Shown here: piece after piece, positions 1-64,000 of the stretch
Layout: every line of letters starts with the position of its first letter
Numbering within the stretch: the first letter of the stretch is position 1
Source: Deltaproteobacteria bacterium
GTDB lineage: Bacteria; Myxococcota; Myxococcia; SLRQ01
Assembly (NCBI GenBank): GCA_029210625.1
Contig: JARGFU010000006.1
Coordinates: 124,001 to 188,000, forward strand
DNA: 64,000 bases
Direction: 5' to 3'
The notes under the pieces: model-generated
What the model was told of the DNA's origin: nothing
The model's input: the letters and a program-made list of their open reading frames with translations, nothing else
Databases searched by the model: none
Position numbers and translations under genes: made by a program

Positions 1-152
1 GCGCCATCGCGGCCGGGCTCATGGCCACGGTGGAGGGCTACTTCGGTCTCGCCGCGGCGGTCCCCGGCCTGGTCCCCGAGGGGACGGCGGCCGCGACCGC
101 CCGCAGGATCGCTTTCGGCCTGCTGGACGCGCAGCCCCCGGTGGCCGAATGA
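1..152 (+). CDS. C-terminal fragment of an unidentified protein
   Basis: Only the last 49 codons are inside the window; the gene begins upstream. The visible tail is rich in Ala and Gly with an isolated Tyr-Phe-Gly and ends with a TGA that overlaps the next start codon by four bases (ATGA), so it is very probably translationally coupled to the HIT-like/HD gene. No motif in so short a tail allows a family assignment. The reading frame is supported by GC-rich third positions and by the typical stop/start overlap. Confidence 0.6.
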   Translation, partial: AIAAGLMATVEGYFGLAAAVPGLVPEGTAAATARRIAFGLLDAQPPVAE

Positions 153-1219
153 CGGCCGCCTACCGGCTCCCCGGCGGGGCGGTGGCCCGGCTGATGGACC
201 CCCGGGTCCCCTTCCTGCCCCACTACCGGGTGCTCGTCCTGGAGACCCCCGCCTCGCCGGGCGACGAGGTGGCGCTCCTGGCCCTCGCCCGGCAGCTCGC
301 CCGCCGGCTGGGCCAGGAGGCACTGGGCGACCCCGAGGCCTTCTCGGTGCTCTTCAACGGGGCGCGGACCCGCCGCGTCCCCCGGGCCCACGTCCACCTG
401 CTGCCCTCCGGCAGCGTGGCCGGCAAGCGCTGGGGTCTGCTCTTCCTCTCCCTCAAGCGCGGGCTGCGGGCCGGGCGCGACCTCCTCCTCACCCCGCGCA
501 CCCTCCTGCGGGGCTGGAGGGTGGGCCTGCGCCGCCGCTACGCTCGCTGGCGGCTGGCCCGGCTGCGGTCCGAGGCGCCGACACCGCTCCCGGTCCCCGA
601 GCGCGAGGCCCTGGCCGCCCTCTTCGCTGCGGCCTGGCAGGCGCTCGGCTGCAAGGGAGACCCCGCGCCGGCCTTCGGCGATCTGGTGCGCCGCCACGCC
701 GAACCGCACCGGCGCTACCACACCCTGACCCACGTCCAGGCGCTCCTCGCGGGCCTCGAGCGCCACCCGGGGCCCGTCGAGGATCGCGCGGCCCTCCAGC
801 TGGCCATCTTCTTCCACGACGCCATCCAGGTCCCCGGGGGTGAGGAGGACGAGCAGGCCTCGGCCGCCCTCGCCCGGCAGCAGCTCGAGGGCGGCGGCGC
901 CGATCCGGTCCGGCTCGCGGCGATCGAGGAGGCGATCCTCGCGACCCGCCACCGGGCCGCGCCCGCGCCGGGGGACCCCTCCCTGATGGTCGACCTCGAC
1001 CTCTCCATCCTGGGCGCCCTCCCCGGGGACTACGACGCCTACCTGAGCGCCGTGCGGTCGGAGTGGGCCTGGGTCTCCCACCGCCGCTGGCGGCGCGGGC
1101 GGCGCCGGCTCCTGGAGGGCTGGCTCGCCCGGCCGGCCCTCTTCCTCACCCCGGATCACCGCGCGCGCCTGGAGGCGCGGGCGCGGGCCAACCTCGAGCG
1201 GGAGCTGGCCTCGCTCTAG
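149..1219 (+). CDS. HIT-like / HD-superfamily phosphohydrolase fusion protein
   Basis: The protein has 356 residues. The C-terminal half (about 150-356) matches the COG4339-type predicted metal-dependent phosphohydrolases: R-x-Y-H with His191 and a following His in THV, then FFHD with His223 and Asp224, an Asp-x-Asp-Leu-Ser-Ile-Leu-Gly block, and the closing AR.NLERE signature. These residues should bind a metal pair. The N-terminal half carries a short histidine-triad-like His-x-His-Leu-Leu-Pro at about residues 78-83 in a segment resembling HIT-fold nucleotide-binding proteins, but only two of the triad histidines are evident, so this part is less certain. The start overlaps the preceding stop. 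The substrate is unknown; a nucleotide or nucleotide-like phosphoester is the natural guess. Confidence 0.75.
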   Translation: MTAAYRLPGGAVARLMDPRVPFLPHYRVLVLETPASPGDEVALLALARQLARRLGQEALGDPEAFSVLFNGARTRRVPRAHVHLLPSGSVAGKRWGLLFLSLKRGLRAGRDLLLTPRTLLRGWRVGLRRRYARWRLARLRSEAPTPLPVPEREALAALFAAAWQALGCKGDPAPAFGDLVRRHAEPHRRYHTLTHVQALLAGLERHPGPVEDRAALQLAIFFHDAIQVPGGEEDEQASAALARQQLEGGGADPVRLAAIEEAILATRHRAAPAPGDPSLMVDLDLSILGALPGDYDAYLSAVRSEWAWVSHRRWRRGRRRLLEGWLARPALFLTPDHRARLEARARANLERELASL

Positions 1220-1223
1220 CCTC

Positions 1224-2033
1224 TCAGCCGACCCAGGGGCGCTCGATCGAGACCGGGGCTCCCCGGGTGCCGTGGGCGTCGACGGGGCGCAGCTCGATCC
1301 GGACCTTCTCCGGCCTCACCTCCTCGGGCAGGGAGCAGGTGCGAAAGGAGCTGGTCTCCCGCCCACCCTGCCAGGCGCGGCTGAGGCACTCGGTCAGCGC
1401 GCCGGCCTCGGAGCCCGGCTCCGTATCCGCCCGGTGGAGTCGGACCTGGATCAGGGAGTGCTCGGCCGCGCCGGGGATCTTCGCGGCGAGATCGAGGCCG
1501 TTCTCCCGGTCGCTGAGGCGGCAGGCGATGACCTGGAGGATCTCGCCCTCGATGGCGGGCGGCGCGACGGTCGCCCCGGGGTCCTGCCAGGGGCCGGTCT
1601 TCCACCGGGCCGGCTTGCGCTCGCCGCCCGGCTGCCGGATGCGCGGGTTGTAGATCCGGTAGCTCGGCTCCCCGGCCGAGAGCCGCAGGGTGTATTCGGT
1701 GTTCGCCTGGAGGGGCACCGCCGGCTTCAGCAGCACCTGCAGGGTCCCCCGGTGCTCGCCCGGCCCCATCTGCAGCACGTTCAGCTTCACCCCCCGGCCC
1801 TGGTCCTCGAGGATGGCCCGCCCGGCGGCCCGCTCGATCTGCTCGCGGTAGCTCTCCGAGCCCTCCAGGAGGATCACCCCAACGGTGGGGATGACCGTGT
1901 CCACCGGAGGCCAGACCTCGAGCTCTCCGAGGAACAGGGACTTGCGCGCCGGCTCCTGCCACCCCCGGGCCGGGGAGCCGAGGAGGAGGGCCGGGAGGAC
2001 GAGGAGGAGGGAGCGAAGGGACAGGGTGCTCAT
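1224..2033 (-). CDS. secreted protein with Ig-like N-terminal region, function unknown
   Basis: The protein has 269 residues. A signal peptide is clear (hydrophobic Leu-rich core, residues 7-20, then Ala-Arg-Gly). The mature part begins with a segment of the type PPxDxxIPTxGVILLEG, common in beta-sandwich domains of secreted myxobacterial-type proteins, followed by a region of predicted strands and no catalytic motif. A purine-rich AAGGGG lies just upstream of the ATG. It is divergent from the gene at 2080 with only 46 bases between the start codons. The function is not recognised; an envelope or surface location is likely. Confidence 0.7.
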   Translation of the reverse strand: MSTLSLRSLLLVLPALLLGSPARGWQEPARKSLFLGELEVWPPVDTVIPTVGVILLEGSESYREQIERAAGRAILEDQGRGVKLNVLQMGPGEHRGTLQVLLKPAVPLQANTEYTLRLSAGEPSYRIYNPRIRQPGGERKPARWKTGPWQDPGATVAPPAIEGEILQVIACRLSDRENGLDLAAKIPGAAEHSLIQVRLHRADTEPGSEAGALTECLSRAWQGGRETSSFRTCSLPEEVRPEKVRIELRPVDAHGTRGAPVSIERPWVG

Positions 2034-2067
2034 GGCCCCTTCGAACGCACGAGGCCCCCGGAGGATC

Positions 2068-2073
2068 TAGGAT
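2068..2073 (+). promoter_or_regulatory. candidate -10 element (TAGGAT) for a leaderless transcript
   Basis: TAGGAT ends six bases before the ATG at 2080, which would place the transcription start on the A of the start codon. No clear -35 box is seen. The same hexamer at the same distance precedes the gene at 13960, which strengthens the call. Confidence 0.4.
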
Positions 2074-2079
2074 GCAGAC

Positions 2080-2538
2080 ATGAGCAGGGGTCCAGGCGGC
2101 GAGAAGCGGGCAGCGAGGGGAGGCGCCCGGGGCAGCCGCTTCTGGATCGGCACCGTGGTGGTCTTCCTCACCGCTGCGGTGGTGGGGGTCACGGGCCTCC
2201 AGGGCTGGAGCGAGGCGGCCGTCACGGAGTGGAGCCGGCGGGACGCGGTCCTCCCCCTGGGCAGCCCCCGGGCCAAGATCCTGGAGATCCACTCTGCCTC
2301 GCCCGAGGTGCTGGAGCCCGGCGCGAGCCTGGCGTCCGTGGCCGCCTGGTCCTTCGTCCTGGAGGGGAGGGGGGACTGCGGCGACCCCACCGACGACTGG
2401 AGCCGCTTCGCGCGCCGTCAGCTCGAGCAGGGCCGGACCCTGCTCCTCTTCCCCACGGGCTTCCCGGCGGGGCGCACCTACGTCTACATCCTGGGTGAGG
2501 ACGAGCTCCTCGCCTGCCGGATCGTCGCGGCGTCCTGA
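2080..2538 (+). CDS. membrane-anchored hypothetical protein
   Basis: The protein has 152 residues. A basic N-terminus (Arg/Lys/Gly-rich, residues 1-20) precedes one hydrophobic segment at about 21-41, giving an N-in signal-anchor topology with the remaining ~110 residues outside the inner membrane. The exported part contains two Cys close to each other (one near residue 107, one near the C-terminus), which could form a disulphide. No family is recognised. The start is preceded by a TAGGAT box at exactly leaderless distance. Confidence 0.6.
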   Translation: MSRGPGGEKRAARGGARGSRFWIGTVVVFLTAAVVGVTGLQGWSEAAVTEWSRRDAVLPLGSPRAKILEIHSASPEVLEPGASLASVAAWSFVLEGRGDCGDPTDDWSRFARRQLEQGRTLLLFPTGFPAGRTYVYILGEDELLACRIVAAS

Positions 2539-2541
2539 CCG

Positions 2542-3135
2542 CTACAGCTTCTTCACCTCGTCCCGGATGCGCTTCACGAGGTTGGGCATCGAGTTCATCT
2601 GCGCCTTGTGGCGGATGAAGTCGGGCACAGCGCTCTTGGGGATGGCGAGGATCTCGTAGCGCAGGAGCGTGCGCTTCGGGTCACCCTTGAAGGGCCGGAA
2701 GACATAGGAGCCGATCAGGGTCAGGTAGTCGCTCTCCTTGCCCTCCAGGAGGTGCCACTTCCGGTACCACTCGTCGGGCCCCTCTTTGCGCTTGTCGATG
2801 GTGACGGCGACCAGGTCGGAGAAGGGGAAGGGCATGTCCAGGGTCGACTCGCAGACGTGGCTGTCGGCGGTCTTCTTGACCGTCTTCCCCGTCTTCATCC
2901 GCGGCATGCGATCGACCCAGCGGTCGCAGTTGGTGGTGACCTCGTAGACATCGGCGGGCGTGGCGTCGATCACCGCGGTGGTGATCAGGCGGGGGTGCTC
3001 ATAGCCCTCGACCTTCTCGGTCCAGACGAAGACCTCGCCCTGATCGAGCTTGGCCTCGCTCAGCTCCGCCGGCGGCGCGGCGAACGCCGACCCCACCGCC
3101 GAGGCGGCCAGGAGGAACATCAGAGCCCGGACCAT
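2542..3135 (-). CDS. exported START/SRPBCC (Coq10-type) lipid-binding domain protein
   Basis: The protein has 197 residues with a signal peptide (MVRALMFLLAASAVGSAFA-type, cleaved after Ala). The mature part has the SRPBCC pattern: a first strand ending in a Thr-Ala-Val-Ile-Asp-Ala segment, the helix beginning TPADVYEVT, the Arg-Met-Pro-Arg-Met turn, and a long amphipathic C-terminal helix ending in RIRDEVKKL. Such domains form a deep hydrophobic cavity, so a periplasmic lipid or quinone ligand is plausible. The ATG at 3135 is chosen because the signal peptide starts there; the in-frame codons upstream lack signal-peptide character. Confidence 0.75.
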   Translation of the reverse strand: MVRALMFLLAASAVGSAFAAPPAELSEAKLDQGEVFVWTEKVEGYEHPRLITTAVIDATPADVYEVTTNCDRWVDRMPRMKTGKTVKKTADSHVCESTLDMPFPFSDLVAVTIDKRKEGPDEWYRKWHLLEGKESDYLTLIGSYVFRPFKGDPKRTLLRYEILAIPKSAVPDFIRHKAQMNSMPNLVKRIRDEVKKL

Positions 3136-3181
3136 CACCCTTGGAATGTGGCAGACCGGAAGCGGCGTTGGCAACGCGTTT

Positions 3182-4939
3182 CTAGAGCGCGCTCTCCAGG
3201 GCCTGGACCTGGTCGTAGATCATCCGCTGCTTGGCCGGGTGGCTGGCGGCCGGCCGCCCGCGGGCGAGGAAGTCGTTCGGGTACTCGAGGGTGTACTCGA
3301 TGCGCCAGACCGTCTTGCTGCCGGGCGTCAGGTCCGCGACCCACTTCACGACTCCGTCGGCGTCGCGGGCCGCCCCCTTCGGGATCTCCACGTCGTCGAG
3401 CTCGAGGTCCTCGTTCTGCGGCACCGGCACCCGATCGCCCACCTCCAGGCGGACCGCCTCGAGCCCGAGGTTCTCCGCGGAGATCAGGAAGGAGGCGGTG
3501 ACCGTCGTGCGGCGCCGCCCGCGGTCGATCGAGCTGCGCTCCCGGTCGATGGTGCGCTCGAGCTTCACGCCCTCGTGGATCCCGAGGAAGGTCGAGAAGG
3601 ACTCCCGCGGCGCCACGAAGGGCAGCTCGCTGGTGCCCACGAAGGCGCCGTCCAGGTAGAGGGCCGTCCGGCCCGGCAGGATCGACTGCTCGGAGGTGTT
3701 CATCAGGGCCGCCGTGCGGATCACGTTGAGGGAGACCTCCGGCACCGCCACGAGCTTCAGGCCGGCGTCGAAGCTCGCCCGGGCGATGGGCACCCGGACG
3801 GTCTTGCCGTCGCTGCGCACCGTTCGCTGGGCGAGCGCCTCGAAGTGGGCGGTGGTGCCCCGGGCCGCGAGGCTCTCGAAGGCGGCGGTGGCGCGCTGCT
3901 CGACCTGCTGCTGGTGCTCGAGCTGCATGCGCCACTCGGGGTTCGCCTTGTTGGCGAGCTCGTTCTGGAGCAGGTAGCTCGAGCGCGCCTTCTGGAAGGA
4001 CTCGGTCGCCCGGTTCACCGCCTCGCCCAGGCCCACCCCGTCGTCTCCCAGGAGGAGGGCCTGCACCTCGGGGACGACCAGGGTCTCCCGGGGCAGCTGG
4101 GTGGAGAAGGTGAGCTTCGCCCCCTCCCAGTCCTCACCGGTGGTCTGCACCACCGAGGCGGCCTGCAGCATCGAGACCGCCCGGCCCTCGGCGCGGGCCC
4201 GCAGCTCGCCCACCGGCTCCCAGGTCGCGCCGCTGGTCAGGTAGGAGAGGTTCAGCTCGGCCTTGCCCTTGCCCCGGATCTGCAGGTGCACCGACTGCTG
4301 CACCAGCTGGGTGCGGGAGCGCAGCTCGCTCAGGGTCAGGGAGCGCGCCGAGAGCTCGGGCTCGAGGGCGCGGCGCTGGCGGCCGACCTTGCGCAGGGCG
4401 GCGCGGGCCTCCCGCAGCCCGCTGCCGAGGAAGTCGAAGGTGGCCTCGTAGGTCTTCACCTCGATGTCCCGGGTCGCCATGTCGCGGGGGAGCTTGTCGT
4501 TCGAGAAGGCCCGCAGGGCCTCGAGCTGGGCGATCTCGGCGCGCAGCACGGCCTCCTCGTCCTGGAGATCCTCCAGGCGATCGGAGATCTCTCGCAGGCT
4601 CTCCTCCGCCGCCTTCACCGACGCGTCGGTGGCCTCGACCAGGAAGCTCTTCTCGACCCTCACGTCGAGGATCTCCCCGGCGGCCGCGGGGGCGAGGCCC
4701 GCCCGCACCGACTCGGGGTCGATCCAGCCGGGCAGCCCCCGCACCACGACCTCCTTCACCTCGGCGTCGAGGCGCAGGGGGGCGGTGCGGGTGACCTGGG
4801 CCCGGTCCGCGAAGACCGTGACCGCCGAGATCCGGGTCTCCAGCTCCGAGGTGGGGAGGGTCGCCGCGAGGGCGAGGCAGGGAAGTGCGAGGAGCGCGCC
4901 CAGCGTGAGCCGGGCGGCCAGGGAGATCGAGCGGCGCAT
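3182..4939 (-). CDS. MuiA-family protein (DUF4140 / DUF4139), exported
   Basis: The protein has 585 residues. It has a signal peptide (residues 1-25), an N-terminal DUF4140-like domain opening with the typical SAVTVFADRAQVTR motif, a coiled coil at about 100-200, and a DUF4139 domain from about 215 to the end, beginning LNLSYLTSGATWEP and ending in a region that describes mixed beta-sheet. This is the full usual arrangement of the mucoidy-inhibitor MuiA family, whose biochemical role is unknown. A GGAGG ribosome site lies seven bases before the ATG. It is convergent with nothing and divergent from the protease gene at 5099. Confidence 0.85.
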   Translation of the reverse strand: MRRSISLAARLTLGALLALPCLALAATLPTSELETRISAVTVFADRAQVTRTAPLRLDAEVKEVVVRGLPGWIDPESVRAGLAPAAAGEILDVRVEKSFLVEATDASVKAAEESLREISDRLEDLQDEEAVLRAEIAQLEALRAFSNDKLPRDMATRDIEVKTYEATFDFLGSGLREARAALRKVGRQRRALEPELSARSLTLSELRSRTQLVQQSVHLQIRGKGKAELNLSYLTSGATWEPVGELRARAEGRAVSMLQAASVVQTTGEDWEGAKLTFSTQLPRETLVVPEVQALLLGDDGVGLGEAVNRATESFQKARSSYLLQNELANKANPEWRMQLEHQQQVEQRATAAFESLAARGTTAHFEALAQRTVRSDGKTVRVPIARASFDAGLKLVAVPEVSLNVIRTAALMNTSEQSILPGRTALYLDGAFVGTSELPFVAPRESFSTFLGIHEGVKLERTIDRERSSIDRGRRRTTVTASFLISAENLGLEAVRLEVGDRVPVPQNEDLELDDVEIPKGAARDADGVVKWVADLTPGSKTVWRIEYTLEYPNDFLARGRPAASHPAKQRMIYDQVQALESAL

Positions 4940-5098
4940 GGGGCCTCCTGCAGGAAGATAGACGACGTCCAGGAGGTTCTACGGACGAGCCGGCTCCGGG
5001 ATCTGTCCCGGGGGTTGGTCGTTCCCACGGCTCCCGGCGTAGATCTCGACGGCCACCCGTCCGTCAGGATAGGGGAAGAGCGAGCGCGGAGACCCACC

Positions 5099-6145
5099 TT
5101 GACCAACCCCGAGTCCACCGTCATCACCAGCCGACCCACGCTTCCGAAGAAGAGGAAGCGTCGCTGGGGTGTGTTCTCCCTCTTCTTCGCCTTCCTCTTC
5201 AGCTACGCCCTGACGGTGGTCTACGCCGCCTGGGCCGGGCAGCTCATCGACTCGGACGAGCTCCTCCTCGGGCTCTCCCTGGGAGCGGCGGTCGTCCTCC
5301 CGATCCTCCTCGGGCTGCCCATCAAGGCCATCGGCCCCCGCCTGATGGCCGCCCTGAACCTCCTGATCCTCGGCGGCATCCTCTTCTTCGCGGGAGAGGG
5401 GACGGACACCTTCCTGGCCCGGAACGGGGCGCGGGTCTTCCACCCCCTGGGGGACTCGCCGGCCGTGACCGGCACCGCCTCCCTCACCGTGGACGCCCTG
5501 CGCTTCGCCGCGCGCCATGGTGGACCGGCCCCGGTGGAGATCGACGAGCGTCCGACCGACGGGGGCGTGGTCGAGGGTGTCGACGGCGGCTCGCCCTGGG
5601 GTGTCCTCCTGGGGGGACCCACCGCCGATGGCGGGAGCGGTCCGGTGGACGGCGGCGGCGCGGAGGGCGTTCCCGACGGCTCGGTGTCGGGTGGCGCGAT
5701 CGAGCCGGCCGAGGATCCCGCCGACGGCGGCGGGCCGGGAGGGCTCCCCGATCCGGTGCCTGGCGACCCCGAGGTCCTGGTCATCCCCATCGACGCCAAC
5801 GGAAGCACCTTCGACGTCGGAGCCCTGGTGAACGGGAAGCCCACCAGCTTCGTCTTCGACAGCGGCGCCCACGACGTCTCCATCACCTCGGCGCTGGCTC
5901 GCCGGCTGGGACTCTCGGACGCGGACGCCATCGACTGGCGGGTCTACCGGACCGCCAACGGTCAGGTCCGGCAGCCGGTGGTGATCATCGACTCGATCGA
6001 TCTGGGCGAGGGCTTCGTGGTCGAGAAGGTCGAGGGGAGCATCTGCCGGGGCTGCTCGGACAACCTCCTGGGCCGCAGCTTCCAGAAGCACTTCCTCATC
6101 GAGATCGACTCGAAGCGCGCCGAGGTGCGGCTGCGGCGCAACTGA
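5099..6145 (+). CDS. membrane-anchored retropepsin-like aspartic protease
   Basis: The protein has 348 residues. Three hydrophobic segments (about 20-45, 48-70 and 75-95) are followed by a low-complexity Gly/Asp/Pro linker (about 130-225) and a C-terminal clan AA aspartic protease domain. The catalytic motif is Phe-Asp-Ser-Gly-Ala with Asp254, and the matching hydrophobic LLGRSF flap-end motif lies near residue 325. Such single-domain enzymes work as homodimers. The start is TTG at 5099: a GGAG lies seven bases upstream and the open frame extending further 5' is antisense to the MuiA gene. The substrate is unknown. The protease domain most likely faces the periplasm if the three segments all span the membrane. 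Confidence 0.8.
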   Translation: MTNPESTVITSRPTLPKKRKRRWGVFSLFFAFLFSYALTVVYAAWAGQLIDSDELLLGLSLGAAVVLPILLGLPIKAIGPRLMAALNLLILGGILFFAGEGTDTFLARNGARVFHPLGDSPAVTGTASLTVDALRFAARHGGPAPVEIDERPTDGGVVEGVDGGSPWGVLLGGPTADGGSGPVDGGGAEGVPDGSVSGGAIEPAEDPADGGGPGGLPDPVPGDPEVLVIPIDANGSTFDVGALVNGKPTSFVFDSGAHDVSITSALARRLGLSDADAIDWRVYRTANGQVRQPVVIIDSIDLGEGFVVEKVEGSICRGCSDNLLGRSFQKHFLIEIDSKRAEVRLRRN

Positions 6146-6189
6146 GGGCCCGCCGGGCCACGGCGCAGACGAAAGCGCGAGGCGCCTGC

Positions 6190-6195
6190 TATGAA
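6190..6195 (+). promoter_or_regulatory. candidate -10 element (TATGAA) close to the start codon
   Basis: TATGAA matches the -10 consensus at four of six positions and ends six bases before the ATG at 6202, the same spacing as at 2080 and 13960. A GGCGGG between it and the ATG could also serve as a weak ribosome site, so the leaderless reading is uncertain here. Confidence 0.3.
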
Positions 6196-6201
6196 GGCGG
6201 G

Positions 6202-7332
6202 ATGAAGCGCGCCCTCGTCCCCGTCGCCCTCCTCGCCTTCGCCGCTGCCTGCGGGCCGAAGCCGGAGCCCCTGCAGCTCCCCGATGATCCGGCCGAGACC
6301 GGGGTGCCGGTGGGGGTGCGGACCTTCTCCGTCGGCGAGCTGGTGGTCGAGGCCTGGTACCCGGCCAGCGACGCGGTCGCGGGCGAGCCCACCGAGATCC
6401 TCTCCCTCGCCGAGTGGATCCCCATCGCGTTCACCGAGCGGGTCGGGGAGATCGACGCGCCGACCCTGCAGACGCCCGCGGTGCGCGACGCCGAGCTGCG
6501 GGTCCCCGAGTCCCCCTACCCGGTGGTGATCTTCTCCCACGGCCTCGCGGCCTTCCGCTCCCAGTCCATCGATCTGGTCACCCACCTGGCCTCGCGGGGC
6601 TATGTCGTGGTCGCGACGGACCACATCGGCCGCTCCTTCCCCGACCTCCTCCCCTGTGTCTTCGATCCGGCCCCCGACGACTGCACCCTCGGAACGGCCT
6701 TCGACGATCCCGCGCCGCCCCAGGTCGCGGAGGTCGTGACCTGGCTCGAGGCCGCGAACGTCGAGGAGAAGGGCTTCTTCGAGGAGGCCCTCGACCTCGA
6801 GAGGCTGGTCCTCTCCGGGCACTCGGCCGGCTCCTCCACCACCGCCACGGTGGGGCAGGAGGACGAGCGCTTCGTGGCGCTGCTGCAGCTGGCCGGCGCC
6901 CGCTCGATCACCCGGGAGGTGCCGGTGCTCGCCATGGGCGCCACCTGCGACACCTTCGTCACCGACCAGGACATGCGCGAGGGCATCGCGGGCACTGCCA
7001 CCGGCAACCTCGTGCAGATCGCCGGCGCCGGGCACCTCGCCTTCTCCGACATGTGCGAGATGGGGCTGGTCGAGCTGGGCCAGGCCCACCTCGAGGGGCG
7101 CACGGATCTCAACCAGTTCATCTACGACATACTCATCGAGCTGGGCTCCGACGGCTGCCCGGGTCACGAGCTGCCCAACATGCCCCAGGCCTGCCTCGAC
7201 TCGGGTTACCTCCCGCTGGCGACCTCGGACCGGATCATCCGTCACTACACCACCGCCTTCCTCGACGACGTCCTCTTCGGGCGGGGGCCGGGTGCGCAGG
7301 CGGGCGTCTTCCCCGAGGCGGAGATGCAGTGA
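6202..7332 (+). CDS. lipoprotein alpha/beta hydrolase (PAF-acetylhydrolase / dienelactone-hydrolase-like)
   Basis: The protein has 376 residues. A lipoprotein signal (residues 1-19, FAAAC lipobox) is followed by an alpha/beta hydrolase fold. The oxyanion region VVIFSHGLAAF precedes the GHSAGS nucleophile elbow with Ser208; His278 in GAGHLAF is the likely catalytic His, and Asp in ATCDTF or nearby completes the triad. Four or more Cys in the mature chain suggest disulphides, as expected outside the cytoplasm. It overlaps the next gene by four bases (GTGA), so the three genes 6202-8980 form an operon. An esterase or phospholipase activity is likely; the substrate is unknown. Confidence 0.8.
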   Translation: MKRALVPVALLAFAAACGPKPEPLQLPDDPAETGVPVGVRTFSVGELVVEAWYPASDAVAGEPTEILSLAEWIPIAFTERVGEIDAPTLQTPAVRDAELRVPESPYPVVIFSHGLAAFRSQSIDLVTHLASRGYVVVATDHIGRSFPDLLPCVFDPAPDDCTLGTAFDDPAPPQVAEVVTWLEAANVEEKGFFEEALDLERLVLSGHSAGSSTTATVGQEDERFVALLQLAGARSITREVPVLAMGATCDTFVTDQDMREGIAGTATGNLVQIAGAGHLAFSDMCEMGLVELGQAHLEGRTDLNQFIYDILIELGSDGCPGHELPNMPQACLDSGYLPLATSDRIIRHYTTAFLDDVLFGRGPGAQAGVFPEAEMQ

Positions 7333-7982
7333 GCGGGGAGGCCAAGGTCCGGACCAAGCTCTACGATGGCGGGGTCTACGGCGCGCTCCTCGAGCCCCTC
7401 CTCGAGGGCCTGCACACCTTCGTCGCCGCGCAGGTGGAGCCCGGCCAGGTGCTCCTCGACGTTGGCTGCGGCACCGGCGCGCTGCTGCGCAAGCTGGCGC
7501 CGGCGGCCCGCTCGGTGGAGGGCGTCGACCTCTCCCCCGCGATGATCGCTCATGCTCGCAAGCGGGCCGAGGCCGCGGGCCTCGAGAACGTGAGCTTCCG
7601 CACCGGAGACGCCACCCGCACCCTGAGCGAGCTCCCCGCCGATCACTTCGATCAGGCCACCCTGGTGCTGGCGCTCCACGAGATGCCGGCGAAGGTGCGC
7701 GCGCCCCTCCTGCAAGAGGTGGCCCGGGTCTCCCGGTCGATCCTCTGCGTGGACTTCCGGGTGCCCATGCCCCGCAACCTCCCCGGGCTGCGCAACCGCA
7801 CCTTCGAGCTCCTGGCGGGGCTGGATCACTTCCGGGCCTTCCGGGACTTCTACCGGCGCGGCGGCGTCGAGGCCATCGCCCGCGCCGCGGAGCTGCGCTA
7901 TGAGCACTTGCGCTTCGTCGACGGCGCCACCCTCGAGCTGGCGCGCCTGAGCCGGCCCACGCCGGGGAGCGAGACCGCTTGA
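7329..7982 (+). CDS. class I SAM-dependent methyltransferase
   Basis: The protein has 217 residues and starts with GTG overlapping the previous stop. The Rossmann motif I is LLDVGCGTG (about residues 42-50), followed by the acidic GVDLSPAMI motif II, and a NVSFRTGDATRT post-motif. The remainder has the helical segments of UbiE-type small-molecule methyltransferases. Its place between a hydrolase and a quinone-reductase-like enzyme suggests action on a small hydrophobic molecule, but no substrate signature is visible. It also overlaps the next gene by four bases. Confidence 0.85.
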   Translation: MSGEAKVRTKLYDGGVYGALLEPLLEGLHTFVAAQVEPGQVLLDVGCGTGALLRKLAPAARSVEGVDLSPAMIAHARKRAEAAGLENVSFRTGDATRTLSELPADHFDQATLVLALHEMPAKVRAPLLQEVARVSRSILCVDFRVPMPRNLPGLRNRTFELLAGLDHFRAFRDFYRRGGVEAIARAAELRYEHLRFVDGATLELARLSRPTPGSETA

Positions 7983-8980
7983 GGGCCGTGCGTCTACACG
8001 CCTACGGGGGGGCCGAGCACCTGCATCTCGACGTCGTGCCGCGCCCCGAGCCGGGCCCGGGCCAGGTCTTGCTGCGGGTCCGGGCAGCCGCGATCAACCC
8101 GGTGGACTGGAAGATCCGTCAGGGGAACCAGCGGGCGGTCGTGCCCCTCAAGCTGCCCGCGATCCTGGGGATGGACGTCTCGGGTGAGGTGGTCGAGCTG
8201 GGGCCGGAGGTCGGCGCGTTCCAGCCCGGCGACGAGGTCTTCTGCTCCCCCCACCACACCCGGCAGGGCGGCTACGCCGACTACGTGGTGGTGAACGCCG
8301 ACGAGGTGGCGCACAAGCCTCCCTCCCTCACCCACGTGGAGGCGGCGTCCATTCCCCTGGCGGGCCTGACGGCCTGGGTGAGCCTGGTGGAGAAGGGAGA
8401 GCTGCAGGAGGGGCAGCGGGTCTTCATCCAGTCCGGCGCCGGCGGCGTCGGCAGCCTGGCGATCCAGCTCGCCTCGCACCTCGGCGCGGAGGTGACCACC
8501 ACCTGCAGCGCCCGGAACGCCGACTTCGTGCGCTCCCTCGGCGCGACCACGGTCGTGGACTACCGCGAGCAACGCTTCGACGAGGTGGTGCGCGACCAGG
8601 ATCTGGTCCTCGACACGATGGGCGGCGAGGTGCTGCGGCGCTCGGTGATCTGCCTTCGCCGGGGGGGCATCCTGGTGACCATCAACACCGGCCTGCCCCG
8701 CGCCGTGCGCCTCTTCGGGCCGTGGCTGGGAGTGCTCGCGGTGGCCTGGCAGCTCTTCACCTGCTGGGTGAGGGCCCGGATGTCTCTCGGCGTGCGCTTC
8801 CGGCTGGCGGTGCGGCCGGCGAGCGGCGAGCGACTGGAGCGCCTCGGTGCGCTCTTCGAGTCCGGGACCCTGAAGCCGGTGGTGGGCTCGGTCTACCCCT
8901 TGGAGCGGGTCGCCGAGGCCCACGCGGAGAGCGAGGCGGGCCACAGCCGGGGGAAGATCGTGCTCGACCTGGACGTTTGA
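7979..8980 (+). CDS. MDR-superfamily NAD(P)-dependent oxidoreductase (quinone-reductase type)
   Basis: The protein has 333 residues. It starts with MRAVRLHAYGG, the usual opening of this family, using TTG at 7979 whose last two bases begin the upstream TGA. A GroES-like catalytic domain (1-120) precedes the Rossmann domain with GAGGVGSLAIQLA (about residue 153). The structural-zinc Cys cluster and catalytic Cys/His of zinc alcohol dehydrogenases are absent, placing it with zinc-free quinone or enone reductases. It is the last gene of a three-gene operon with 4-base overlaps. Confidence 0.85.
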   Translation: MRAVRLHAYGGAEHLHLDVVPRPEPGPGQVLLRVRAAAINPVDWKIRQGNQRAVVPLKLPAILGMDVSGEVVELGPEVGAFQPGDEVFCSPHHTRQGGYADYVVVNADEVAHKPPSLTHVEAASIPLAGLTAWVSLVEKGELQEGQRVFIQSGAGGVGSLAIQLASHLGAEVTTTCSARNADFVRSLGATTVVDYREQRFDEVVRDQDLVLDTMGGEVLRRSVICLRRGGILVTINTGLPRAVRLFGPWLGVLAVAWQLFTCWVRARMSLGVRFRLAVRPASGERLERLGALFESGTLKPVVGSVYPLERVAEAHAESEAGHSRGKIVLDLDV

Positions 8981-9057
8981 GCGCCCGGGGCCTTGCCGCA
9001 GGTGGCTCCCGCGAACATAGTGCGGGCCTCCCGGGGGGCCGGAGGAGAGGGAAGTCG

Positions 9058-10314
9058 ATGGCTGTCGACGTCATCCATTCCTGGTGGAACAAGCGCGAGG
9101 CGCTCCTCGACCGCTATCGGTCGGAGGAGGCGCGCTACCTCGTCGTGGCCCGGGCCCTGCGCCGCCAGATCAGCGACATGCTCAAGGACGAGGGCATCGC
9201 CGGTTCGGCCCACACCCGGGTGAAGAAGTTTGACGCCTTCTTTCGCAAGCTCCTCGAGCGGGCCGCCGAGGAGGCGGAGGAGATCCGGGATCCCTTCCTC
9301 TTCATCACCGACCTCGTGGGCATCCGGGTCGTGGTGCCCTTCATGGAGGACATCGGGAAGGTCCACCAGCTGCTCCGCGACAACTTCGAGCTCACCGAGG
9401 AGGAGGAGAAGGGGGCGGCCCTCTCCGTGCGCGAGTTCGGCTACACCTCCACCCACCTGCTGATCGCGGTGCCGCCGGAGATGCTCGAGGACCACGGCCC
9501 CCTCTCGGTGACCGAGGTGGAGATCCAGCTGCGGACCACGCTGCAGGACGCCTGGGCCGAGGTGGAGCACGAGCTCGTCTACAAGGCGGGCCTCGACGTG
9601 GTGAACGATCAGGTCCAGCGCAAGCTCATCGCGCTGAACGCGACCCTCTCCCTGGCGGACACCATCTTCCAGGAGATCCGCGACTACCAGAAGCAGCGCT
9701 CCCGGACCCTGCGGGCGCAGCACCAGGATCTGATGGACAAGGTCTCGACCATCCCCGAGAAGATGGGGCGGGTCTGGCGAGGCGAGGAGCCGATCTCGGC
9801 CGGGGCCCAGCTCGGTGAGATCGATCGGCCAGGCACGGTCGACGAGACCCAGGACGCCGACGCCCACCTCTCCAACCTGATCCTACGGGCGCTCCAGGCG
9901 CACCTCGACGCGGATCTCGACACCGCCGTCCGCCTCTACTCGAAGGTGCTGGCCGTCCAGCCGGCCTACGCCATCTACAATCACCGGGGCATCGCCTACT
10001 TCACGATGAGCCAGTACGAGAAGGCCATCGCCGACTTCTCGGCCGCGATCGAGCTCGAGCCCCACCAGGTGCGCGCCTACACCAACCGGGGACTCGCCTA
10101 TCGCATGGCCGAGCGCCACACCGATGCGCTGGCCGACTTCGATCGCTCCCTGGCGATCGATCCCTACTGGGCCGACACGCTCTACGGGCGGGCGCTCACC
10201 CACTTCGACATGGGCAACATCCCGGCGGCGCTCACCGACTGTGATCGCGCCATCGCCGTGAAGCCGGACTTCAAGCAGGTCCTGCGCTTCAAGCGCTTCG
10301 TCCAGGGCGAGTAG
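9058..10314 (+). CDS. (p)ppGpp synthetase domain fused to TPR repeats
   Basis: The protein has 418 residues. The RelA/SpoT nucleotidyltransferase domain covers about 20-230 and keeps all expected motifs: a basic HTRVKKFDAFFRKL helix for ATP, DLVGIRVVV, the GYTSTH loop that stacks the guanine, EIQLRT, and WAEVEHELVYK. No HD hydrolase, TGS or ACT domain is present, so this resembles small alarmone synthetases, with a helical stretch (230-275). About four TPR repeats fill residues 277-418, with NHRGIAYF and NRGLAYR helices. GGAGAGGGA lies seven bases before the ATG at 9058. The upstream in-frame extension is a shadow of the preceding gene. TPRs probably bind a partner that controls synthesis. 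Confidence 0.88.
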   Translation: MAVDVIHSWWNKREALLDRYRSEEARYLVVARALRRQISDMLKDEGIAGSAHTRVKKFDAFFRKLLERAAEEAEEIRDPFLFITDLVGIRVVVPFMEDIGKVHQLLRDNFELTEEEEKGAALSVREFGYTSTHLLIAVPPEMLEDHGPLSVTEVEIQLRTTLQDAWAEVEHELVYKAGLDVVNDQVQRKLIALNATLSLADTIFQEIRDYQKQRSRTLRAQHQDLMDKVSTIPEKMGRVWRGEEPISAGAQLGEIDRPGTVDETQDADAHLSNLILRALQAHLDADLDTAVRLYSKVLAVQPAYAIYNHRGIAYFTMSQYEKAIADFSAAIELEPHQVRAYTNRGLAYRMAERHTDALADFDRSLAIDPYWADTLYGRALTHFDMGNIPAALTDCDRAIAVKPDFKQVLRFKRFVQGE

Positions 10315-10318
10315 GGCC

Positions 10319-10795
10319 CTACCCCTCCAGGGTCGAGAGCCGGGCCTGGAGGATCCGCTCCATCGCCCGGCGGCTCCTCCGGACACGCAGCGCGACCAGG
10401 GTGTGCGCCACGCTCAGGGCCACCCAGAGCCCCCCGCTGCCCAGGTGCATCCAGGAGAAGGCCGCCCGCCAGCCCTCGGCCACCGAGATCTGGAGCAGGT
10501 AGCCCGAGGCCGCCATCGCGACGAAGGTGGAGGCGAGGCCCAGCCCCGTGAGCCTCCCGGCCGGCCCGAGGCGCAGGCGCGCGGCGAGGTGCACCTGGAA
10601 GAGGAGGCCGAAGGTGAAGACGAGCAGGGGGGCGGCGAGCACGTGGAGGTGCTGCAGGGTCGGCTGCCAGGGATGGTTCACCACCGCCCACTCGTCGGCC
10701 GGCTCGAGGAGGAACTTCATCCAGAGGTAGACGAGGCCGGTGGCGGTGACGGAGAGGTTCGCGCCGTGCTGTACCCAGCGCAGGGCCGGGCTCAC
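10319..10795 (-). CDS. four-helix membrane protein, probably haem b-binding (cytochrome b561-like)
   Basis: The protein has 158 residues and about four membrane helices (about 13-30, 48-70, 84-104, 114-136). Helix 2 has His at both ends (LHVLAAP...FQVH) and helix 4 has His-x13-His (WMHLGSGG...VAHTL), the arrangement expected of bis-His haem b ligands across the membrane; this is an inference. The GTG start at 10795 overlaps the FMN-binding gene by four bases, so it is the last gene of the porin-apbE operon. It would pass electrons from the quinone pool or cytoplasm to the flavin protein next door. DUF4405-like proteins are an alternative name. Confidence 0.65.
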   Translation of the reverse strand: MSPALRWVQHGANLSVTATGLVYLWMKFLLEPADEWAVVNHPWQPTLQHLHVLAAPLLVFTFGLLFQVHLAARLRLGPAGRLTGLGLASTFVAMAASGYLLQISVAEGWRAAFSWMHLGSGGLWVALSVAHTLVALRVRRSRRAMERILQARLSTLEG

Positions 10796-11403
10796 GGCGC
10801 CGGCTCCGGCGGGACTTCGGCCTTCGCGCCGAAGATCACGCGGTGGAGGGCGAGCACCCGGCGGGCCGCCTTGCTCGTGGCCTCGGCGGTGAGGGTCGCG
10901 CCCGCGACGGGCCGGATGGCGCCCTCGAGCGAGAGGTCGTCCTCGAGGCGCTTGGCCTCGAACTGCCCGTACCAGCCCCGGCGCGGCAGGTAGTCCGGCG
11001 GCTCGTCGAAGGAGAGCACCTCGATCCGGAGGATCTTCCCCCCGGCATCGACCGCGACCATCACCCGCTCGGGGAGGGTCCGCACCCGGTGGACGTCGAA
11101 GTAGGCGGCGCCCCCTGGCTTGCCCTCGCAGGTGGCCAGGTAGGGGTGGACCAAGGCGCTCTCGATCTTCGCGCCGGCGAGCTTCTCGGCGGCCTCCTTC
11201 TGGACCTTGGAGAGGAAGACGGTCCTTCGTTCGATCTCACAGCCGGGGAAGGCGAGAGCCAGGGCCTCGTCCCCCTCGAGGCGGACGCCTGCGCTCGCTG
11301 GCGAGGCCCAGAGCAGCCCGCTGGCGAGGAGGAGGGCGAGACCCCGGCCCCGGCCGGGTCGAATCGGACGATGGGAGCGTGAGCGTGAAGGGGGAGTCAT
11401 CAT
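10792..11403 (-). CDS. periplasmic FMN-binding domain protein
   Basis: The protein has 203 residues with a signal peptide ending in ASPASA at about residue 38. The C-terminal part has the FMN-binding domain pattern with PVAGATLTAEATSKA at about residues 165-180; the Thr in GATLT is the expected site for phosphoester-linked FMN added by ApbE. The chain also has YFDVHRVRTLPERVMVAVDAGGKILRIEVL, typical of RnfG/NqrC/NosR-type domains. It overlaps apbE by four bases upstream and the membrane gene by four bases downstream. The role is most likely a covalently flavinylated electron carrier outside the inner membrane. Confidence 0.8.
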   Translation of the reverse strand: MMTPPSRSRSHRPIRPGRGRGLALLLASGLLWASPASAGVRLEGDEALALAFPGCEIERRTVFLSKVQKEAAEKLAGAKIESALVHPYLATCEGKPGGAAYFDVHRVRTLPERVMVAVDAGGKILRIEVLSFDEPPDYLPRRGWYGQFEAKRLEDDLSLEGAIRPVAGATLTAEATSKAARRVLALHRVIFGAKAEVPPEPAP

Positions 11404-12527
11404 TCGAGGGAGGCCGGGAGTGGTCGCAGGAGAGCGTCGTCGGAGCTCCAGATCCGGGGAGTCCCCACGGCCGAGGTGTCGACCACGAAGACCTCGACGC
11501 CAGGCGTGATCGCCGCGTAGCGCAGGGCGGCCTCAGGTCCCAGGACGTAAAGGCCCGTGGAGAGGCAGTCGGCCTCGGCGGCCGTCGGCGCCAGCACCGA
11601 GAGGGAGCCGAAGTCCTCGGCCGGCCGGCCGGTGCGAGGATCGAGGAGGTGGCCGACGCGCTCGCCCTCCACCTCGATGCCCCGCTCGCCGTTGCCGCTG
11701 GTGGCGAGGGAGCCCGCCCCCAACCGCACCTCGGCCACGATCCGCTGGCGGTCGCGGGGGTGGGCCAGGGGGATCCAGCGGTCGCGCTCCCCGGAGGCCG
11801 GCAGCCGGGAGAGCTGACCGCCGAGATCGAGGGTGGCGCCGCGGGCGCCGGCCTCGCGGGCCGCCTCGAGGGCGAGGTCCAGGCCCCGGCCCTTGCCGAA
11901 GGCCCCCTCGTCCAGGGTGAGGGGGGCGTACTTGAGGGCCCCCTCCTCGGTGAGGCGCAGGTGCCCGGCGCCCACCTTGCCCAGGGCGAGATCGAGCTGG
12001 TCCTCGGTCGGTCGGCGGCCCTCACCCCGCAGGTCCCAGGCCTCGACCAGGGGACCCACCGTGGGGTCGAAGGCGCCCCGGGTGATCTCGCTGCATTCCA
12101 GCGCCAGGCCGAGGTCCTCGCGCAGCGCGTCGGAGATCGGGTGAGGTCGTCCGGGCGTCGCGGTGTTGAGGGCGGCGAGCTCGGTGTCCGCCCGCCAGGT
12201 GGAGAGCCGGGCCTCGGTCGCCTCCAGGGCGCGCAGGGCGGCCTCGCTGGCCCGCAGCGCGGTCGCGCGATCCCCGGCCAGCACCTCCAGCTCGATCGCC
12301 GTGCCCATCACCGAGGCCGAGCGCTGCAGGCGGGTGAGGGCGGGGCCCACGGGCGCCGGCGTGCTCGCCGCCGCCGGGGGCAGGTTCGCCGGGTGCCCGC
12401 AACCCTCGAGGAGGAGGAGCCCGGCGAGCGCCACCGGCAGGGTGATCATCGCCGCCAGGGAGGAGAGGTCCAGGAGGACGCCCCGCCACTCCCGTCGGCG
12501 ACCAGCTCGGTTCGAGATCCCGAACAT
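11400..12527 (-). CDS. apbE: FAD:protein FMN transferase (ApbE family)
   Basis: The protein has 375 residues from the ATG at 12527, which overlaps the porin stop by four bases; an ATG at 12449 would give a shorter lipoprotein form (LLLLEGC lipobox) and may be the true N-terminus. ApbE hallmarks are present: MGTAIELEV near the start, FDPTVGPLVEAWDL, DLGG, VGHLLDPRTGRPAE and the C-terminal DCLSTGLYVLG. The enzyme transfers FMN from FAD to Ser/Thr of exported flavoproteins; the next gene encodes a fitting target. No obvious loss of catalytic residues is seen. Confidence 0.88.
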   Translation of the reverse strand: MFGISNRAGRRREWRGVLLDLSSLAAMITLPVALAGLLLLEGCGHPANLPPAAASTPAPVGPALTRLQRSASVMGTAIELEVLAGDRATALRASEAALRALEATEARLSTWRADTELAALNTATPGRPHPISDALREDLGLALECSEITRGAFDPTVGPLVEAWDLRGEGRRPTEDQLDLALGKVGAGHLRLTEEGALKYAPLTLDEGAFGKGRGLDLALEAAREAGARGATLDLGGQLSRLPASGERDRWIPLAHPRDRQRIVAEVRLGAGSLATSGNGERGIEVEGERVGHLLDPRTGRPAEDFGSLSVLAPTAAEADCLSTGLYVLGPEAALRYAAITPGVEVFVVDTSAVGTPRIWSSDDALLRPLPASLE

Positions 12528-13798
12528 CAGAAGATGTACCCGAGCAGGAGGTTGAGGGTGGAGTCGTCGGCGCCACCCGCGTCGGTGTGCCGCTGCCACT
12601 CGGCCTTGACCGCCACCTGCTCGATGGGGGCGAAGGCCAGCCCGAGGGTGAGGAACTCCCGGTCGGACGCAGGGTCGGCCGGGTAGCCGCTCGGCATCGT
12701 CTGCTGGGTGTTCAGCCGCTCGTAGCGCACGTAGGGGGAGAGCGAGAGGCGGGTGCCTTCGACCAGGGAGAGGAGGTCGTAGCCGGCCTCGGCGTAGAAG
12801 CCGCTCATCGTCTCGCCGACCGGGGCGTCGCCGTCCACGGCTCGCAGGTCCGAGAGCTCGAGGGCGCCGCCCACCTGGGCCCCGGCGTAGAGCGCGCGCA
12901 GCTTCAGCCCCCGCCAGCCGAAGTCCACGTGGCCCTCGTAGACGAGGTTCGTCACCTGGGTGTCGAGCTGACCCTGATCGGCGCCACCGTAGTAGACCGA
13001 GCCACCCACCAGGAGGCCGTCGAGGCCGACGTAGTCGGCCCGGAAGACCACGCCGAAGTCGTTGGCGAGGGCCTTAGCGCCCTTCTGCCGGCCGCCCCGC
13101 AGGCCGCCGGTGCCCCCGAAGCCCGTGCCGTCCATGCCGTTGATCAGGTAGGCGCGGTAGCTGACCGGGCCGAGGTCACCGAAGAGGCCCACGCCGTTCT
13201 CTCGCCAGGTCGAGGGGATGATCCGCCGCTCGGTCTCCGGCCGGAGCGCCGGCAGGAAGGTCGTGGGCTCGTGCAGCTCGTTGATGATCCCCATCGGGAC
13301 CAGCAACAGACCGGCGCGGACGTTCAGCTCGGGACGCCAGAGGAAGTCGAGGTAGGCGAACTCGAGGAAGACCTCGCTGATGTGCTCGATCTCGATCTCG
13401 GTGTTGAGCACGAAGCGGTCGTCGAACTTGTATCCGGCGTAGAGGATGTTCCGGTAGAAGTCGAAGACGTCGGTGCCGTCGGAGTCCAGCTCGTTCTGGT
13501 AGAGCATTTCACCGTAGCCGCCCAGGGAGACGCCTCGCTCGGCCTGGTAGACCTTCGAGGCCGCCGGCCCGAGGCCGAACTTGCGCTGGGTGGCGGAGGG
13601 GGCGACCTCGCCGAGGCGCAGCCGCTCGATCTCGGCCGCCAGGATCTCCAGCTTGCGGTCGGTCTCGGAGGCCTCGTGGGGGGCCTCGGCGACGGGCTCG
13701 GGGGCCGGCTCGGTGGCGGCCTCGGCCTGGGCGAGGGTGGCTGCGGGCAGGAGGAGGAGGGCGGCGAGGAGGGCGGTGCGGAGCGAAGAGGGACGCAT
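12527..13798 (-). CDS. outer-membrane porin-like beta-barrel
   Basis: The protein has 423 residues: a signal peptide cleaved after AQA (about 24), a short coiled-coil/linker with Glu and Pro (30-65), then alternating-hydrophobicity strands rich in Tyr and Phe through to a C-terminal Phe (LLGYIF), the mark of BAM substrates. The passage VPMGIINELHEPTTFLPA fits the porin families seen in deltaproteobacteria. It is the first gene of the apbE operon and lies behind a Fur box, so an iron-related solute, flavin or siderophore-like cargo is possible. No TonB box or plug domain is evident, so it is not a typical siderophore receptor. Confidence 0.8.
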   Translation of the reverse strand: MRPSSLRTALLAALLLLPAATLAQAEAATEPAPEPVAEAPHEASETDRKLEILAAEIERLRLGEVAPSATQRKFGLGPAASKVYQAERGVSLGGYGEMLYQNELDSDGTDVFDFYRNILYAGYKFDDRFVLNTEIEIEHISEVFLEFAYLDFLWRPELNVRAGLLLVPMGIINELHEPTTFLPALRPETERRIIPSTWRENGVGLFGDLGPVSYRAYLINGMDGTGFGGTGGLRGGRQKGAKALANDFGVVFRADYVGLDGLLVGGSVYYGGADQGQLDTQVTNLVYEGHVDFGWRGLKLRALYAGAQVGGALELSDLRAVDGDAPVGETMSGFYAEAGYDLLSLVEGTRLSLSPYVRYERLNTQQTMPSGYPADPASDREFLTLGLAFAPIEQVAVKAEWQRHTDAGGADDSTLNLLLGYIF

Positions 13799-13840
13799 CG
13801 GAGAGTCTCCAGTGGGTCGGGGTGAATTCGGAGATCTTCG

Positions 13841-13868
13841 TTTAGATGAATATGAGAACCATTGTCAA
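13841..13868 (-). promoter_or_regulatory. sigma-70-type promoter of the porin-apbE operon
   Basis: On the minus strand a perfect -35 TTGACA (13868-13863) is followed after 16 bases by TCTAAA (13846-13841), which matches the -10 consensus at four of six positions. Transcription would start near 13834, leaving about 35 bases of leader with a GGAG before the porin ATG. The region is clearly AT-richer than its surroundings. Confidence 0.6.
13848..13866. promoter_or_regulatory. Fur box overlapping the porin-apbE promoter
   Basis: The 19-base site matches the classical Fur consensus (GATAATGATAATCATTATC) at 14 positions, and its 7-1-7 core TGAGAACCATTGTCA (13853-13867) is a near-perfect inverted repeat. 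It covers the -35 box and the spacer of the promoter, so Fur-Fe(II) would repress the operon when iron is plentiful. It may also affect the divergent gene at 13960. Confidence 0.65.
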
Positions 13869-13947
13869 TAAAGAAGTCCGAAAAATCGACCTCGCCACTG
13901 CCGAACGCCGAAGCGGCCGAAAACAGGTCTTCTCCGGGCGCCGGGGC

Positions 13948-13953
13948 TAGGAT
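13948..13953 (+). promoter_or_regulatory. candidate -10 element (TAGGAT) for a leaderless transcript
   Basis: TAGGAT ends six bases before the ATG at 13960, so transcription would begin at the start codon. No ribosome-binding sequence lies between. The hexamer and the spacing are identical to those at 2068-2073. Confidence 0.4.
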
Positions 13954-13959
13954 GAGCCC

Positions 13960-14688
13960 ATGCGAGGCTCACCTCTGCTCACCGGCCCAGGTCTGCTCCT
14001 GACCCTGTTCATCCTCTCGGCCTGCCCCGGCGGGGGCGGGGGCGGGGGGATCCCCGACGGCGGCGATCCCGTCGAGGACGGAGGCAGCGATGGGGGCGCC
14101 GCCGACGCGGGCGACCCCTGGTGGGAGGAGGAGGTGGTCGACTTCGACGGAGACGGCTACTCGGTGGCCGAGGGGGACTGCGACGACGAGGAGCCCGAGG
14201 TGAACCCCGGCTACAGCGTCGATCTCTGCGACCACCTCGACAACGACTGCGACGGCGACACCGACGAGGACTTCGACGGCGACGAGTGGGAGCCCAACGA
14301 CACGACCCCGGTGGAGCTCGGCGACCTCACCGACACCCGGGAGACCCTGATCTTCGGCCACCTCTTCCCCGAGTCCGACGTCGACCGCTACCGCTTCTAC
14401 GTGAACGACGGCCTGACCACCTACTTCGACATCGAGGCCTGGCTCTACGGCGTGCCGGCCGATGCCGACTACGCCCTCGACCTCTACTGGGTCGAGGACG
14501 CCAACGGCGCCGATCAGGGCCTGATCCTCAGCTCGGATCGGGAGGCTCTCGGCGGCTACGAGCTGATCAACCACGGTGGGAGTCTCGGGACCGACGACAC
14601 GGGGTGGTACGAGCTCGAGATCCGCTCGGTGAGCGGGAAGAGCTGCGCCGCGCCCTATACCCTTCAGCTGGTGGTGGGGAGCTGGTGA
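13960..14688 (+). CDS. lipoprotein with MopE-like metal-binding repeat and PPC-like domain
   Basis: The protein has 242 residues. A lipoprotein signal (LSAC lipobox near residue 22) is followed by a Gly/Asp linker, then an Asp-rich segment with the myxobacterial MopE-type pattern: DGDGYSVAEGDCDDEEP, VNPG, and CDHLDNDCDGDTDED (about 65-108). Four Cys and many Asp suggest calcium and disulphide-stabilised loops. The rest (115-242) resembles a pre-peptidase C-terminal beta-sandwich (DVDRYRFYVNDG). It overlaps the phospholipase D-like lipoprotein gene by one base (TGATG), so the two are one unit. It probably acts at the outer membrane surface. Confidence 0.8.
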   Translation: MRGSPLLTGPGLLLTLFILSACPGGGGGGGIPDGGDPVEDGGSDGGAADAGDPWWEEEVVDFDGDGYSVAEGDCDDEEPEVNPGYSVDLCDHLDNDCDGDTDEDFDGDEWEPNDTTPVELGDLTDTRETLIFGHLFPESDVDRYRFYVNDGLTTYFDIEAWLYGVPADADYALDLYWVEDANGADQGLILSSDREALGGYELINHGGSLGTDDTGWYELEIRSVSGKSCAAPYTLQLVVGSW

Positions 14689-16793
14689 TGACGCGCACGA
14701 TCTCTGCAGGCCTCCTCGCACTCCTCCTCTCCCTCGCTCCTGGCTGCCCGAAGGGCACCGGCGGGGGCGGCCCCGACGGGGGCGGCACGAGCGACGGCGG
14801 CGGCGGTGACCTGCCCGCCGCGACCTACCTGGAGCTGGTCCCCCTGGACATCTGGGGCAGGGATCACGCCGACGCGACGATCACCCTGGGCCTCGCCCCC
14901 ACCGCGATCGACGAGGTCGGCGCGGGCCCGGGGGTGGCGCTGATCCGGGTGGCCGAGGGGCACCCCTTCGAGCTGCCGGTCCGCATCTCGGCCCCGGACT
15001 ACTTCGAGACCACCTTCACGGTGAGCTACGACGGCACCACCTCGGCGGACGCCTTCTCGGTCACGGTGCCCGACGGCGGCGCCCGGGCGGTGACCGGTGA
15101 GGACCAGCGGACCATCGAGGCCACCGACGGCCGGGTCTTCTCGGTCTTCGCCGGCCTGGATCACCGCTGGTTCGCGGCGAGCGCGAGCCCGCCCTCCCTC
15201 AACGACGTCGAGGTCTACCTCGACGGCGAGGAGGCCTGGGCCTCGGTCTACGAGGATCTGAAGACGGCCACCCGGCGCGTGACCTGGACCACCTGGTTCT
15301 GGGAGTCGGACTTCGAGCTCTGGCGCTCTCCGGATCACCCGCGAGAGATCGAGGCCGCTCGCTACCCCTACACGGTGATGGGCATCGTCGATTCCCTCCC
15401 GGGCGTGGACTGGAAGGTGTTGATCAACCGCTTCTGGGGCGACAACACGGACTACGCGGCCTACCTGAACACCGACACCGCGCTGCGTGACAAGGCCGAG
15501 GCGGCGGGCGACGGCTTCGACGTGATCCTCCAGGGCAACCCCACGGCCGTGCCGCTCGGCGGGCAGTACTTCGGCCAGCCGACGTACTTCGCCTTCGCGC
15601 CCCGGGTGCTCGAGAACCCCCGCTACGCCGGGCGGACCCTCCACCAGGGGGAGCTGGGCAGCCAGCAACAGCCCCTGACCACCGACGCGGCCAGCTACCA
15701 TCAGAAGGCCACGGTGATCGACGGGCAGGTCGCCTTCGTCGGCGGCATGAACACCAAGTCCACCGACTGGGACAGCAACGAGCACCTTGTCTTCGATGCC
15801 CGCCGGATGACCTTCGACGCCACGAACGCGGCGCGGATGGACGTGCTCACCCGCAACGAGCTGCCCGAGCTCGGCCCGCGCAAGGACTACATGATGCGCA
15901 TCGCCGGGCCGGTCGCCCGGGACGTCGAGGAGATCCTCTGGAACCGCTTCGAGCTCGGCCTCGCGGCGGGAGACATGTTCTCGGAGAACGCGACGGCCTG
16001 GGCCCTCGACCCGGCGGCGCCCGAGCCGAACGGTGGGGTGCTCACGCAGGTGGTGGCGACGCTGCCCGAGCCCTTCTCCCAGATGCAGATCCGGGAGAGC
16101 CACGCCAAGGCCCTGGCCCAGGCGGAGCACTACATCTACATCGAGGACCAGTACTTCCGGGCGCCGATCTTCGAGCAGATCATCGTGCAGCGGATGCTGG
16201 AGAAGCCCGACCTCCGCCTGATCGTGGTGACCAAGGAGGTCGGCACCCTCGACGGCGGGTTGAAGTTCACCTACCTCGGCGATGCGCTCTTCCGGGAGCT
16301 CTTCCCCGACCGCTACCTGGTGCTGGTGCTCAAGACGGCGGACCTCTACACCGAGGAGGGGATCTTCTGGGACACGGTCGACCTGCACCTCCAGAACATC
16401 GACACCCACTCGAAGATCCGGATCATCGACGACCGTTTCGTCTCCCTGGGCTCCTGCAACTACAACAACCGCGGCTACATGTACGAGGGCGAGATGAACG
16501 GCTCGGTCCTCGACGATGGCCTCGCCACTGCCGTGCGCCAGCGGGTCTTCCGCAACATCGCCGGGCCCGGCTGGTCGCGGCAGCTCAACGGCGATCCGAT
16601 CAACGACTTCGAGGTCCTCAAGGCAGCGGCGGCCGACAACGAGTCCATCATGAACTGGTGGAAGGACAACGTCGGGGACCTCGACGCGCCCGAGGCCGAG
16701 GCGGCGCGCCTGCAGAGCTGGCCGGACGGCTTCGCCTACCCGCTGACGTTCTCCGGCGACTACCTCCTCGAGGTCGGTCCCGATATGTTCTGA
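14688..16793 (+). CDS. phospholipase D-like lipoprotein with two HKD motifs
   Basis: The protein has 701 residues. It begins with a lipoprotein signal (LAPGC lipobox, about residue 20) and a Gly/Asp linker. A beta-rich N-terminal region with no assignment covers about 45-190. The PLD catalytic domain follows, with HKD motif 1 at His338 (HQKATVIDG, then FVGGMN) and HKD motif 2 at His574 (HSKIRIIDD, then SLGSCNYNNRG). Both motifs look intact, so a phosphodiesterase/transphosphatidylation activity is expected at the cell surface. The ATG shares its A with the upstream TGA. It could be a secreted phospholipase or a cardiolipin-synthase-like enzyme; cell-surface location favours the former. Confidence 0.85.
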   Translation: MTRTISAGLLALLLSLAPGCPKGTGGGGPDGGGTSDGGGGDLPAATYLELVPLDIWGRDHADATITLGLAPTAIDEVGAGPGVALIRVAEGHPFELPVRISAPDYFETTFTVSYDGTTSADAFSVTVPDGGARAVTGEDQRTIEATDGRVFSVFAGLDHRWFAASASPPSLNDVEVYLDGEEAWASVYEDLKTATRRVTWTTWFWESDFELWRSPDHPREIEAARYPYTVMGIVDSLPGVDWKVLINRFWGDNTDYAAYLNTDTALRDKAEAAGDGFDVILQGNPTAVPLGGQYFGQPTYFAFAPRVLENPRYAGRTLHQGELGSQQQPLTTDAASYHQKATVIDGQVAFVGGMNTKSTDWDSNEHLVFDARRMTFDATNAARMDVLTRNELPELGPRKDYMMRIAGPVARDVEEILWNRFELGLAAGDMFSENATAWALDPAAPEPNGGVLTQVVATLPEPFSQMQIRESHAKALAQAEHYIYIEDQYFRAPIFEQIIVQRMLEKPDLRLIVVTKEVGTLDGGLKFTYLGDALFRELFPDRYLVLVLKTADLYTEEGIFWDTVDLHLQNIDTHSKIRIIDDRFVSLGSCNYNNRGYMYEGEMNGSVLDDGLATAVRQRVFRNIAGPGWSRQLNGDPINDFEVLKAAAADNESIMNWWKDNVGDLDAPEAEAARLQSWPDGFAYPLTFSGDYLLEVGPDMF

Positions 16794-16796
16794 TTG

Positions 16797-16814
16797 TCCG
16801 GGGGGAGCTCCGGA
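16797..16814. terminator. short hairpin between convergent genes
   Basis: TCCGG and CCGGA form a five-pair stem with an eight-base loop between the stops of the convergent genes ending at 16793 and 16816. There is no T-tract, so this is a weak bidirectional terminator candidate. Confidence 0.25.
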
Positions 16815-16815
16815 T

Positions 16816-17718
16816 TCAGGGCCGTGGGTGAAGGTCGATGGGGGTGACGTGGATGCGGCCGGTGGCGCCGCGCACCTCGTAGCCGTAGACCCGATACACG
16901 CCGCTGGTGCCGGGCTTGGGCTCGGTGCTCGCCGGGGCGCCGACGATCCGGACGCCGTCGAGCTCTCGATCGTCGCTGCGGTGGAGGTGGCCGTGAGCGA
17001 TCAGCCGGACCCCGCCGAGCGCGCAGAGGTGGCGCAGGGTCACCCGGTCGACATCGGGGACCTCGTGCCCCCAGCGGGAGAGCGGCCCGTAGTGCTCGGC
17101 GCCGCGGCGAGCGCGGGGGAGGTTGGGGCTGTGGTGCATCAGGAGGATCTTGGCCGGGCAGGCGGCCACCTCCGGCTGCCGCAGGAGGCGCACCAGGCGC
17201 CGGGTCTGGCGGTTGCCGATCCGCCCGATGGCGTTGACCACGCCGTTGCCGTTCCCGGCGTTGTTGGAGTCCAGGCCGATGAGGGCCAGGCGGCCGGGCT
17301 CGAGGAACTCCACCCAGGGGAAGAGGGTCTGCTTGCGGGGCCGGCCGAGGCAGACGCCCGCCCGCATCCTCTCGAGGTCCTCGCCCATGAGGCGGGAGCG
17401 CTCGCCGATCCTGGGGGCCCCGAGGTGGCAGACGTCGTGGTTGCCCGGGACGAGGCGGACGCGGCGCTTCAGGCCTGCCTCCCCTACGGCCGCCCAGAAG
17501 ACCTCCCAGGCCTCGCGGTCCCCGCGATCGGTGACATCGCCGGTGACGAGGATCCAGTCGGCGCTCTGGACGGGCTCCTCCCGCAGCAGCGCGCGGAAGG
17601 TGGCGTTCATGCCCTGGAGCTTGCCGAAGAGGCGCGGCTCGGAGCGGCTGTCCTCGTCGGAGGCGGTCAGGTGGAGATCGGAGAGGTGGACCAGGCGGAT
17701 CGGTCGGGGGCGAGCCAT
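16816..17718 (-). CDS. calcineurin-like metallophosphoesterase
   Basis: The protein has 300 residues and no signal peptide, so it is cytoplasmic. The full metal-binding set is present in order: SDLHL, GDVTDRG, PGNHDVC, LMHHSPN and AHGHLHR. This places it with the CpdA / Icc-like class of cyclic-nucleotide phosphodiesterases and related enzymes, but the substrate cannot be told from sequence. The start MARPRPIRLVHLSDLHL fits the family length. It is convergent with the phospholipase D-like gene. Confidence 0.87.
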   Translation of the reverse strand: MARPRPIRLVHLSDLHLTASDEDSRSEPRLFGKLQGMNATFRALLREEPVQSADWILVTGDVTDRGDREAWEVFWAAVGEAGLKRRVRLVPGNHDVCHLGAPRIGERSRLMGEDLERMRAGVCLGRPRKQTLFPWVEFLEPGRLALIGLDSNNAGNGNGVVNAIGRIGNRQTRRLVRLLRQPEVAACPAKILLMHHSPNLPRARRGAEHYGPLSRWGHEVPDVDRVTLRHLCALGGVRLIAHGHLHRSDDRELDGVRIVGAPASTEPKPGTSGVYRVYGYEVRGATGRIHVTPIDLHPRP

Positions 17719-17762
17719 GGTCTCAAGGGAGTACCATGCCTCGGGATCCCGGCGCGGGGGGA

Positions 17763-18248
17763 TCAGCCGGCCTTCTCTGCCTCCGGGGCGTCTCCCGCGG
17801 CCGCGGGCTCGGCGCTCGGCGGGAGGTCGACGGCGACCACGTTGATCACGCCGCGCATCATGTCCATCCCGCAGGCGAAGGTGACGGTGCCGCTCTCGGG
17901 CATCTCGACCGGGATGTTCACCGTCTCGTTGAGGGGCAGCTCCGCCCGGGTGTCGGTGCCGAGGACCTGGACGTACTGACCACAGGGGCTCTTCGAGGTG
18001 CGAGTGAAGGCGAGGACCACGGTCTCCTTCGGTCCGGCCTCGAGGGTGTTGGGCTCGTAGCCGGCGTCACCGACCGTGACCGTCAGGGAGCGCGCACCCT
18101 CGGGGAGGGCCGGGATGTTGTCCACGAAGGCGTCCGCCGGGGGGGACGCGTGGGCGGCGGCCGCCTCACCTCCGGCCTCCTCCTGGGGGCATCCGGTGGT
18201 CAGGACGAGGAGGGGGAGGGCGAAGAGGAGGGGGGCGAGGGTGCGCAT
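17763..18248 (-). CDS. cupredoxin-like lipoprotein
   Basis: The protein has 161 residues. A lipoprotein signal ends in LTTGC (residue 19). The body has the EfeO/cupredoxin_1 beta-sandwich pattern: YEPNTLEAGPKETVVLAFTR, then SPCGQYV, VNIPVEMPESGTVTFACGMDMMRG and VINVV. The Cys-Gly-Met-Asp-Met-Met stretch and the earlier Cys could bind copper; the classical His ligands of blue copper proteins are missing. An Ala/Glu-rich tail follows. The ATG at 18248 has AGGAAAG upstream. The likely role is periplasmic copper or other heavy-metal handling. Confidence 0.75.
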   Translation of the reverse strand: MRTLAPLLFALPLLVLTTGCPQEEAGGEAAAAHASPPADAFVDNIPALPEGARSLTVTVGDAGYEPNTLEAGPKETVVLAFTRTSKSPCGQYVQVLGTDTRAELPLNETVNIPVEMPESGTVTFACGMDMMRGVINVVAVDLPPSAEPAAAGDAPEAEKAG

Positions 18249-18420
18249 GAGCGGATCTTTCCTGCTGAGGTTCTGTTCGGCGAGGCTCCCAACGGCATCT
18301 TCTTCGCTTTCACCGGGGAAGGCCACAGTGGCCCTGCGTGGGAGCCGGGCGCGGGGCCAGGCGATTCACCCGGAGCCGGGAGGGCTTGCTCGCGTCCGGC
18401 GAAGATGGTCTCTCGCCCCC

Positions 18421-19446
18421 ATGCCGCTGCATCCCTACGAAGCCCCCCGCGGTCGACGCCTGACCTTCACGGTCGACTCCGAGGCCCTGAAGGGCAACCT
18501 CCTGGGTGACCCCCACCGCCGCCGGGTCGAGGTCTACCTCCCGGCGGAGGCCGAGGGAGCGCGGGAGCTCCCGCTCCTGGTCGACCTGGTGGGCTACACC
18601 GGGAGCGGCCCCAAGCACCTGGCCTGGTCCGCCTACGCCGAGTCGGTGCCGCAGCGGGTGGACCGGCTCATCGACGAGGGGAAGCTGGGGCCGGTGGCGG
18701 TGGCCTTCCCCGACTGCTTCACCCGCCTGGGCGGCAACCAGTACATCGACTCCCTGGCCCTCGGGGCCTGGGAGCGCTTCCTCTGCGAGGAGATGCTCGA
18801 GGTCCTCGAGGCGGCGCTGCCCCTGGGGCGGGGCCCCGAGCACCGCGCGCTCTTCGGCAAGTCGAGCGGGGGCTACGGGGCGATCGTCCATGGCATGCGC
18901 CACGCCGACACCTGGGGCGCGGTGGCCTGCCACTCCGGGGACATGGCCTTCGAACTCTGCTACCTCGGCGACTTCCCGGCGATCCTCGACGCCCTCGCCC
19001 GGGAGCCGGAGGGCATCGTCGGCTTCCTGCGCCGCTTCGAGGAGGCGCGGAAGGTCTCCGGCAAGGACTTTCACATCCTGATGGGTCTCGCCATGGCGGC
19101 CACCTACGATCCCGATCCGCAGGCCCCCTTCGGCGTGCGCCTGCCGGTCACCGAGGACACCTGCGAGCTCATCCCCGCGCGCTGGGAGCAGTGGCTGCGC
19201 CACGACCCCGTGCGGATGATCGAGGAGGAGGCGGTAGAGGCCAACCTGCGCGCCCTGAAGGGGCTCTACGTCGACTGCGGCAGCCGGGATCAGTACAAGC
19301 TCCACTACGGCGCCCGCCGGTTGAAGCAGCGCCTCGACGCGCTGGGGATCGAGCACCGCTACGAGACCTTCGAGGACGACCACTCGGGCATCGACTACCG
19401 GATGGACGTCTCGCTGCCCTTCCTCTACGAGCGCCTGCGGGGCTGA
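18421..19446 (+). CDS. putative esterase (esterase D / enterochelin-esterase-like)
   Basis: The protein has 341 residues with no export signal. It follows the putative esterase family: an N-terminal strand RRVEVYLPAEAEG, PLLVDLVGYTG, VAVAFPDCFTRLGGNQYIDS, and the nucleophile elbow GKSSGGYGA at about residue 141, with the acid near DCGSRDQYKLHYG and His in FEDDHSGIDYR near the end. These match the triad order of the family. The start at 18421 has no good ribosome site; the longer open frame upstream has no coding character. The natural substrate is unknown. Confidence 0.8.
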   Translation: MPLHPYEAPRGRRLTFTVDSEALKGNLLGDPHRRRVEVYLPAEAEGARELPLLVDLVGYTGSGPKHLAWSAYAESVPQRVDRLIDEGKLGPVAVAFPDCFTRLGGNQYIDSLALGAWERFLCEEMLEVLEAALPLGRGPEHRALFGKSSGGYGAIVHGMRHADTWGAVACHSGDMAFELCYLGDFPAILDALAREPEGIVGFLRRFEEARKVSGKDFHILMGLAMAATYDPDPQAPFGVRLPVTEDTCELIPARWEQWLRHDPVRMIEEEAVEANLRALKGLYVDCGSRDQYKLHYGARRLKQRLDALGIEHRYETFEDDHSGIDYRMDVSLPFLYERLRG

Positions 19447-19567
19447 CAAAAGGGTCCCGCGGCCGTTGGAACGCAAGAGGGCTCGTGCCATCGTGTCCCG
19501 CAGGTCGAGGGGAGCGCGGCTCGTGAAGCTCTCCCGGACTCGCCTGACACCCCCCGAGGAATCGACG

Positions 19568-20518
19568 ATGCGCGCCTCTCTCTCGTTCGCCCTGACCTGC
19601 CTGGTCGCCTCGAGCGCGGCCTGCGCAGGCAAGCAGCAGCCCCCGACGCCGACCGCCACCGAGGCCGAGGCGCCTCTCTGGCTGGAGGCCTGCACCGCCA
19701 AGGGCGATCCCTCCTCCTGGTTCATCACCTGCGACCGCCTCTTCGCCAACTTCGGGAAGCTCACCGAGATCTCGGCGGAGGCCCAGGTGGACGCCTGGCT
19801 GGTGGGCGCGCGCGGCGGCTTCGCCGGCGAGATCACCTCCGAGCCCGGCTCGGCCGCCTACCTCGGCGTCGAGCGCCCGGGCCTCCAGGTGGCCTTCCTC
19901 GGGCCGGACTCCCAGCCCCTCTTCTCGGGCCACGTGGCGGCCTGGGACGAAGACGACGGCTCGGTGCGCCAGGTCGCCTGCGTCGCCCACGGTGACATCC
20001 CGGCCGAGCGCTGCGCCTATCTGCGGGACTGGTTCGCCGAGCACCAGGCGCTGCCCCGGGGCATGAGCCAGGGGGTCGACCCCTCCTCCCTCTTCGACGT
20101 GCGGGGCTGGATGGCCTCGGTGGGGACGCCCCTGCCCGAGAGCTGTTCGGTGAAGCTCGACGGCAGCGCGCCGGCGCAGGTCTCCTGCCCGGGCGGCATG
20201 CTGGTGCTGGCGGTCATGGACCTCGAGGGCGGGGTGGCCGATCCCCAGGGCATGACGGATGGCCTGGCGAGCTCCCTCATCAACGAGTACCGGCGCACGG
20301 GCAGTGAGGTGACGCCCAGCCGGCTCGAGTGCGCGGCGGCCGGGCAGCCCCTGAGCTGCCACCTCCTCGAGATGAAGGTGGGCGAGGAGCGCATCGACTC
20401 CCTCATCGGTCTGGTGGGAGAGGCGCCCGCCGTCTTCGTCCAGTGCATCCAGTCGAAGAGCGAGGGCGCCCCGCCGATCCCCTGCCCGCTGCAGCCGACC
20501 GCGCCGCAGACCCTCTAG
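19568..20518 (+). CDS. lipoprotein of unknown function
   Basis: The protein has 316 residues. The signal peptide ends in a VASSAAC-type lipobox near residue 20, followed by a Pro/Thr linker. The mature chain has about eight scattered Cys (for example ACTAKG, ITCDRL, VACVAHG, SCSVKLDG, VSCPGG, LECAAAG, LSCHLLEM, VQCIQS), arranged like a repeat of short beta-units each with a Cys, which suggests a disulphide-rich exported fold. GAGGA lies before the ATG at 19568. No known family is recognised. Confidence 0.7.
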   Translation: MRASLSFALTCLVASSAACAGKQQPPTPTATEAEAPLWLEACTAKGDPSSWFITCDRLFANFGKLTEISAEAQVDAWLVGARGGFAGEITSEPGSAAYLGVERPGLQVAFLGPDSQPLFSGHVAAWDEDDGSVRQVACVAHGDIPAERCAYLRDWFAEHQALPRGMSQGVDPSSLFDVRGWMASVGTPLPESCSVKLDGSAPAQVSCPGGMLVLAVMDLEGGVADPQGMTDGLASSLINEYRRTGSEVTPSRLECAAAGQPLSCHLLEMKVGEERIDSLIGLVGEAPAVFVQCIQSKSEGAPPIPCPLQPTAPQTL

Positions 20519-20519
20519 G

Positions 20520-21632
20520 CTAGCCGCCGGGCACCACCGCGGCGGAGGGCACGCAGAGCTCCAGCTCCCCGGCCGCGCCGCCCTCGGTGGCGCCGCCCGG
20601 CCAGAGCGGGACGCTCCGGGCGAGGCAGGTGCGCCCGGCGCCCTCGGAGACGATCCGCTCGAAGCCCGCCAGGTGGACGGCCCGCCCGGCGCGGCGGCCG
20701 TCGGGCCAGAAGAGGTCCGTCCCCGGCGCGACGCTGGCCGCGAGGCCCGGGCGGGCGCCCTCTTCCGCGGCCGTGCTTCCGGCGGTGGCGGTCTCCTCCG
20801 AGCCCACCAGGGCGACGAGCTCCACGCAGGGGTTGCCCAGGTTCACCCGGCGCTGGCCGCTGGCGGTGCCCAGCACCCGGGCGGAGCGGGGCTCGTCCAG
20901 CCGCACCCGCGCGCCCAGCCCGAAGCGAACGTGGGCACCGCGCGGGAGCTCGACCCGCTCCCCCTCGGCGCCGGCCTGCTCGGGGTCGGGGAGGGGAGAG
21001 GGCGTGTAGTCGGTGCCCACCGCCGTGTCCGGGATCTCGGCGTTCAGGGCGAGGCCCGAGAGCTGGAGGTGGCGGATCTGGGCGCCGGCGGAGGCCTCGA
21101 AGCCCAGGGGGGCGCTGACGCCGACGCCGGGCGCCAGGCGCAGGGAGGTTCCGTCGGGGTAGTGCTGGGTCACCGAGGTGCGCAGCACCCGCGCCACGTC
21201 GCTGCGGTGGACGAAGAGCCGCAGGGTCAGCCCCCGCAGCCGGCCGTCGGCCTCGTGGCAGTGCGCGTCGCCGGTCTCCCCGGGGAGGCTCTCGACCTCG
21301 AGCCAGGCGCCGTGATCCGCCACCAACCGGTAGACCGAGACCTCGCCCGGCGGGTGGGCATGGCCGGAGCGCTCGTCGTGGCCGAGGGTGGTGCCGGTGT
21401 GGGCGACGCGGTGGAGCCGGGCGTCGTGGCGCAGGAGGAGGTGGCGGGGCGGCTCGAGGGGCGCGTCGAGCGGCTCGGGCTCGGGGGTCTCCGCCTCCCT
21501 CTTCTGCTCACGGGGCGCCGGGTCGTCCGGCCGCAGTCGGGTCGGCGGCGGGCAGCCCCCGAGGAGGGGCAGAGCGAGGAGGAGGCCGGCGAGGGGGCCG
21601 GCGAGGCCCCCGGGATGGCGAGGAGCTGGCAT
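20520..21632 (-). CDS. lipoprotein of unknown function
   Basis: The protein has 370 residues. The N-terminus is a lipoprotein signal (LALPLLGGC). A charged Pro/Glu linker (30-60) precedes a beta-rich region that contains LRHDARLHRVAHTGTT and a Cys-His stretch (DAHCHEADG). The composition (many Gly, Val and short strands) suggests a beta-sandwich or SH3-like domain, but no family is recognised. It converges on the preceding lipoprotein gene, with one base between the two stop codons. It is unrelated to that gene in sequence. Confidence 0.65.
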   Translation of the reverse strand: MPAPRHPGGLAGPLAGLLLALPLLGGCPPPTRLRPDDPAPREQKREAETPEPEPLDAPLEPPRHLLLRHDARLHRVAHTGTTLGHDERSGHAHPPGEVSVYRLVADHGAWLEVESLPGETGDAHCHEADGRLRGLTLRLFVHRSDVARVLRTSVTQHYPDGTSLRLAPGVGVSAPLGFEASAGAQIRHLQLSGLALNAEIPDTAVGTDYTPSPLPDPEQAGAEGERVELPRGAHVRFGLGARVRLDEPRSARVLGTASGQRRVNLGNPCVELVALVGSEETATAGSTAAEEGARPGLAASVAPGTDLFWPDGRRAGRAVHLAGFERIVSEGAGRTCLARSVPLWPGGATEGGAAGELELCVPSAAVVPGG

Positions 21633-21693
21633 TCCAGGGATCGGAAGTAGAAGGGAGTCGCCGGGCAGTCAATGGGCTGGTAGGGATCGCGGG

Positions 21694-22464
21694 ATGCAGA
21701 TCGTCAGCTGGAACGTGAACTCCATCCGCGCCCGCCTCGAGCGGGTCGTCCCCTGGCTCGAGGATCACCTGCCCGAGGTGGTCTGTCTGCAGGAGACGAA
21801 GTCGGTGGACGAGGCCTTCCCGGTCGAGCCCTTCGAGGAGCTCGGCTACCGGGTCACCTGCCACGGGCAGAAGACCTACAACGGGGTGGCCACCCTCACC
21901 CGGGGGCCCCTCGAGGAGGTGCTGCGGGGCTTCGACGACGGGGAGGAGGAGCCGCAGGCGCGCCTGCTGGCCGGCACCTACGAGGGGGTGCGGATCCTCA
22001 ACGCCTACGTGCCCAACGGCAAGGAGGTCGGCACCGACAAGTGGAGCTACAAGCTCGCCTGGCTGGAGCGGCTGCGGGGCTACCTCGTCGATCGCTGCGA
22101 TCCGAAGGCTCCGCTGGTGCTCTGCGGAGACTTCAACATCGCCCCCGACGACCGCGACGTGGCGAAGCCCGAGCAGTGGGCGGACTCGGTGCTCTGCCAC
22201 CCCGAGGTGCGCGCGAGCCTGCAGCGCCTCCTGGACTGGGGGCTCGCCGACGCCCAGCGCCTCCACAGCGAGGAGGGGGGGTTCTACTCGTGGTGGGACT
22301 ACCGCCAGCTCGCCTTCCCCAAGAACGACGGCCTGCGGATCGACCTCCACCTCCTCACGGCGCCGGCAGCCGGGCGCTGCACCGGGGTGGAGATCGACCG
22401 TGAGGCGCGCAAGGGGCAGAAGCCCTCGGATCACGCGCCGGTGATCCTCACGTTGGGGGACTAG
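21694..22464 (+). CDS. xth: exodeoxyribonuclease III (AP endonuclease)
   Basis: The protein has 256 residues, the normal length. Active-site motifs are in order: WNVNSIRAR, CLQETK, YVPNG, CGDFNIAP, the Trp-rich loop FYSWWDYR, LRIDLHL and the final SDHAPV. The enzyme cuts DNA at abasic sites and removes 3' blocking groups in base-excision repair in the cytoplasm. The ATG at 21694 starts the canonical MQIVSWNVNS; a TAGGGA hexamer lies seven bases upstream. Confidence 0.95.
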   Translation: MQIVSWNVNSIRARLERVVPWLEDHLPEVVCLQETKSVDEAFPVEPFEELGYRVTCHGQKTYNGVATLTRGPLEEVLRGFDDGEEEPQARLLAGTYEGVRILNAYVPNGKEVGTDKWSYKLAWLERLRGYLVDRCDPKAPLVLCGDFNIAPDDRDVAKPEQWADSVLCHPEVRASLQRLLDWGLADAQRLHSEEGGFYSWWDYRQLAFPKNDGLRIDLHLLTAPAAGRCTGVEIDREARKGQKPSDHAPVILTLGD

Positions 22465-22472
22465 GTGGCCCG

Positions 22473-22488
22473 GAGCCCCGCGGGGCTC
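22473..22488. terminator. 16-base perfect palindrome between convergent genes
   Basis: GAGCCCCG and CGGGGCTC form a perfect palindrome between the stop of xth (22464) and the stop of the hpf gene (22496). It could form the stem of a bidirectional terminator, although no T-tract follows on either side and a loop-free palindrome would have to melt at its centre. Confidence 0.35.
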
Positions 22489-22495
22489 GCGCCGA

Positions 22496-22840
22496 TCAGG
22501 TGTTCGCGCGCTTCGCGTCGCGGCGCTTGGCCAGGAGGCTCTTGAGCTGGCGCTCGGCCGCCCGGAAGGCATCGTTCACGGCGTTGTAGACGTCCTCGTG
22601 CGACTTGTCGCCGTCGCCCTTCTGGTCGACGACGATCTTCTCGCCGGCGACCGAGAGGTCGATGTGGCAACTGTAGAGATTGCCCTTCTGGTGCTGCCGG
22701 TGGGGGGCTTCGATCACGACCCGGCACCCCATGACCCCCTCGTAGAGAGAGTCGATCTTGTCGACCTTCTTCTCGATGATGCGCTCGACGGCGGGGGAGG
22801 CAGGGATGTCACGGAACGTGACCTGGAGAGGCAGCTTCAT
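22496..22840 (-). CDS. hpf: ribosome hibernation promoting factor (HPF/RaiA family)
   Basis: The protein has 114 residues, the short-HPF class. It opens LPLQVTFRDIPASPAVERIIEKKVDKID and has the basic strand CRVVIEAPHRQHQKGNLYSCHIDL and a final helix DAFRAAERQLKSLLAKRRDAKR. The family blocks the decoding site of idle ribosomes and, in the short form, favours 100S dimers. The ATG at 22840 is preceded by GAGGTG, and the five extra codons upstream do not fit the family. Confidence 0.9.
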   Translation of the reverse strand: MKLPLQVTFRDIPASPAVERIIEKKVDKIDSLYEGVMGCRVVIEAPHRQHQKGNLYSCHIDLSVAGEKIVVDQKGDGDKSHEDVYNAVNDAFRAAERQLKSLLAKRRDAKRANT

Positions 22841-23001
22841 GAGTCGACACCTCACTGTCTATGGCTGTCATGTGGAGGTCCCGGACCGGGTCCACCCGGT
22901 GGGACGCTACCAGTCTAGCGTGGATCCGGAGTTCAGGATCGCAAGCCCCGCACGAAGCGGCGAGGCGGGCACCTCCCGGGCCACGACGCAGCGCGCCAAG
23001 G

Positions 23002-23208
23002 TCAGCCGAGGAGCGCCTCCAGCTCGGCCGCCTCCGCCTCGCTCACCTCCCGGGCCTCCTCCGGCAGGAGCCGGGGGAGCCCCTCCTCGACGCGGTAGGC
23101 CAGCCGGGCGAGGCGGGCGTAGAGTAGGCCCCGCTCGGCGACGTGGACGAGAGGCTCGCGGGTCCTGGGACAGGCGAGGAGGTCGGCGAGTTCGGGGGAG
23201 AGCGGCAT
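23002..23208 (-). CDS. Trm112-like (UPF0434/YcaR) small protein
   Basis: The protein has 68 residues. It follows the YcaR/Trm112 pattern: ELADLLACPRTREPLVHV, a central LAYRVEEGLPRLLPEEAREVSEAE. Typical members have Cys-Pro-x-Cys and further Cys that bind zinc; here only the first Cys remains, so the protein probably folds without zinc. Trm112 proteins activate methyltransferase partners; in bacteria the partner is unknown. The ATG at 23208 has GGAGG eleven bases upstream. It is divergent from moaB by 49 bases. Confidence 0.8.
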   Translation of the reverse strand: MPLSPELADLLACPRTREPLVHVAERGLLYARLARLAYRVEEGLPRLLPEEAREVSEAEAAELEALLG

Positions 23209-23257
23209 CGAACCCCGAGCCTCCAACAGTGGCTCTGACGAAGCAAGAGGATCCGCC

Positions 23258-23779
23258 GTGAGCACCGCAAGCGCCTTTTCGCCCCTGGGTATTCGCATCG
23301 TGACCGTCTCGGACAGCCGGGGCGTGGCCGAGGATCGCTCCGGGGACCTTCTCATCGGCCGCCTCGAGGCGGCGGGGCATCGCCTCGTCGAACGCCGGAT
23401 CGTGAAGGACGAGCAGCCGGCCATCGAGGCCGCGCTGCGCGAGGGGATCGAGGATCCCGAGACCGAGGTCGTCATCGCCACCGGCGGCACCGGCATCACC
23501 GGCCGGGACGTGACCCCCGAGGCGCTTGAGGCCGTCTGGGAGAAGGCGCTGCCCGGCTTCGGTGAGCTCTTCCGTCAGCAGTCGGTCCCGAAGATCGGCA
23601 CGGCCGCGATGCTCTCCCGGGCCTGCGCCGGGGTGGCCCGCGGCACCCTGCTCTTCGCTCTGCCCGGCTCGACCGGGGGCTGCGCCGACGCCTGGGACGG
23701 GATCCTCTCGGCGCAGCTCGACAACACCACCAAGCCCTGCAGCCTGGCGACGCTCCTGCCTCGCCTCCAGGAGGTCTGA
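23258..23779 (+). CDS. moaB: molybdenum cofactor biosynthesis protein MoaB/Mog family
   Basis: The protein has 173 residues. Typical MoaB/Mog motifs are seen: IRIVTVSDSR, EDRSGDLLIGRLEAAGH, VVIATGGTGITGRDVTPEA and the LPGSTGGCADAW site. The protein adenylylates molybdopterin or binds it in the MoCo pathway in the cytoplasm. GTG at 23258 is used, with AAGAGG upstream. The next gene follows after four bases with AGGAGGT overlapping the end, so they form one unit. Confidence 0.9.
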   Translation: MSTASAFSPLGIRIVTVSDSRGVAEDRSGDLLIGRLEAAGHRLVERRIVKDEQPAIEAALREGIEDPETEVVIATGGTGITGRDVTPEALEAVWEKALPGFGELFRQQSVPKIGTAAMLSRACAGVARGTLLFALPGSTGGCADAWDGILSAQLDNTTKPCSLATLLPRLQEV

Positions 23780-23783
23780 TCCC

Positions 23784-24221
23784 ATGCCCGAGTACAAGGA
23801 CGAAGCCGATCTCCGCCGCATCCTCACCGAGGCGCGCACCATCGCGGTGCTCGGCGCCCACCCCCGCGAGGAGCGCCCGGCCCACTACGTCCCGGCCTAC
23901 CTGAAGCAGGCGGGCTACCGGGTGCTGCCGGTGAACGCGCCGAAGGCCGGGGAGACCCTCTTCGGCGAGACGGTGCGAGCCCGCCTCGACGAGCTGAAGG
24001 AGCCCGTCGACATCGTCGACGTCTTCCGCCGCGCCGACGCGCTGCCCGGGCACCTCGAGGAGATCCTGGCCATGGAGCCGAGGCCGAAGCTGGTCTGGCT
24101 GCAGCAGGGGATCTGGAACGGCGACTTCTGCGCCAGGCTCCTCGAGGCCGGCATCGACGTGGTGCAGAACCGCTGCACCTACGCGGAGCATCGGCGGATG
24201 GGGATCCCGAAGATCGCCTAG
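23784..24221 (+). CDS. CoA-binding domain protein (YccU-like)
   Basis: The protein has 145 residues. The single domain matches the CoA_binding_2 fold: [34 protein letters not shown]-like, then [32 protein letters not shown] and the final [13 protein letters not shown]. These proteins bind CoA in the Rossmann cleft; the physiological role is unknown. AGGAGGT lies in the end of moaB and decides the ATG at 23784. Its TAG stop shares a CTAG with the stop of the convergent VOC gene. Confidence 0.87.
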
Positions 24222-24667
24222 CGGCCCTCCGGGGCCTGGACCAGTTCGATCAGGACGCCGACCCCCCCGTGGGGCTTCTCGTCGTTGCCCTTGGGGTGGA
24301 TGAAGCAGACGTCGTGGCCGGCGGCGCCCTTGCGGATGCCGCCCGGCGTGAAGCGCACCCCCTGCTCGTCGAGCCAGGCCACGGCCGCGGGGAGGTCGTC
24401 CACCCAGAGTCCGATGTGGTTGAGGGCGGGGTCGTGCACCTTCGGGCGCCCCTCGGGATCGATGGGGGTCATCAGGTCGATCTCGACCCTCGCCTCGCCC
24501 TCGCCCACGGTGGCGATGACCTCGTCCACGTTCTCCTTCTCGCTCCGGTAGCGGCCGTGCTCCGAGAGGCCGAGGAGGGTGAGCCAGAGGTGGGAGAGGG
24601 CGTCGGCGTCGCCGGAGCCCACGGCGACCTGCTGCAGCCCGAGGATCTTGAAGGGGCGTTCGCTCAT
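24218..24667 (-). CDS. VOC-family (glyoxalase-fold) protein, methylmalonyl-CoA epimerase-like
   Basis: The protein has 149 residues and two beta-alpha-beta-beta-beta units. [16 protein letters not shown] opens the first, [24 protein letters not shown] the second, and [10 protein letters not shown] closes. The metal ligands are His in NHIGL and Glu in LIELVQ, plus Glu in the first unit; the usual first His is replaced by Gln in LQQVAV. It may be a methylmalonyl-CoA epimerase relative or a diverged VOC enzyme. The 3' end overlaps the convergent gene by four bases. Confidence 0.75.
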
Positions 24668-24718
24668 GGTGTGGGTAGATAGCCTGGCGGCGGCCTTCGC
24701 GGTATCTCCTGGGGTGCG

Positions 24719-26089
24719 ATGTCCGGAAAGCGACAGAGGATCTCCGGCTGGGGCGGCGTCCCGGAGGCCGAGACCGAGCTGCACCGCCCCGAGCGGATCG
24801 CCGAGCTCGTGGGCCTCGCCCGCGCCGGCGAGGCGCGCATCCCCCGGGGGCTCGGCCGCGCCTACGGTGACGCGGCCTTCCTCGGCGGCGGCCGGACGGT
24901 GCTCCTCGAGCGCCTCGATCGGCTGCTGGCCATCGAGGAGGAGGGCGACGAGGTCTTCGTCCGGGCCGAGGCCGGGACGCGCCTCGATCGGTTGATCGAC
25001 GCCGTCCTGCCCCGGGGGCTCTTCCCCGCGGTGGTGCCGGGCACCGCCGAGGTGACCCTCGGGGGCATGGTGGCCGCCGACGTCCACGGAAAGAACCACC
25101 ACCGGGACGGCGCGGTCTCGAACCACGTCCCCGAGCTGGGCCTGATCGGGCCCGACGGCGCGCGCCACACGATCTCGGCGCGCGCGCAGGACGAGCTCTT
25201 CTGGTCCACCTTCGGGGGCATGGGGCTCACCGGCTTCATCGAGTGGGTGCGGCTGCGGCTGGTGCGGGTGCCGAGCGCCTACTTCTCGGTGGACCTCGAG
25301 CGCAGCCCCGACCTCTCCACCAGCCTCGCGCGCTTCACCGATGACGACGACGCCTATGGCTTCTCGGTCTCGTGGATCGACTGCCTCGCCCGGGGCAGCA
25401 GCCTCGGCCGCGGGGTGCTGATGCGGGGCAACTGGCTGCCCGCCGAGGACCTGCCGGCGAAGCTGCGGGACGAACCCTACCGGGTGGCGAGGAAGCCCCT
25501 CGAGCCGAGGGTGCCCCTGATGCCCCCCGTGAGCCTGGTCAACCCGCTGACCATGCGGGCCTTCAACGAGGCCTTCTACCGCAAGCACCCGCGGAAGCGC
25601 GCCGGGGTCGTCCAGGGCTACTCCGACTTCTTCTTCCCCCTGGACTGGGTGAGGGACTGGAACCGGATCTACGGGCCGGGGGGCTTCCAGCAGTACCAGT
25701 TCGTGGTGCCCTTCGAGACGGCCGAGGCGGCGCTGGTGCAGGTGCTGGAGCGCATCTCCGCGGCGGGCGTGGCCTCCTTCCTGGCCGTCCTCAAGCAGAT
25801 GGGGCCGGGGCAGCCCAGGGCCCGGCTCTCCTTCCCCCAGCCGGGCGTGATCCTGGCCCTCGACCTGCCTCACCGCGGCGTCGAGACCGACGCGCTCCTC
25901 GAGGAGCTCGACCGGAGGGTGCTCGAGCACGGGGGCCGTCTCTACCTGGCCAAGGACGCGCGGATGAGCGCGGCGACCTTCCGGGCGATGTACCCCGAGC
26001 TGCCGGCCTGGCAGGAGGTGAAGGCGAAGATCGACCCCGAGGGGCGCTTCGTCTCGGACCTCGCCCGCCGGCTGGAGCTGATGCCATGA
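24719..26089 (+). CDS. DprE1-like FAD-dependent decaprenylphosphoryl-ribose oxidase homologue
   Basis: The protein has 456 residues. The FAD-binding PCMH domain begins [13 protein letters not shown] and includes [12 protein letters not shown] and the DprE1 signature [16 protein letters not shown] (about residue 125). The C-terminal substrate domain has [10 protein letters not shown], then [15 protein letters not shown], and [11 protein letters not shown], whose Lys412 matches the catalytic Lys of mycobacterial DprE1. The residue aligned with the drug-reactive Cys of DprE1 is Ala380. The next gene is a DprE2-like reductase with a 4-base overlap, so the pair should epimerise C2 of a polyprenyl-phosphoryl ribose to arabinose. 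The sugar-lipid identity is inferred. Confidence 0.85.
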
Positions 26090-26826
26090 GCGGGACCGTG
26101 CTGATCCTGGGGGCCACCTCTCCCATCGCCCGCGGGGTGGCGGAGGCCTTCGCCCGCCGGGGTCACCCCCTCTGCCTGGCCGCCCGCTCCCTCGAGGAGG
26201 CCGAGCGCCTGGCCCGGGACCTCGAGCTGCGCTTCGGCATCGAGACCGGCGCGCGGGCCTTCGAGGCCGAGGCCGTGGAGACCCACCGGGACCTCCTCGA
26301 GGCCGTGGACGCCTGCCGGGACGGGCTCGGGGGCGTGGTGCTGGCCTTCGGAGCCCTCGGCGACGCCGAGGAGGCAGCCCGGGACTTCGAGGCGGCGGCC
26401 CACCTGATCGACGTGAACTACCGCGGGGCCGTCTCGGTCCTCACCCACGCCGCCGAGCTCCTGGAGCAGAAGGGCCACGGCTTCCTCGCCGTCCTCTCCT
26501 CGGTGGCCGGCGACCGGGGCCGCAAGTCGAACTACGTCTACGGCTCGGCGAAGGCCGGGCTGACGGCCTACACCCAGGGCCTGCGCGGCCGTCTCCACCC
26601 GGCCGGGGTGCGGGTGCTCACCGTGAAGCCGGGCTTCGTGGACACCGCGATGACCTTCGGCAAGCCGGGGGTCTTCGCCGTCGCGGATCCGCGCCGGGTG
26701 GGGGAGGGGATCGTCCGGGCCCTCGAGCGGGGCGAGGACGTGGTCTACCTGCCTCGCTTCTGGCGCGGGATCATGACCGTGCTGCGGCACGTGCCCGAGG
26801 TCATCTTCAAGCGCCTCGATCTCTAG
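26086..26826 (+). CDS. DprE2-like short-chain dehydrogenase/reductase
   Basis: The protein has 246 residues. The SDR features are [13 protein letters not shown] (cofactor glycine motif), NYRG, the SSVAG segment with the catalytic Ser, and YVYGSAKAG with Tyr and Lys. It closes with the [14 protein letters not shown] block typical of DprE2-type reductases, and a C-terminal hydrophobic tail. In mycobacteria DprE2 reduces the 2-keto intermediate made by DprE1. The ATG overlaps the DprE1-like stop by four bases. A different keto-sugar or keto-lipid reductase is possible but the tight pairing supports DprE2. Confidence 0.82.
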
Positions 26827-26836
26827 GCCGGCCCCT

Positions 26837-27814
26837 TCAGGACCCCGGCGGGAGCGGGGCGATGAGCAGGGCGTCGAGCTCGAAGAGGGGCACCAGCACC
26901 CGCGCCCGCCGGGCGTCGTAGCCGAGGTCGGCCGGGGACTGGAGGTCCTCCAGCAGCGGCACGAAGGGTCCGGCGGCGGGGCCGGCGAAGATCGTCCGGG
27001 CCTCCCAGCTGGAGATCAGGAGCTGCCCCTCGGGGGTCGCGACGATCCCGTCGAGGCGGCCCGCCGGGAGCTCCAGGACGCGGGTCTTCTTCCCCTCCTC
27101 GATGGCGTAGAGCTCCTTGGCGCCGAAGGTGACGACCCGGAGGGTCTCGCTCTCCCAGCAGAGGCCGTTGGGGCGGTTCAGCTCGGTGCTCTTCACCAGC
27201 GGGGCGTGGCGATCGGGGCCCTCGATGCGGTGGATGGCGTCGGTGCCGGAGGGGCCGAAGCCCTCGGGGCCGATCATCATGCCCATGTCCGAGACGTAGA
27301 GGGCGCCGTCGGGGCCGACGGTGAGGTCGTTGAGGAAGGTGGCGCCCACGATCTGGAACGCCCCCCGGGGATCGCCGGTCTTCAGGTCGAAGCGGCGGAC
27401 GTGATCGATGTCGGTCACGTAGAGCAGGCCCTCGCTGATGGCCATGCCCTTGGGGGCGTTCAGGGTCACGTCCTCCCTCGCGCCGTCGATCCACTTCAGC
27501 TCCTTCACCTTCCCCTCGGGGGTGACGCGGGAGATGAAGCCGTTGTCGTCGACGCCCAGGGGGGAGCCGTTGATGTTGCTGACCAGGTAGAGGTCGGCGG
27601 CGTCGTCGTGGAGCACCGACTCGGGGGTGGCGAAGCCCACGCCCTCCAGGCGGAGCCCCCCGGCCGGCGCGGCGGCCTTCTCGGCGGCCGGGGCGGCCTC
27701 CACCGCGGGCGCCTCGCCCGGGGCGTCGGGCCGGGGGGCCGGCTCGCCCTTCGGGCAGCCGGTGAGGGTGAGCAGGGAGAGGCCGAGGGTGAGCAGGGCA
27801 AGCGTCTGGCGCAT
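26837..27814 (-). CDS. lipoprotein with SMP-30/gluconolactonase-like beta-propeller
   Basis: The protein has 325 residues. The lipoprotein signal (LTLTGC) is followed by an Ala/Pro linker (22-55) and a six-bladed propeller-like chain: blades contain VSNINGSPLGVDDNGFI, GMAISEGLLYVTDIDHVRRFD, FLNDLTVGPDGALYVSDMG, RPNGLCWESETLRVVT and RLDGIVATPEGQLLISSW. The Asn-Asp / Pro-Asn-Gly-Leu turns match SMP-30/gluconolactonase metal sites. AGGAGG before the ATG at 27814 fixes the start. It may be a periplasmic lactonase or a binding propeller. Confidence 0.8.
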   Translation of the reverse strand: MRQTLALLTLGLSLLTLTGCPKGEPAPRPDAPGEAPAVEAAPAAEKAAAPAGGLRLEGVGFATPESVLHDDAADLYLVSNINGSPLGVDDNGFISRVTPEGKVKELKWIDGAREDVTLNAPKGMAISEGLLYVTDIDHVRRFDLKTGDPRGAFQIVGATFLNDLTVGPDGALYVSDMGMMIGPEGFGPSGTDAIHRIEGPDRHAPLVKSTELNRPNGLCWESETLRVVTFGAKELYAIEEGKKTRVLELPAGRLDGIVATPEGQLLISSWEARTIFAGPAAGPFVPLLEDLQSPADLGYDARRARVLVPLFELDALLIAPLPPGS

Positions 27815-27926
27815 CAGGTTTTCTCCTCCTGGAGGGCAGGCATAGGCCGGCCGGGGCCCGGAGGGCCAGGCCAACGGGACGCTGGCGCCGCCCGGCCGAA
27901 AGCCCGTAATCTCCCGGCGTGGGTCC

Positions 27927-29525
27927 ATGACAGCGTCGAACTCCACATCCGGGAAGCGCCGCCAGATCGCGCGCATCGTTCTGGGGGCCGGGCTGATCCT
28001 CCTGCCGCTGGGGATCTCGGCCTACAAGATCTTCGCGCTGGGCTACGACCTCACCGACATCCTCCCGCAGCGGCGCTACCGGGTGACCTACGACCTGCGG
28101 CTCGACGGCCAGGACGAGGCGGTGCGGGTGCGCACCTACCTGCCGGGCTCGGACACGCGCCAGGAGATCACCCAGGAGCAGGATCACTCCCCGGGCTTCC
28201 ACCTGGAGGTGGAGTCGAGCGAGCAGGGGCGAGAGGCGGTCTGGAGCGCGGCGCGGGGCCGGGACGGCGCCCGCATCGAGCACGCCTTCTCCGTGACCCT
28301 GCGGCCGGTGCGCTTCGCGATCGATCCGGCCCTGGAGGTGCCCACCCGCTATCCCGACTCCCTCTCGCCCTACCTCGCCCCGGAGGAGGCGATCCAGGTG
28401 GGGGCACCGGAGATCCAGGCGGTCCTCGAGGAGATCGGCGCCGACGAGGGCACGGTCCTCGAGCGGCTCCGGAAGATCCACGAGCGGACGGCCTCGCTCG
28501 GGGCGCGCCCCTTCAAGGGCCTCACCGACGCCCTCACCGCGCTGCGCCTGGGGGAGGCGAGCTGTAACGGGAAGAGCCGGCTCTTCGTCGCGCTGGCGCG
28601 CACGGCCGGCATCCCGGCGCGGCTGGTCGGGGGTCTGATCCTCGACGCCGGCACCAAGAAGACCTCGCACCAGTGGGTGGAGGCCTGGGTGGGGGGGCAC
28701 TGGGTCCCCTTCGGCCCCACCAACGGACACTTCGCCGAGCTGCCCGAGCGCTACCTCACCCTCTACCGGGGGGACGCCGCGCTCTTCCGCCACACCCGGG
28801 ACATCAACTTCGACTACCGCTTCCACGTGAGCCGCGCGCTGGTGCCCTCGCCGGCGGCCCGCACCTGGCTGCCGGCCTTCAACGTCTGGGCGCTCTTCGA
28901 GCGGCTGGGGCTCTCCTTCGCCCTGCTGCGGACGGTGCTGATGTTGCCCCTCGGCGCGCTCCTGGTGGTGCTCTTCCGCAACGTGGTGGGGATGCCCACC
29001 TACGGCACCTTCCTGCCGGCCCTGCTGGCGGCCGGCGCCGGGCTCACCGGCCCGGGCTGGGGCGTGGCCGGGTTGCTGATCGTGGTGGGCTGCGTGGCGG
29101 CGGTGCGCTGGGTCTTCCACCGGCTGCAGCTCCTGCACTCACCGATGCTGGCGATCCTCCTCGCCGCGGTGACCAGCAGCATCCTCGCCACGGCGTTGCT
29201 CGCCGATCACCTCCAGCTCGGACGCCTCGCCTACGTCACCGCCTTCCCCATCGCGGTCCTCGCGATCACCGCCGAGCGCTTCTACCTCTCCCTCGTCGAG
29301 CGTGGCAGCCGGGAGGCCCTCCTCCACCTCGGGGGGACGATGGTGGTGATGCTGGCCTGCTACGTGGTGATGACCTCCCTGGCCTTCCAGGTGCTGATCA
29401 TCGGCTTCCCGGAGGTGCTCCTCCTGGTCGTCGCCGCCGACGTCTACCTCGGCCGCTGGGTGGGGATGCGCCTCTTCGAGTACCTGCGCTTCCGTCGGCT
29501 CCTGGCGCCGGAGGGCGAGGCGTGA
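27927..29525 (+). CDS. inactive transglutaminase-like protein with 7-TM domain (UUP1 family)
   Basis: The protein has 532 residues. One N-terminal membrane helix (about 14-32) is followed by an exported region of about 290 residues holding a transglutaminase-like domain: EASCNGKSRLFVALARTAG with Cys213, SHQWVEAW with His248, but WVPFGPTNG where the usual catalytic Asp is Gly263. From about 320 to 515 there are roughly seven membrane helices. This is the arrangement of the inactive-transglutaminase/7TM family that occurs beside an ATP-grasp ligase. The stop overlaps that ligase by four bases. It is probably a membrane scaffold or receptor for a peptide-tagging system. Confidence 0.82.
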   Translation: MTASNSTSGKRRQIARIVLGAGLILLPLGISAYKIFALGYDLTDILPQRRYRVTYDLRLDGQDEAVRVRTYLPGSDTRQEITQEQDHSPGFHLEVESSEQGREAVWSAARGRDGARIEHAFSVTLRPVRFAIDPALEVPTRYPDSLSPYLAPEEAIQVGAPEIQAVLEEIGADEGTVLERLRKIHERTASLGARPFKGLTDALTALRLGEASCNGKSRLFVALARTAGIPARLVGGLILDAGTKKTSHQWVEAWVGGHWVPFGPTNGHFAELPERYLTLYRGDAALFRHTRDINFDYRFHVSRALVPSPAARTWLPAFNVWALFERLGLSFALLRTVLMLPLGALLVVLFRNVVGMPTYGTFLPALLAAGAGLTGPGWGVAGLLIVVGCVAAVRWVFHRLQLLHSPMLAILLAAVTSSILATALLADHLQLGRLAYVTAFPIAVLAITAERFYLSLVERGSREALLHLGGTMVVMLACYVVMTSLAFQVLIIGFPEVLLLVVAADVYLGRWVGMRLFEYLRFRRLLAPEGEA

Positions 29526-30412
29526 GGTCGCTCTTCTCCGGGCTCGAGGCCCTGGTGAAGCGCCGCGCCCGGGTCATCGGGATGAACCGGCGCAACGTGG
29601 AGCTGGTCTACCCGCACAACCGCCGGATGGACTACCCGCTGGCGGACGACAAGCTCCTGACCAAGGAGGTGCTCGCCGCGGCGGGGGTGCCCACCCCCGA
29701 GGTGATCGCCATCTGCGAGGCCCTCCACCGGGTGCCGGCCACCCTGGCCGCGCTCCGGGGACGCTCTCACTTCGTGGTGAAGCCCGCCCGGGGCAGCGGC
29801 GGCGACGGCATCCTGGTGGTGGACGAGGCCCTCGAGGGCGGCGGCTGGCGGCGGGGCCCCGAGCGGATCGTGGACGAGGACGAGCTGCGCCGGCACCTGG
29901 GGGACATCGTCTTCGGGGCCTACGCCAAGGACCGCGAGGATCGGGCCTTCGTCGAGGAGAAGGTGCGGGCCGATCCCGTCCTCGGGCGGCTCTTCCCCGG
30001 CGCCCTCTGCGACATCCGGGTGTTGATGCTGGAGGGCCGGGTGCTCATGGTGATGGTGCGGGTGCCCACCCGGCGCTCCGGCGGCCGCGCGAACCTCCAC
30101 CAGGGCGGCGTCGGGCTGGCGGTCGATCTCGAGGACGGCGAGCTCGTCCGGGGGCTCTGTGGCGGCAAGGTGATCACCACCCACCCCGACACCGGAGAGC
30201 CCCTGCTGGGGACGCGGATCCCCGCCTGGGAGGAGATCCTGGAGGTCGCTCGCCGGACGGCGGCGGCCGTGCCGCTGGGCTACCTGGGGATCGACCTGGT
30301 GGTCGACGCCGAGCGTGGCCCGCTCGTGCTCGAGATCAACGCCCGTCCGGGGCTGGAGATCCAGAACGTCCACGGCCGCGGCCTGGCGCAGATCGTGGAG
30401 GCCGGCCCGTGA
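29522..30412 (+). CDS. alpha-L-glutamate-ligase-like ATP-grasp protein
   Basis: The protein has 296 residues. The N-terminus has the family motif IGMNRRNVELVYPHNRR; the ATP-grasp core includes FVVKPARGSGGDGILVVD for the ATP lid, VEEKV, CDIRVLMLEG, RVPTRRSGGRANLHQGGVG and the magnesium residues in LVLEINARPGLEIQN at about 275-285. All nucleotide- and metal-binding residues seem intact. These ligases join an amino acid to a carboxylate using ATP; the substrate in this family is unknown. GTG at 29522 overlaps the upstream stop, and its stop overlaps the TPR gene. Confidence 0.87.
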   Translation: MRSLFSGLEALVKRRARVIGMNRRNVELVYPHNRRMDYPLADDKLLTKEVLAAAGVPTPEVIAICEALHRVPATLAALRGRSHFVVKPARGSGGDGILVVDEALEGGGWRRGPERIVDEDELRRHLGDIVFGAYAKDREDRAFVEEKVRADPVLGRLFPGALCDIRVLMLEGRVLMVMVRVPTRRSGGRANLHQGGVGLAVDLEDGELVRGLCGGKVITTHPDTGEPLLGTRIPAWEEILEVARRTAAAVPLGYLGIDLVVDAERGPLVLEINARPGLEIQNVHGRGLAQIVEAGP

Positions 30413-32319
30413 GCCACCCGCTGGCGGTCAGTCGACTCTGGCCGGTGCTCACGGTGCTCGCCGGCCTGATCACCGGGGCGCTGGTGCTGGAGCGGGTCGC
30501 CGAGGATCGCGCCGCTCAGCCGATGATCGTCACGATCCACGCCGGCGCGGTCATCGATCCCGAGGGCGAGGACGGCGCGGAGGAGGAGCAGCTCGACGAC
30601 GCGATCGTCGATCCCCGGCAGAGCGAGGCCCGCGCGCTCGGGCGCCGGGGCGAGGTGGGGCCAGCGGTCGAGACCCTGCGCGCCGTGGTGGCCGACCACC
30701 CGGAGAGCCCCGCGCCCCGGGCGGAGCTGGCCTTCTGGCTGCTGGAGGCGGGCCAGGTGAGCGAGGCCCTCTCCGCCGTCGACTCGGCCCTCGCCCTGCA
30801 GCCCGACGAGGCGCGCTGGCACCTGCGGCGGGGCATCGCCCTGGGCCGCCTCGGACGCGACGCCGACGCCGAGGCGGCGCTGCGTCGCGCGCTGGAGCTG
30901 CGCGAGACCCTCGACCGGGCGCGGATCCTCCTGGGGGTCCGCCTGCGGCGCCGCGGCGATCTCGACGGAGCCCGGGAGACGCTGCTGCCTGCGACCACGC
31001 GGGGGAGCAACGAGGAGCGCGCGCGAGCCCTGATCGAGCTCGGGCAGGTCCTGCTCCTCGAGGGCCGCAACGACGAGGCCGCCGATCACTTCGAGAGAGG
31101 CCTGAATCTGGCGCCGGCGATCCCCGAGCTGCGGGTTCGGATCGGGCGCGCCTGGATCGCCAGCGGGCGGGGCAAGGAGGCGCGGCGGCGGGGCCTGGCG
31201 GTCCTCGAGAAGGCCGCGGTGCTCGCCCCGGATCTGCCGATGGTCCACGACGCCCTCGGGCGCGCCTACGAGCGGCTGGAGCGCCCGGACGAGGCGCGGT
31301 TGACCTACCTCAAGGCTATCTCCCTGGACGGCGACGACACCTACGCCCGCCGGCGGCTGCTGCGGCTGGAGATGGCCGAGCAGGCCTTCTCCTCCGCGCG
31401 CCGCCAGGTCGAGCGCCTCCTGGAGGTGGACGCCGGCAACCCCGAGCACCACTTCCTGGCGGGGCTGCTCGCCGCGCGGAGCGGCGAGGCCGCAGAGGCC
31501 CGGCAGGCCTACGGTCGCGCCATCGAGCTTCGCGGCGGGCGCTACCCCGAGGCGCACTTCAACCTCGGTGCGCTCGAGCGCCGGGAGGGGAAGCTCGAGG
31601 CCTCCGCGGCGGCCTACCGCGCGGCCGTCGAGCACCGGCCGGACTACAAGGCCGCCATCAACAACCTGGGGCTGGTGCTGGCGGAGGCGGGGCACAACGA
31701 CGAGGCCCTGGCCGCCTTCGACGAAGCCATCGCGCTCGACGCCGACTACGCCATCGCGCACCTCAACCGGGGCAAGCTCCTGACCACGCTCGAGCGCTAC
31801 GACGAGGCCGAGGCCGCCCTGAAGCAGGCGCTGGCCATCCGCGGAGACTACCCGGCCGCCACCCTCGACCTGGGGGTGGTCCACCTGCGCCAGGCGGATC
31901 CGGCCGAGGCGGTGCGGCTCTACCAGGAGCTGGTGGACCATCACCCGCGCTACCTCCTGGGCCGCTACAACCTCGGCCTCGCGCTCCTCCAGGCCCGGAA
32001 GGTCGACGAGGCCCGGAAGAGCTTCGAGAAGGCCCTGGAGCTCGACCCCTCCCACCTGCCCTCCCTGCGCCAGCTCGTCGGTCTCGACCTCGAGCAGGAG
32101 CAGCCGGCCCGGGCCCTGCCTCACCTCCGGGAGATCCTCGACTACGCCCCGGACGACCTCTGGGCCCGCCGCCAGGTGGCTCGCAGCCATGCAGCCCTGG
32201 GCGAGCTCGAGGCCTGCCGGAGGGAGCTGGCGGTCCTCCAGGCCGCCAGCAGCGAGGGTGAGGACGCCGACCTGCAGGCGCTGGTGCAGGCCTGCGCCGA
32301 GCCCGCGCCGGCTCCCTGA
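30409..32319 (+). CDS. periplasmic TPR-repeat protein with N-terminal anchor
   Basis: The protein has 636 residues. A hydrophobic segment at about 9-29 anchors or exports it, followed by a short acidic linker (45-65), and then about 15 TPR units to the end, with many Ala/Leu/Asn-Leu-Gly repeats such as AHFNLGALERREGKLEAS, AINNLGLVLAEAGHNDEALA and AHLNRGKLLTTLERYDEAE. It starts with GTG at 30409 overlapping the ligase stop by four bases, so the three genes 27927-32319 are co-translated. It probably scaffolds the 7-TM/ATP-grasp system in the periplasm. Confidence 0.85.
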   Translation: MSHPLAVSRLWPVLTVLAGLITGALVLERVAEDRAAQPMIVTIHAGAVIDPEGEDGAEEEQLDDAIVDPRQSEARALGRRGEVGPAVETLRAVVADHPESPAPRAELAFWLLEAGQVSEALSAVDSALALQPDEARWHLRRGIALGRLGRDADAEAALRRALELRETLDRARILLGVRLRRRGDLDGARETLLPATTRGSNEERARALIELGQVLLLEGRNDEAADHFERGLNLAPAIPELRVRIGRAWIASGRGKEARRRGLAVLEKAAVLAPDLPMVHDALGRAYERLERPDEARLTYLKAISLDGDDTYARRRLLRLEMAEQAFSSARRQVERLLEVDAGNPEHHFLAGLLAARSGEAAEARQAYGRAIELRGGRYPEAHFNLGALERREGKLEASAAAYRAAVEHRPDYKAAINNLGLVLAEAGHNDEALAAFDEAIALDADYAIAHLNRGKLLTTLERYDEAEAALKQALAIRGDYPAATLDLGVVHLRQADPAEAVRLYQELVDHHPRYLLGRYNLGLALLQARKVDEARKSFEKALELDPSHLPSLRQLVGLDLEQEQPARALPHLREILDYAPDDLWARRQVARSHAALGELEACRRELAVLQAASSEGEDADLQALVQACAEPAPAP

Positions 32320-32329
32320 TCCCCGGGCG

Positions 32330-33454
32330 TCAGTGCCGCCGGTTGTGACCGGGGATCGGCCCGACGGTGGCGAGGGCCTCCTCCTCGTCCTCCTCGCCGA
32401 TGTCGTAGTCCCCGGCGCCCTGGATCCGGTTGCCGCCCAGGCGCTTGGCCAGGAGCATCGCCTGATCGGCGGCCTCGATGAGGCTCTCCCGGGTCTTGGC
32501 GTCCTCCGGGAGGGAGGCGACCCCGATGCTGACGCTGATCCTGGTCCCGGCCAGCTCCTCGTCCGGGAAGTGCCAGCGCTCGACCGCCTTGCGGATCCGC
32601 TCGGCCCGGGCGAGGGCACCCGACTTCTCGGTCTCCGGCAGGCTCATCACGAACTCGTCTCCCCCGTAGCGGGCGACGTTGTCGGCGGAGCGCCCCGCGA
32701 GCTCGGGCGCGCTCTCGTCGCGGGTGGTGCTGAGGATCTTCGCGATGGCCTGGAGGACCGCGTCGCCGGCCTGGTGGCCGAGCCGGTCGTTGTAGGCCTT
32801 GAAGTGATCGACGTCGACGAAGAGCAGGCTCAAGGGGCGGTCGTAGGTGGTGGCGCTGGCCACCTCGGCCCGCAGCAGGTCCTGGAAGTAGCGGTGGTTG
32901 TGCAGGTCGGTGAGGCCGTCGCGCATCGCCAGCCGGGCGAGCTCGGAGTTGGCCATCATCAGGGCGCGGGTGCGCACGGTGATCTCGCGCTCGAGGTGCG
33001 CCTCGTTCTCGCGCAGCGCGCCGAGGGCCTGGTTGAGCAGGTCGTTCTTCTGCCGCAGCTCCCGCTCGAGCTCGACCTCCCGGATGGCGCTGCTGACGAA
33101 CTCGCCGAGCTCCGAGAGCCCGAAGGGCTTCATCAGGATGCGGTGGGCCCGGGCCAGGTTGATCGCGTCGTGGGCCACCTGCGGCTCGTGGGAGGAGGTG
33201 ACGAGCAGGCGGGCGGCGTCGGGCTGCAGGGAGAGGCAGCGGCGCAGCAGATCGATGCCGGTGATCTCCGGCATCATGTGGTCGGCGAGGATCGCGTCGA
33301 AGGCGCCCTCGCTCTCCTCTTCGAGGATCTCGAGCGCCTCCGCCCCGCAGTAGGCCACGGTGACCTCGAAGGACCGGGCGAGACTCCTCTCGATCAGCCG
33401 GACGATCTCCGGATCGTCATCGACGATCAGGATCCGCCTTCCCGTGCTGGTCAC
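32330..33454 (-). CDS. response regulator with GGDEF diguanylate cyclase domain
   Basis: The protein has 374 residues: REC domain (5-125, phospho-acceptor Asp in ILADHMMPE, Lys in LMKPF), coiled-coil linker (130-180), and GGDEF domain (185-345). The active-site GGDEF is at residues 264-268, preceded by an RSAD motif placed exactly as an inhibitory I-site. It should make cyclic di-GMP and be feedback-inhibited. GTG is the start, with an AAGGGGGAA ribosome site. It converges on the TPR gene. Its kinase is not obvious nearby. Confidence 0.93.
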   Translation of the reverse strand: MTSTGRRILIVDDDPEIVRLIERSLARSFEVTVAYCGAEALEILEEESEGAFDAILADHMMPEITGIDLLRRCLSLQPDAARLLVTSSHEPQVAHDAINLARAHRILMKPFGLSELGEFVSSAIREVELERELRQKNDLLNQALGALRENEAHLEREITVRTRALMMANSELARLAMRDGLTDLHNHRYFQDLLRAEVASATTYDRPLSLLFVDVDHFKAYNDRLGHQAGDAVLQAIAKILSTTRDESAPELAGRSADNVARYGGDEFVMSLPETEKSGALARAERIRKAVERWHFPDEELAGTRISVSIGVASLPEDAKTRESLIEAADQAMLLAKRLGGNRIQGAGDYDIGEEDEEEALATVGPIPGHNRRH

Positions 33455-33477
33455 TGTCGTTCCCCCTTGTACCTCCT

Positions 33478-33505
33478 ACGATAGACATTTCACCGGCGGG
33501 ATCAA
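33478..33505 (-). promoter_or_regulatory. candidate promoter of the GGDEF response regulator gene
   Basis: On the minus strand TTGATC (33505-33500) and TATCGT (33483-33478) are separated by 16 bases; each matches its consensus hexamer at four positions. The start site would lie about 20 bases before the GTG, leaving room for the AAGGGGGAA ribosome site. The rest of the region to 33667 shows nothing recognisable except a GGGGGAAAA before the A2M gene. Confidence 0.4.
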
Positions 33506-33667
33506 TGGCGGCTTTCCCGTCCGGGCCTTGCCCCCAAGGAGGGACACATCCCCGCACATGCCCCGGCCCTAGATCCTTTCCCGGGACTGGGGCGTAGTAG
33601 GGGAGACGGTCGACCGCCCTGCGGTGCCTGCTCCCTGTCCGTCCACACATCCACTGTCGGGGGAAAA

Positions 33668-36600
33668 ATGAAGCGCCTCGCTGGCCTGTTCCTGCTCTCC
33701 TTCCTGATCGCGGCCTGCCCGGAGAAGGCGCCCCCGCCGCCCCCGCCCCCCCCGCCGCCCCCTGAGGATCCGAAGGAGACGCCCGAGCCGCCGAAGGGGA
33801 TCGGAGACGAGGCCGCGGCGGCGGACCTCCTGGCCCGCAAGCCCGACCTCCCGCCAGTGGCGCCGGAGAAGGCGCCCGAGGCCAGCCCACGCCTGGGCGA
33901 GGCGCCCGACGTGCAGGCGCTCCTCACGCGGATCGATCGGCACTTCGAGGACCGGGCGGGGCAGCGCATCTACATCCAGACCGACAAGCCCCTCTACAAG
34001 CCGGGCGAGACCATCTGGGTGAAGAGCTGGGATCTGATGACCAGCACCCTGGCGGGCGCGGCCCACAACCAGGGCAGCTACTACGAGCTGGTCAGCCCCA
34101 AGGGGGCGGTGGTCCTCAAGAAGCGGGTCCTCTCGGAGGGGGGGCTCTCCTCCAACGACTTCGAGCTCCCCGCCGAGGTGCAGGGCGGCGAGTACAAGCT
34201 GCGGGTGCGGGCCTTCGACGGCTCGATGGCGGAGCGCACGATCATCGTCAGCACCTACGAGCCGCCGCGGATCAAGAAGAAGCTGGAGTTCCTGCGCAAG
34301 GCCTACGGCCCCGGGGACTCCGTCGCCGCGTCGCTCTCCCTGAAGCGGCCCACCGGCGAGGCGCTGGCCCGGCAGGCGGTGGAGGGCATCGTCATGCTCG
34401 ACGGCGCCGAGCTGCCCCGGATCCGGGCCAAGACCGACGAGGAGGGCGAGGTGGTCCTGAGCTTCGCGCTGCCGGAGACCCTCGAGGTGGGTGACGGACT
34501 CCTGACGGTGATGATCGACGACGGCGGGGTGACCGAGTCGGTGACCCGGCGGGTCCCGATCCTGATGCGGAAGGTGCAGCTGGCCTTCTTCCCCGAGGGC
34601 GGCCAGCTGGTGGAGGGGCTCTCCGGCCGCCTCTACTTCGAGGCCAAGAACATGCTGGGCAAGCCGGCCGATCTCTCCGGCCGGATCCTCGACGACCACG
34701 ACCAGGCGGTCGCCCGCTTCTCCACCTACAAGAACGGGCTCGGCCGGATGAACTTCACCCCCGCCACCGGCCGGACCTACCGGGCGGTGATCGACGCGCC
34801 GGCGGGCATCACCGAGGAGGTGGCCCTGCCGCTGCCCGCTCCGGAGGGCTGCGTGCTGCAGAGCTTCGACGACCTCGACGGCCAGCTCGAGGCCCTGCGG
34901 GTGGGGGTGCGCTGCAGCGAGGCCCGCACGGTGACCGTGGTGGCGACCCTGCGGGAGCGGGCCATCGACGCGGCGACGATCGAGGTGCCGGAGGGTGGGC
35001 AGGCGGTGGCCTACCTGAAGGCCGAGGAGGAGAGCCTGGTGGGCCGCCAGGGCGTGGCCCGGGTGACGGTCTTCGACGCCGAGAAGCGCCCCCTGGCCGA
35101 GCGCCTCGTCTACCGGCACCGGCGAGCCCGGCTGAAGGTGGAGGTGACGCCGCGCAAGAAGAGCTTCGCGCCGCGCGATCAGGTCCTCCTCGAGGTCAAG
35201 ACGAGCACCCCGGCGGGCGAGCCGGTCCCGGCCGAGCTGGCGCTCTCGGTGGTGGACGACACGGTGATCTCCTTCGCCGACGACAAGACCGGGCGGCTCT
35301 TCGAGACGCTCTTCCTCGAGCCCGAGCTCCCCGGGAAGATCGAGGAGCCGCGCTTCTTCTTCGATCTCACCGAGGACAAGAGCGCCCTGGCCCTCGACCT
35401 GCTCATGGGCACCCGCGGCTGGCGGCGCTTCGACTGGAAGCCGGTCTTCGCGCCGCCGCCGCCGGAGCCGCTGCCGACCAGCACCGAGGTGGCCGGATTC
35501 CGGGAGCTGCCGGCCGGGGCCATGCCACCTCCCATGCCGAGACCGCGCCTGAAGGCCAAGGGCGGGATGCCCCGGGACCTCGCGGTGCCGCGCCGCGCCC
35601 CGGCGAAGGCGCCCGCCGAGATGAGGCGGCGGGCGGTCCTGGCGCTCCCCGAGGCGGAGCCCGCGCCCGAAGCCAAGAAGCAGCTACGGGTGCAGGTTGC
35701 CGCGGACCGCCGGGAGAACCGCCTCGCGGATCCGGCCCCCGAGCCGCCGCCGATGGCGGCGCCCGTCGAGGCCGCCCCGAGGCAGATGGCCGACCAGCTG
35801 ATGGAGGCCGACGAGGCCGAGCCGATGGAGCTCGGCGGGCTCGAGCGAGCGGCCGGCGGGCGGGGTGTGGGCCTCTTCGGGGGGAAGGACGCCGACTGGG
35901 AGATGGCGGCGAAGGAGGAGGCGCAGGTCGCCTGGGCCCCGGTGCGGGTCTTCCCGGCGCCCAGCTACTCGGGGGCCTACGACGGTCCCCGCACCGACTT
36001 CCGGGAGACCATCCACTGGGCGCCCACCGTGCGCACCGGCAAGGACGGGACGGCGGCGGTGACCTTCTACCTCTCGGACGCGGTCACCTCCTTCCGGATC
36101 GTCACCGAGGGCGTGGCCGCCGGCGTGGCCGGCCGGGACGAGACGGTGATCCAGTCCAAGCTCCCCTTCAGCATGTCGGTGAAGCTGCCCCTCGAGGTCA
36201 GCGCCGGAGACCGGCTGCTCCTCCCCCTCTCCCTCACCAACGAGCGCGCCGAGCCCATGGAGGTCGAGGTCGAGGCCACCTTCGGGGAGGGGCTCGCCCT
36301 CGCCGAGCCCCTGGCCGCCGGTGCGGTCAGCATCGCCGCCGGTGAGCGCAACAGCCAGATGTACCCGCTCGAGGTGAAGCGCCAGAAGGGTCAGGTGCCG
36401 GTGCGCTTCGCCGCCTCCAGCCGCGGGCTCTCGGACGAGTTCGTCCGGGAGGTCCGGGTGGTGCCCCGGGGCTTCCCCCAGGAGGTGAGCCACAGCGGAG
36501 AGGTGGCCGAACGCCAGTCGTTCACCGTCGAGGTGATCGATCCCCTCGAGCACACCACCGAGGCCTCGCTGCGGGTCTATCCCTCGCCCCTGGCGACGGT

Positions 36601-38068
36601 GACCGGAGGCCTCGACGGGCTCCTGCGCGAGCCCCACGGCTGCTTCGAGCAGGCCAGCTCGGTGAACTACCCCAACGTCATGGTCATGGGTCTGCTCCAG
36701 TCGGCGGACAAGATCGATCCCGCGCTGCTCGAGCGCTCCCAGGGGCTGCTCCAGCGGGGCTACCGCAAGATCGTCGGCTACGAGACCCCGCAGAAGGGCT
36801 ACGAGTGGTTCGGGGGCGCGCCCGGTCACGAGGCCCTCACCGCCTACGGCCTGCTCGAGTTCGCCGACATGAAGCGAGTCTTCCCCGAGGTGGACGACGC
36901 CATGGTGGACCGGACCGCGCAGTGGCTCCTCTCCCGCCGCGACGGCAAGGGGAGCTTCCAGCGCAACAGCCGGGCCCTGGACAGCTTCGGCCGCGCCTCG
37001 GCCGAGGTGACCGACGCCTACATCGTCTACGCGCTGACCGAGGCGGGCTACACCGACCTGGGGCCCGAGCTCGAGGCGCAGGCCGCCCTCGCCCGCGCGA
37101 GCGAGGACGCCTACCTCCTGGCCCTGGCCACCGCCTCCCTCCACAACCTGGAGCGCTGGCGGGGGCAGGCGAAAGCCGCGGCGAAGCGCCTGGCGGCCCT
37201 CCAGGCCGAGGACGGCAGCTGGAAGCGGGCCGACCACTCCATCACCCGCAGCAGCGGGCTCAACCTGACGATCGAGACCACCGCCCTGGCCCTCCTGGCC
37301 CTCCTCGACGTCGGCGGCCACGACGCCGCGGTTCGCCGGGGCGTCGAGTGGCTCAACGCCAACCGGGGCGGCTTCGGTCAGTGGGGCGCCACCCAGGCCA
37401 CGGTGCTGGCGATCAAGGCCACCCTGCGGCACGCGGAGGCCTCCCGCCGCATCTCGGGCGCGGGGAGCGTCACCCTGAAGGTGAACGGCGAGGAGGTCGC
37501 CACGCTCTCCTACGAGGACGGCCGCGGCGAGCCCCTGCTCTTCGAGGGCTTCGGCGAGCGCCTCGTGTCCGGGGAGAACACCCTGGAGCTCGTCCGCACG
37601 AGCGAGGTCCCGGTGGAGGGTGGGCTGCCCTTCTCCTTCGCCGCGACCTACCGGACCCTGACCCCCGACAGCGACGAGGGGGTGCCCCTCGCCCTGGAGA
37701 CCGAGCTCGCCCGCGCGGAGGCGAAGCTGGGCGAGAACCTCCGGCTGACGGTGCACCTGAAGAACAAGACCGAGAAGGGGCTGCCGATGGCGCTGGCCCG
37801 GGTGGGCCTGCCCGCCGGGCTCACCTTCCAGACCTGGCAGCTCAAGGAGCTCGTCGAGAAGGGCACCATCGCCTTCTACGAGACCCGGGCCAGGGAGGTG
37901 ATCCTCTACTTCCGTCAGCTGGAGCCCGGGCAGGCGCTCGACGTGCCCCTCGAGCTCACGGCCTACGTGCCGGGCGAGTACCAGGGGCCGGCCTCGAGCG
38001 CCTACCTCTACTACGGCAACGACCAGAAGGTCTGGGTCGGAGGGCTGCCCGTCCGGATCCTCCCCTGA
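33668..38068 (+). CDS. alpha-2-macroglobulin-family lipoprotein with thioester motif
   Basis: The protein has 1466 residues. The lipoprotein signal (FLIAAC lipobox) is followed by a run of ten or more Pro and a Glu/Pro linker. MG2-like YIQTDKPLYKPGETIWVKSW-type sequence starts near residue 100, a long Pro/Ala/Met-rich bait-like stretch lies at about 590-720, and the thioester site GCFEQ has Cys992, followed by the alpha/alpha toroid and C-terminal MG domains. The thioester looks intact, so it should trap attacking proteases covalently, as in bacterial A2Ms. No pbpC (penicillin-binding protein 1C) gene is adjacent, unlike the enterobacterial pair. A GGGGGAAAA precedes the ATG. Confidence 0.9.
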   Translation: MKRLAGLFLLSFLIAACPEKAPPPPPPPPPPPEDPKETPEPPKGIGDEAAAADLLARKPDLPPVAPEKAPEASPRLGEAPDVQALLTRIDRHFEDRAGQRIYIQTDKPLYKPGETIWVKSWDLMTSTLAGAAHNQGSYYELVSPKGAVVLKKRVLSEGGLSSNDFELPAEVQGGEYKLRVRAFDGSMAERTIIVSTYEPPRIKKKLEFLRKAYGPGDSVAASLSLKRPTGEALARQAVEGIVMLDGAELPRIRAKTDEEGEVVLSFALPETLEVGDGLLTVMIDDGGVTESVTRRVPILMRKVQLAFFPEGGQLVEGLSGRLYFEAKNMLGKPADLSGRILDDHDQAVARFSTYKNGLGRMNFTPATGRTYRAVIDAPAGITEEVALPLPAPEGCVLQSFDDLDGQLEALRVGVRCSEARTVTVVATLRERAIDAATIEVPEGGQAVAYLKAEEESLVGRQGVARVTVFDAEKRPLAERLVYRHRRARLKVEVTPRKKSFAPRDQVLLEVKTSTPAGEPVPAELALSVVDDTVISFADDKTGRLFETLFLEPELPGKIEEPRFFFDLTEDKSALALDLLMGTRGWRRFDWKPVFAPPPPEPLPTSTEVAGFRELPAGAMPPPMPRPRLKAKGGMPRDLAVPRRAPAKAPAEMRRRAVLALPEAEPAPEAKKQLRVQVAADRRENRLADPAPEPPPMAAPVEAAPRQMADQLMEADEAEPMELGGLERAAGGRGVGLFGGKDADWEMAAKEEAQVAWAPVRVFPAPSYSGAYDGPRTDFRETIHWAPTVRTGKDGTAAVTFYLSDAVTSFRIVTEGVAAGVAGRDETVIQSKLPFSMSVKLPLEVSAGDRLLLPLSLTNERAEPMEVEVEATFGEGLALAEPLAAGAVSIAAGERNSQMYPLEVKRQKGQVPVRFAASSRGLSDEFVREVRVVPRGFPQEVSHSGEVAERQSFTVEVIDPLEHTTEASLRVYPSPLATVTGGLDGLLREPHGCFEQASSVNYPNVMVMGLLQSADKIDPALLERSQGLLQRGYRKIVGYETPQKGYEWFGGAPGHEALTAYGLLEFADMKRVFPEVDDAMVDRTAQWLLSRRDGKGSFQRNSRALDSFGRASAEVTDAYIVYALTEAGYTDLGPELEAQAALARASEDAYLLALATASLHNLERWRGQAKAAAKRLAALQAEDGSWKRADHSITRSSGLNLTIETTALALLALLDVGGHDAAVRRGVEWLNANRGGFGQWGATQATVLAIKATLRHAEASRRISGAGSVTLKVNGEEVATLSYEDGRGEPLLFEGFGERLVSGENTLELVRTSEVPVEGGLPFSFAATYRTLTPDSDEGVPLALETELARAEAKLGENLRLTVHLKNKTEKGLPMALARVGLPAGLTFQTWQLKELVEKGTIAFYETRAREVILYFRQLEPGQALDVPLELTAYVPGEYQGPASSAYLYYGNDQKVWVGGLPVRILP

Positions 38069-38089
38069 CGGTAGGGACATTCAGGCCAC

Positions 38090-38111
38090 TCTTGCCTAGG
38101 GTCGGGCAAGA
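38090..38111. repeat. inverted repeat just before the NtrC-type gene
   Basis: TCTTGCC (38090-38096) and GGCAAGA (38105-38111) form a perfect seven-pair hairpin with an eight-base loop, ending three bases before the ATG at 38115. It might end the A2M transcript, hide the ribosome site, or be an autoregulatory operator. Confidence 0.45.
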
Positions 38112-38114
38112 TCC

Positions 38115-39486
<1,372 letters not shown>

Positions 39487-39500
<14 letters not shown>

Positions 39501-39526
39501 ACGGAAGCCCATCCAGGATCTGGATC
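39487..39526. repeat. long inverted repeat at the 3' end of the NtrC-type gene
   Basis: GATCCAGATCCT (39487-39498) and AGGATCTGGATC (39515-39526) are perfect 12-base arms around a 16-base loop, and the first arm overlaps the stop codon. It could be a transcription terminator stem or an upstream activator site, centred about 130 bases before the predicted sigma-54 start. Confidence 0.55.
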
Positions 39527-39564
39527 CGTCGCGTCCTCACGACCGCCTCTGCGGGTGGAGGGAT

Positions 39565-39591
39565 CGCGCAACCCCCCGGACTCCTTGCGCG
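39565..39591. promoter_or_regulatory. inverted repeat, candidate activator-binding site
   Basis: CGCGCAA and TTGCGCG are perfect seven-base arms separated by 13 bases, 20 bases upstream of the -24 element. The size suits a dimeric regulator; the NtrC-type protein encoded just upstream is the natural candidate. Confidence 0.4.
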
Positions 39592-39610
39592 CTCACGCGG
39601 AGGTCCAGGC

Positions 39611-39626
39611 TGGTACGGCCTTCGCA
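39611..39626 (+). promoter_or_regulatory. sigma-54-like (-24/-12) promoter of the chemosensory operon
   Basis: TGGTACG-N4-TCGCA matches the TGGCACG-N4-TTGCA consensus with two mismatches, and the invariant GG (39612-39613) and GC (39624-39625) are correctly separated by ten bases. The start site would lie near 39637, leaving about 47 bases before the TTG at 39684. An NtrC-type activator gene lies directly upstream. Confidence 0.55.
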
Positions 39627-39683
39627 CAGGGGTGAGGTCACGCCCGTCGAACTGGTCGCGGGCGAGAGTGCGCGGGGGCGAAC

Positions 39684-40457
39684 TTGGGCGATCCATTGGA
39701 CAGGCGAGAGGACGAGGCGGAGGGCGAGGCGTCCCGCGAGCTGCTGCTGCAGATCCGGTCGTCGATGGCGCGGGCCCACCGCCTGACCCGCCAGCTCGAG
39801 GAGCAGCTCGCCGCTCATCGAGGGGGGGCGCCGGGCGCTGACGACGAGACCGAGCTTCGCCTGGCCGAGCTGGAGGGTCGCCTGGCCGAGGCCGACGAGG
39901 ATCGCGAGCAGCTCACCATGCGGCTGGTGGAGCTGGAGAACCAGGCCGGCCGGCTGATGAGCCTCTACGTCGCGACCTACCAGCTCCACGCCACCCTCGA
40001 GCCGCGCGAGGTCCACACCGCCATCGCCGAGGTGGCCACCAACCTCCTGGGCGCCGAGTCCTTCGTGCTGCTCCTCGCCGACGAGGCGGCCGGCAACTGC
40101 ACCGTCGTCCTGCGTCAGGGCGACGACCCTTCGGGGCACTTCTCGGGGCCGACCTATGAGGGCGGCAATCCCCTCGTCGACGCGACCCTCGAGGACGGCG
40201 TGCTGCGCCTCGCCCCCGACGGCGACGTCGGCCTGGTGGCGGCGGTGCCCCTCTCGGTGGACGGCGTCACGGTGGGCGTGCTGGCCGTCCTCTCCCTCCT
40301 CTCTCACAAGGGGGCCCTGGCCGATCAGGACCGGGACCTCCTCGATCTCCTGGCAGCGCACGCCGCCTCGGCCCTCTTCGCGGCCGAGGTCTACGCGAGC
40401 ACCCAGCGCAAGCTGCGCACGCTGGAGGGCCTCACGGGCCTCCTGCGCAAGCACTAG
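39684..40457 (+). CDS. coiled-coil / GAF domain protein
   Basis: The protein has 257 residues. An N-terminal coiled coil (about 15-90, Glu/Leu-rich heptads) is followed by a GAF domain (about 95-240) starting SLYVATYQLHATLEPREVHTAI and ending LLDLLAAHAASALFAAEVYA. No output domain is seen, so it probably senses a ligand or acts as an adaptor. The TTG at 39684 has GGGGG upstream; a later Met at residue 28 is an alternative start. It is the first gene of the chemosensory operon and resembles the gene at 42127 in architecture. Confidence 0.75.
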   Translation: MGDPLDRREDEAEGEASRELLLQIRSSMARAHRLTRQLEEQLAAHRGGAPGADDETELRLAELEGRLAEADEDREQLTMRLVELENQAGRLMSLYVATYQLHATLEPREVHTAIAEVATNLLGAESFVLLLADEAAGNCTVVLRQGDDPSGHFSGPTYEGGNPLVDATLEDGVLRLAPDGDVGLVAAVPLSVDGVTVGVLAVLSLLSHKGALADQDRDLLDLLAAHAASALFAAEVYASTQRKLRTLEGLTGLLRKH

Positions 40458-40473
40458 GAACGGAAACGTCACC

Positions 40474-41715
40474 ATGAGCCTCTCCGGAAACCTGCAGGAC
40501 GTCAGCATCGCGGACATCATGCAGTTCATCCATCTCGGGGAGCGCACCGGCACCCTCGCGGTGGTAGGCCAGGAGGGGACCGGCACCATCACCTTCCACC
40601 GGGGCTGGGTGGTCCACGCCCAATCTCCCTCGGCGGTGCGCCTCACGGCCTTCCTGATCGCGCGCGGGATGATCCGCCCCGAGGACGCCGAGCGCGCGGC
40701 CGCCGCCCAGCAGGGCTCCAGCCCCTGGCGGCCGATCGGTCACCACCTCCTCGAGCTGGGCCTGATCACCCAGGAGAAGCTCCACGCGGCGATCCGCACC
40801 CACATCGAGCAGTCGATCTACGAGCTGGCGGTCTGGACCCGGGGGCAGTTCGACTTCGCCCTCGACGACCTGCGCCCCCTCGACGCCGCCGGGCTGGATC
40901 CCTCCGAGATCATCCCCTCGATCCGGCTCAACACCCAGATGGTCCTGCTCGAGGCGATGCGCCTCTTCGACGAGCGCAACCGCACGGGGGCGGGGCCGGT
41001 GGTGGAGCGCCACCTGCGGGGCCGCAGCGCCGCCACGGTGGTGGTGCCCTCTCCGGCGGGCGCGGTGCCCCCCGGCTCCGAGGCCTCGGGCAGCGGCCCC
41101 ACCGAGATCCACACCCACCCCGAGCTGGAGCACCTCGAGGGCGGGCTGCCGATGCAGCCCCTCGGCGAGCGGGGCTCCGACTCGCTCTTCCAGCTCCAGA
41201 AGCTGCGCCGGGTGGTCGTCGAGATGCGCAGCGGCCTGGTCTCGGCCACCGTCGCCCTCTCCCTGATGAACGTCATCTCGGAGTCGGTCGAGCGCGCCAT
41301 CCTCTTCGCCGTTCGCCCCAAGCGCCTCGTCGCCCTCGGGGCCTTCGGGACCACCGCCTCCGGGCAGCCCCTGGCCCAGGTCACCGCCGCGCTCTCCCTC
41401 TCCCTCGAGAGCGAGAACGTCCTGACCCACGCCCTGCGCCGGGCCCGCATCACCACCGCGGCCTTCGATCAGTCGGGGCTCGACGCCGCGATGCGCGGCC
41501 TCATCGGCGCCCCCCGTCACCCGCAGGTGGTGGCCTTCCCGGTGGTCGGCCAGGAGCGGGCCATCCTGATCATCTACGCGGACAACGGCTTCATCGAGAC
41601 CGGGATCGACGAGGTCGACGTCATCGGCCTCGCCGCCTCCCAGGCGGGCCTGGCCTTCGAGAACGAGCTCTTGCGGCGCGAGCTGGAAGAGGCTCGCCGC
41701 AGTCGCAGCGCCTGA
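40474..41715 (+). CDS. DUF4388 (PatA-like) and GAF-like domain protein
   Basis: The protein has 413 residues. The N-terminus has the DUF4388 pattern LSGNLQDVSIADIMQFIHLGERTGTLAV, then FHRGWVVHA and helical segments up to about 150. A Ser/Gly/Pro linker (about 180-225) precedes a GAF-like sensor domain (about 235-405) with VARPKRLVALGAF-like strands and FENELLRRELEEARRSR at the end. DUF4388 proteins are common in Myxococcota and are thought to bind signalling partners. It sits 16 bases after the first GAF gene and before cheY. Confidence 0.8.
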   Translation: MSLSGNLQDVSIADIMQFIHLGERTGTLAVVGQEGTGTITFHRGWVVHAQSPSAVRLTAFLIARGMIRPEDAERAAAAQQGSSPWRPIGHHLLELGLITQEKLHAAIRTHIEQSIYELAVWTRGQFDFALDDLRPLDAAGLDPSEIIPSIRLNTQMVLLEAMRLFDERNRTGAGPVVERHLRGRSAATVVVPSPAGAVPPGSEASGSGPTEIHTHPELEHLEGGLPMQPLGERGSDSLFQLQKLRRVVVEMRSGLVSATVALSLMNVISESVERAILFAVRPKRLVALGAFGTTASGQPLAQVTAALSLSLESENVLTHALRRARITTAAFDQSGLDAAMRGLIGAPRHPQVVAFPVVGQERAILIIYADNGFIETGIDEVDVIGLAASQAGLAFENELLRRELEEARRSRSA

Positions 41716-41749
41716 AAGACCTCCCGCAGCCCATAGGAGAGCGGCACCG

Positions 41750-42118
41750 ATGGAGAAGAAGAAGATCTTGCTGGTCGACGATTCGAACACCGTCCTGATG
41801 ATGGAGCGGATGCTCCTCAACGGCAGCGGCTTCGAGCTCTTCACCGCCATGAACGGTGAGGAGGCGATCTCCGTCGCGCTGGCCAAGCAGCCCGATCTCA
41901 TCCTGATGGACGTCGTGATGCCCAAGATGAACGGCTTCGAGGCCTGCCAGCAGCTCCGCCAGCTCGAGAAGACTCGCGAGATCCCGATCATCCTGGTGAC
42001 CACGCGGGGTGAGTACGAGAACGTCGAGCAGGGCTACGCGAGCGGCTGCGACGACTACGTCACCAAGCCGATCAGCAACATCGAGTTGACCTCGAAGATC
42101 CGCAACCTCATCGGCTAG
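41750..42118 (+). CDS. CheY-like single-domain response regulator
   Basis: The protein has 122 residues with only a REC domain. KILLVDDSNT gives the acidic pair, Asp54 in LILMDVVMPK is the phospho-acceptor, Thr in ILVTTRGE is the switch residue, and Lys106 is in YVTKPIS. It probably receives phosphate from the CheA encoded downstream. The regulated target is not a flagellar motor gene in this window, so it may act on another output. AGGAG lies before the ATG. Confidence 0.93.
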   Translation: MEKKKILLVDDSNTVLMMERMLLNGSGFELFTAMNGEEAISVALAKQPDLILMDVVMPKMNGFEACQQLRQLEKTREIPIILVTTRGEYENVEQGYASGCDDYVTKPISNIELTSKIRNLIG

Positions 42119-42126
42119 GGGGAACC

Positions 42127-42936
42127 ATGTCCAAGTCGAGAGAGCGGGCCGAGGGTTTCGTGGGCAACGTGCTGGAGCACACCCGCGACTACGTCCAGGG
42201 ACTCCTCGGTGAGAACGCCCGGCTGCGGAAGCTGGTCGCCACCTACGAGACCGAGCTGTCGCGCAACCAGGAGGAGAAGCTCAAGCTCCACGAGCGGATG
42301 CTGGAGCTGCGCGAGGAGGTCGAATCCTACCGTGCGGATCAGGCGCGCCTGCAGCGGCAGCTCCAGGAGATCGAGCAGGAGAACGAGGCCTTCGCCGACC
42401 AGTTCCTCGACATCGAGGAGCAGAACGCCAGCCTGGCGAACCTCTACGTGGCGAGCTACCGACTCCACGGTGATCTCGAGCGGGAGAAGGTCCTCGAGGC
42501 CATCCTCGAGATCATCATCAACCTGGTGGGCTCGGAGGAGGTGGCGGTCCTGGAGCTCGATCCCGAGAGCCAGGAGCTGGTGGTCGCGGCCACCTTCGGC
42601 CTGGACTGGCCGATCGGCAGCCACCGCACGGCGAACAAGGGCCTCATCGCCTCCTCGCTGCGCTCGGGCGAGCTCTGGTGCGCGCTGCGCGGCGAGGGCG
42701 AGGGCGAGGTCCCGACCGGCGACGAGGCGCACCTCTCCTGCTGCATTCCCCTGAAGGTGGGGAGCCGGGTGATCGGCGCGATCGCGATCTTCCGTCTGCT
42801 CCAGCAGAAGGAGGGCTACGACGAGACCGACCTGGCGCTCTTCGATCTGCTCGCGACCCACGCCGCGGTGGCTCTCTACAGCGGCTCCCTCGAGGCCCGC
42901 CTGGCGGCGGGCGTGGAAGCGCGGGTGAGCGGATGA
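42127..42936 (+). CDS. coiled-coil / GAF domain protein
   Basis: The protein has 269 residues: coiled coil at about 20-110 (ENARLRKLVATYETELSRNQEEK and following heptads), then a GAF domain at about 110-255 opening SLANLYVASYRLHGDLEREKVLEAILEI. The GAF start resembles that of the protein at 39684, which suggests duplication within the operon. No catalytic output domain is present. It follows cheY by eight bases and its stop overlaps cheD by four bases. It may be a cytoplasmic signal-input adaptor to the CheA array. Confidence 0.8.
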   Translation: MSKSRERAEGFVGNVLEHTRDYVQGLLGENARLRKLVATYETELSRNQEEKLKLHERMLELREEVESYRADQARLQRQLQEIEQENEAFADQFLDIEEQNASLANLYVASYRLHGDLEREKVLEAILEIIINLVGSEEVAVLELDPESQELVVAATFGLDWPIGSHRTANKGLIASSLRSGELWCALRGEGEGEVPTGDEAHLSCCIPLKVGSRVIGAIAIFRLLQQKEGYDETDLALFDLLATHAAVALYSGSLEARLAAGVEARVSG

Positions 42937-43478
42937 CGGTGTTTCCCCTCGCCTCGCGCCCGGGCGCGCAGGACGGCACGACGACTCGCGGCAACCGGGA
43001 GCCCGGTGAGCCGAAGACCGGTGCCTACCTCCAGCCGGGCCGCATCTTCGTCGGGCGAGGCGAGGAGGCCGTGAAGACCGTACTGGGCTCCTGCGTGGCC
43101 GTCTGTCTCTGGGACGCCGAGCGCGCGATCGGCGGGATGAACCACTACCTGCTCCCCCTGCGGGCGAGGGGCTCGCGCAGCTCGGCCCGCTTCGGAGAGG
43201 TCGCCATCCAGCAGCTCCTCGAGGAGCTCGAGCGCCGAGGGGCGCGCCGGAATGGGCTGCGGGCCAGGGTCTACGGGGGCGCCTGCGTCGTCGACTCGCT
43301 GCGCCGCAGCGGGGGCGGCGTCGGGCCCCGGAACATCGAGGTGGCGGAGCGGCTGCTCGATCACCTCGGCATCCCCATCGTCGCGCGGGACGTCGGCGGA
43401 CGGGCGGGGCGCCGGGTGGTCTTCCGCGTCGGTGACGGCGAGGTCTGGATGCGGCACCTGCAGAGAGGCCGGAGATGA
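42933..43478 (+). CDS. cheD: chemoreceptor glutamine deamidase CheD
   Basis: The protein has 181 residues. The catalytic Cys54 is in VLGSCVAVCLWD and His71 in GGMNHYLLP, the CheD signature; RVYGGACVVDSL and GPRNIEVAERLLDHLGIPIVARDVGG follow as usual. CheD deamidates glutamines on chemoreceptors. An unusual 30-residue N-terminal extension is basic and polar. The ATG overlaps the GAF gene stop, and its stop overlaps cheA. Confidence 0.92.
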   Translation: MTVFPLASRPGAQDGTTTRGNREPGEPKTGAYLQPGRIFVGRGEEAVKTVLGSCVAVCLWDAERAIGGMNHYLLPLRARGSRSSARFGEVAIQQLLEELERRGARRNGLRARVYGGACVVDSLRRSGGGVGPRNIEVAERLLDHLGIPIVARDVGGRAGRRVVFRVGDGEVWMRHLQRGRR

Positions 43479-45133
43479 GCGACCTGGACTTCGATCTCGA
43501 CACCCTCTTCCGGACCTTCCGGGCCGACGCGGAAGAGCACCTCGCGGTGATGGAGGAGATGGTCCTCCAGCTCGAGGCCGGGGAGGGCGGGCGCGAGGAG
43601 ATCGACACCCTCTTCCGCATGGCCCACAGCCTGAAGGGTGACGCCCTCTGCGTGAACCTCCACGACCTCTCCGAGTTCGCCCACGTCCTGGAGGATCTCC
43701 TCGAGGGGCTGCGCGACGATCCCGGGCGGGACGCCGGCGAGATCTACCCACTGGTGCTCCAGGGCATCGACGCCCTGCGCGAGATGACCCCGGGGCGCGC
43801 CGACGACCTGAAGGAGCCGACGGCCGAGCAGAAGGCGCTGCGTCAGCGCATCGAGCAGCTGGCGGCGGAGATCGCGGGGAAGGCGGTTCGCAGCAACGGC
43901 GGCGCGGCGGAGCCGCGGGGGTCGGGCCCCGCGGAGGGCCGCGAGGCCGCCGAGCGCCGCAAGCGAGACACCCTGCGGGTCGACGTCGAGAAGCTCGACC
44001 GGCTCCTCAACCTCACCGGTGAGATCGCGATCGAGCGGGGTGGCATCCGGCAGCTCCTCGAGGAGGGTGACGTCGAGGCCGCCTTGCAGTCCCACGCGGA
44101 CCTCGATCGCCTCTTCCAGGAGCTCCAGGAGATCGTCCTCGAGGTGAGGATGGTGCCGCTCGGGCCACTCTTCCGCCAGCACGTCCGGACCGTACGGGAT
44201 CTCTCCCGCCGTAGCCGGAAGCTCGCGCGCCTCGTCACCGAGGGGAGCGAGGTCGAGGTCGACACGGCCATCGTCCAGCTCCTGCGCGACCCGCTGACCC
44301 ACCTGATCCGCAACGCCGTCGATCACGGACTCGAGCGGGCCGAGGAGCGCAGCGCGGCGGGCAAGGACCCGGTGGGGACGGTGACCCTGCGGGCCTTCCA
44401 CCAGAGCGGCCACATCCTCGTCGAGGTCACCGATGACGGCGCCGGGCTGGACGCGGAGGCCATCGTCGCGCGAGCCCGGGAGCTCGGGCTGCTCGACGAG
44501 GGGGCGCCCGCGCCCGCCGATCTCTCCAGCCTGATCTTCGCACCTCAGCTCTCCACCGCCTCCGAGATCAGCGAGGTCTCGGGCCGGGGCGTGGGCATGG
44601 ACGTGGTCCGCCGCAACGTCGAGGCCCTCCGGGGCACGCTCTCGGTGAGCAGCCACCCGGGCGCGGGGACCACCGTGCGGATCCGGCTCCCGCTGACCCT
44701 GCTCATCATCGAGGGCTTCGCCGTCCAGGTGGCGCGAGAGACCTACGTCCTGCCCCTGGAGAACGTGGTGGAGTGCCTCGATGTTCCCCGCGCCGCGCAG
44801 GGAGGACAGGAGCGCTACGGGACCATCCACCTGCGGGGCGAGCCCCTGCCCTTCGTTCGCCTCGCCTCCTTCTTCGAGGCCCGCACGCAGGGGCCGGTGG
44901 AGCGGGAGAGCATCGTGGTCGTCCAGGATCAGGGCCGGCGGGCCGGCCTGGTGGTGGACGAGCTCAACGGAGAGCACCAGACGGTCGTGAAGTCCCTGGG
45001 CCGGATGTTCGACGAGGTGCCGGGGATCTCGGCCTCGACGGTGCTCGGGACCGGAGACGTCGCCCTCATCGTCGACATCCCCCAGCTCATCGAGACCGTC
45101 GAGCTGGAGGTCGAGAGCGCCTCGCGCGCCTGA
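43475..45133 (+). CDS. cheA: chemotaxis histidine kinase CheA
   Basis: The protein has 552 residues. Domain order: Hpt (1-110) with phosphorylated His51 in RMAHSLKGDA; a short linker (about 110-160) with no CheY-binding P2 domain; dimerisation helices (about 165-230); HATPase (235-400) with N-box HLIRNAVDHGLE, G1 VTDDGAGLD and G2 GRGVGMDVV; and CheW-like P5 (405-545). All catalytic boxes look active. There is no fused receiver domain, unlike FrzE. It sits between cheD and cheW with ATGA overlap. Confidence 0.95.
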   Translation: MSDLDFDLDTLFRTFRADAEEHLAVMEEMVLQLEAGEGGREEIDTLFRMAHSLKGDALCVNLHDLSEFAHVLEDLLEGLRDDPGRDAGEIYPLVLQGIDALREMTPGRADDLKEPTAEQKALRQRIEQLAAEIAGKAVRSNGGAAEPRGSGPAEGREAAERRKRDTLRVDVEKLDRLLNLTGEIAIERGGIRQLLEEGDVEAALQSHADLDRLFQELQEIVLEVRMVPLGPLFRQHVRTVRDLSRRSRKLARLVTEGSEVEVDTAIVQLLRDPLTHLIRNAVDHGLERAEERSAAGKDPVGTVTLRAFHQSGHILVEVTDDGAGLDAEAIVARARELGLLDEGAPAPADLSSLIFAPQLSTASEISEVSGRGVGMDVVRRNVEALRGTLSVSSHPGAGTTVRIRLPLTLLIIEGFAVQVARETYVLPLENVVECLDVPRAAQGGQERYGTIHLRGEPLPFVRLASFFEARTQGPVERESIVVVQDQGRRAGLVVDELNGEHQTVVKSLGRMFDEVPGISASTVLGTGDVALIVDIPQLIETVELEVESASRA

Positions 45134-45148
45134 AGGATCGGAGAAGCC

Positions 45149-45679
45149 ATGACCCTGGAAGAGAGACTGGACGAGCACCCGCAGTACCTGACCTTCGAGA
45201 TGCTGGGGGAGACCTACGCCCTGGGCATCCTGCGGGTGCGGGAGATCATCGAGTACAGCCGGATCACCCGGGTGCCCCGGATGCCGGCCTTCGTCCGCGG
45301 GGTGATCAACCTGCGCGGCCACGTGGTGCCGGTGCTGGATCTGGCCACGAAGTTCGGGCTGGAGGCCGCGCCGGTCACCTCCGACACCTGCATCGTGATC
45401 CTCGAGGTCGCGGCGGAGGACGGGAAGCAGATCATCGGGATCGTCACCGACGCGGTGGACGAGGTCATCGACCTCGCCCCGGAGCGGATCGAGCCCCCCC
45501 CGACCTTCGGGACCCGGATCGACACCCGCTTCATCGTCGGGATGGGCGTGATGGAGGAGTCGTTCCTCCTGATCATCGACATCGAGCAGATCCTCTCCGA
45601 CGACGACCTCGCAGCGGTCGTGGTCGCCGCGGAGAGCGGGGACGAGGCGCTGGTGGCCTCCCAGGAGGCCCGCCCCTAG
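45149..45679 (+). CDS. cheW: CheW coupling protein
   Basis: The protein has 176 residues. The SH3-like CheW fold is recognised by YLTFEMLGETYALGILRVREIIEY, ITRVPRMPAFVRGVINLRGHVVPVLDL and TFIVGMGV-type strands. It links CheA to the chemoreceptor. The C-terminal 25 residues are an acidic/Ala tail beyond the usual domain. It follows cheA by 15 bases, with GGATCGGAG upstream. Confidence 0.93.
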   Translation: MTLEERLDEHPQYLTFEMLGETYALGILRVREIIEYSRITRVPRMPAFVRGVINLRGHVVPVLDLATKFGLEAAPVTSDTCIVILEVAAEDGKQIIGIVTDAVDEVIDLAPERIEPPPTFGTRIDTRFIVGMGVMEESFLLIIDIEQILSDDDLAAVVVAAESGDEALVASQEARP

Positions 45680-45747
45680 GGCCACGGCGAAGAGACCTTT
45701 TCGAATCGGACGCCCGAGCGCGTCACCCATAGTCGAAGGAGAAGAAG

Positions 45748-47973
45748 ATGAGCTGGAAGGACATGCGGATCGGAGGAAAGCTGGCGGTCGGTTTCGGGAG
45801 CCTGCTGGTCCTGATCGCGGTGGCGGGCTTCGTCGGATGGCGCGGCATCGAGAACATGGGCGACGCCCTCTTCGTGGTGGGTGACCGGGAGGCGCCGGTC
45901 CACCACGTGGCCAACGAGATGAAGCTCTCGGTGATGCACGCCCGGGACGCCACCGCCGAGTACCAGAGCAACTCGACCGTCGTCGCCCTGGCCAACGCCG
46001 AGGAGCTGCCCGAGCTCGAGCGCAAGTACCGGGAGGCGATGGAGAGCTACGAGCACTACGCCTCCATGATCCTCAACGGCGGCCGCCTCGAGGAGGGGAC
46101 GGTGGTCCACAAGACCGAGCACGCCGAGCTGGCCGAGGCCATCCGCGAGGCCGTGCGGATCAACGAGGAGTCCTTCGTGCCCGCCGCGGACGAGCTGGTG
46201 GCGGCCGGCAAGGCCCTGATCACGGCGGACGTCGCCAAGGAGGCGGCCATGAAGGGTCTCGAGGAGGCCTTCGCGGTCGTCACCCGGGAGGCCCACGACC
46301 TCGAGCGGGTCTACCTCTCGGAGGAGGGCGCCGACGCGGCGGCGGATCTGCAGGGGGCGCTGGCGATGCAGGTCGCCGAGCAGGTGCAGACCGAGATCGC
46401 CCACTCCCGGATCTACGCCGAGGAGTACGCCCAGGTTCGCAACGCGCGGGAGTTCGAGGAGCTCGACCGGGAGATGGCGGAGACCCGCCTGGAGTTCGAC
46501 GCCGCGACCACCCTGCTCCTGGACGGAGGAGAGGTGGCGGGGCGGAAGCTCGAGGCCACCGCGGCCCGCCGCGGGAGGGAGGCCGTCCGCTCCCTCCAGC
46601 GCTCCTTCACGGACTTCGACAAGCAGCTCGGCAAGCTGATCGAGGCCCACCGGGTGGCGCTGGCCCAGACCGAGCGCTCCCGCAAGGCCATGGAGCGGCT
46701 GGACGCCGCGGGCGACGAGGTCGACGCCGTCCTCGACCGGGTGGAGCGCCTGGCCGAGGAGGCCATGTCCACGGCCAAGGCCGATGGCGCCACCTCCAAG
46801 ACCAGCTCGGTGACCGTGCTGGTGGTCGTGGTCTTCCTCTCCCTCCTCACCGGCCTCTTGCTGGGGCTGGTCATCGCCCGGGGCATCACCAACCCCCTGG
46901 CCCGGAGCATCGGCTTCGCCCAGGCCATCGCCGAGGGTGACCTCTCCCAGGACCTCGATCTCGATCGCGGGGACGAGGTGGGGATGCTCGGGCAGGCCCT
47001 CCAGAAGATGTCCGAGTCGCTGCGCAGCATCGTCAGCGACGTGCAGGCCGCCGCCGACAACGTCTCCTCGGCGGCCCAGCAGCTCGGCGCCTCCTCCGAG
47101 GAGATGTCCCAGGGGGCCTCCGAGCAGGCCGCCTCCGCGGAGGAGGTCTCCTCCTCGATGGAGGAGATGGCGGGCAACATCCGGCAGAACACCGAGAACG
47201 CCCTGCAGACCGACCGCATCGCCAGCAAGGCGGCTGACGACGCCGGCTCCGGCGGGAGCGCCGTGGCCGAGACCGTCGCGGCGATGAACGAGATCGCCCA
47301 GAAGATCACCATCATCGAGGAGATCGCCCGGCAGACGAACCTCCTGGCCCTCAACGCCGCCATCGAGGCGGCGCGGGCCGGCGAGCACGGCAAGGGCTTC
47401 GCGGTGGTGGCGGCCGAGGTGCGAAAGCTCGCCGAGCGCAGCAAGCTGGCGGCGGCGGAGATCTCCGAGCTCTCCGGCGGCAGCGTCGAGGTCGCGGGGA
47501 AGGCGGGCGAGATGCTCGAGCGCATCGTCCCCGACATCCAGCGCACCGCGGAGCTGGTCCAGGACATCCGCGCGGCCAGCCGGGAGCAGAGCACCGGCGC
47601 CGAGCAGATCAACCGGGCCATCCAGCAGCTCGATCAGGTGATCCAGCAGAACGCCGGCGCCGCCGAGGAGATGGCCTCCACCGCGGAGGAGCTCTCCAGC
47701 CAGGCGAGCCAGATGCAGAGCACCATCGGCTTCTTCCACCTGGGCCGCCACCAGCAGACCCGCAACGGCCACCGGCGCGGCGAGTCTCGCGGGCACCACC
47801 CGGAGCTGACCTCCTTCCTGGCCCGCCTGGGCCACGCCGAGGATGAGGAGCCCCGGGAGTCCCGGAACGGAAGCAACGGCCACGGCCACGGCAACGGCAA
47901 CGGCGTGCACCTCGACCTGGGGATGGTCGCCGGTGACGAGCAGGACGCCGAGTTCGAGCGCTACGCCGACTAG
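45748..47973 (+). CDS. methyl-accepting chemotaxis protein
   Basis: The protein has 741 residues. TM1 is at about 13-32, a long helical periplasmic domain at 33-350 (four-helix-bundle character), TM2 at 352-375, HAMP at 375-430, then the cytoplasmic signalling bundle whose tip has [42 protein letters not shown]. After the bundle comes a His/Gly/Asn-rich linker (about 705-720) and the end AEFERYAD, which may tether CheR/CheB. AAGGAG lies before the ATG. The ligand is unknown. Confidence 0.93.
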
Positions 47974-48000
47974 CGGGTGAAAGGAGAGGAGGAGGTCCCC

Positions 48001-48873
48001 ATGTTGGCCACGCCCACCCACGAGAGCGCCCTGCGGGAGTCGGACTACCGGCGCCTGCGGGACCTCCTCCACGAGCGCTTCGGTCTGCACCTGCCCCCCA
48101 CCAAGAAGGTCCTCCTCCAGGCCAGGATCCAGAAGCGGCTGCGGCGGCTGAAGATGGGCTCCTTCGCCGAGTACTGTGAGCACCTCTTCTCCCCCGAGGG
48201 CCTGGAGGAGGAGCTCCCGCGCCTGGTGGACGTCGTCACGACCCACAAGACCGAGTTCTTCCGGGAGTCGGGCCACTTCGAGTGGATGGTCGAGACGCTG
48301 CTGCCCGAGCTCTCGCAGAGCGTGGGCCGGATCGGGCCGCTGAAGATCTGGAGCGCGGGCTGCTCCACCGGGGAGGAGGTCTACTCCCTAGCCATGCTCC
48401 TCTCGGAGTGGCGCCGGAAGGTCCCCGACTTCGACTTCGAGATCATCGGCTCGGACGTCGCCGCGGACACCCTGGAGAAGGCCCGCCAGGGCATCTACCG
48501 GCAGGATCGGATCGTCGGCCTCTCGGACGCCCTGCGCCGGCGCTACTTCATGCGCAGCAAGGACCGCCGGCAGCCGCTGGTCCGGGTGGTGCCCGAGCTG
48601 CGATCGAAGTGCCGCTTCGAGCTCCACAACCTCATCGAGGAGCGCGAGGCGCCGCTGGCCGAGGCGGACCTCATCTTCTGCCGCAACGTGATGATCTACT
48701 TCGATCGGCCCACCCGGCAGCGGGTGGTCGAGGGGCTGGTGAGCCACCTGGCCCCCTGGGGCACCCTCTTCGTGGGCCACGCCGAGACCCTCGGAGGCAT
48801 CGACGTCCCCCTCCTCCCGGTGGCGGCCGCCACCTACCGCCACCGGGCGCACCTCCAGGCCCCGGGACGGTAG
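48001..48873 (+). CDS. cheR: chemoreceptor methyltransferase CheR
   Basis: The protein has 290 residues. The N-terminal helical domain (1-85) begins SDYRRLRDLLHERFGLHLPPTKK; the catalytic domain has THKTEFFRESGHF, SAGCSTGEEVYSLAML (SAM site), IGSDVAADTLEKARQGIY and ADLIFCRNVMIYFD. The enzyme methylates chemoreceptor Glu residues. The strong GGAGGAGGT places the start at the ATG at 48001 rather than the GTG at 47977. Confidence 0.94.
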   Translation: MLATPTHESALRESDYRRLRDLLHERFGLHLPPTKKVLLQARIQKRLRRLKMGSFAEYCEHLFSPEGLEEELPRLVDVVTTHKTEFFRESGHFEWMVETLLPELSQSVGRIGPLKIWSAGCSTGEEVYSLAMLLSEWRRKVPDFDFEIIGSDVAADTLEKARQGIYRQDRIVGLSDALRRRYFMRSKDRRQPLVRVVPELRSKCRFELHNLIEEREAPLAEADLIFCRNVMIYFDRPTRQRVVEGLVSHLAPWGTLFVGHAETLGGIDVPLLPVAAATYRHRAHLQAPGR

Positions 48874-48882
48874 AGCCAGACC

Positions 48883-49980
48883 ATGCGCAAGCCCATCCGC
48901 ACCCTCATCGTCGACGACTCGGCCCTGGTGCGCCGCCTGCTCCGGCAGATCCTCGACTCGGACCCCGCCATCGAGGTGATGGGCACGGCGGGGGACCCCC
49001 TCATCGCCGCGCGCAAGATGACCCGCGAGGTTCCCGACGTCGTGCTCCTCGACGTGGAGATGCCGCGGATGAGCGGGCTGGAGTTCCTCGAGCAGCTGAT
49101 GAGCCAGCACCCGATCCCGGTGGTCATCTGCTCCAGCCACACCTCGCGGGACTCCCAGGTGGCCTTCGACGCCCTGCGGATGGGCGCGGTGGAGATCATC
49201 GAGAAGCCGAAGGTGGGCACCGCGGCCTTCATCGAGGAGTCCCGCCTGCGCCTCTGCGACGCGGTGAAGGCCGCCTCCCGGGCCAGGCTCGGGCCGCCCC
49301 GGGCGGACGCCGCGGCCTGGCAGCCCCGGGAGCGCGCCATGGTGAGCCAGCCGCCGCCGGCCCAGCTCGCGCGGGCGGTCGCGGGCTACCGCAACGTGGT
49401 GCTCGGGGCGTCGACCGGCGGGACCGAGGCCATCCGGGGGTTGCTCACGGCCCTCCCGGCGCAGTCGCCTCCCATCGCCATCGTGCAGCACATGCCCGAG
49501 CACTTCACCCGGATGTTCGCGCGCAACCTCGACGAGCTCTCCGAGCTGGAGGTGCGCGAGGCCGCCACCGGCGACCTCATGCGGCCGGGCCGCGTCTACA
49601 TCGCGCCCGGCAACCGGCACCTCGAGCTGCGGCGCCGCCGCCACGGCGTCGTCTGTCAGGTTCGGGACGGGCCCCTGGTGCGGCGCCACCGCCCCTCCGT
49701 GGACGTGCTCTTCCAGTCGGCGGCGGACTCCCTCGGGGCTCAAGCGCTGGGCATCCTCCTCACGGGGATGGGCGACGACGGCGCCCGGGGCCTCCAGGCG
49801 ATGCACGAGGCCGGCGCGCGCACCCTCGCCCAGGACGAGCAGAGCTCGGTCGTCTTCGGGATGCCCGCCGAGGCCATCCGGCGAGGTGCGGTGGACCGGG
49901 TGATCTCCCTGCACGACCTGGCCCGCTGCCTGCTGATGGAGTCCGAGCTCTCGGGGGGGAGTCGAGGAGCCGTAGGATGA
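48883..49980 (+). CDS. cheB: chemoreceptor methylesterase/deamidase CheB
   Basis: The protein has 365 residues: REC domain with Asp57 (VLLDVEMPRMSG), linker (about 130-165), and methylesterase domain with Ser177 in GASTGG, His203 in VQHMPEHF and Asp299 in GMGDDGARG. All triad residues are present. It reverses CheR methylation when phosphorylated by CheA. The stop overlaps the next start by four bases. Confidence 0.95.
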   Translation: MRKPIRTLIVDDSALVRRLLRQILDSDPAIEVMGTAGDPLIAARKMTREVPDVVLLDVEMPRMSGLEFLEQLMSQHPIPVVICSSHTSRDSQVAFDALRMGAVEIIEKPKVGTAAFIEESRLRLCDAVKAASRARLGPPRADAAAWQPRERAMVSQPPPAQLARAVAGYRNVVLGASTGGTEAIRGLLTALPAQSPPIAIVQHMPEHFTRMFARNLDELSELEVREAATGDLMRPGRVYIAPGNRHLELRRRRHGVVCQVRDGPLVRRHRPSVDVLFQSAADSLGAQALGILLTGMGDDGARGLQAMHEAGARTLAQDEQSSVVFGMPAEAIRRGAVDRVISLHDLARCLLMESELSGGSRGAVG

Positions 49981-50633
49981 GAGAGACAGCCCATCGTTCT
50001 TTCGAGAGCCTCGTCCCCCTGCAGGAGATGCGCTGCGAGGCGGCCGTGGGGCGCCTGACGCGGAGCTTCGTGCACCAGCTCGCCAACGATCTGGCGATGG
50101 TGCAGACCGCGCTGGACCTCATCGGCATGCGGCCCACCGATCCACCCGAGAAGGCTCTCCAGGTCGCGCAGAAGGCGATCGACGAGGCCAGCTGGCTCCT
50201 CCACCGGCTGCGGCTCATCGCTCACCACGAGCGCACGGGGCCCTGCCGGACGGATCCCGGGCCCGTGGTGGAAGAGGTCTTCCAGCTGGTGGACCGGGCT
50301 CACCAGGCCCGGCTGGCCGTCCGGCTGGAGCTCGCGCCGGAGCTGCCGGTGATGGCCATCCACCCCAACGCGCTGCGGGAGGCCCTGCTCATCCTTCTGA
50401 CCGACAGCATCCAGGACTTCCAGCGCCGGCACGCCCAGAGCGGCGGCGCCACGCTCCGGGCCGTCGTGAGCGGACGGCGCGCCCGCGCGGAGGGTGCGGG
50501 GCCGGTGACCCTGCTGCTGGAGCTCGGCTTCCACCCCGGGCGTGGTGCGACCCGCGAGCAGCTGGCCTCGGCGAGGCCACTGGAGAGCCGCCGGGTCGAG
50601 CTCTGCGACACCCCCGCTTCAGAGCAGGGGTAG
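49977..50633 (+). CDS. degenerate histidine-kinase-like protein
   Basis: The protein has 218 residues. The first helix pair resembles a DHp domain with SFVHQLANDLAMVQTALDLI (His near 37) and a second helix ending LHRLRLIAHH. The C-terminal part resembles an ATPase lobe with ALREALLILLTDSIQDF, but the N-box Asn is replaced and the G1/G2 glycine boxes are missing, so it should not bind ATP normally. It may be a phosphatase, phosphotransfer protein or CheA/CheY regulator. It overlaps cheB by four bases and so belongs to the operon; its 3' end overlaps the convergent gene by 15 bases. Confidence 0.7.
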   Translation: MRETAHRSFESLVPLQEMRCEAAVGRLTRSFVHQLANDLAMVQTALDLIGMRPTDPPEKALQVAQKAIDEASWLLHRLRLIAHHERTGPCRTDPGPVVEEVFQLVDRAHQARLAVRLELAPELPVMAIHPNALREALLILLTDSIQDFQRRHAQSGGATLRAVVSGRRARAEGAGPVTLLLELGFHPGRGATREQLASARPLESRRVELCDTPASEQG

Positions 50634-51857
50634 CGCCGGGAAGCGCAGGGAGTAGACCTGCGCGCCGCCCCTCTGGGAGGTCTCCACTCCGAAGGGGTGG
50701 GCGTCGGCGAGCTCCTGGATCGTCTGCCGGGACGCCTCGGGCAGGGGCTCCTCGGCCTCGATCTCGAAGAGGATCGCGAAGGGCGAGGGGCGGGCGACCC
50801 GCACCCGGACCGTGCAGGTCTGCCCCGAGCAGGGGCTCTCCCGCAGGCCGGTGGAGAGGATCTGCACCGCCAGCTCGGCGGGGAAGAGCAGGTCGCCCAG
50901 ATCGTTCTGCAGTCCGTCCACGCAGTGCATGGCGCAGCCGGGGCTCTGGCAGCCCTGGCAGATCGCCGCCGCGGACTCGAGGATCTCGCGGGCGGGGTGG
51001 GTGGTGACGACCGGCCGATCCAGGTGCAGGCCGAGCTGCCGCAGATCCCCGAGGAGCGCGCTCATCCGGGAGGCCGTGTTCTTCAGGTGGGTGAGGTGCG
51101 CTGCGGGATCCCTGCCCCGCTCCAGCGCGTTCTGGAGGGTGTCGGTCAGGGCGAGGAGCGCCGAGGCCTGGTTCGAGAGTCCGTGGACGGTGCCCCGGGC
51201 GAGGGTCAGCGCCAGGTCGGCGGGGGCGAGCTGGGCGAGGCGGGTGGCTGCGAAGCGGCAGAGGAGGGCGCAGCGCTCGAGGCGGGCGATCCCCGGCAGG
51301 GAGCCCCCCAGCTCGGCGAAGCCCAGGAGCCGCTCCCCCGCGCCCAGGATCGGGAGCACGGCGCCCATGGCGCTGCCGTACTCGTGCTCGGCGGTGACGC
51401 CGTTCTCGAGCAGGACCCGGGCCGGGGGGTAGCCCGGCGCCGTGTCCTCGAGGCCGGCCACCAGCGCCTCGGCCACCTGGATGGGCGCGTGCAGCGCCGA
51501 GCGCAGGGTCACCGAGACCCGGCGGTAGTCCCGCCGCGCGAAGTCCGGATCGCCCTCGGGGTGCAGCAGGACGGAGACGAAGACCAGGGCCGGGCGCCGG
51601 AGGCGCTGGACGAGGAGCGTGACCCCGCGCCCCTCGCGGCTCTGCCCGCGAAAGCGCAGCGGGCGCCAGCTCTCGCCGATCCGGTCGATCAGGGCGGCGA
51701 GGCGCTCGGCGCTGCGGGTCCCCAGCCAGCTCTCCTCGCTGCGGTCGAAGGGGGAGCCGAGCCGGCGGGCGGAGGGAGAGGCCCCGGCCAGGGCGCCGTC
51801 CTGGTCGAGAAGCCAGCAGGGGACCGTCAGGTCGCCGACTCGGAGGGCTCCGCTCAC
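50619..51857 (-). CDS. PAS/GAF-like, degenerate histidine-kinase-like protein with Cys cluster
   Basis: The protein has 412 residues. A PAS-like N-terminus (VPCWLLDQDGALAGASPSA, 10-120) and a GAF-like region (125-215) precede a DHp-like helix TVHGLSNQASALLALTDTL (His near 225) and LTHLKNTASRMSALLGDLRQLG. The C-terminal lobe lacks the glycine boxes of a kinase and instead has Cys-x2-Cys-x4-Cys-x3-Cys (in CQGCQSPGCAMHC, near 300) and two more Cys further on. It is convergent with, and partly similar in layout to, the preceding degenerate kinase gene. It may sense redox or metal and modulate the Che system. Confidence 0.65.
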   Translation of the reverse strand: MSGALRVGDLTVPCWLLDQDGALAGASPSARRLGSPFDRSEESWLGTRSAERLAALIDRIGESWRPLRFRGQSREGRGVTLLVQRLRRPALVFVSVLLHPEGDPDFARRDYRRVSVTLRSALHAPIQVAEALVAGLEDTAPGYPPARVLLENGVTAEHEYGSAMGAVLPILGAGERLLGFAELGGSLPGIARLERCALLCRFAATRLAQLAPADLALTLARGTVHGLSNQASALLALTDTLQNALERGRDPAAHLTHLKNTASRMSALLGDLRQLGLHLDRPVVTTHPAREILESAAAICQGCQSPGCAMHCVDGLQNDLGDLLFPAELAVQILSTGLRESPCSGQTCTVRVRVARPSPFAILFEIEAEEPLPEASRQTIQELADAHPFGVETSQRGGAQVYSLRFPALPLL

Positions 51858-51902
51858 CCCTTCACCCTAGGTCATGGCAGGGCCCCTGGGGGACCCTCCA
51901 CC

Positions 51903-53270
51903 TCAGAAATCCGCCCGGGCGCGCAGGTAGATCTGATCGAGGCTGGAGAAGCCGTCGAAGGTGGTGCCGGCGTCGCCCCGGGCGGCGAGGCCCCCGAGGG
52001 TGAGCTTCACGGCGTCCGAGGGCTGCCAGCCGATCTCCATCCCGGCCAGGCCGCCGAGGCTCTCGCCCTCGTGCAGCTCGCCGCCCAGGCGCAGCTCGAA
52101 GGTGAGGCTGTCGTCCAGCACGCTGTAGCGCAGCGCCATCAGGGCGTAGTTCTGGATGTTCTCGGCGGTGAGCTCGTGGAAGAAGCCGTGCAGGTACTGG
52201 AGGTTGAGGTAGAGGCCGCCCGGGAGGGTGTAGTCGAGGCCCGCCACCAGCTTGAGGTAGGGGTCGCCGGAGATCACCGGGATCGCGGGCAGCGGCTCGC
52301 CGGTGAGGGGGTCGTTCGGATCTCCCATGAGGGTCACCTCGGCGATCAGCTCCTCGGGGAGGAAGACCGCGCCTTCCACCCAGAGGCCGACCCCGAAGAG
52401 GGAGGTGGCGGCGTCGAAGCCGATGGCCTGGGTCTTCGGGTAGGCGAGGGAGGCCTCGACGTGGGCCAGCCAGGGGCTCTGGCTCAGGTCGAGGTCGTAG
52501 ACGTCGATGCCCGCGAGCTGGGGCAGGGTCTGGTAGCCGTAGAAGTAGGAGAGCGAGAGGTCGACGTCGAAGACGTTGGCGGCCAGGCGCAGCGCCACCT
52601 GCGTGCTGCGCACCTGGGTCGCGGGGAACTCGAGCCGGTCCCGCTGGCTGCCGAGCTCGACGTAGTCGGGCAGCTCGAAGGGGACGTCCATCTCGGCGGC
52701 GAAGAGGTCCACCGGGAGCAGGGAGGGGGTGAAGACGGGCACCACCGCGGCCGAGACGGTGAGGTCGGCCGGGAAGTAGAAGGTGGCCAGGAGGGCCGGC
52801 ACCCCCAGGCGGGTCGAGAAGTCGAGGGGGTTCTCCAGATCCAGCGGGGCCAGGTAGCTGGTCGGGTTCATCCCGTCGGCGGTGCCCCAGGTGATGACCT
52901 GCTTGCCCACCCGCAGATCGAGGTACTCGGTGCCCAGGGCGTAGAGGTCGACGTAGGCCTCCTGCATCCGCAGCCCCAGCGGCTCGACCGAGTCCCGGTC
53001 GCCCAGGAGGGCCGAGGTCGTGGCCGAGGTGAAGCCCCGGTGGCGCAGCTCCAGGTTGCCCACCGCTACCACGTCCGGGTTCACCTGGGCCTGCAGCTTC
53101 AGGCCGAAGACGTTGGTGTTCCCGTAGTCGAAGAGGTCACCGTAGACGAGGCCGACGTAGTGGTTGGTCTCGACGTGTCCGCCGATCTCCAGCTCGCCCG
53201 CCAGGGCGGGGCGCAGGAGGAGACCGGGGACGAGGAGGGCGAGGGCGAGGCGGAGCGGGTGGGTGCGCAT
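51903..53270 (-). CDS. outer-membrane beta-barrel protein (DUF1302-like)
   Basis: The protein has 455 residues with a signal peptide cleaved after PALA (about 24) and a C-terminal Phe (ARADF). The region RVGKQVITWGTADGMNPTSYLAPLDLENP with LGVPALLATFYF is characteristic of DUF1302-type outer-membrane proteins, which occur with RND transporters and LolA-like proteins. It is the last gene of the leftward TetR-RND operon and likely forms the outer-membrane step for a hydrophobic cargo. No TonB features are seen. Confidence 0.82.
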   Translation of the reverse strand: MRTHPLRLALALLVPGLLLRPALAGELEIGGHVETNHYVGLVYGDLFDYGNTNVFGLKLQAQVNPDVVAVGNLELRHRGFTSATTSALLGDRDSVEPLGLRMQEAYVDLYALGTEYLDLRVGKQVITWGTADGMNPTSYLAPLDLENPLDFSTRLGVPALLATFYFPADLTVSAAVVPVFTPSLLPVDLFAAEMDVPFELPDYVELGSQRDRLEFPATQVRSTQVALRLAANVFDVDLSLSYFYGYQTLPQLAGIDVYDLDLSQSPWLAHVEASLAYPKTQAIGFDAATSLFGVGLWVEGAVFLPEELIAEVTLMGDPNDPLTGEPLPAIPVISGDPYLKLVAGLDYTLPGGLYLNLQYLHGFFHELTAENIQNYALMALRYSVLDDSLTFELRLGGELHEGESLGGLAGMEIGWQPSDAVKLTLGGLAARGDAGTTFDGFSSLDQIYLRARADF

Positions 53271-53295
53271 GGTGGGGGCCTTTCGGGTGTGCGAG

Positions 53296-54039
53296 CTAGC
53301 GGCGCTTCAGGTAGCGCTGGCTGAACTCATCGTCCGCGAAGCCGTTGTTGCTCTTGGCCTCCCGGATCTCGATCTTGGTGCTCGAGCCCTTCACCAGGTC
53401 CTTCACGATCATCTCGTCCGCCACGGCCTTGCCGTCGTCGATCCGGAACTTGCCGCGGGAGAGGGTGCGCTCCTTCTCCCCGGACTTCTTCGCGAAGTAG
53501 TCGACCTGCGTGTGGGCGTTGTCCTTCTTGCGCACCGTCATCTCCAGGTGCTTCCAGGGGGAGCTCTCCTTGAGGGGCTCGAGGGTGAGCACCACGGACT
53601 CTCCGGCGTCGCGCTCGCTGGTGACCTCGTAGTTGCCCACGAAGGTCATCTCGCCCATGTCGTCGTAGGTGAAGTCGCTGCCCATGAAGCTGTCGTTCCG
53701 GGCGGAGGAGGCGAGGCGCTTCACCTTCTTGAAGGCGGGCATGTAGACGTACATGACGTCGTCCTCGAGCACGAGGATGCCCACGCCCTTCATGTCGGCC
53801 GGGCTCTCGAACTTGAAGAGGCGCTTGGAGTTGCCCTTCTGCTTGATGGTGGCCTCGCGGACCTTCTCCTGGCCGTCCTTCGAGGTGATGGTCATCGTCA
53901 TCTTCACGAAGGAGTCGGTGGGGGTCTCGCCGTTCTTGTCGACGGCGGCGAGGCGCTCGGCCCCGGTCATGGCGTGGGCGCCCAGGGCGGGGAGGGTGAG
54001 GGCGAGGGCGAAGAGGAGGGTCGAGAAGGGGTGTCGCAT
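53296..54039 (-). CDS. LolA-like outer-membrane lipoprotein-sorting protein
   Basis: The protein has 247 residues with a signal peptide ending in AHA (about 23). The mature part has the LolA_like pattern: MTMTITSKDGQEKVREATIKQKGNSKRLFKFESPADMKGVGILVLEDDVMYVYMPAFKKVKRLAS (key blocks MTMTI, FESPADMKGVG, YMPAFKKV) and SFMGSDFTYDDMGE. These proteins form a half-barrel with a lipid pocket in the periplasm. It lies two bases downstream of the RND gene and before the barrel gene, so it probably carries the exported lipid across the periplasm. Confidence 0.85.
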   Translation of the reverse strand: MRHPFSTLLFALALTLPALGAHAMTGAERLAAVDKNGETPTDSFVKMTMTITSKDGQEKVREATIKQKGNSKRLFKFESPADMKGVGILVLEDDVMYVYMPAFKKVKRLASSARNDSFMGSDFTYDDMGEMTFVGNYEVTSERDAGESVVLTLEPLKESSPWKHLEMTVRKKDNAHTQVDYFAKKSGEKERTLSRGKFRIDDGKAVADEMIVKDLVKGSSTKIEIREAKSNNGFADDEFSQRYLKRR

Positions 54040-54041
54040 GA

Positions 54042-56876
54042 TCAGGACTCCGAGGTGTTCGGGGCGCCTCGGCCGAAGAAGCGCCCGCCGGTCAGGTGGA
54101 TGGTCGCCGGCAGGGTGGTCAGGGCCCCCGCCGCGCAGACGAACATGTTGAGGGCCACCAGCAGGCCGAAGTGCCGCAGGGCGATGAGGCCGGAGAGCAG
54201 CAGCACCAGGAAGCCCAGGGCGACCGAGAGGGTGTTCACCAGGATGGCCCGCCCGGTGGTCTTGATGGTGGTCCGGATGGCCTCGTCCACCGTCGCCCCC
54301 TCGCTGATCTCCCGCTTGAAGCGGGTGAGGAAGTGGATGGTGTAGTCGATGCCGATACCGATGGTGACGCTGGCGATCATCGCCGTCGCCATGTCGAGGG
54401 CGATGCCCGCGTAGGCCATCACGCCGAAGGAGATCAGGGTGGCCATCGCGATCGGGATCATCGCCAGCAGCCCGCCGGTGAAGGAGCGGAACTGCAGCAT
54501 CATCAGGGCGAGCACGAAGAGGAGGGCCAGGGCGATGGACTCGAGCTGGTTCTTCACCAGCGCGCTGTTGAGGGTGAGCAGGATCCGGTGGAGGCCGGTC
54601 TCCTCCATGGTGGTCGTGATGGGCTCGCCCTCGCCGCTCTCGTCGCTCTCCGGGGCGATCAGATCCCAGAGCTCGGCCTCGATCTCCTTCCGGGGGGCCT
54701 TCTCCCCCAGCGCGGCGGAGACCTTCTCGCCCAGGGCCGCGATGCGCGCCCGGCGGGTCTTCTGCTCGATGCGGGCGACCAGGGACTCGGCCATCATCTC
54801 GATGCCCTCGGGATCCTCGGCGGCCTCGGTGCCGGCGAGGGCCTCGGTGAGCCCGGCGGCGATGTCGGCCTCGCTCCAGGGCTTCCGGGAGAGGGCCTCG
54901 CCCAGCGCGGCCTCGGCCCGGGAGAGCTCCTCCTCGCCGAGGGCGATCTCCGCCTCCTCCGAGCCGAGGTAGGCCAGCGCCGCCGCGCGAGCGGGCGGGG
55001 GGACCTCCGCCGCGGTGACCTCGACGGCGAGGCCGGGATCGGCCAGCAGGGCGCGCAAGGTCGCGCGCCGCTCGTCGGAGAAGGGGGGCTCGCCGCTGCG
55101 GCGGCGGTGGACGGTCTCGACGCCGTCGAGGACCCAGTCCAGGCGCGCCTCGCCGGTGGGGAGCGCGCGCACGCCCTTCCCCCAGGCGGACTCGGCCAGC
55201 ATCGCCTTCACCTCGGCGGCGACCTTCCCCATCACCGGGGTGTCGTGGGAGTCGACCCGGGCCGAGAGGACGCCCCGGGTGCGGCCGGAGTTCACCATCT
55301 GCTCGAGGAGCTCCTGGCCATCGAGGAAGAACCAGAGGTTGCCGACCTCGGTGCGGGTGTCCGGCACGCGCTTCACGCCGTTCATCACCTCGTTGAGGTC
55401 GGCCAGGACGTCGGCGAGGGAGGTGGGCTGCGCGGCGCCCCCCAGGGAGTCGATCTTCTGGCCGAAGCGGCGGAGGTTCTTGAGGACCCAGGGGTCCTTC
55501 ATGTCGCCCTTCACGTCGATGAAGAGGGGCGCCGAGCCGCCGAAGCGGTCGTGGAGGAGCTCCTCCGACTGCCGGGGGAAGCTGTCCTCGTGGAAGTGGT
55601 TGAGCATGTTCACGTCGGTGGTGATCCGGGGAATGCCCGCCGCGCCGGCGAGGCCGGCCACCAGGGCGACGACGACCAGGAGGCCCGGCCGGTTCCTCAC
55701 CTGCCGCGCGAAGTGCTCGAGGAGGTGATCGATGGCGCCGTGGACCTGCTTCTCCTCGATGGCCGGCCGGGGCGTCTTAACCGGCAGGAAGGAGAGGATC
55801 ACCGGGAGCAGGGTCACCGAGGCTCCCAGGCCCAGGATCACGCCGACCGCGGTGAGCACGCCGAAGTCGCGGATGATGGTCATCGTCGCGGTGGAGAGGG
55901 TGGCGAAGCCGATGAAGGTCGTCAGGCCCGCGGCGATGATGGGCAGGGCGACGGCCCGGATGGCGGCGGTCACCACCTCGGCGGGATCGCTGCTCTGGTG
56001 GGCGTCCTCGTTGTAGCGGGACACCATGTGGATGCCGTAGGCCGATCCCACGGCCAGCAACACCACCGGCATGATCGCCGAGACCATGGTGATCGGGTAG
56101 CCGAGGTAGGTCATCAGCCCGATGGCCCAGAGGGTGGCCAGGCCCACCGTCGCCAGCGGCAGGATGACCCCCCGCAGGGTGCGGAACATCGCGAAGAGCA
56201 CCCCGAGGATCACGAAGGCGACCACCGGGATGAGCAGCTTCATGTCCTCCATGATGAGGTCGTTGATGCTCACCGGGGTCATGGGCATGCCGGCGTAGTA
56301 GACCTTCACGCCCTCGGGCAGGCGGGCGTCGGTCTGCTTCATCAGCTCGCGGGAGATGAGATCCTTGCGGCCCTCCGAGCCGAGGTTGGCGACCACGAGG
56401 GCGACGGTGCCGTCCTCGGAGATGATGCCGCCCCGCACCGTCTCCTTGCCCAGGGCGCGCTCGCGCAGGGCCTTCAGGGCCTCGGGGGTCCGGGGGATCG
56501 CGTCGGGATCGACGAGCTTCACGACCTCGACCGAGTCCTCGGTGGCCTTGAAGTCCATCATGTTGGTCAGGGAGATGACCGACTCCACGCCCTCGGTGGC
56601 CTGGTAGGTCCGGGTCAGATCACGGATCAGCTCGAGCCCCTGCACCGTGAAGACGTCGTCCATCTCCAGGGCGACCATCGCCACGTGGTTGTTCCCGAAG
56701 GCCGAGCCGATCTCCTCGAAGAGGACGACGTCGGGATCGTCCTGGGGCAGGTAGCGCAGGATGTCGCTCTCGAGGCGGGCGTCCGGGAGCTGCAGCGCGG
56801 CCAGGACCGTCGCGGTCAGGGAGAGGATCACGATGAGCGCGCGCAGGCGCAGGATGGTCCGGGCGATGGAGGTCAT
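54042..56876 (-). CDS. RND-superfamily (MMPL-type) exporter
   Basis: The protein has 944 residues with about 12 membrane helices in two halves. TM1 is at 6-24; the periplasmic loop begins LESDILRYLPQDDPDV; helices 2-6 span about 200-345; the second half has helices from about 770 with LESIALALLFVLALMMLQF and GIGIDYTIHFLTRFKRE. The second periplasmic loop carries a long charged helical insertion (about 620-740). The family moves lipids or hydrophobic compounds with proton drive. It overlaps the tetR gene by four bases and is followed by LolA-like and barrel genes. Confidence 0.9.
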   Translation of the reverse strand: MTSIARTILRLRALIVILSLTATVLAALQLPDARLESDILRYLPQDDPDVVLFEEIGSAFGNNHVAMVALEMDDVFTVQGLELIRDLTRTYQATEGVESVISLTNMMDFKATEDSVEVVKLVDPDAIPRTPEALKALRERALGKETVRGGIISEDGTVALVVANLGSEGRKDLISRELMKQTDARLPEGVKVYYAGMPMTPVSINDLIMEDMKLLIPVVAFVILGVLFAMFRTLRGVILPLATVGLATLWAIGLMTYLGYPITMVSAIMPVVLLAVGSAYGIHMVSRYNEDAHQSSDPAEVVTAAIRAVALPIIAAGLTTFIGFATLSTATMTIIRDFGVLTAVGVILGLGASVTLLPVILSFLPVKTPRPAIEEKQVHGAIDHLLEHFARQVRNRPGLLVVVALVAGLAGAAGIPRITTDVNMLNHFHEDSFPRQSEELLHDRFGGSAPLFIDVKGDMKDPWVLKNLRRFGQKIDSLGGAAQPTSLADVLADLNEVMNGVKRVPDTRTEVGNLWFFLDGQELLEQMVNSGRTRGVLSARVDSHDTPVMGKVAAEVKAMLAESAWGKGVRALPTGEARLDWVLDGVETVHRRRSGEPPFSDERRATLRALLADPGLAVEVTAAEVPPPARAAALAYLGSEEAEIALGEEELSRAEAALGEALSRKPWSEADIAAGLTEALAGTEAAEDPEGIEMMAESLVARIEQKTRRARIAALGEKVSAALGEKAPRKEIEAELWDLIAPESDESGEGEPITTTMEETGLHRILLTLNSALVKNQLESIALALLFVLALMMLQFRSFTGGLLAMIPIAMATLISFGVMAYAGIALDMATAMIASVTIGIGIDYTIHFLTRFKREISEGATVDEAIRTTIKTTGRAILVNTLSVALGFLVLLLSGLIALRHFGLLVALNMFVCAAGALTTLPATIHLTGGRFFGRGAPNTSES

Positions 56877-57466
56877 ACGTCGCTTTCCTGGCGAGTTCCC
56901 CGCAGGCCGATGGCGGTCAGGCGCAGGGCGAGATCGAGGGTCTCGAGCCCGGTCTCGATCCGGTCGGCCTCGGCGAGCATGTCCTCGATGCCCTTGAGCG
57001 AGGCGCTCAAGAGCGCCGCGACCTCTCCGGGCTGCGCGAGCCGGCAGGCCCCCTTCGCGTTCGCGGCCTCGAGCAGCCCGGTGAGGAGCTTGCGCTCGCC
57101 CTCGTAGAAGCCGCTGCGGGTCTCGACGGAGAGGCGGCCGAGCTCCTGGGCGATCTCGTCGGGGACCCCCATGCTCTCGGAGAGCGCCCGCAGGGTCGTG
57201 AAGCGCGCCCGGATCGCCGCGACGAGCGCGTCGATGGGATCCTCCACGCCGGCGGTCGCCGCCCGCATGGACTCGAGGACGTTGTCGCTGATGGCGTCCA
57301 CCACGGCCGCGAAGATGGCCTGCTTGCCGTCGAAGTAGTGGTAGATGGCGGTCTTGCCCAGCCCACAGGCGCCGGCGATGGCGTCGAGGGTGGTGTGGCG
57401 GTAGCCATGGCGGGCGAAGAGGGTCGTCGCCACACCGAGGATCTCGTCTCTGCGGGTCGTGCTCAT
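56873..57466 (-). CDS. TetR-family transcriptional regulator
   Basis: The protein has 197 residues. The DNA-binding domain (about 5-55) has RRDEILGVATTLFARHGYRHTTLDAIAGACGLGKTAIYHYFDGKQAIF, a textbook TetR helix-turn-helix read in blocks (LFARHGYRHTTL, AIAGACGLGKTAIYHYF). The C-terminal half is an all-helical ligand domain. It is the first gene of the export operon and probably represses it through an inverted repeat in its own promoter, responding to the exported compound. No ribosome site precedes the ATG. Confidence 0.92.
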   Translation of the reverse strand: MSTTRRDEILGVATTLFARHGYRHTTLDAIAGACGLGKTAIYHYFDGKQAIFAAVVDAISDNVLESMRAATAGVEDPIDALVAAIRARFTTLRALSESMGVPDEIAQELGRLSVETRSGFYEGERKLLTGLLEAANAKGACRLAQPGEVAALLSASLKGIEDMLAEADRIETGLETLDLALRLTAIGLRGTRQESDV

Positions 57467-57474
57467 GGGGCAGG

Positions 57475-57503
57475 AGTATTGAACGATAAGTTCAGTTGTT
57501 CAA
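57475..57503 (-). promoter_or_regulatory. promoter of the TetR-RND operon
   Basis: On the minus strand TTGAAC (57503-57498), a 17-base spacer and AATACT (57480-57475) form a sigma-70-type promoter; AATACT matches the -10 at four positions. The -10 ends only eight bases before the ATG at 57466, so the tetR message would have almost no leader. Confidence 0.5.
57480..57494. promoter_or_regulatory. candidate TetR operator
   Basis: TGAAC-N5-GTTCA is a perfect inverted repeat lying inside the spacer of the tetR promoter, where a bound repressor would block RNA polymerase. A further GTTCAA copy at 57498-57503 repeats the half-site. Confidence 0.5.
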
Positions 57504-57579
57504 GCGAATTCGACCGTGTTCGATTCGATGGCGAATCCCCGGGGGTAACCGCAAGCTCTCTCCTGGCGAAGGAGAGAGC

Positions 57580-59181
57580 ATGCAGGGAACCACCACCAGG
57601 TCCGGGGAGGAGCGCACGCGCGGGGCCGGCTCCGGCGTCCACGACCGGGCCCTGCTGGCCGAGGTCGCTCCGTCCGGGTGGCGCAACCCGGCGCCGGAGG
57701 GGCGCTACGACCTGGTCGTGATCGGCGGCGGGCCGGCCGGGCTGGTGGCCGCGCTCGGCGCCGCCGGGATGGGGCGGCGGGTGGCGCTGATCGAGCAGCA
57801 CCGCCTCGGGGGCGACTGCCTGAACGCCGGCTGTGTCCCATCGAAGGCCCTGATCGCCTCCGGCCGCGCCCTGGCCGCCGCCCGCCGGGCGCCTCGCCTG
57901 GGGGTGCGCCTCGAGGGGGAGCCCCGGGCGGACTTCCCGGCGGTGATGGAGCGGACGCGGCGCCTGCGGGCCGGGCTCGCGCCGGCGGACGGGGCCGGGC
58001 GCCTGCAGGCTGCCGGGGTCGCGCTTCACTTCGGAGCCGCCCACTTCACCGGCCGCGACACGCTGGAGGTGGCGGGGCAGCGCCTTCGCTTCGGCCGGGC
58101 GCTCATCGCCACCGGCGCGCGGCCCGCCCTCCCCGCGCTCCCCGGGCTGGAGGAGGTCCTGGCCACCGGCGTCCTCCCGGTGCTCACCAGCGACACGGTC
58201 TTCGAGCTCGAGGCCCTGCCGGCCCGCCTGGCGGTGATCGGCGCCGGCGCCATCGGCTGCGAGCTCTCCCAGGCCTTCGCCCGCCTCGGCGCGAGGGTGC
58301 ACCTGATCGAGGGCGGCCGGGGGCTGCTCCCGGAGGAGGAGCCCGAGCTGCGCGAGCGCCTGCGGGAGGCGCTGGCGGTTGACGGGGTGGAGCTCCACGG
58401 CGGCGGGGACGATGCCGCCCTGGAGGTGGATGAGCGGGGCGCGCGGCTCCGGCTGGGCGCAGGGGGGGAGGGGAGGGTCCTCGAGGTGGACGCCCTCCTG
58501 CTGGCCACGGGCAGGACCCCGAACGTGGAGGCGCTCGACCTCGAGGCGGCGGGCGTGGCGCGCGGCCCCGCCGGCGTCCGGGTGGACGACCACCTGCGCA
58601 CCACCAACCCCCGGATCTACGCGGCGGGGGACGTCTGCACCGCGGTGCGCACCACCCACGGGGCCGACGCCATGGCGCGCATCGTGCTGCGCAACGCCCT
58701 CTTCCCCTACCTGCCCGGCAAGGCCCGCCTCTCCCGGCGGGTGATCCCCCGCACCCTCTACACCGATCCCGAGCTCGCCCGGGTGGGGCCGACCGCCGCC
58801 GAGCTGCGGGCCCGCGGGATCCGCTTCGAGACCCTGAAGGTGGACCTCGCCTCGGTGGACCGCGCCCGACTGGAGGAGGAGGAGGGGGCGCTGATCCTCC
58901 ACGTGAGCCGGGGGCTGCGCGGCGGCCGGATCCTGGGGGCCTCGCTGCTGGGCGCGCAGGCCGGCGAGATCCTCCCCCTGCTCACCCTGGCCCTCACCGA
59001 GGGCATCCCCCTCCACCGCCTGGCCGGGGTGCTGCACGCCTACCCGACCCGCGCCGAGGTCATCAAGCGCGCGGCGGACGCCCACCTCCGGCGGCGCCTG
59101 CTCGACCTGCGGGACCGGATCCTGCGACCCTGGACGCTCCTCGGAATCGCTCGGCCGCTCTCGCGGCTCTCACCCCCATGA
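57580..59181 (+). CDS. mercuric-reductase-like pyridine nucleotide-disulphide oxidoreductase
   Basis: The protein has 533 residues. A 40-residue polar N-terminus precedes the FAD motif VVIGGGPAGL, the redox-active disulphide GGDCLNAGCVPSKAL, the NAD(P) motif VIGAGAIGCELSQAFARLGA, the second FAD motif YAAGDV, and the dimerisation domain with HAYPTRAEVIKRAAD. It lacks the N-terminal HMA domain and the C-terminal vicinal Cys pair of true MerA, so mercury reduction is unlikely; a quinone or disulphide substrate is possible. The ATG at 57580 has AAGGAG upstream. A VTT membrane protein gene follows, a common pairing. Confidence 0.88.
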   Translation: MQGTTTRSGEERTRGAGSGVHDRALLAEVAPSGWRNPAPEGRYDLVVIGGGPAGLVAALGAAGMGRRVALIEQHRLGGDCLNAGCVPSKALIASGRALAAARRAPRLGVRLEGEPRADFPAVMERTRRLRAGLAPADGAGRLQAAGVALHFGAAHFTGRDTLEVAGQRLRFGRALIATGARPALPALPGLEEVLATGVLPVLTSDTVFELEALPARLAVIGAGAIGCELSQAFARLGARVHLIEGGRGLLPEEEPELRERLREALAVDGVELHGGGDDAALEVDERGARLRLGAGGEGRVLEVDALLLATGRTPNVEALDLEAAGVARGPAGVRVDDHLRTTNPRIYAAGDVCTAVRTTHGADAMARIVLRNALFPYLPGKARLSRRVIPRTLYTDPELARVGPTAAELRARGIRFETLKVDLASVDRARLEEEEGALILHVSRGLRGGRILGASLLGAQAGEILPLLTLALTEGIPLHRLAGVLHAYPTRAEVIKRAADAHLRRRLLDLRDRILRPWTLLGIARPLSRLSPP

Positions 59182-59227
59182 TGATGACGCGCTCCCTCTC
59201 CCCGCTCGCGCTCCCCGGGGCTCGCCG

Positions 59228-59965
59228 ATGAGCCCCCGCGCCCGGATCGCGCTCGCCCTCCTGACCCTCGGCGCGCTGATCGCGGGGGTCTTCCTCTTTC
59301 CGGTGAAGGCCTGGCTGGTCGCCTTCCTCGACTGGAGCGCCGGCCTCGGGGTGATGGCGCCGGTGATCCTCGGCGCGGCCTACGTGCCCGCCGCCGTGCT
59401 CATGCTCCCCGGCTCGGTGCTCACCCTCGGCACGGGCTTCGTCGCGGGGCTGGGGCCGGGCTTCCTGGCGGTCTGGAACGGCGCCACCCTCGGCGCGACC
59501 GTGGCCTTCCTCCTGGGCCGGACCGTGGCCCGGCCCTGGGTGGAGGCGAAGGTGAAGGACAGCCCCCGCTTCCGGGCGGTGCAGGAGGCGGTGGCCCAGC
59601 GCGGGCTGCGCATCGTCCTGCTCCTGCGCCTCTCGCCGATCTTCCCCTTCAACCTCCTCAACTACGCCCTCGGCGTCACCGGCGTGCGCCTGCGCGACTA
59701 CGTGCTGGGCACCTGGCTGGGGATGATCCCGGGCGCGCTGATGTACGTCTACGTGGGCACCGCGGCCAAGGACCTCGCCGAGGTCGCCGCCGGCAAGGCC
59801 AGCGGGGGGCTCGCGACCAAGGCCTTCTTCGTCTTCGGCCTGCTGGTCACGATCGTCGTCACCGTCTGGATCACCCGCATCGCCCGCAAGGCCCTCTCGG
59901 CCGCGGTCGGGGAGGCGGCGGGGGACGCGGTCAGGGACGAGACGCTGGAGGCGGAGGCGGCCTGA
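59228..59965 (+). CDS. VTT/TVP38-TMEM64 (DedA-related) membrane protein
   Basis: The protein has 245 residues with about five to six hydrophobic segments (8-28, 40-62, 70-95, 130-150, 160-180, 205-225). The VTT signature is present: MLPGSVLTLGTGFVAGLGPGFLAVWNGATLGATVAFLLGR (blocks MLPGSVLTL, GATLGATVAFLLGR) and LRLSPIFPFNLLNYALGVTGVRLRDY. The family is linked to phospholipid scrambling or transport. It is 46 bases downstream of the flavoprotein gene with which such proteins are often associated. Its 3' end overlaps the convergent radical SAM gene by 35 bases. Confidence 0.87.
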   Translation: MSPRARIALALLTLGALIAGVFLFPVKAWLVAFLDWSAGLGVMAPVILGAAYVPAAVLMLPGSVLTLGTGFVAGLGPGFLAVWNGATLGATVAFLLGRTVARPWVEAKVKDSPRFRAVQEAVAQRGLRIVLLLRLSPIFPFNLLNYALGVTGVRLRDYVLGTWLGMIPGALMYVYVGTAAKDLAEVAAGKASGGLATKAFFVFGLLVTIVVTVWITRIARKALSAAVGEAAGDAVRDETLEAEAA

Positions 59966-60848
59966 AGATCTCGCCCCCGTGGATGCGCAGGTAGTCCGCG
60001 CGCGGGCCGCCGCAGCGCGGCCGCAGGGAGCAGCCGGCGCAGGTGTCGAGGAAGGCGCCGCCCTCCATCGGCGAGGTCTCCAGCAGGAAGCGATCGCCGC
60101 CCGGGCAGGCCACCATCAGCCCCAGCTCCGGCGGGTAGAAGAGCGCCCGGTGGTGGCTGGCCGGCACCGTGCACGGGGGCGTGTGGTAGGAGGTGATGAA
60201 GGCGGGGTCGTCGGAGAGCCCGAGGTCGAGGGCCTCGACCAGCCGGGCGACGACCTCCTCGATGCGGGGCACCTCGCCCGAGAGATCCTCGCCGCCCTGA
60301 TCGACCGCGGAGAAGAGCCAGAGCTTGAAGCGGTGGACGCCCTCGCCGTGGAAGAAGCGGACGATCTCCGGGATCCGGTGGAGGTTGCGCTGGTAGACGA
60401 GGATGTCACCCTCGACCGGGACGTCCCGGGCGCGCAGCTCCCGCAGCCCCTTCAGGAGGTGGTCGAAGCAGCCCTCGGTGGCGGCGAGCTCGTCGTGGAG
60501 CGCGGCCTCGCTGTCCATCAGGTGGAGGCTGACCTCGGTGAGGCCCGCCGCGAGGGCGCGCTCGGTGAACTCGGGGTAGGCGAAGAGCATGCCGTTGGTC
60601 TGCAGCTTCAGGTCCCGGTAGCCGAGCTTGCGGGCAGCGCGGAGCAGATCGAAGAGGTCGCGGCGCAGGGTGGGATCGCCGCCGCCCATCCAGAGGCCGG
60701 TGGCGCCCTCCAGCCGGCCGGCCTTCATCGTGGCGAAGGCCTCCCGCGAGTCCATCCCGGGCAGGGTGTCCGAGACCGAGAAGCAGCCCAGGCAGCGGTT
60801 GTTGCAGCGGTAGTCGGCGACCAGCTCGAGCCAGCGGAGACGGCCCAT
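59931..60848 (-). CDS. radical SAM protein with C-terminal SPASM-like Cys motif
   Basis: The protein has 305 residues. The cluster motif Cys-x3-Cys-x2-Cys is in YRCNNRCLGCFSVS (about residues 14-21), followed by GLWMGGGDPTLRRDLFDL (SAM-binding GGDPT) and LQTNGMLF. The C-terminal part has CPGGDRFLLE, then CAGCSLRPRCGG, which could bind an auxiliary Fe-S cluster. The substrate is not clear; peptide modification or regulator-type radical SAM enzymes have this layout. It lies nine bases downstream of the DUF4388 gene on the same strand. The Pro-rich end overlaps the VTT gene in antisense. Confidence 0.87.
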   Translation of the reverse strand: MGRLRWLELVADYRCNNRCLGCFSVSDTLPGMDSREAFATMKAGRLEGATGLWMGGGDPTLRRDLFDLLRAARKLGYRDLKLQTNGMLFAYPEFTERALAAGLTEVSLHLMDSEAALHDELAATEGCFDHLLKGLRELRARDVPVEGDILVYQRNLHRIPEIVRFFHGEGVHRFKLWLFSAVDQGGEDLSGEVPRIEEVVARLVEALDLGLSDDPAFITSYHTPPCTVPASHHRALFYPPELGLMVACPGGDRFLLETSPMEGGAFLDTCAGCSLRPRCGGPRADYLRIHGGEIFRPPPPPASRP

Positions 60849-60857
60849 CGGCGCCGC

Positions 60858-61856
60858 CTAGCTGGCCGAGAGGCCGATGAGGTCGAGGTGGAGCATCTTC
60901 TCCAGGGTGCGCAGGGTCTCCAGCTCCCGCAGGGGAGAGGTGAGCACCAGGGTGCCGATGGCCATGCCCCCCTCGATGCGCTCGTAGAGCTCGCGCTCGG
61001 TGGCGGTGAGGCCCGCGGCGCCGCCGCGGCCGGCGTGGGAGATGCGGTAGATCGTGAGCTCGCTGACGAAGGTCTGGCGCAGCTCGTCGAGCTGCCGGCC
61101 GGACACGTCGTCGAGGAGGGCGCGGAGGCGGGCGTCGCTGGGGTCGGTGGCGAGGACCGTCTCGAGCACGTGCCGGGCCTCGTCGTACTGGCCGGCGGTC
61201 GCCAGCTGCATGGCCTGGGCCGTGAGCTGCCCGACCGGGTCGGCGCCGGCGTCGGCGCCCTCGACGCGCAGGGCGCCGAGGCGGACGAGGTCGTGGACGC
61301 GCCGCAGGATGGCCGAGCGGGAGAGGGCGAAGCTCACCCGCACCTGGCCGAGGGTCAGGCCGCGCTGGGCGCAGCGCAGCAGGATCCTCCCGAGGCCGCT
61401 CACCCCCGCGGCGGCGGCGGCGTCGGCGATGTGCAGGCCGGCCGACTCGTCGGGGTAGGCCGCCTCCACCTGGGGCCACTCGTCGCGGTGGCGCATCCCC
61501 TCGTGGACCAGCTGGCGCACCGGGATCTCCACCTGCACGGCCCCCTCCGGATCGGGGACGCCGGGCTCGAAGACGAAGGTGCCGTCGTCCTCGAGGAAGA
61601 GGTCGAGGAGGCGCTCGTGGGCCTCGAGCGGGTCGGGGAGCTCCAGCCAGGGCTCGTCCGCGGCCCGGGGCTTGAGGCGGGCGATGACGTCGGTGCCGGC
61701 CGGCGCCGGGGAGGCGGCGGTGATCAGCCGGCCGTCCACGTGCATCCAGACCTCGTGCCCCTCGCGGTTGAGCACCAGCAGGCCGCTGCGGCTGCTCAGG
61801 TCGATCCACTGAAGGACCTCCGCGAGAGGCATGGTGTCCAGCTCACCCCGTAGCAT
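60858..61856 (-). CDS. DUF4388 (PatA-like) regulatory protein
   Basis: The protein has 332 residues. The N-terminal DUF4388 domain begins LRGELDTMPLAEVLQWIDLSSRSGLLVL and has HVDGRLITAAS (to about 130). A winged-helix-like segment (about 170-200; LTLGQVRVSFALSRSAILRRVHDLVRLGALRV) and a TPR-like helical hairpin (about 205-245) follow, then a C-terminal helical domain similar to the end of other DUF4388 proteins. It is divergent from the MglA-like gene with 44 bases between starts, so the two may be linked. AGAGGGGA precedes the ATG. Confidence 0.8.
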   Translation of the reverse strand: MLRGELDTMPLAEVLQWIDLSSRSGLLVLNREGHEVWMHVDGRLITAASPAPAGTDVIARLKPRAADEPWLELPDPLEAHERLLDLFLEDDGTFVFEPGVPDPEGAVQVEIPVRQLVHEGMRHRDEWPQVEAAYPDESAGLHIADAAAAAGVSGLGRILLRCAQRGLTLGQVRVSFALSRSAILRRVHDLVRLGALRVEGADAGADPVGQLTAQAMQLATAGQYDEARHVLETVLATDPSDARLRALLDDVSGRQLDELRQTFVSELTIYRISHAGRGGAAGLTATERELYERIEGGMAIGTLVLTSPLRELETLRTLEKMLHLDLIGLSAS

Positions 61857-61888
61857 CGATCCCCTCTCTTCGCCGGCCGGACCCGTGG

Positions 61889-61894
61889 TACCGT
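61889..61894 (+). promoter_or_regulatory. candidate -10 element (TACCGT) for a leaderless transcript
   Basis: TACCGT fits the TANNNT core and ends six bases before the GTG at 61901, the spacing seen at 2080 and 13960. No ribosome site lies between. The hexamer is part of a GGTACC palindrome in a 44-base divergent spacer. Confidence 0.35.
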
Positions 61895-61900
61895 GGCGGC

Positions 61901-63019
61901 GTGTCTCGTATCAATCCACTCTCCCGAGAGATCTCGGCCAAGATCGTCTACTACGGTCCCGGGCTCTCCGGAAAGACGACGACTCTACAGTACATCCACG
62001 ACCACGTCCGTCCAGCCCAGCGCGGGGAGATGATCTCCCTGGCCACCGAGGGCGATCGGACGATCTTCTTCGACTTCCTGCCCCTCTCCTTCGAGCGGGT
62101 CCGGGGGATGTCGGTGAGGCTCCAGCTCTACACGGTGCCCGGCCAGGTCTACTACGCGGCCACCCGGAAGCTGGTCCTCAACGGCGCCGACGGCGTGGCC
62201 TTCGTCGCCGACAGTCAGCCCGCGGCCATCGAGCGCAACCGGGAGTCCCTCCAGGACCTCTCCGAGAACCTCGCCGAGCTGGGCTACGACCTGGCCAGCT
62301 TCCCCTTCGTCATCCAGTACAACAAGCGCGACCTGCCCACCGTGATGTCGGTCGAGGAGCTCGACGCCGAGCTGAACACCGGGGCGCACAAGGTCCCCAC
62401 CTACGAGACCTGCGCCACCGTGGGCACCGGGGTCTTCCCGGCGCTCAAGGAGATCGTCCGCCTCACGATCCGCGACCTGAAGGAGCGGCGGGAGGCCGCC
62501 GCCCGGGCGCCGCGCGAGGCGACCTTCGACGAGGTCGAGCCGGGCGAGGGCATGCTCTCGGCCGGCCTGGCCCTGGCGGCGCAGGCGATGGAGGCCGAGG
62601 CGGCCAACGAGGCCGAGGCCGCGCGGCCCGCGCCGCCGCTGCCGCCGGAGGGTGTGGCCGAGCCCGAGGCCGCCACCGAGGACCGGGGCAGCATGACCCC
62701 GGGGGTGAGCTTCGCCTCCTGCTTCGAGGGGCCGACGCGCGACGTGGTGCAGGTCCTCGAGGCCCACATCATCGAGAAGCGCTGGGCGCCCGCCGTCCGG
62801 CTGGCGGCCCAGCTGGTCCACGAGATCCTCGAGGGGCTGCCCGGGGCCACCGAGGCCGACGGTCCGACCGCCCGGGCGGTGGCCCTCGGCCTCGACGGGC
62901 GGGAGTTCCTCCGGCTCTCCCGCCTCGCCAGCACCCCCGACGAGGCGGTGCAGCAGGCCGACGCGCTCTTCGCCCTCCACCAGGTGGTCGCGGCGCGGCT
63001 GAAGGTCCGCTCGCTCTGA
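61901..63019 (+). CDS. MglA-type small GTPase with C-terminal extension
   Basis: The protein has 372 residues; the first ~195 match MglA closely. The P-loop is GPGLSGKTT (19-27), the switch region FFDFLPL is at 56-62, and LYTVPGQ has Thr78 and Gln82 as in Myxococcus xanthus MglA, where Thr replaces the usual Asp of G proteins. FVADSQ and QYNKRDLP follow. Residues about 196-270 are a charged Ala/Glu/Pro linker and about 270-372 form a helical domain with no recognised family. MglA sets front-rear polarity. No mglB (roadblock) gene is adjacent. The GTG start gives MSRINPLSREI, which aligns with MglA. Confidence 0.9.
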   Translation: MSRINPLSREISAKIVYYGPGLSGKTTTLQYIHDHVRPAQRGEMISLATEGDRTIFFDFLPLSFERVRGMSVRLQLYTVPGQVYYAATRKLVLNGADGVAFVADSQPAAIERNRESLQDLSENLAELGYDLASFPFVIQYNKRDLPTVMSVEELDAELNTGAHKVPTYETCATVGTGVFPALKEIVRLTIRDLKERREAAARAPREATFDEVEPGEGMLSAGLALAAQAMEAEAANEAEAARPAPPLPPEGVAEPEAATEDRGSMTPGVSFASCFEGPTRDVVQVLEAHIIEKRWAPAVRLAAQLVHEILEGLPGATEADGPTARAVALGLDGREFLRLSRLASTPDEAVQQADALFALHQVVAARLKVRSL

Positions 63020-63044
63020 AGCGACGCTCGGTCCGAAGCGACGA

Positions 63045-64000
63045 TCAGGGTAGGGGGCTCGGCTCGGCGAGGAGGGTCGCGAGGACCTCCGGATCCGAGG
63101 TCGGCAGCTCGCAGGTCCGACCCCGGCAGACGTAGGCGGTCGCCCGGCCCTCGAGGGCGTTCCTCCCGGCGAGGAGGGGCAGGCGTCGGGCCAGGGCCTC
63201 GACCCGCTCCTCGGCGACGACGAGGAGGCTGCGGTTCGGCAGGTAGGTGCGGCGCAGCCGGGCGAGCAGCGCCTCGCCGGGATCGCCCTCGGGGAGGACC
63301 ACCACGACCTCCGTCACCCGGTCCAGGCGGCGCTCGAGCGCGGCGCCCAGGAGGGGGACCGCCGGGCCGGCCTCGCGCAGCAGGCTCGCCTGGCCGCAGA
63401 GGATCCCCTCGGCCCGCGCGAGGTGCGACGGGTCCTGGAGCAGGTCCGCCAGGCGCAGGTGCAGGAGGGCGGCGACCGAGTTCCCCGAGGGCAGGGCGCC
63501 GTCGTAGTCGGGCTTCTCGCGGGTGATCAGCGCCTCGTGCCGCGCGCCGGTCTGGAAGTAGCCGCCGGCCTCGTCGTCGCCGAAGCCCGCCTCGAGGCCG
63601 CCGAGGATCGCCTCCGCCTCCTCCAGCCACGCGGGCTCGCCGCTGGCCTCGAAGAGATCGAGGAGCCCCTGGGCGAGGAGAGCGTGGTCGTCGAGGAAGG
63701 CCGGGCCGCTCCGGCGCTCGCCGGTGAGCGAGTGCAGGAGCTCTCCCTCGACCCGCGCCTCGTCGAGGAGGCGGCGGGCGCAGCGGCGTCCGGCCTCGAG
63801 GTAGTCCTCCCGCGCGAGGGCGAAGCCCGCCCGGGAGAGCGCCGAGAGGACGAGCCCGTTCCAGGCCACCAGGATCTTCTCGTCCCGCCGCGGCGCCGGG
63901 CGGCCCGCCCGGGCCTCCAGCAGCTTCAGGCGCAGCGGCTCGAGGCGCCGGTGGAGCGCCTCCGGCTCCAGCCCCAGCTCCCGGGCCAGGGCCTCCCGGG
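63045..64000 (-). CDS. YyaL/DUF255-type protein, C-terminal part (cut by window end)
   Basis: The frame is open from the window edge to its stop at 63045, so only the C-terminal ~317 residues are seen and the true start lies beyond 64000. The visible segment DEKILVAWNGLVLSALSRAG and HALLAQGLLDLFEASGEP, ALPSGNSVAALLHLRLADL match the alpha/alpha toroid of the YyaL / spermatogenesis-associated protein 20 family, whose thioredoxin-like N-terminal domain would lie outside the window. Near the end is YVCRGRTCELPTSDPE, a usual family ending with two Cys. Its role is unknown; it converges on the MglA-like gene. Confidence 0.85.
   Translation of the reverse strand, partial: REALARELGLEPEALHRRLEPLRLKLLEARAGRPAPRRDEKILVAWNGLVLSALSRAGFALAREDYLEAGRRCARRLLDEARVEGELLHSLTGERRSGPAFLDDHALLAQGLLDLFEASGEPAWLEEAEAILGGLEAGFGDDEAGGYFQTGARHEALITREKPDYDGALPSGNSVAALLHLRLADLLQDPSHLARAEGILCGQASLLREAGPAVPLLGAALERRLDRVTEVVVVLPEGDPGEALLARLRRTYLPNRSLLVVAEERVEALARRLPLLAGRNALEGRATAYVCRGRTCELPTSDPEVLATLLAEPSPLP

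Follow-up and report, generated by a model that had tools for sequence, protein, structure and literature searches.

A variant rlo-type operon encoding an RloB-like membrane protein, an RloC-like ATP-grasp ligase and a TPR protein

The window (the whole stretch of DNA that was analysed, 64,000 nucleotides) contains a set of three genes at positions 27927-32319, and all three genes and every feature given for them below are on the + strand. Gene 1 (27927..29525, 532 aa) encodes an RloB-like membrane protein with an N-terminal TM anchor, an exported transglutaminase-fold domain and a 7TM domain. Gene 2 (29522..30412, 296 aa) encodes an RloC-like ATP-grasp amino-acid ligase that matches PF14397 and TIGR02291, and gene 3 (30409..32319, 636 aa) encodes a protein recognised by many TPR models that is anchored in the inner membrane and presumably periplasmic, with orthologues that adjoin the pair in other genomes. 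Reading of the open frames showed the same overlap, GTGA, at both gene junctions. Both the four-base overlaps and the transglutaminase-7TM / ATP-grasp / TPR architecture given in the original prediction were therefore borne out by the open reading frame coordinates and the Pfam matches. The next gene, 11 bases beyond the TPR gene, is convergent and encodes a response regulator with GGDEF.

The first two genes had been described as a functionally uncharacterised pair. This description is outdated, as the pair is RloB/RloC and its genetics were published in 2025 (Lormand et al., PMC12239564). Against the NCBIfam models the RloB-like protein scored 135.8 bits with NF052267 (RloB, cut-off 900) and gene 2 scored 263 bits with TIGR02291 (rimK_rel_E_lig, cut-off 314). 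Because both scores fall below the cut-offs the two proteins were classed as distant members of these families, and by sequence genes 1 and 2 are remotely related to RloB and RloC of Pseudomonas. In Pseudomonas the rlo operon influences how biofilms form, tolerance to antibiotics and the form of the cells, and a sister branch bears on the product of RloB and RloC. RloA, the remaining member of the operon, is a secreted retropepsin that cleaves runs of eight or more glutamates in vitro, and the poor hypo-osmotic growth of an rloA triple mutant of Pseudomonas aeruginosa is suppressed when rloB or rloC is lost (PMC12239564). In Pseudomonas this secreted protease works against something for which RloB and RloC are needed. 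In a Shewanella screen, disruption of an inactive-transglutaminase-7TM gene resulted in more membrane vesicles (PMC12096838).

The domains of the RloB-like protein were assigned using Pfam and an AF2 model (pLDDT 89.9). The Transglut_core domain covers residues 168-264 (28428..28718; PF01841, 62.7 bits) and the 7TM_transglut domain covers residues 332-525 (28920..29501; PF14402, 126.5 bits) with half-helices predicted in the model, while PF14400 scored 28.3 bits. Foldseek matched the model to 3ISR, a putative cysteine protease (E 1.4e-14, TMt 0.73), and the periplasmic domain of TgpA (6g4h) was match 4 (E 3.9e-5). Like TgpA and other membrane-bound transglutaminase-fold proteins, the RloB-like protein carries an exported transglutaminase-fold domain on a membrane protein, but its membrane part is of the PF14402 type and has an ATP-grasp ligase coupled to it. 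Cys213 (28563..28565, codon TGT), the presumed nucleophile, His248 (28668..28670, codon CAC) and Gly263 (28713..28715, codon GGC) at the catalytic Asp position were all verified at the codon level as originally predicted. Profile alignment matched Cys213, His248 and residue 263 to the Cys, His and Asp of 3ISR. In the AF2 model Cys213 begins a helix, His248 begins a strand and residue 263 closes the strand that follows, which in this predicted structure is the order of the transglutaminase/papain active site. The Cys and His thus stand in the required order in both the alignment and the model. The third catalytic residue, Asp or Asn in active Cys enzymes of the transglutaminase fold, is absent and replaced by Gly263, and this substitution could render the copy in the window inactive.

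The ligase was evaluated in the same way. PF14397 scored 203.7 bits on gene 2, and K87, D258, E271 and N273, the nucleotide and Mg ligands, were invariant in an alignment of 24 relatives, with the catalytic motif D258, E271 and N273 located at 30293..30340. The ATP-grasp residues are all kept, in agreement with the apparently active ligase of the original prediction. The closest solved relatives are RimK-type glutamate ligases, cyanophycin synthetase and TTLL7, and by analogy with these glutamate is the most likely amino acid to be joined. RimK/RimB, which polyglutamylates ribosomal protein S6, shares this kinship to glutamate ligases but is cytosolic with no membrane part, and the genome of the window has a separate RimK-RimB cluster. 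That cluster (RimK, an aspartoacylase-like protein and RimB; L023 5575-7933, G000:C2) holds the only retropepsin of the genome. We considered this PF05618 copy as a hidden RloA and rejected it, as it lies in the RimK cluster on another contig and has no evident signal peptide.

Hydropathy analysis of the TPR protein showed a single hydrophobic segment, an N-terminal signal anchor at residues 10-28 (30436..30492), that was visible in most orthologues inspected as well. Eleven strong TPR repeats were detected as compared to a mean of 3.4 and a maximum of 8 in shuffled sequences, and residues 67-617 leave space for about 16 repeats, making the earlier count of 15 reasonable.

To place the set among its relatives a wider scan of genome contigs was carried out, in which 166 relatives were found and 80 were kept. 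All 80 loci contain the Cys motif that served as the search pattern, so conservation of the Cys was not counted in this sample and the His, the third residue and the neighbours were taken as informative. The relatives were from Myxococcota, Nitrospirota, Gamma-, Beta- and Alphaproteobacteria, Bacteroidota, Spirochaetota, Campylobacterota, Desulfobacterota, Calditrichota and Krumholzibacteria, and none were found in viral contigs. By these sequence matches the three-gene operon is present in at least ten phyla, several of the relatives being metagenome bins with taxon labels that may be imprecise. A TPR gene was adjacent in all 67 loci that had at least 900 bases downstream. The third residue was Asp in most of the relatives and Cys or Gly in the rest.

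Two further surveys, one of Myxococcota and one of Gammaproteobacteria, used a profile of the 7TM domain and were independent of the catalytic Cys. PF14402 was found in 20 of 195 genomes of Myxococcota, the phylum to which the window belongs. Fifteen Myxococcota loci and the window keep the Cys and His and all have an adjacent TPR gene, while none of the five loci without the dyad do. The Gammaproteobacteria gave the same pattern, with a TPR gene at 4/4 dyad loci and at 0/22 dyad-less loci. Pooled, the adjacent TPR gene was present at 20/20 loci with both Cys213 and His248 (window included) versus 0/27 without the dyad. A Fisher test that left the window out (19 dyad against 27 dyad-less loci) gave 2e-13, a value that overstates independence because the loci share ancestry and are divided a single time on the tree. 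The TPR gene is thus conserved with the pair and extends it, as had been proposed.

The surveys also separated the two kinds of locus by their proteases. A retropepsin gene adjoins rloB in 19 of the 20 ordinary RloABC-type loci found among the 22 dyad-less loci of Gammaproteobacteria and is next to 0/20 of the dyad-keeping loci, and the flanking regions of the 80 loci of the wider scan contained none. Counted per genome, retropepsin genes were present in 2 of the 20 Myxococcota genomes having PF14402 and in 16 of the 50 dyad genomes that were scanned. One genome (G277) carries an rlo locus of the retropepsin kind and one of the TPR kind (L221 and L222). Dyad-less Myxococcota pairs (L025-L028) adjoin other exported proteases, either C25-like or S41/PDZ, and another dyad-less neighbour is a protein with an HEIMH motif and no Pfam match. 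A Cys-less transglutaminase-like lipoprotein is also among the neighbours of L025-L028.

A tree was built from the columns of the 7TM region, excluding those of the transglutaminase domain. Loci with and without the dyad fell on the two sides of one branch, with a support of 98 in a quick tree and 100/100 in a careful tree from which five long or aberrant rows had been removed. One sister clade of Gamma- and Alphaproteobacteria has RloB and RloC joined in a single protein of about 800-890 aa, and this fusion likewise formed one branch (100/100). The fusion puts the ligase at the C-terminus of RloB, and that C-terminus must therefore be cytosolic. The tree is unrooted and is compatible with either gain or loss of the dyad, and on it TPR linkage and retention of the dyad go back to the same single event and do not confirm each other independently. 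The third catalytic residue required 12 changes on the tree. The label "inactive" in the original prediction does not suit the TPR branch, as Cys and His are kept, most members have the Asp as well and the changes from Asp to Gly or Cys are scattered. Judged by these residues, the dyad-less RloB of Pseudomonas is rightly called inactive, the label is a poor fit for the dyad-keeping branch and it is not valid for the 7TM_transglut family as a whole.

The repeated loss of the third residue could also be read as the mark of a pseudoenzyme, in which the transglutaminase-fold domain with its Gly263 would just bind a periplasmic peptide or polymer and RloB would act as a receptor or gate controlling RloC. 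Canonical RloB, which is without the Cys-His dyad and yet is genetically important (PMC12239564), is in keeping with this. However, the dyad is kept at every TPR-linked locus of the Cys-independent surveys despite strong divergence, which would be unexpected for mere binding, and the Asp is kept by most members of the branch, and we consider a purely binding role unlikely.

In terms of classification the set resembles rloABC of Pseudomonas aeruginosa in that a gene for an RloB-like 7TM/transglutaminase-fold protein adjoins one for an RloC-like ATP-grasp protein. It differs in having no RloA retropepsin, in an RloB that keeps the Cys and His that rloABC lacks, in a linked TPR gene that is usually accompanied in this branch by a barrel gene, and in its separate branch on the 7TM tree. 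As the two defining features of rloABC, the retropepsin RloA and a transglutaminase domain without Cys-His, were looked for and are both absent, the set is a variant of the rlo kind and not rloABC itself. The word "tetratricopeptide" is absent from the text of Lormand et al. (PMC12239564), and a literature search, which did not take in the possibly relevant Iyer et al. 2009 (PMC3268129), found no description of TPR or barrel linkage.

The neighbours of the relatives' loci were then compared for additional conserved genes. In 33 loci the gene after the TPR gene belongs to a family whose members are mostly 370-420 aa long, different barrel-like families occupy this fourth place in Myxococcota and Spirochaetota, and with three profiles a barrel gene was detected in at least 44 of 54 loci with room. 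An AF2 model of the fourth-gene protein was a 16-strand barrel (pLDDT 89.4, pTM 0.84) whose best Foldseek matches were porins, general porins first, and the fourth gene is accordingly predicted to encode a 16-strand outer-membrane barrel. YfiO-like lipoproteins were encoded between the TPR and barrel genes in several Myxococcota loci. No barrel gene adjoins the three genes of the window, and the Myxococcota barrel profile found none elsewhere in the genome in a search run without a positive control. A candidate obtained with one distant protein query (E 0.026) was not credible and was dropped. The original prediction had noted neither the barrel gene that usually follows nor the joining of RloB and RloC, nor that this kind of locus and retropepsin exclude each other.

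The dyad, the fusion and the TPR and barrel partners suggest where the rlo product is made, processed and sent. Our tentative reading, which we regard as quite possible, is a trans-envelope form of rlo, with RloC making an amino-acid (polyglutamate-like) chain, RloB moving and processing it and the TPR protein and barrel passing it outward; the substrate, the direction of movement, the catalysis and the export are what we infer here. Positioned at the inner face of the RloB-like 7TM protein, the cytoplasmic RloC-like ligase would link amino acids, with glutamate as the likeliest, to form a chain that is free or bound to a substrate. By way of the 7TM domain this chain would pass, or be presented, to the exported domain with the transglutaminase fold, where the Cys-His dyad may cut or transfer it, replacing the separate polyglutamate-cleaving RloA of Pseudomonas. 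As the dyad branch has no linked protease and has Cys-His in RloB, processing within the membrane protein would be the simplest account. The anchored TPR protein would hold the product or, if a barrel is encoded, hand it over to this outer-membrane protein. For the copy in the window, which has Gly263 and no adjacent barrel gene, activity and export are less certain, and its product may remain periplasmic or pass through an unlinked porin. Cys213, His248 and the ATP-grasp residue E271 are the concrete residues that the dyad branch offers.

The same parts could instead modify the envelope with no free polymer secreted. In that case RloC would attach amino acids to a precursor linked to lipid or protein, RloB would flip this precursor and the transglutaminase-fold domain would transfer it to an envelope acceptor. 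Transglutaminase-fold enzymes can act as transferases and in Pseudomonas the rlo phenotypes involve cell shape and antibiotics that act on the cell wall (PMC12239564), but the stretches of at least eight Glu that RloA requires in vitro point to a chain and the linked outer-membrane barrel suggests outward passage, and we find envelope modification doubtful. Peptide tagging or sensing, as first proposed, could still apply, but a ligase-made chain that would be exported suits the partner genes better. According to work cited in PMC12239564, a two-component system connected with the integrity of the cell wall induces rloABC in Vibrio, which is consistent with a peptide- or stress-sensing system. 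The recurrent neighbours of the relatives' loci included no conserved regulator or kinase partner and the conserved partners are instead a scaffold and a barrel, making a sensing role very improbable.

The trans-envelope reading resembles two known kinds of system in its way of working. The Pgs/Cap poly-gamma-glutamate synthases combine a ligase, a membrane subunit and an exported processing enzyme, and we take their ligase family to be different from the ATP-grasp family found here. The 7TM domain has no detectable sequence kinship to CapC. It looks like CapC/PgsC by eye, and this relationship was rejected as the best hhalign match (P 0.026) was in an unrelated register; Foldseek with the 7TM part gave just a weak NqrD match and none to CapC/PgsC, and a search of the genome with PF14102 (CapC-type subunit) found no match. 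AlgK/AlgE, BcsC and PgaA-type exporters pair periplasmic TPRs with an outer-membrane barrel; the rlo-like set differs in having no sugar synthase and in a barrel model that matched general porins first. A still broader proposal is that the operon encodes a new trans-envelope machine of at least ten phyla, a Gram-negative counterpart of the polyglutamate capsule systems in which a ligase-made polymer would be exported by a 7TM protein with a Cys enzyme, a TPR protein and a 16-strand barrel, and this we consider rather unlikely.

Several other features were observed. Many genomes of one Myxococcota genus have two tandem CapC domains per open frame of about 1066 aa (L159-L173 and similar). Within the window, positions 33668-38068 encode a bacterial alpha-2-macroglobulin-like protein with the thioester motif CFEQ at residue 992. 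Positions 24719-26826 encode a DprE1/DprE2-like pair that scored 464 and 206 bits, just under the NCBIfam cut-offs of 500 and 250, and lies outside the group in which this pathway is best known.
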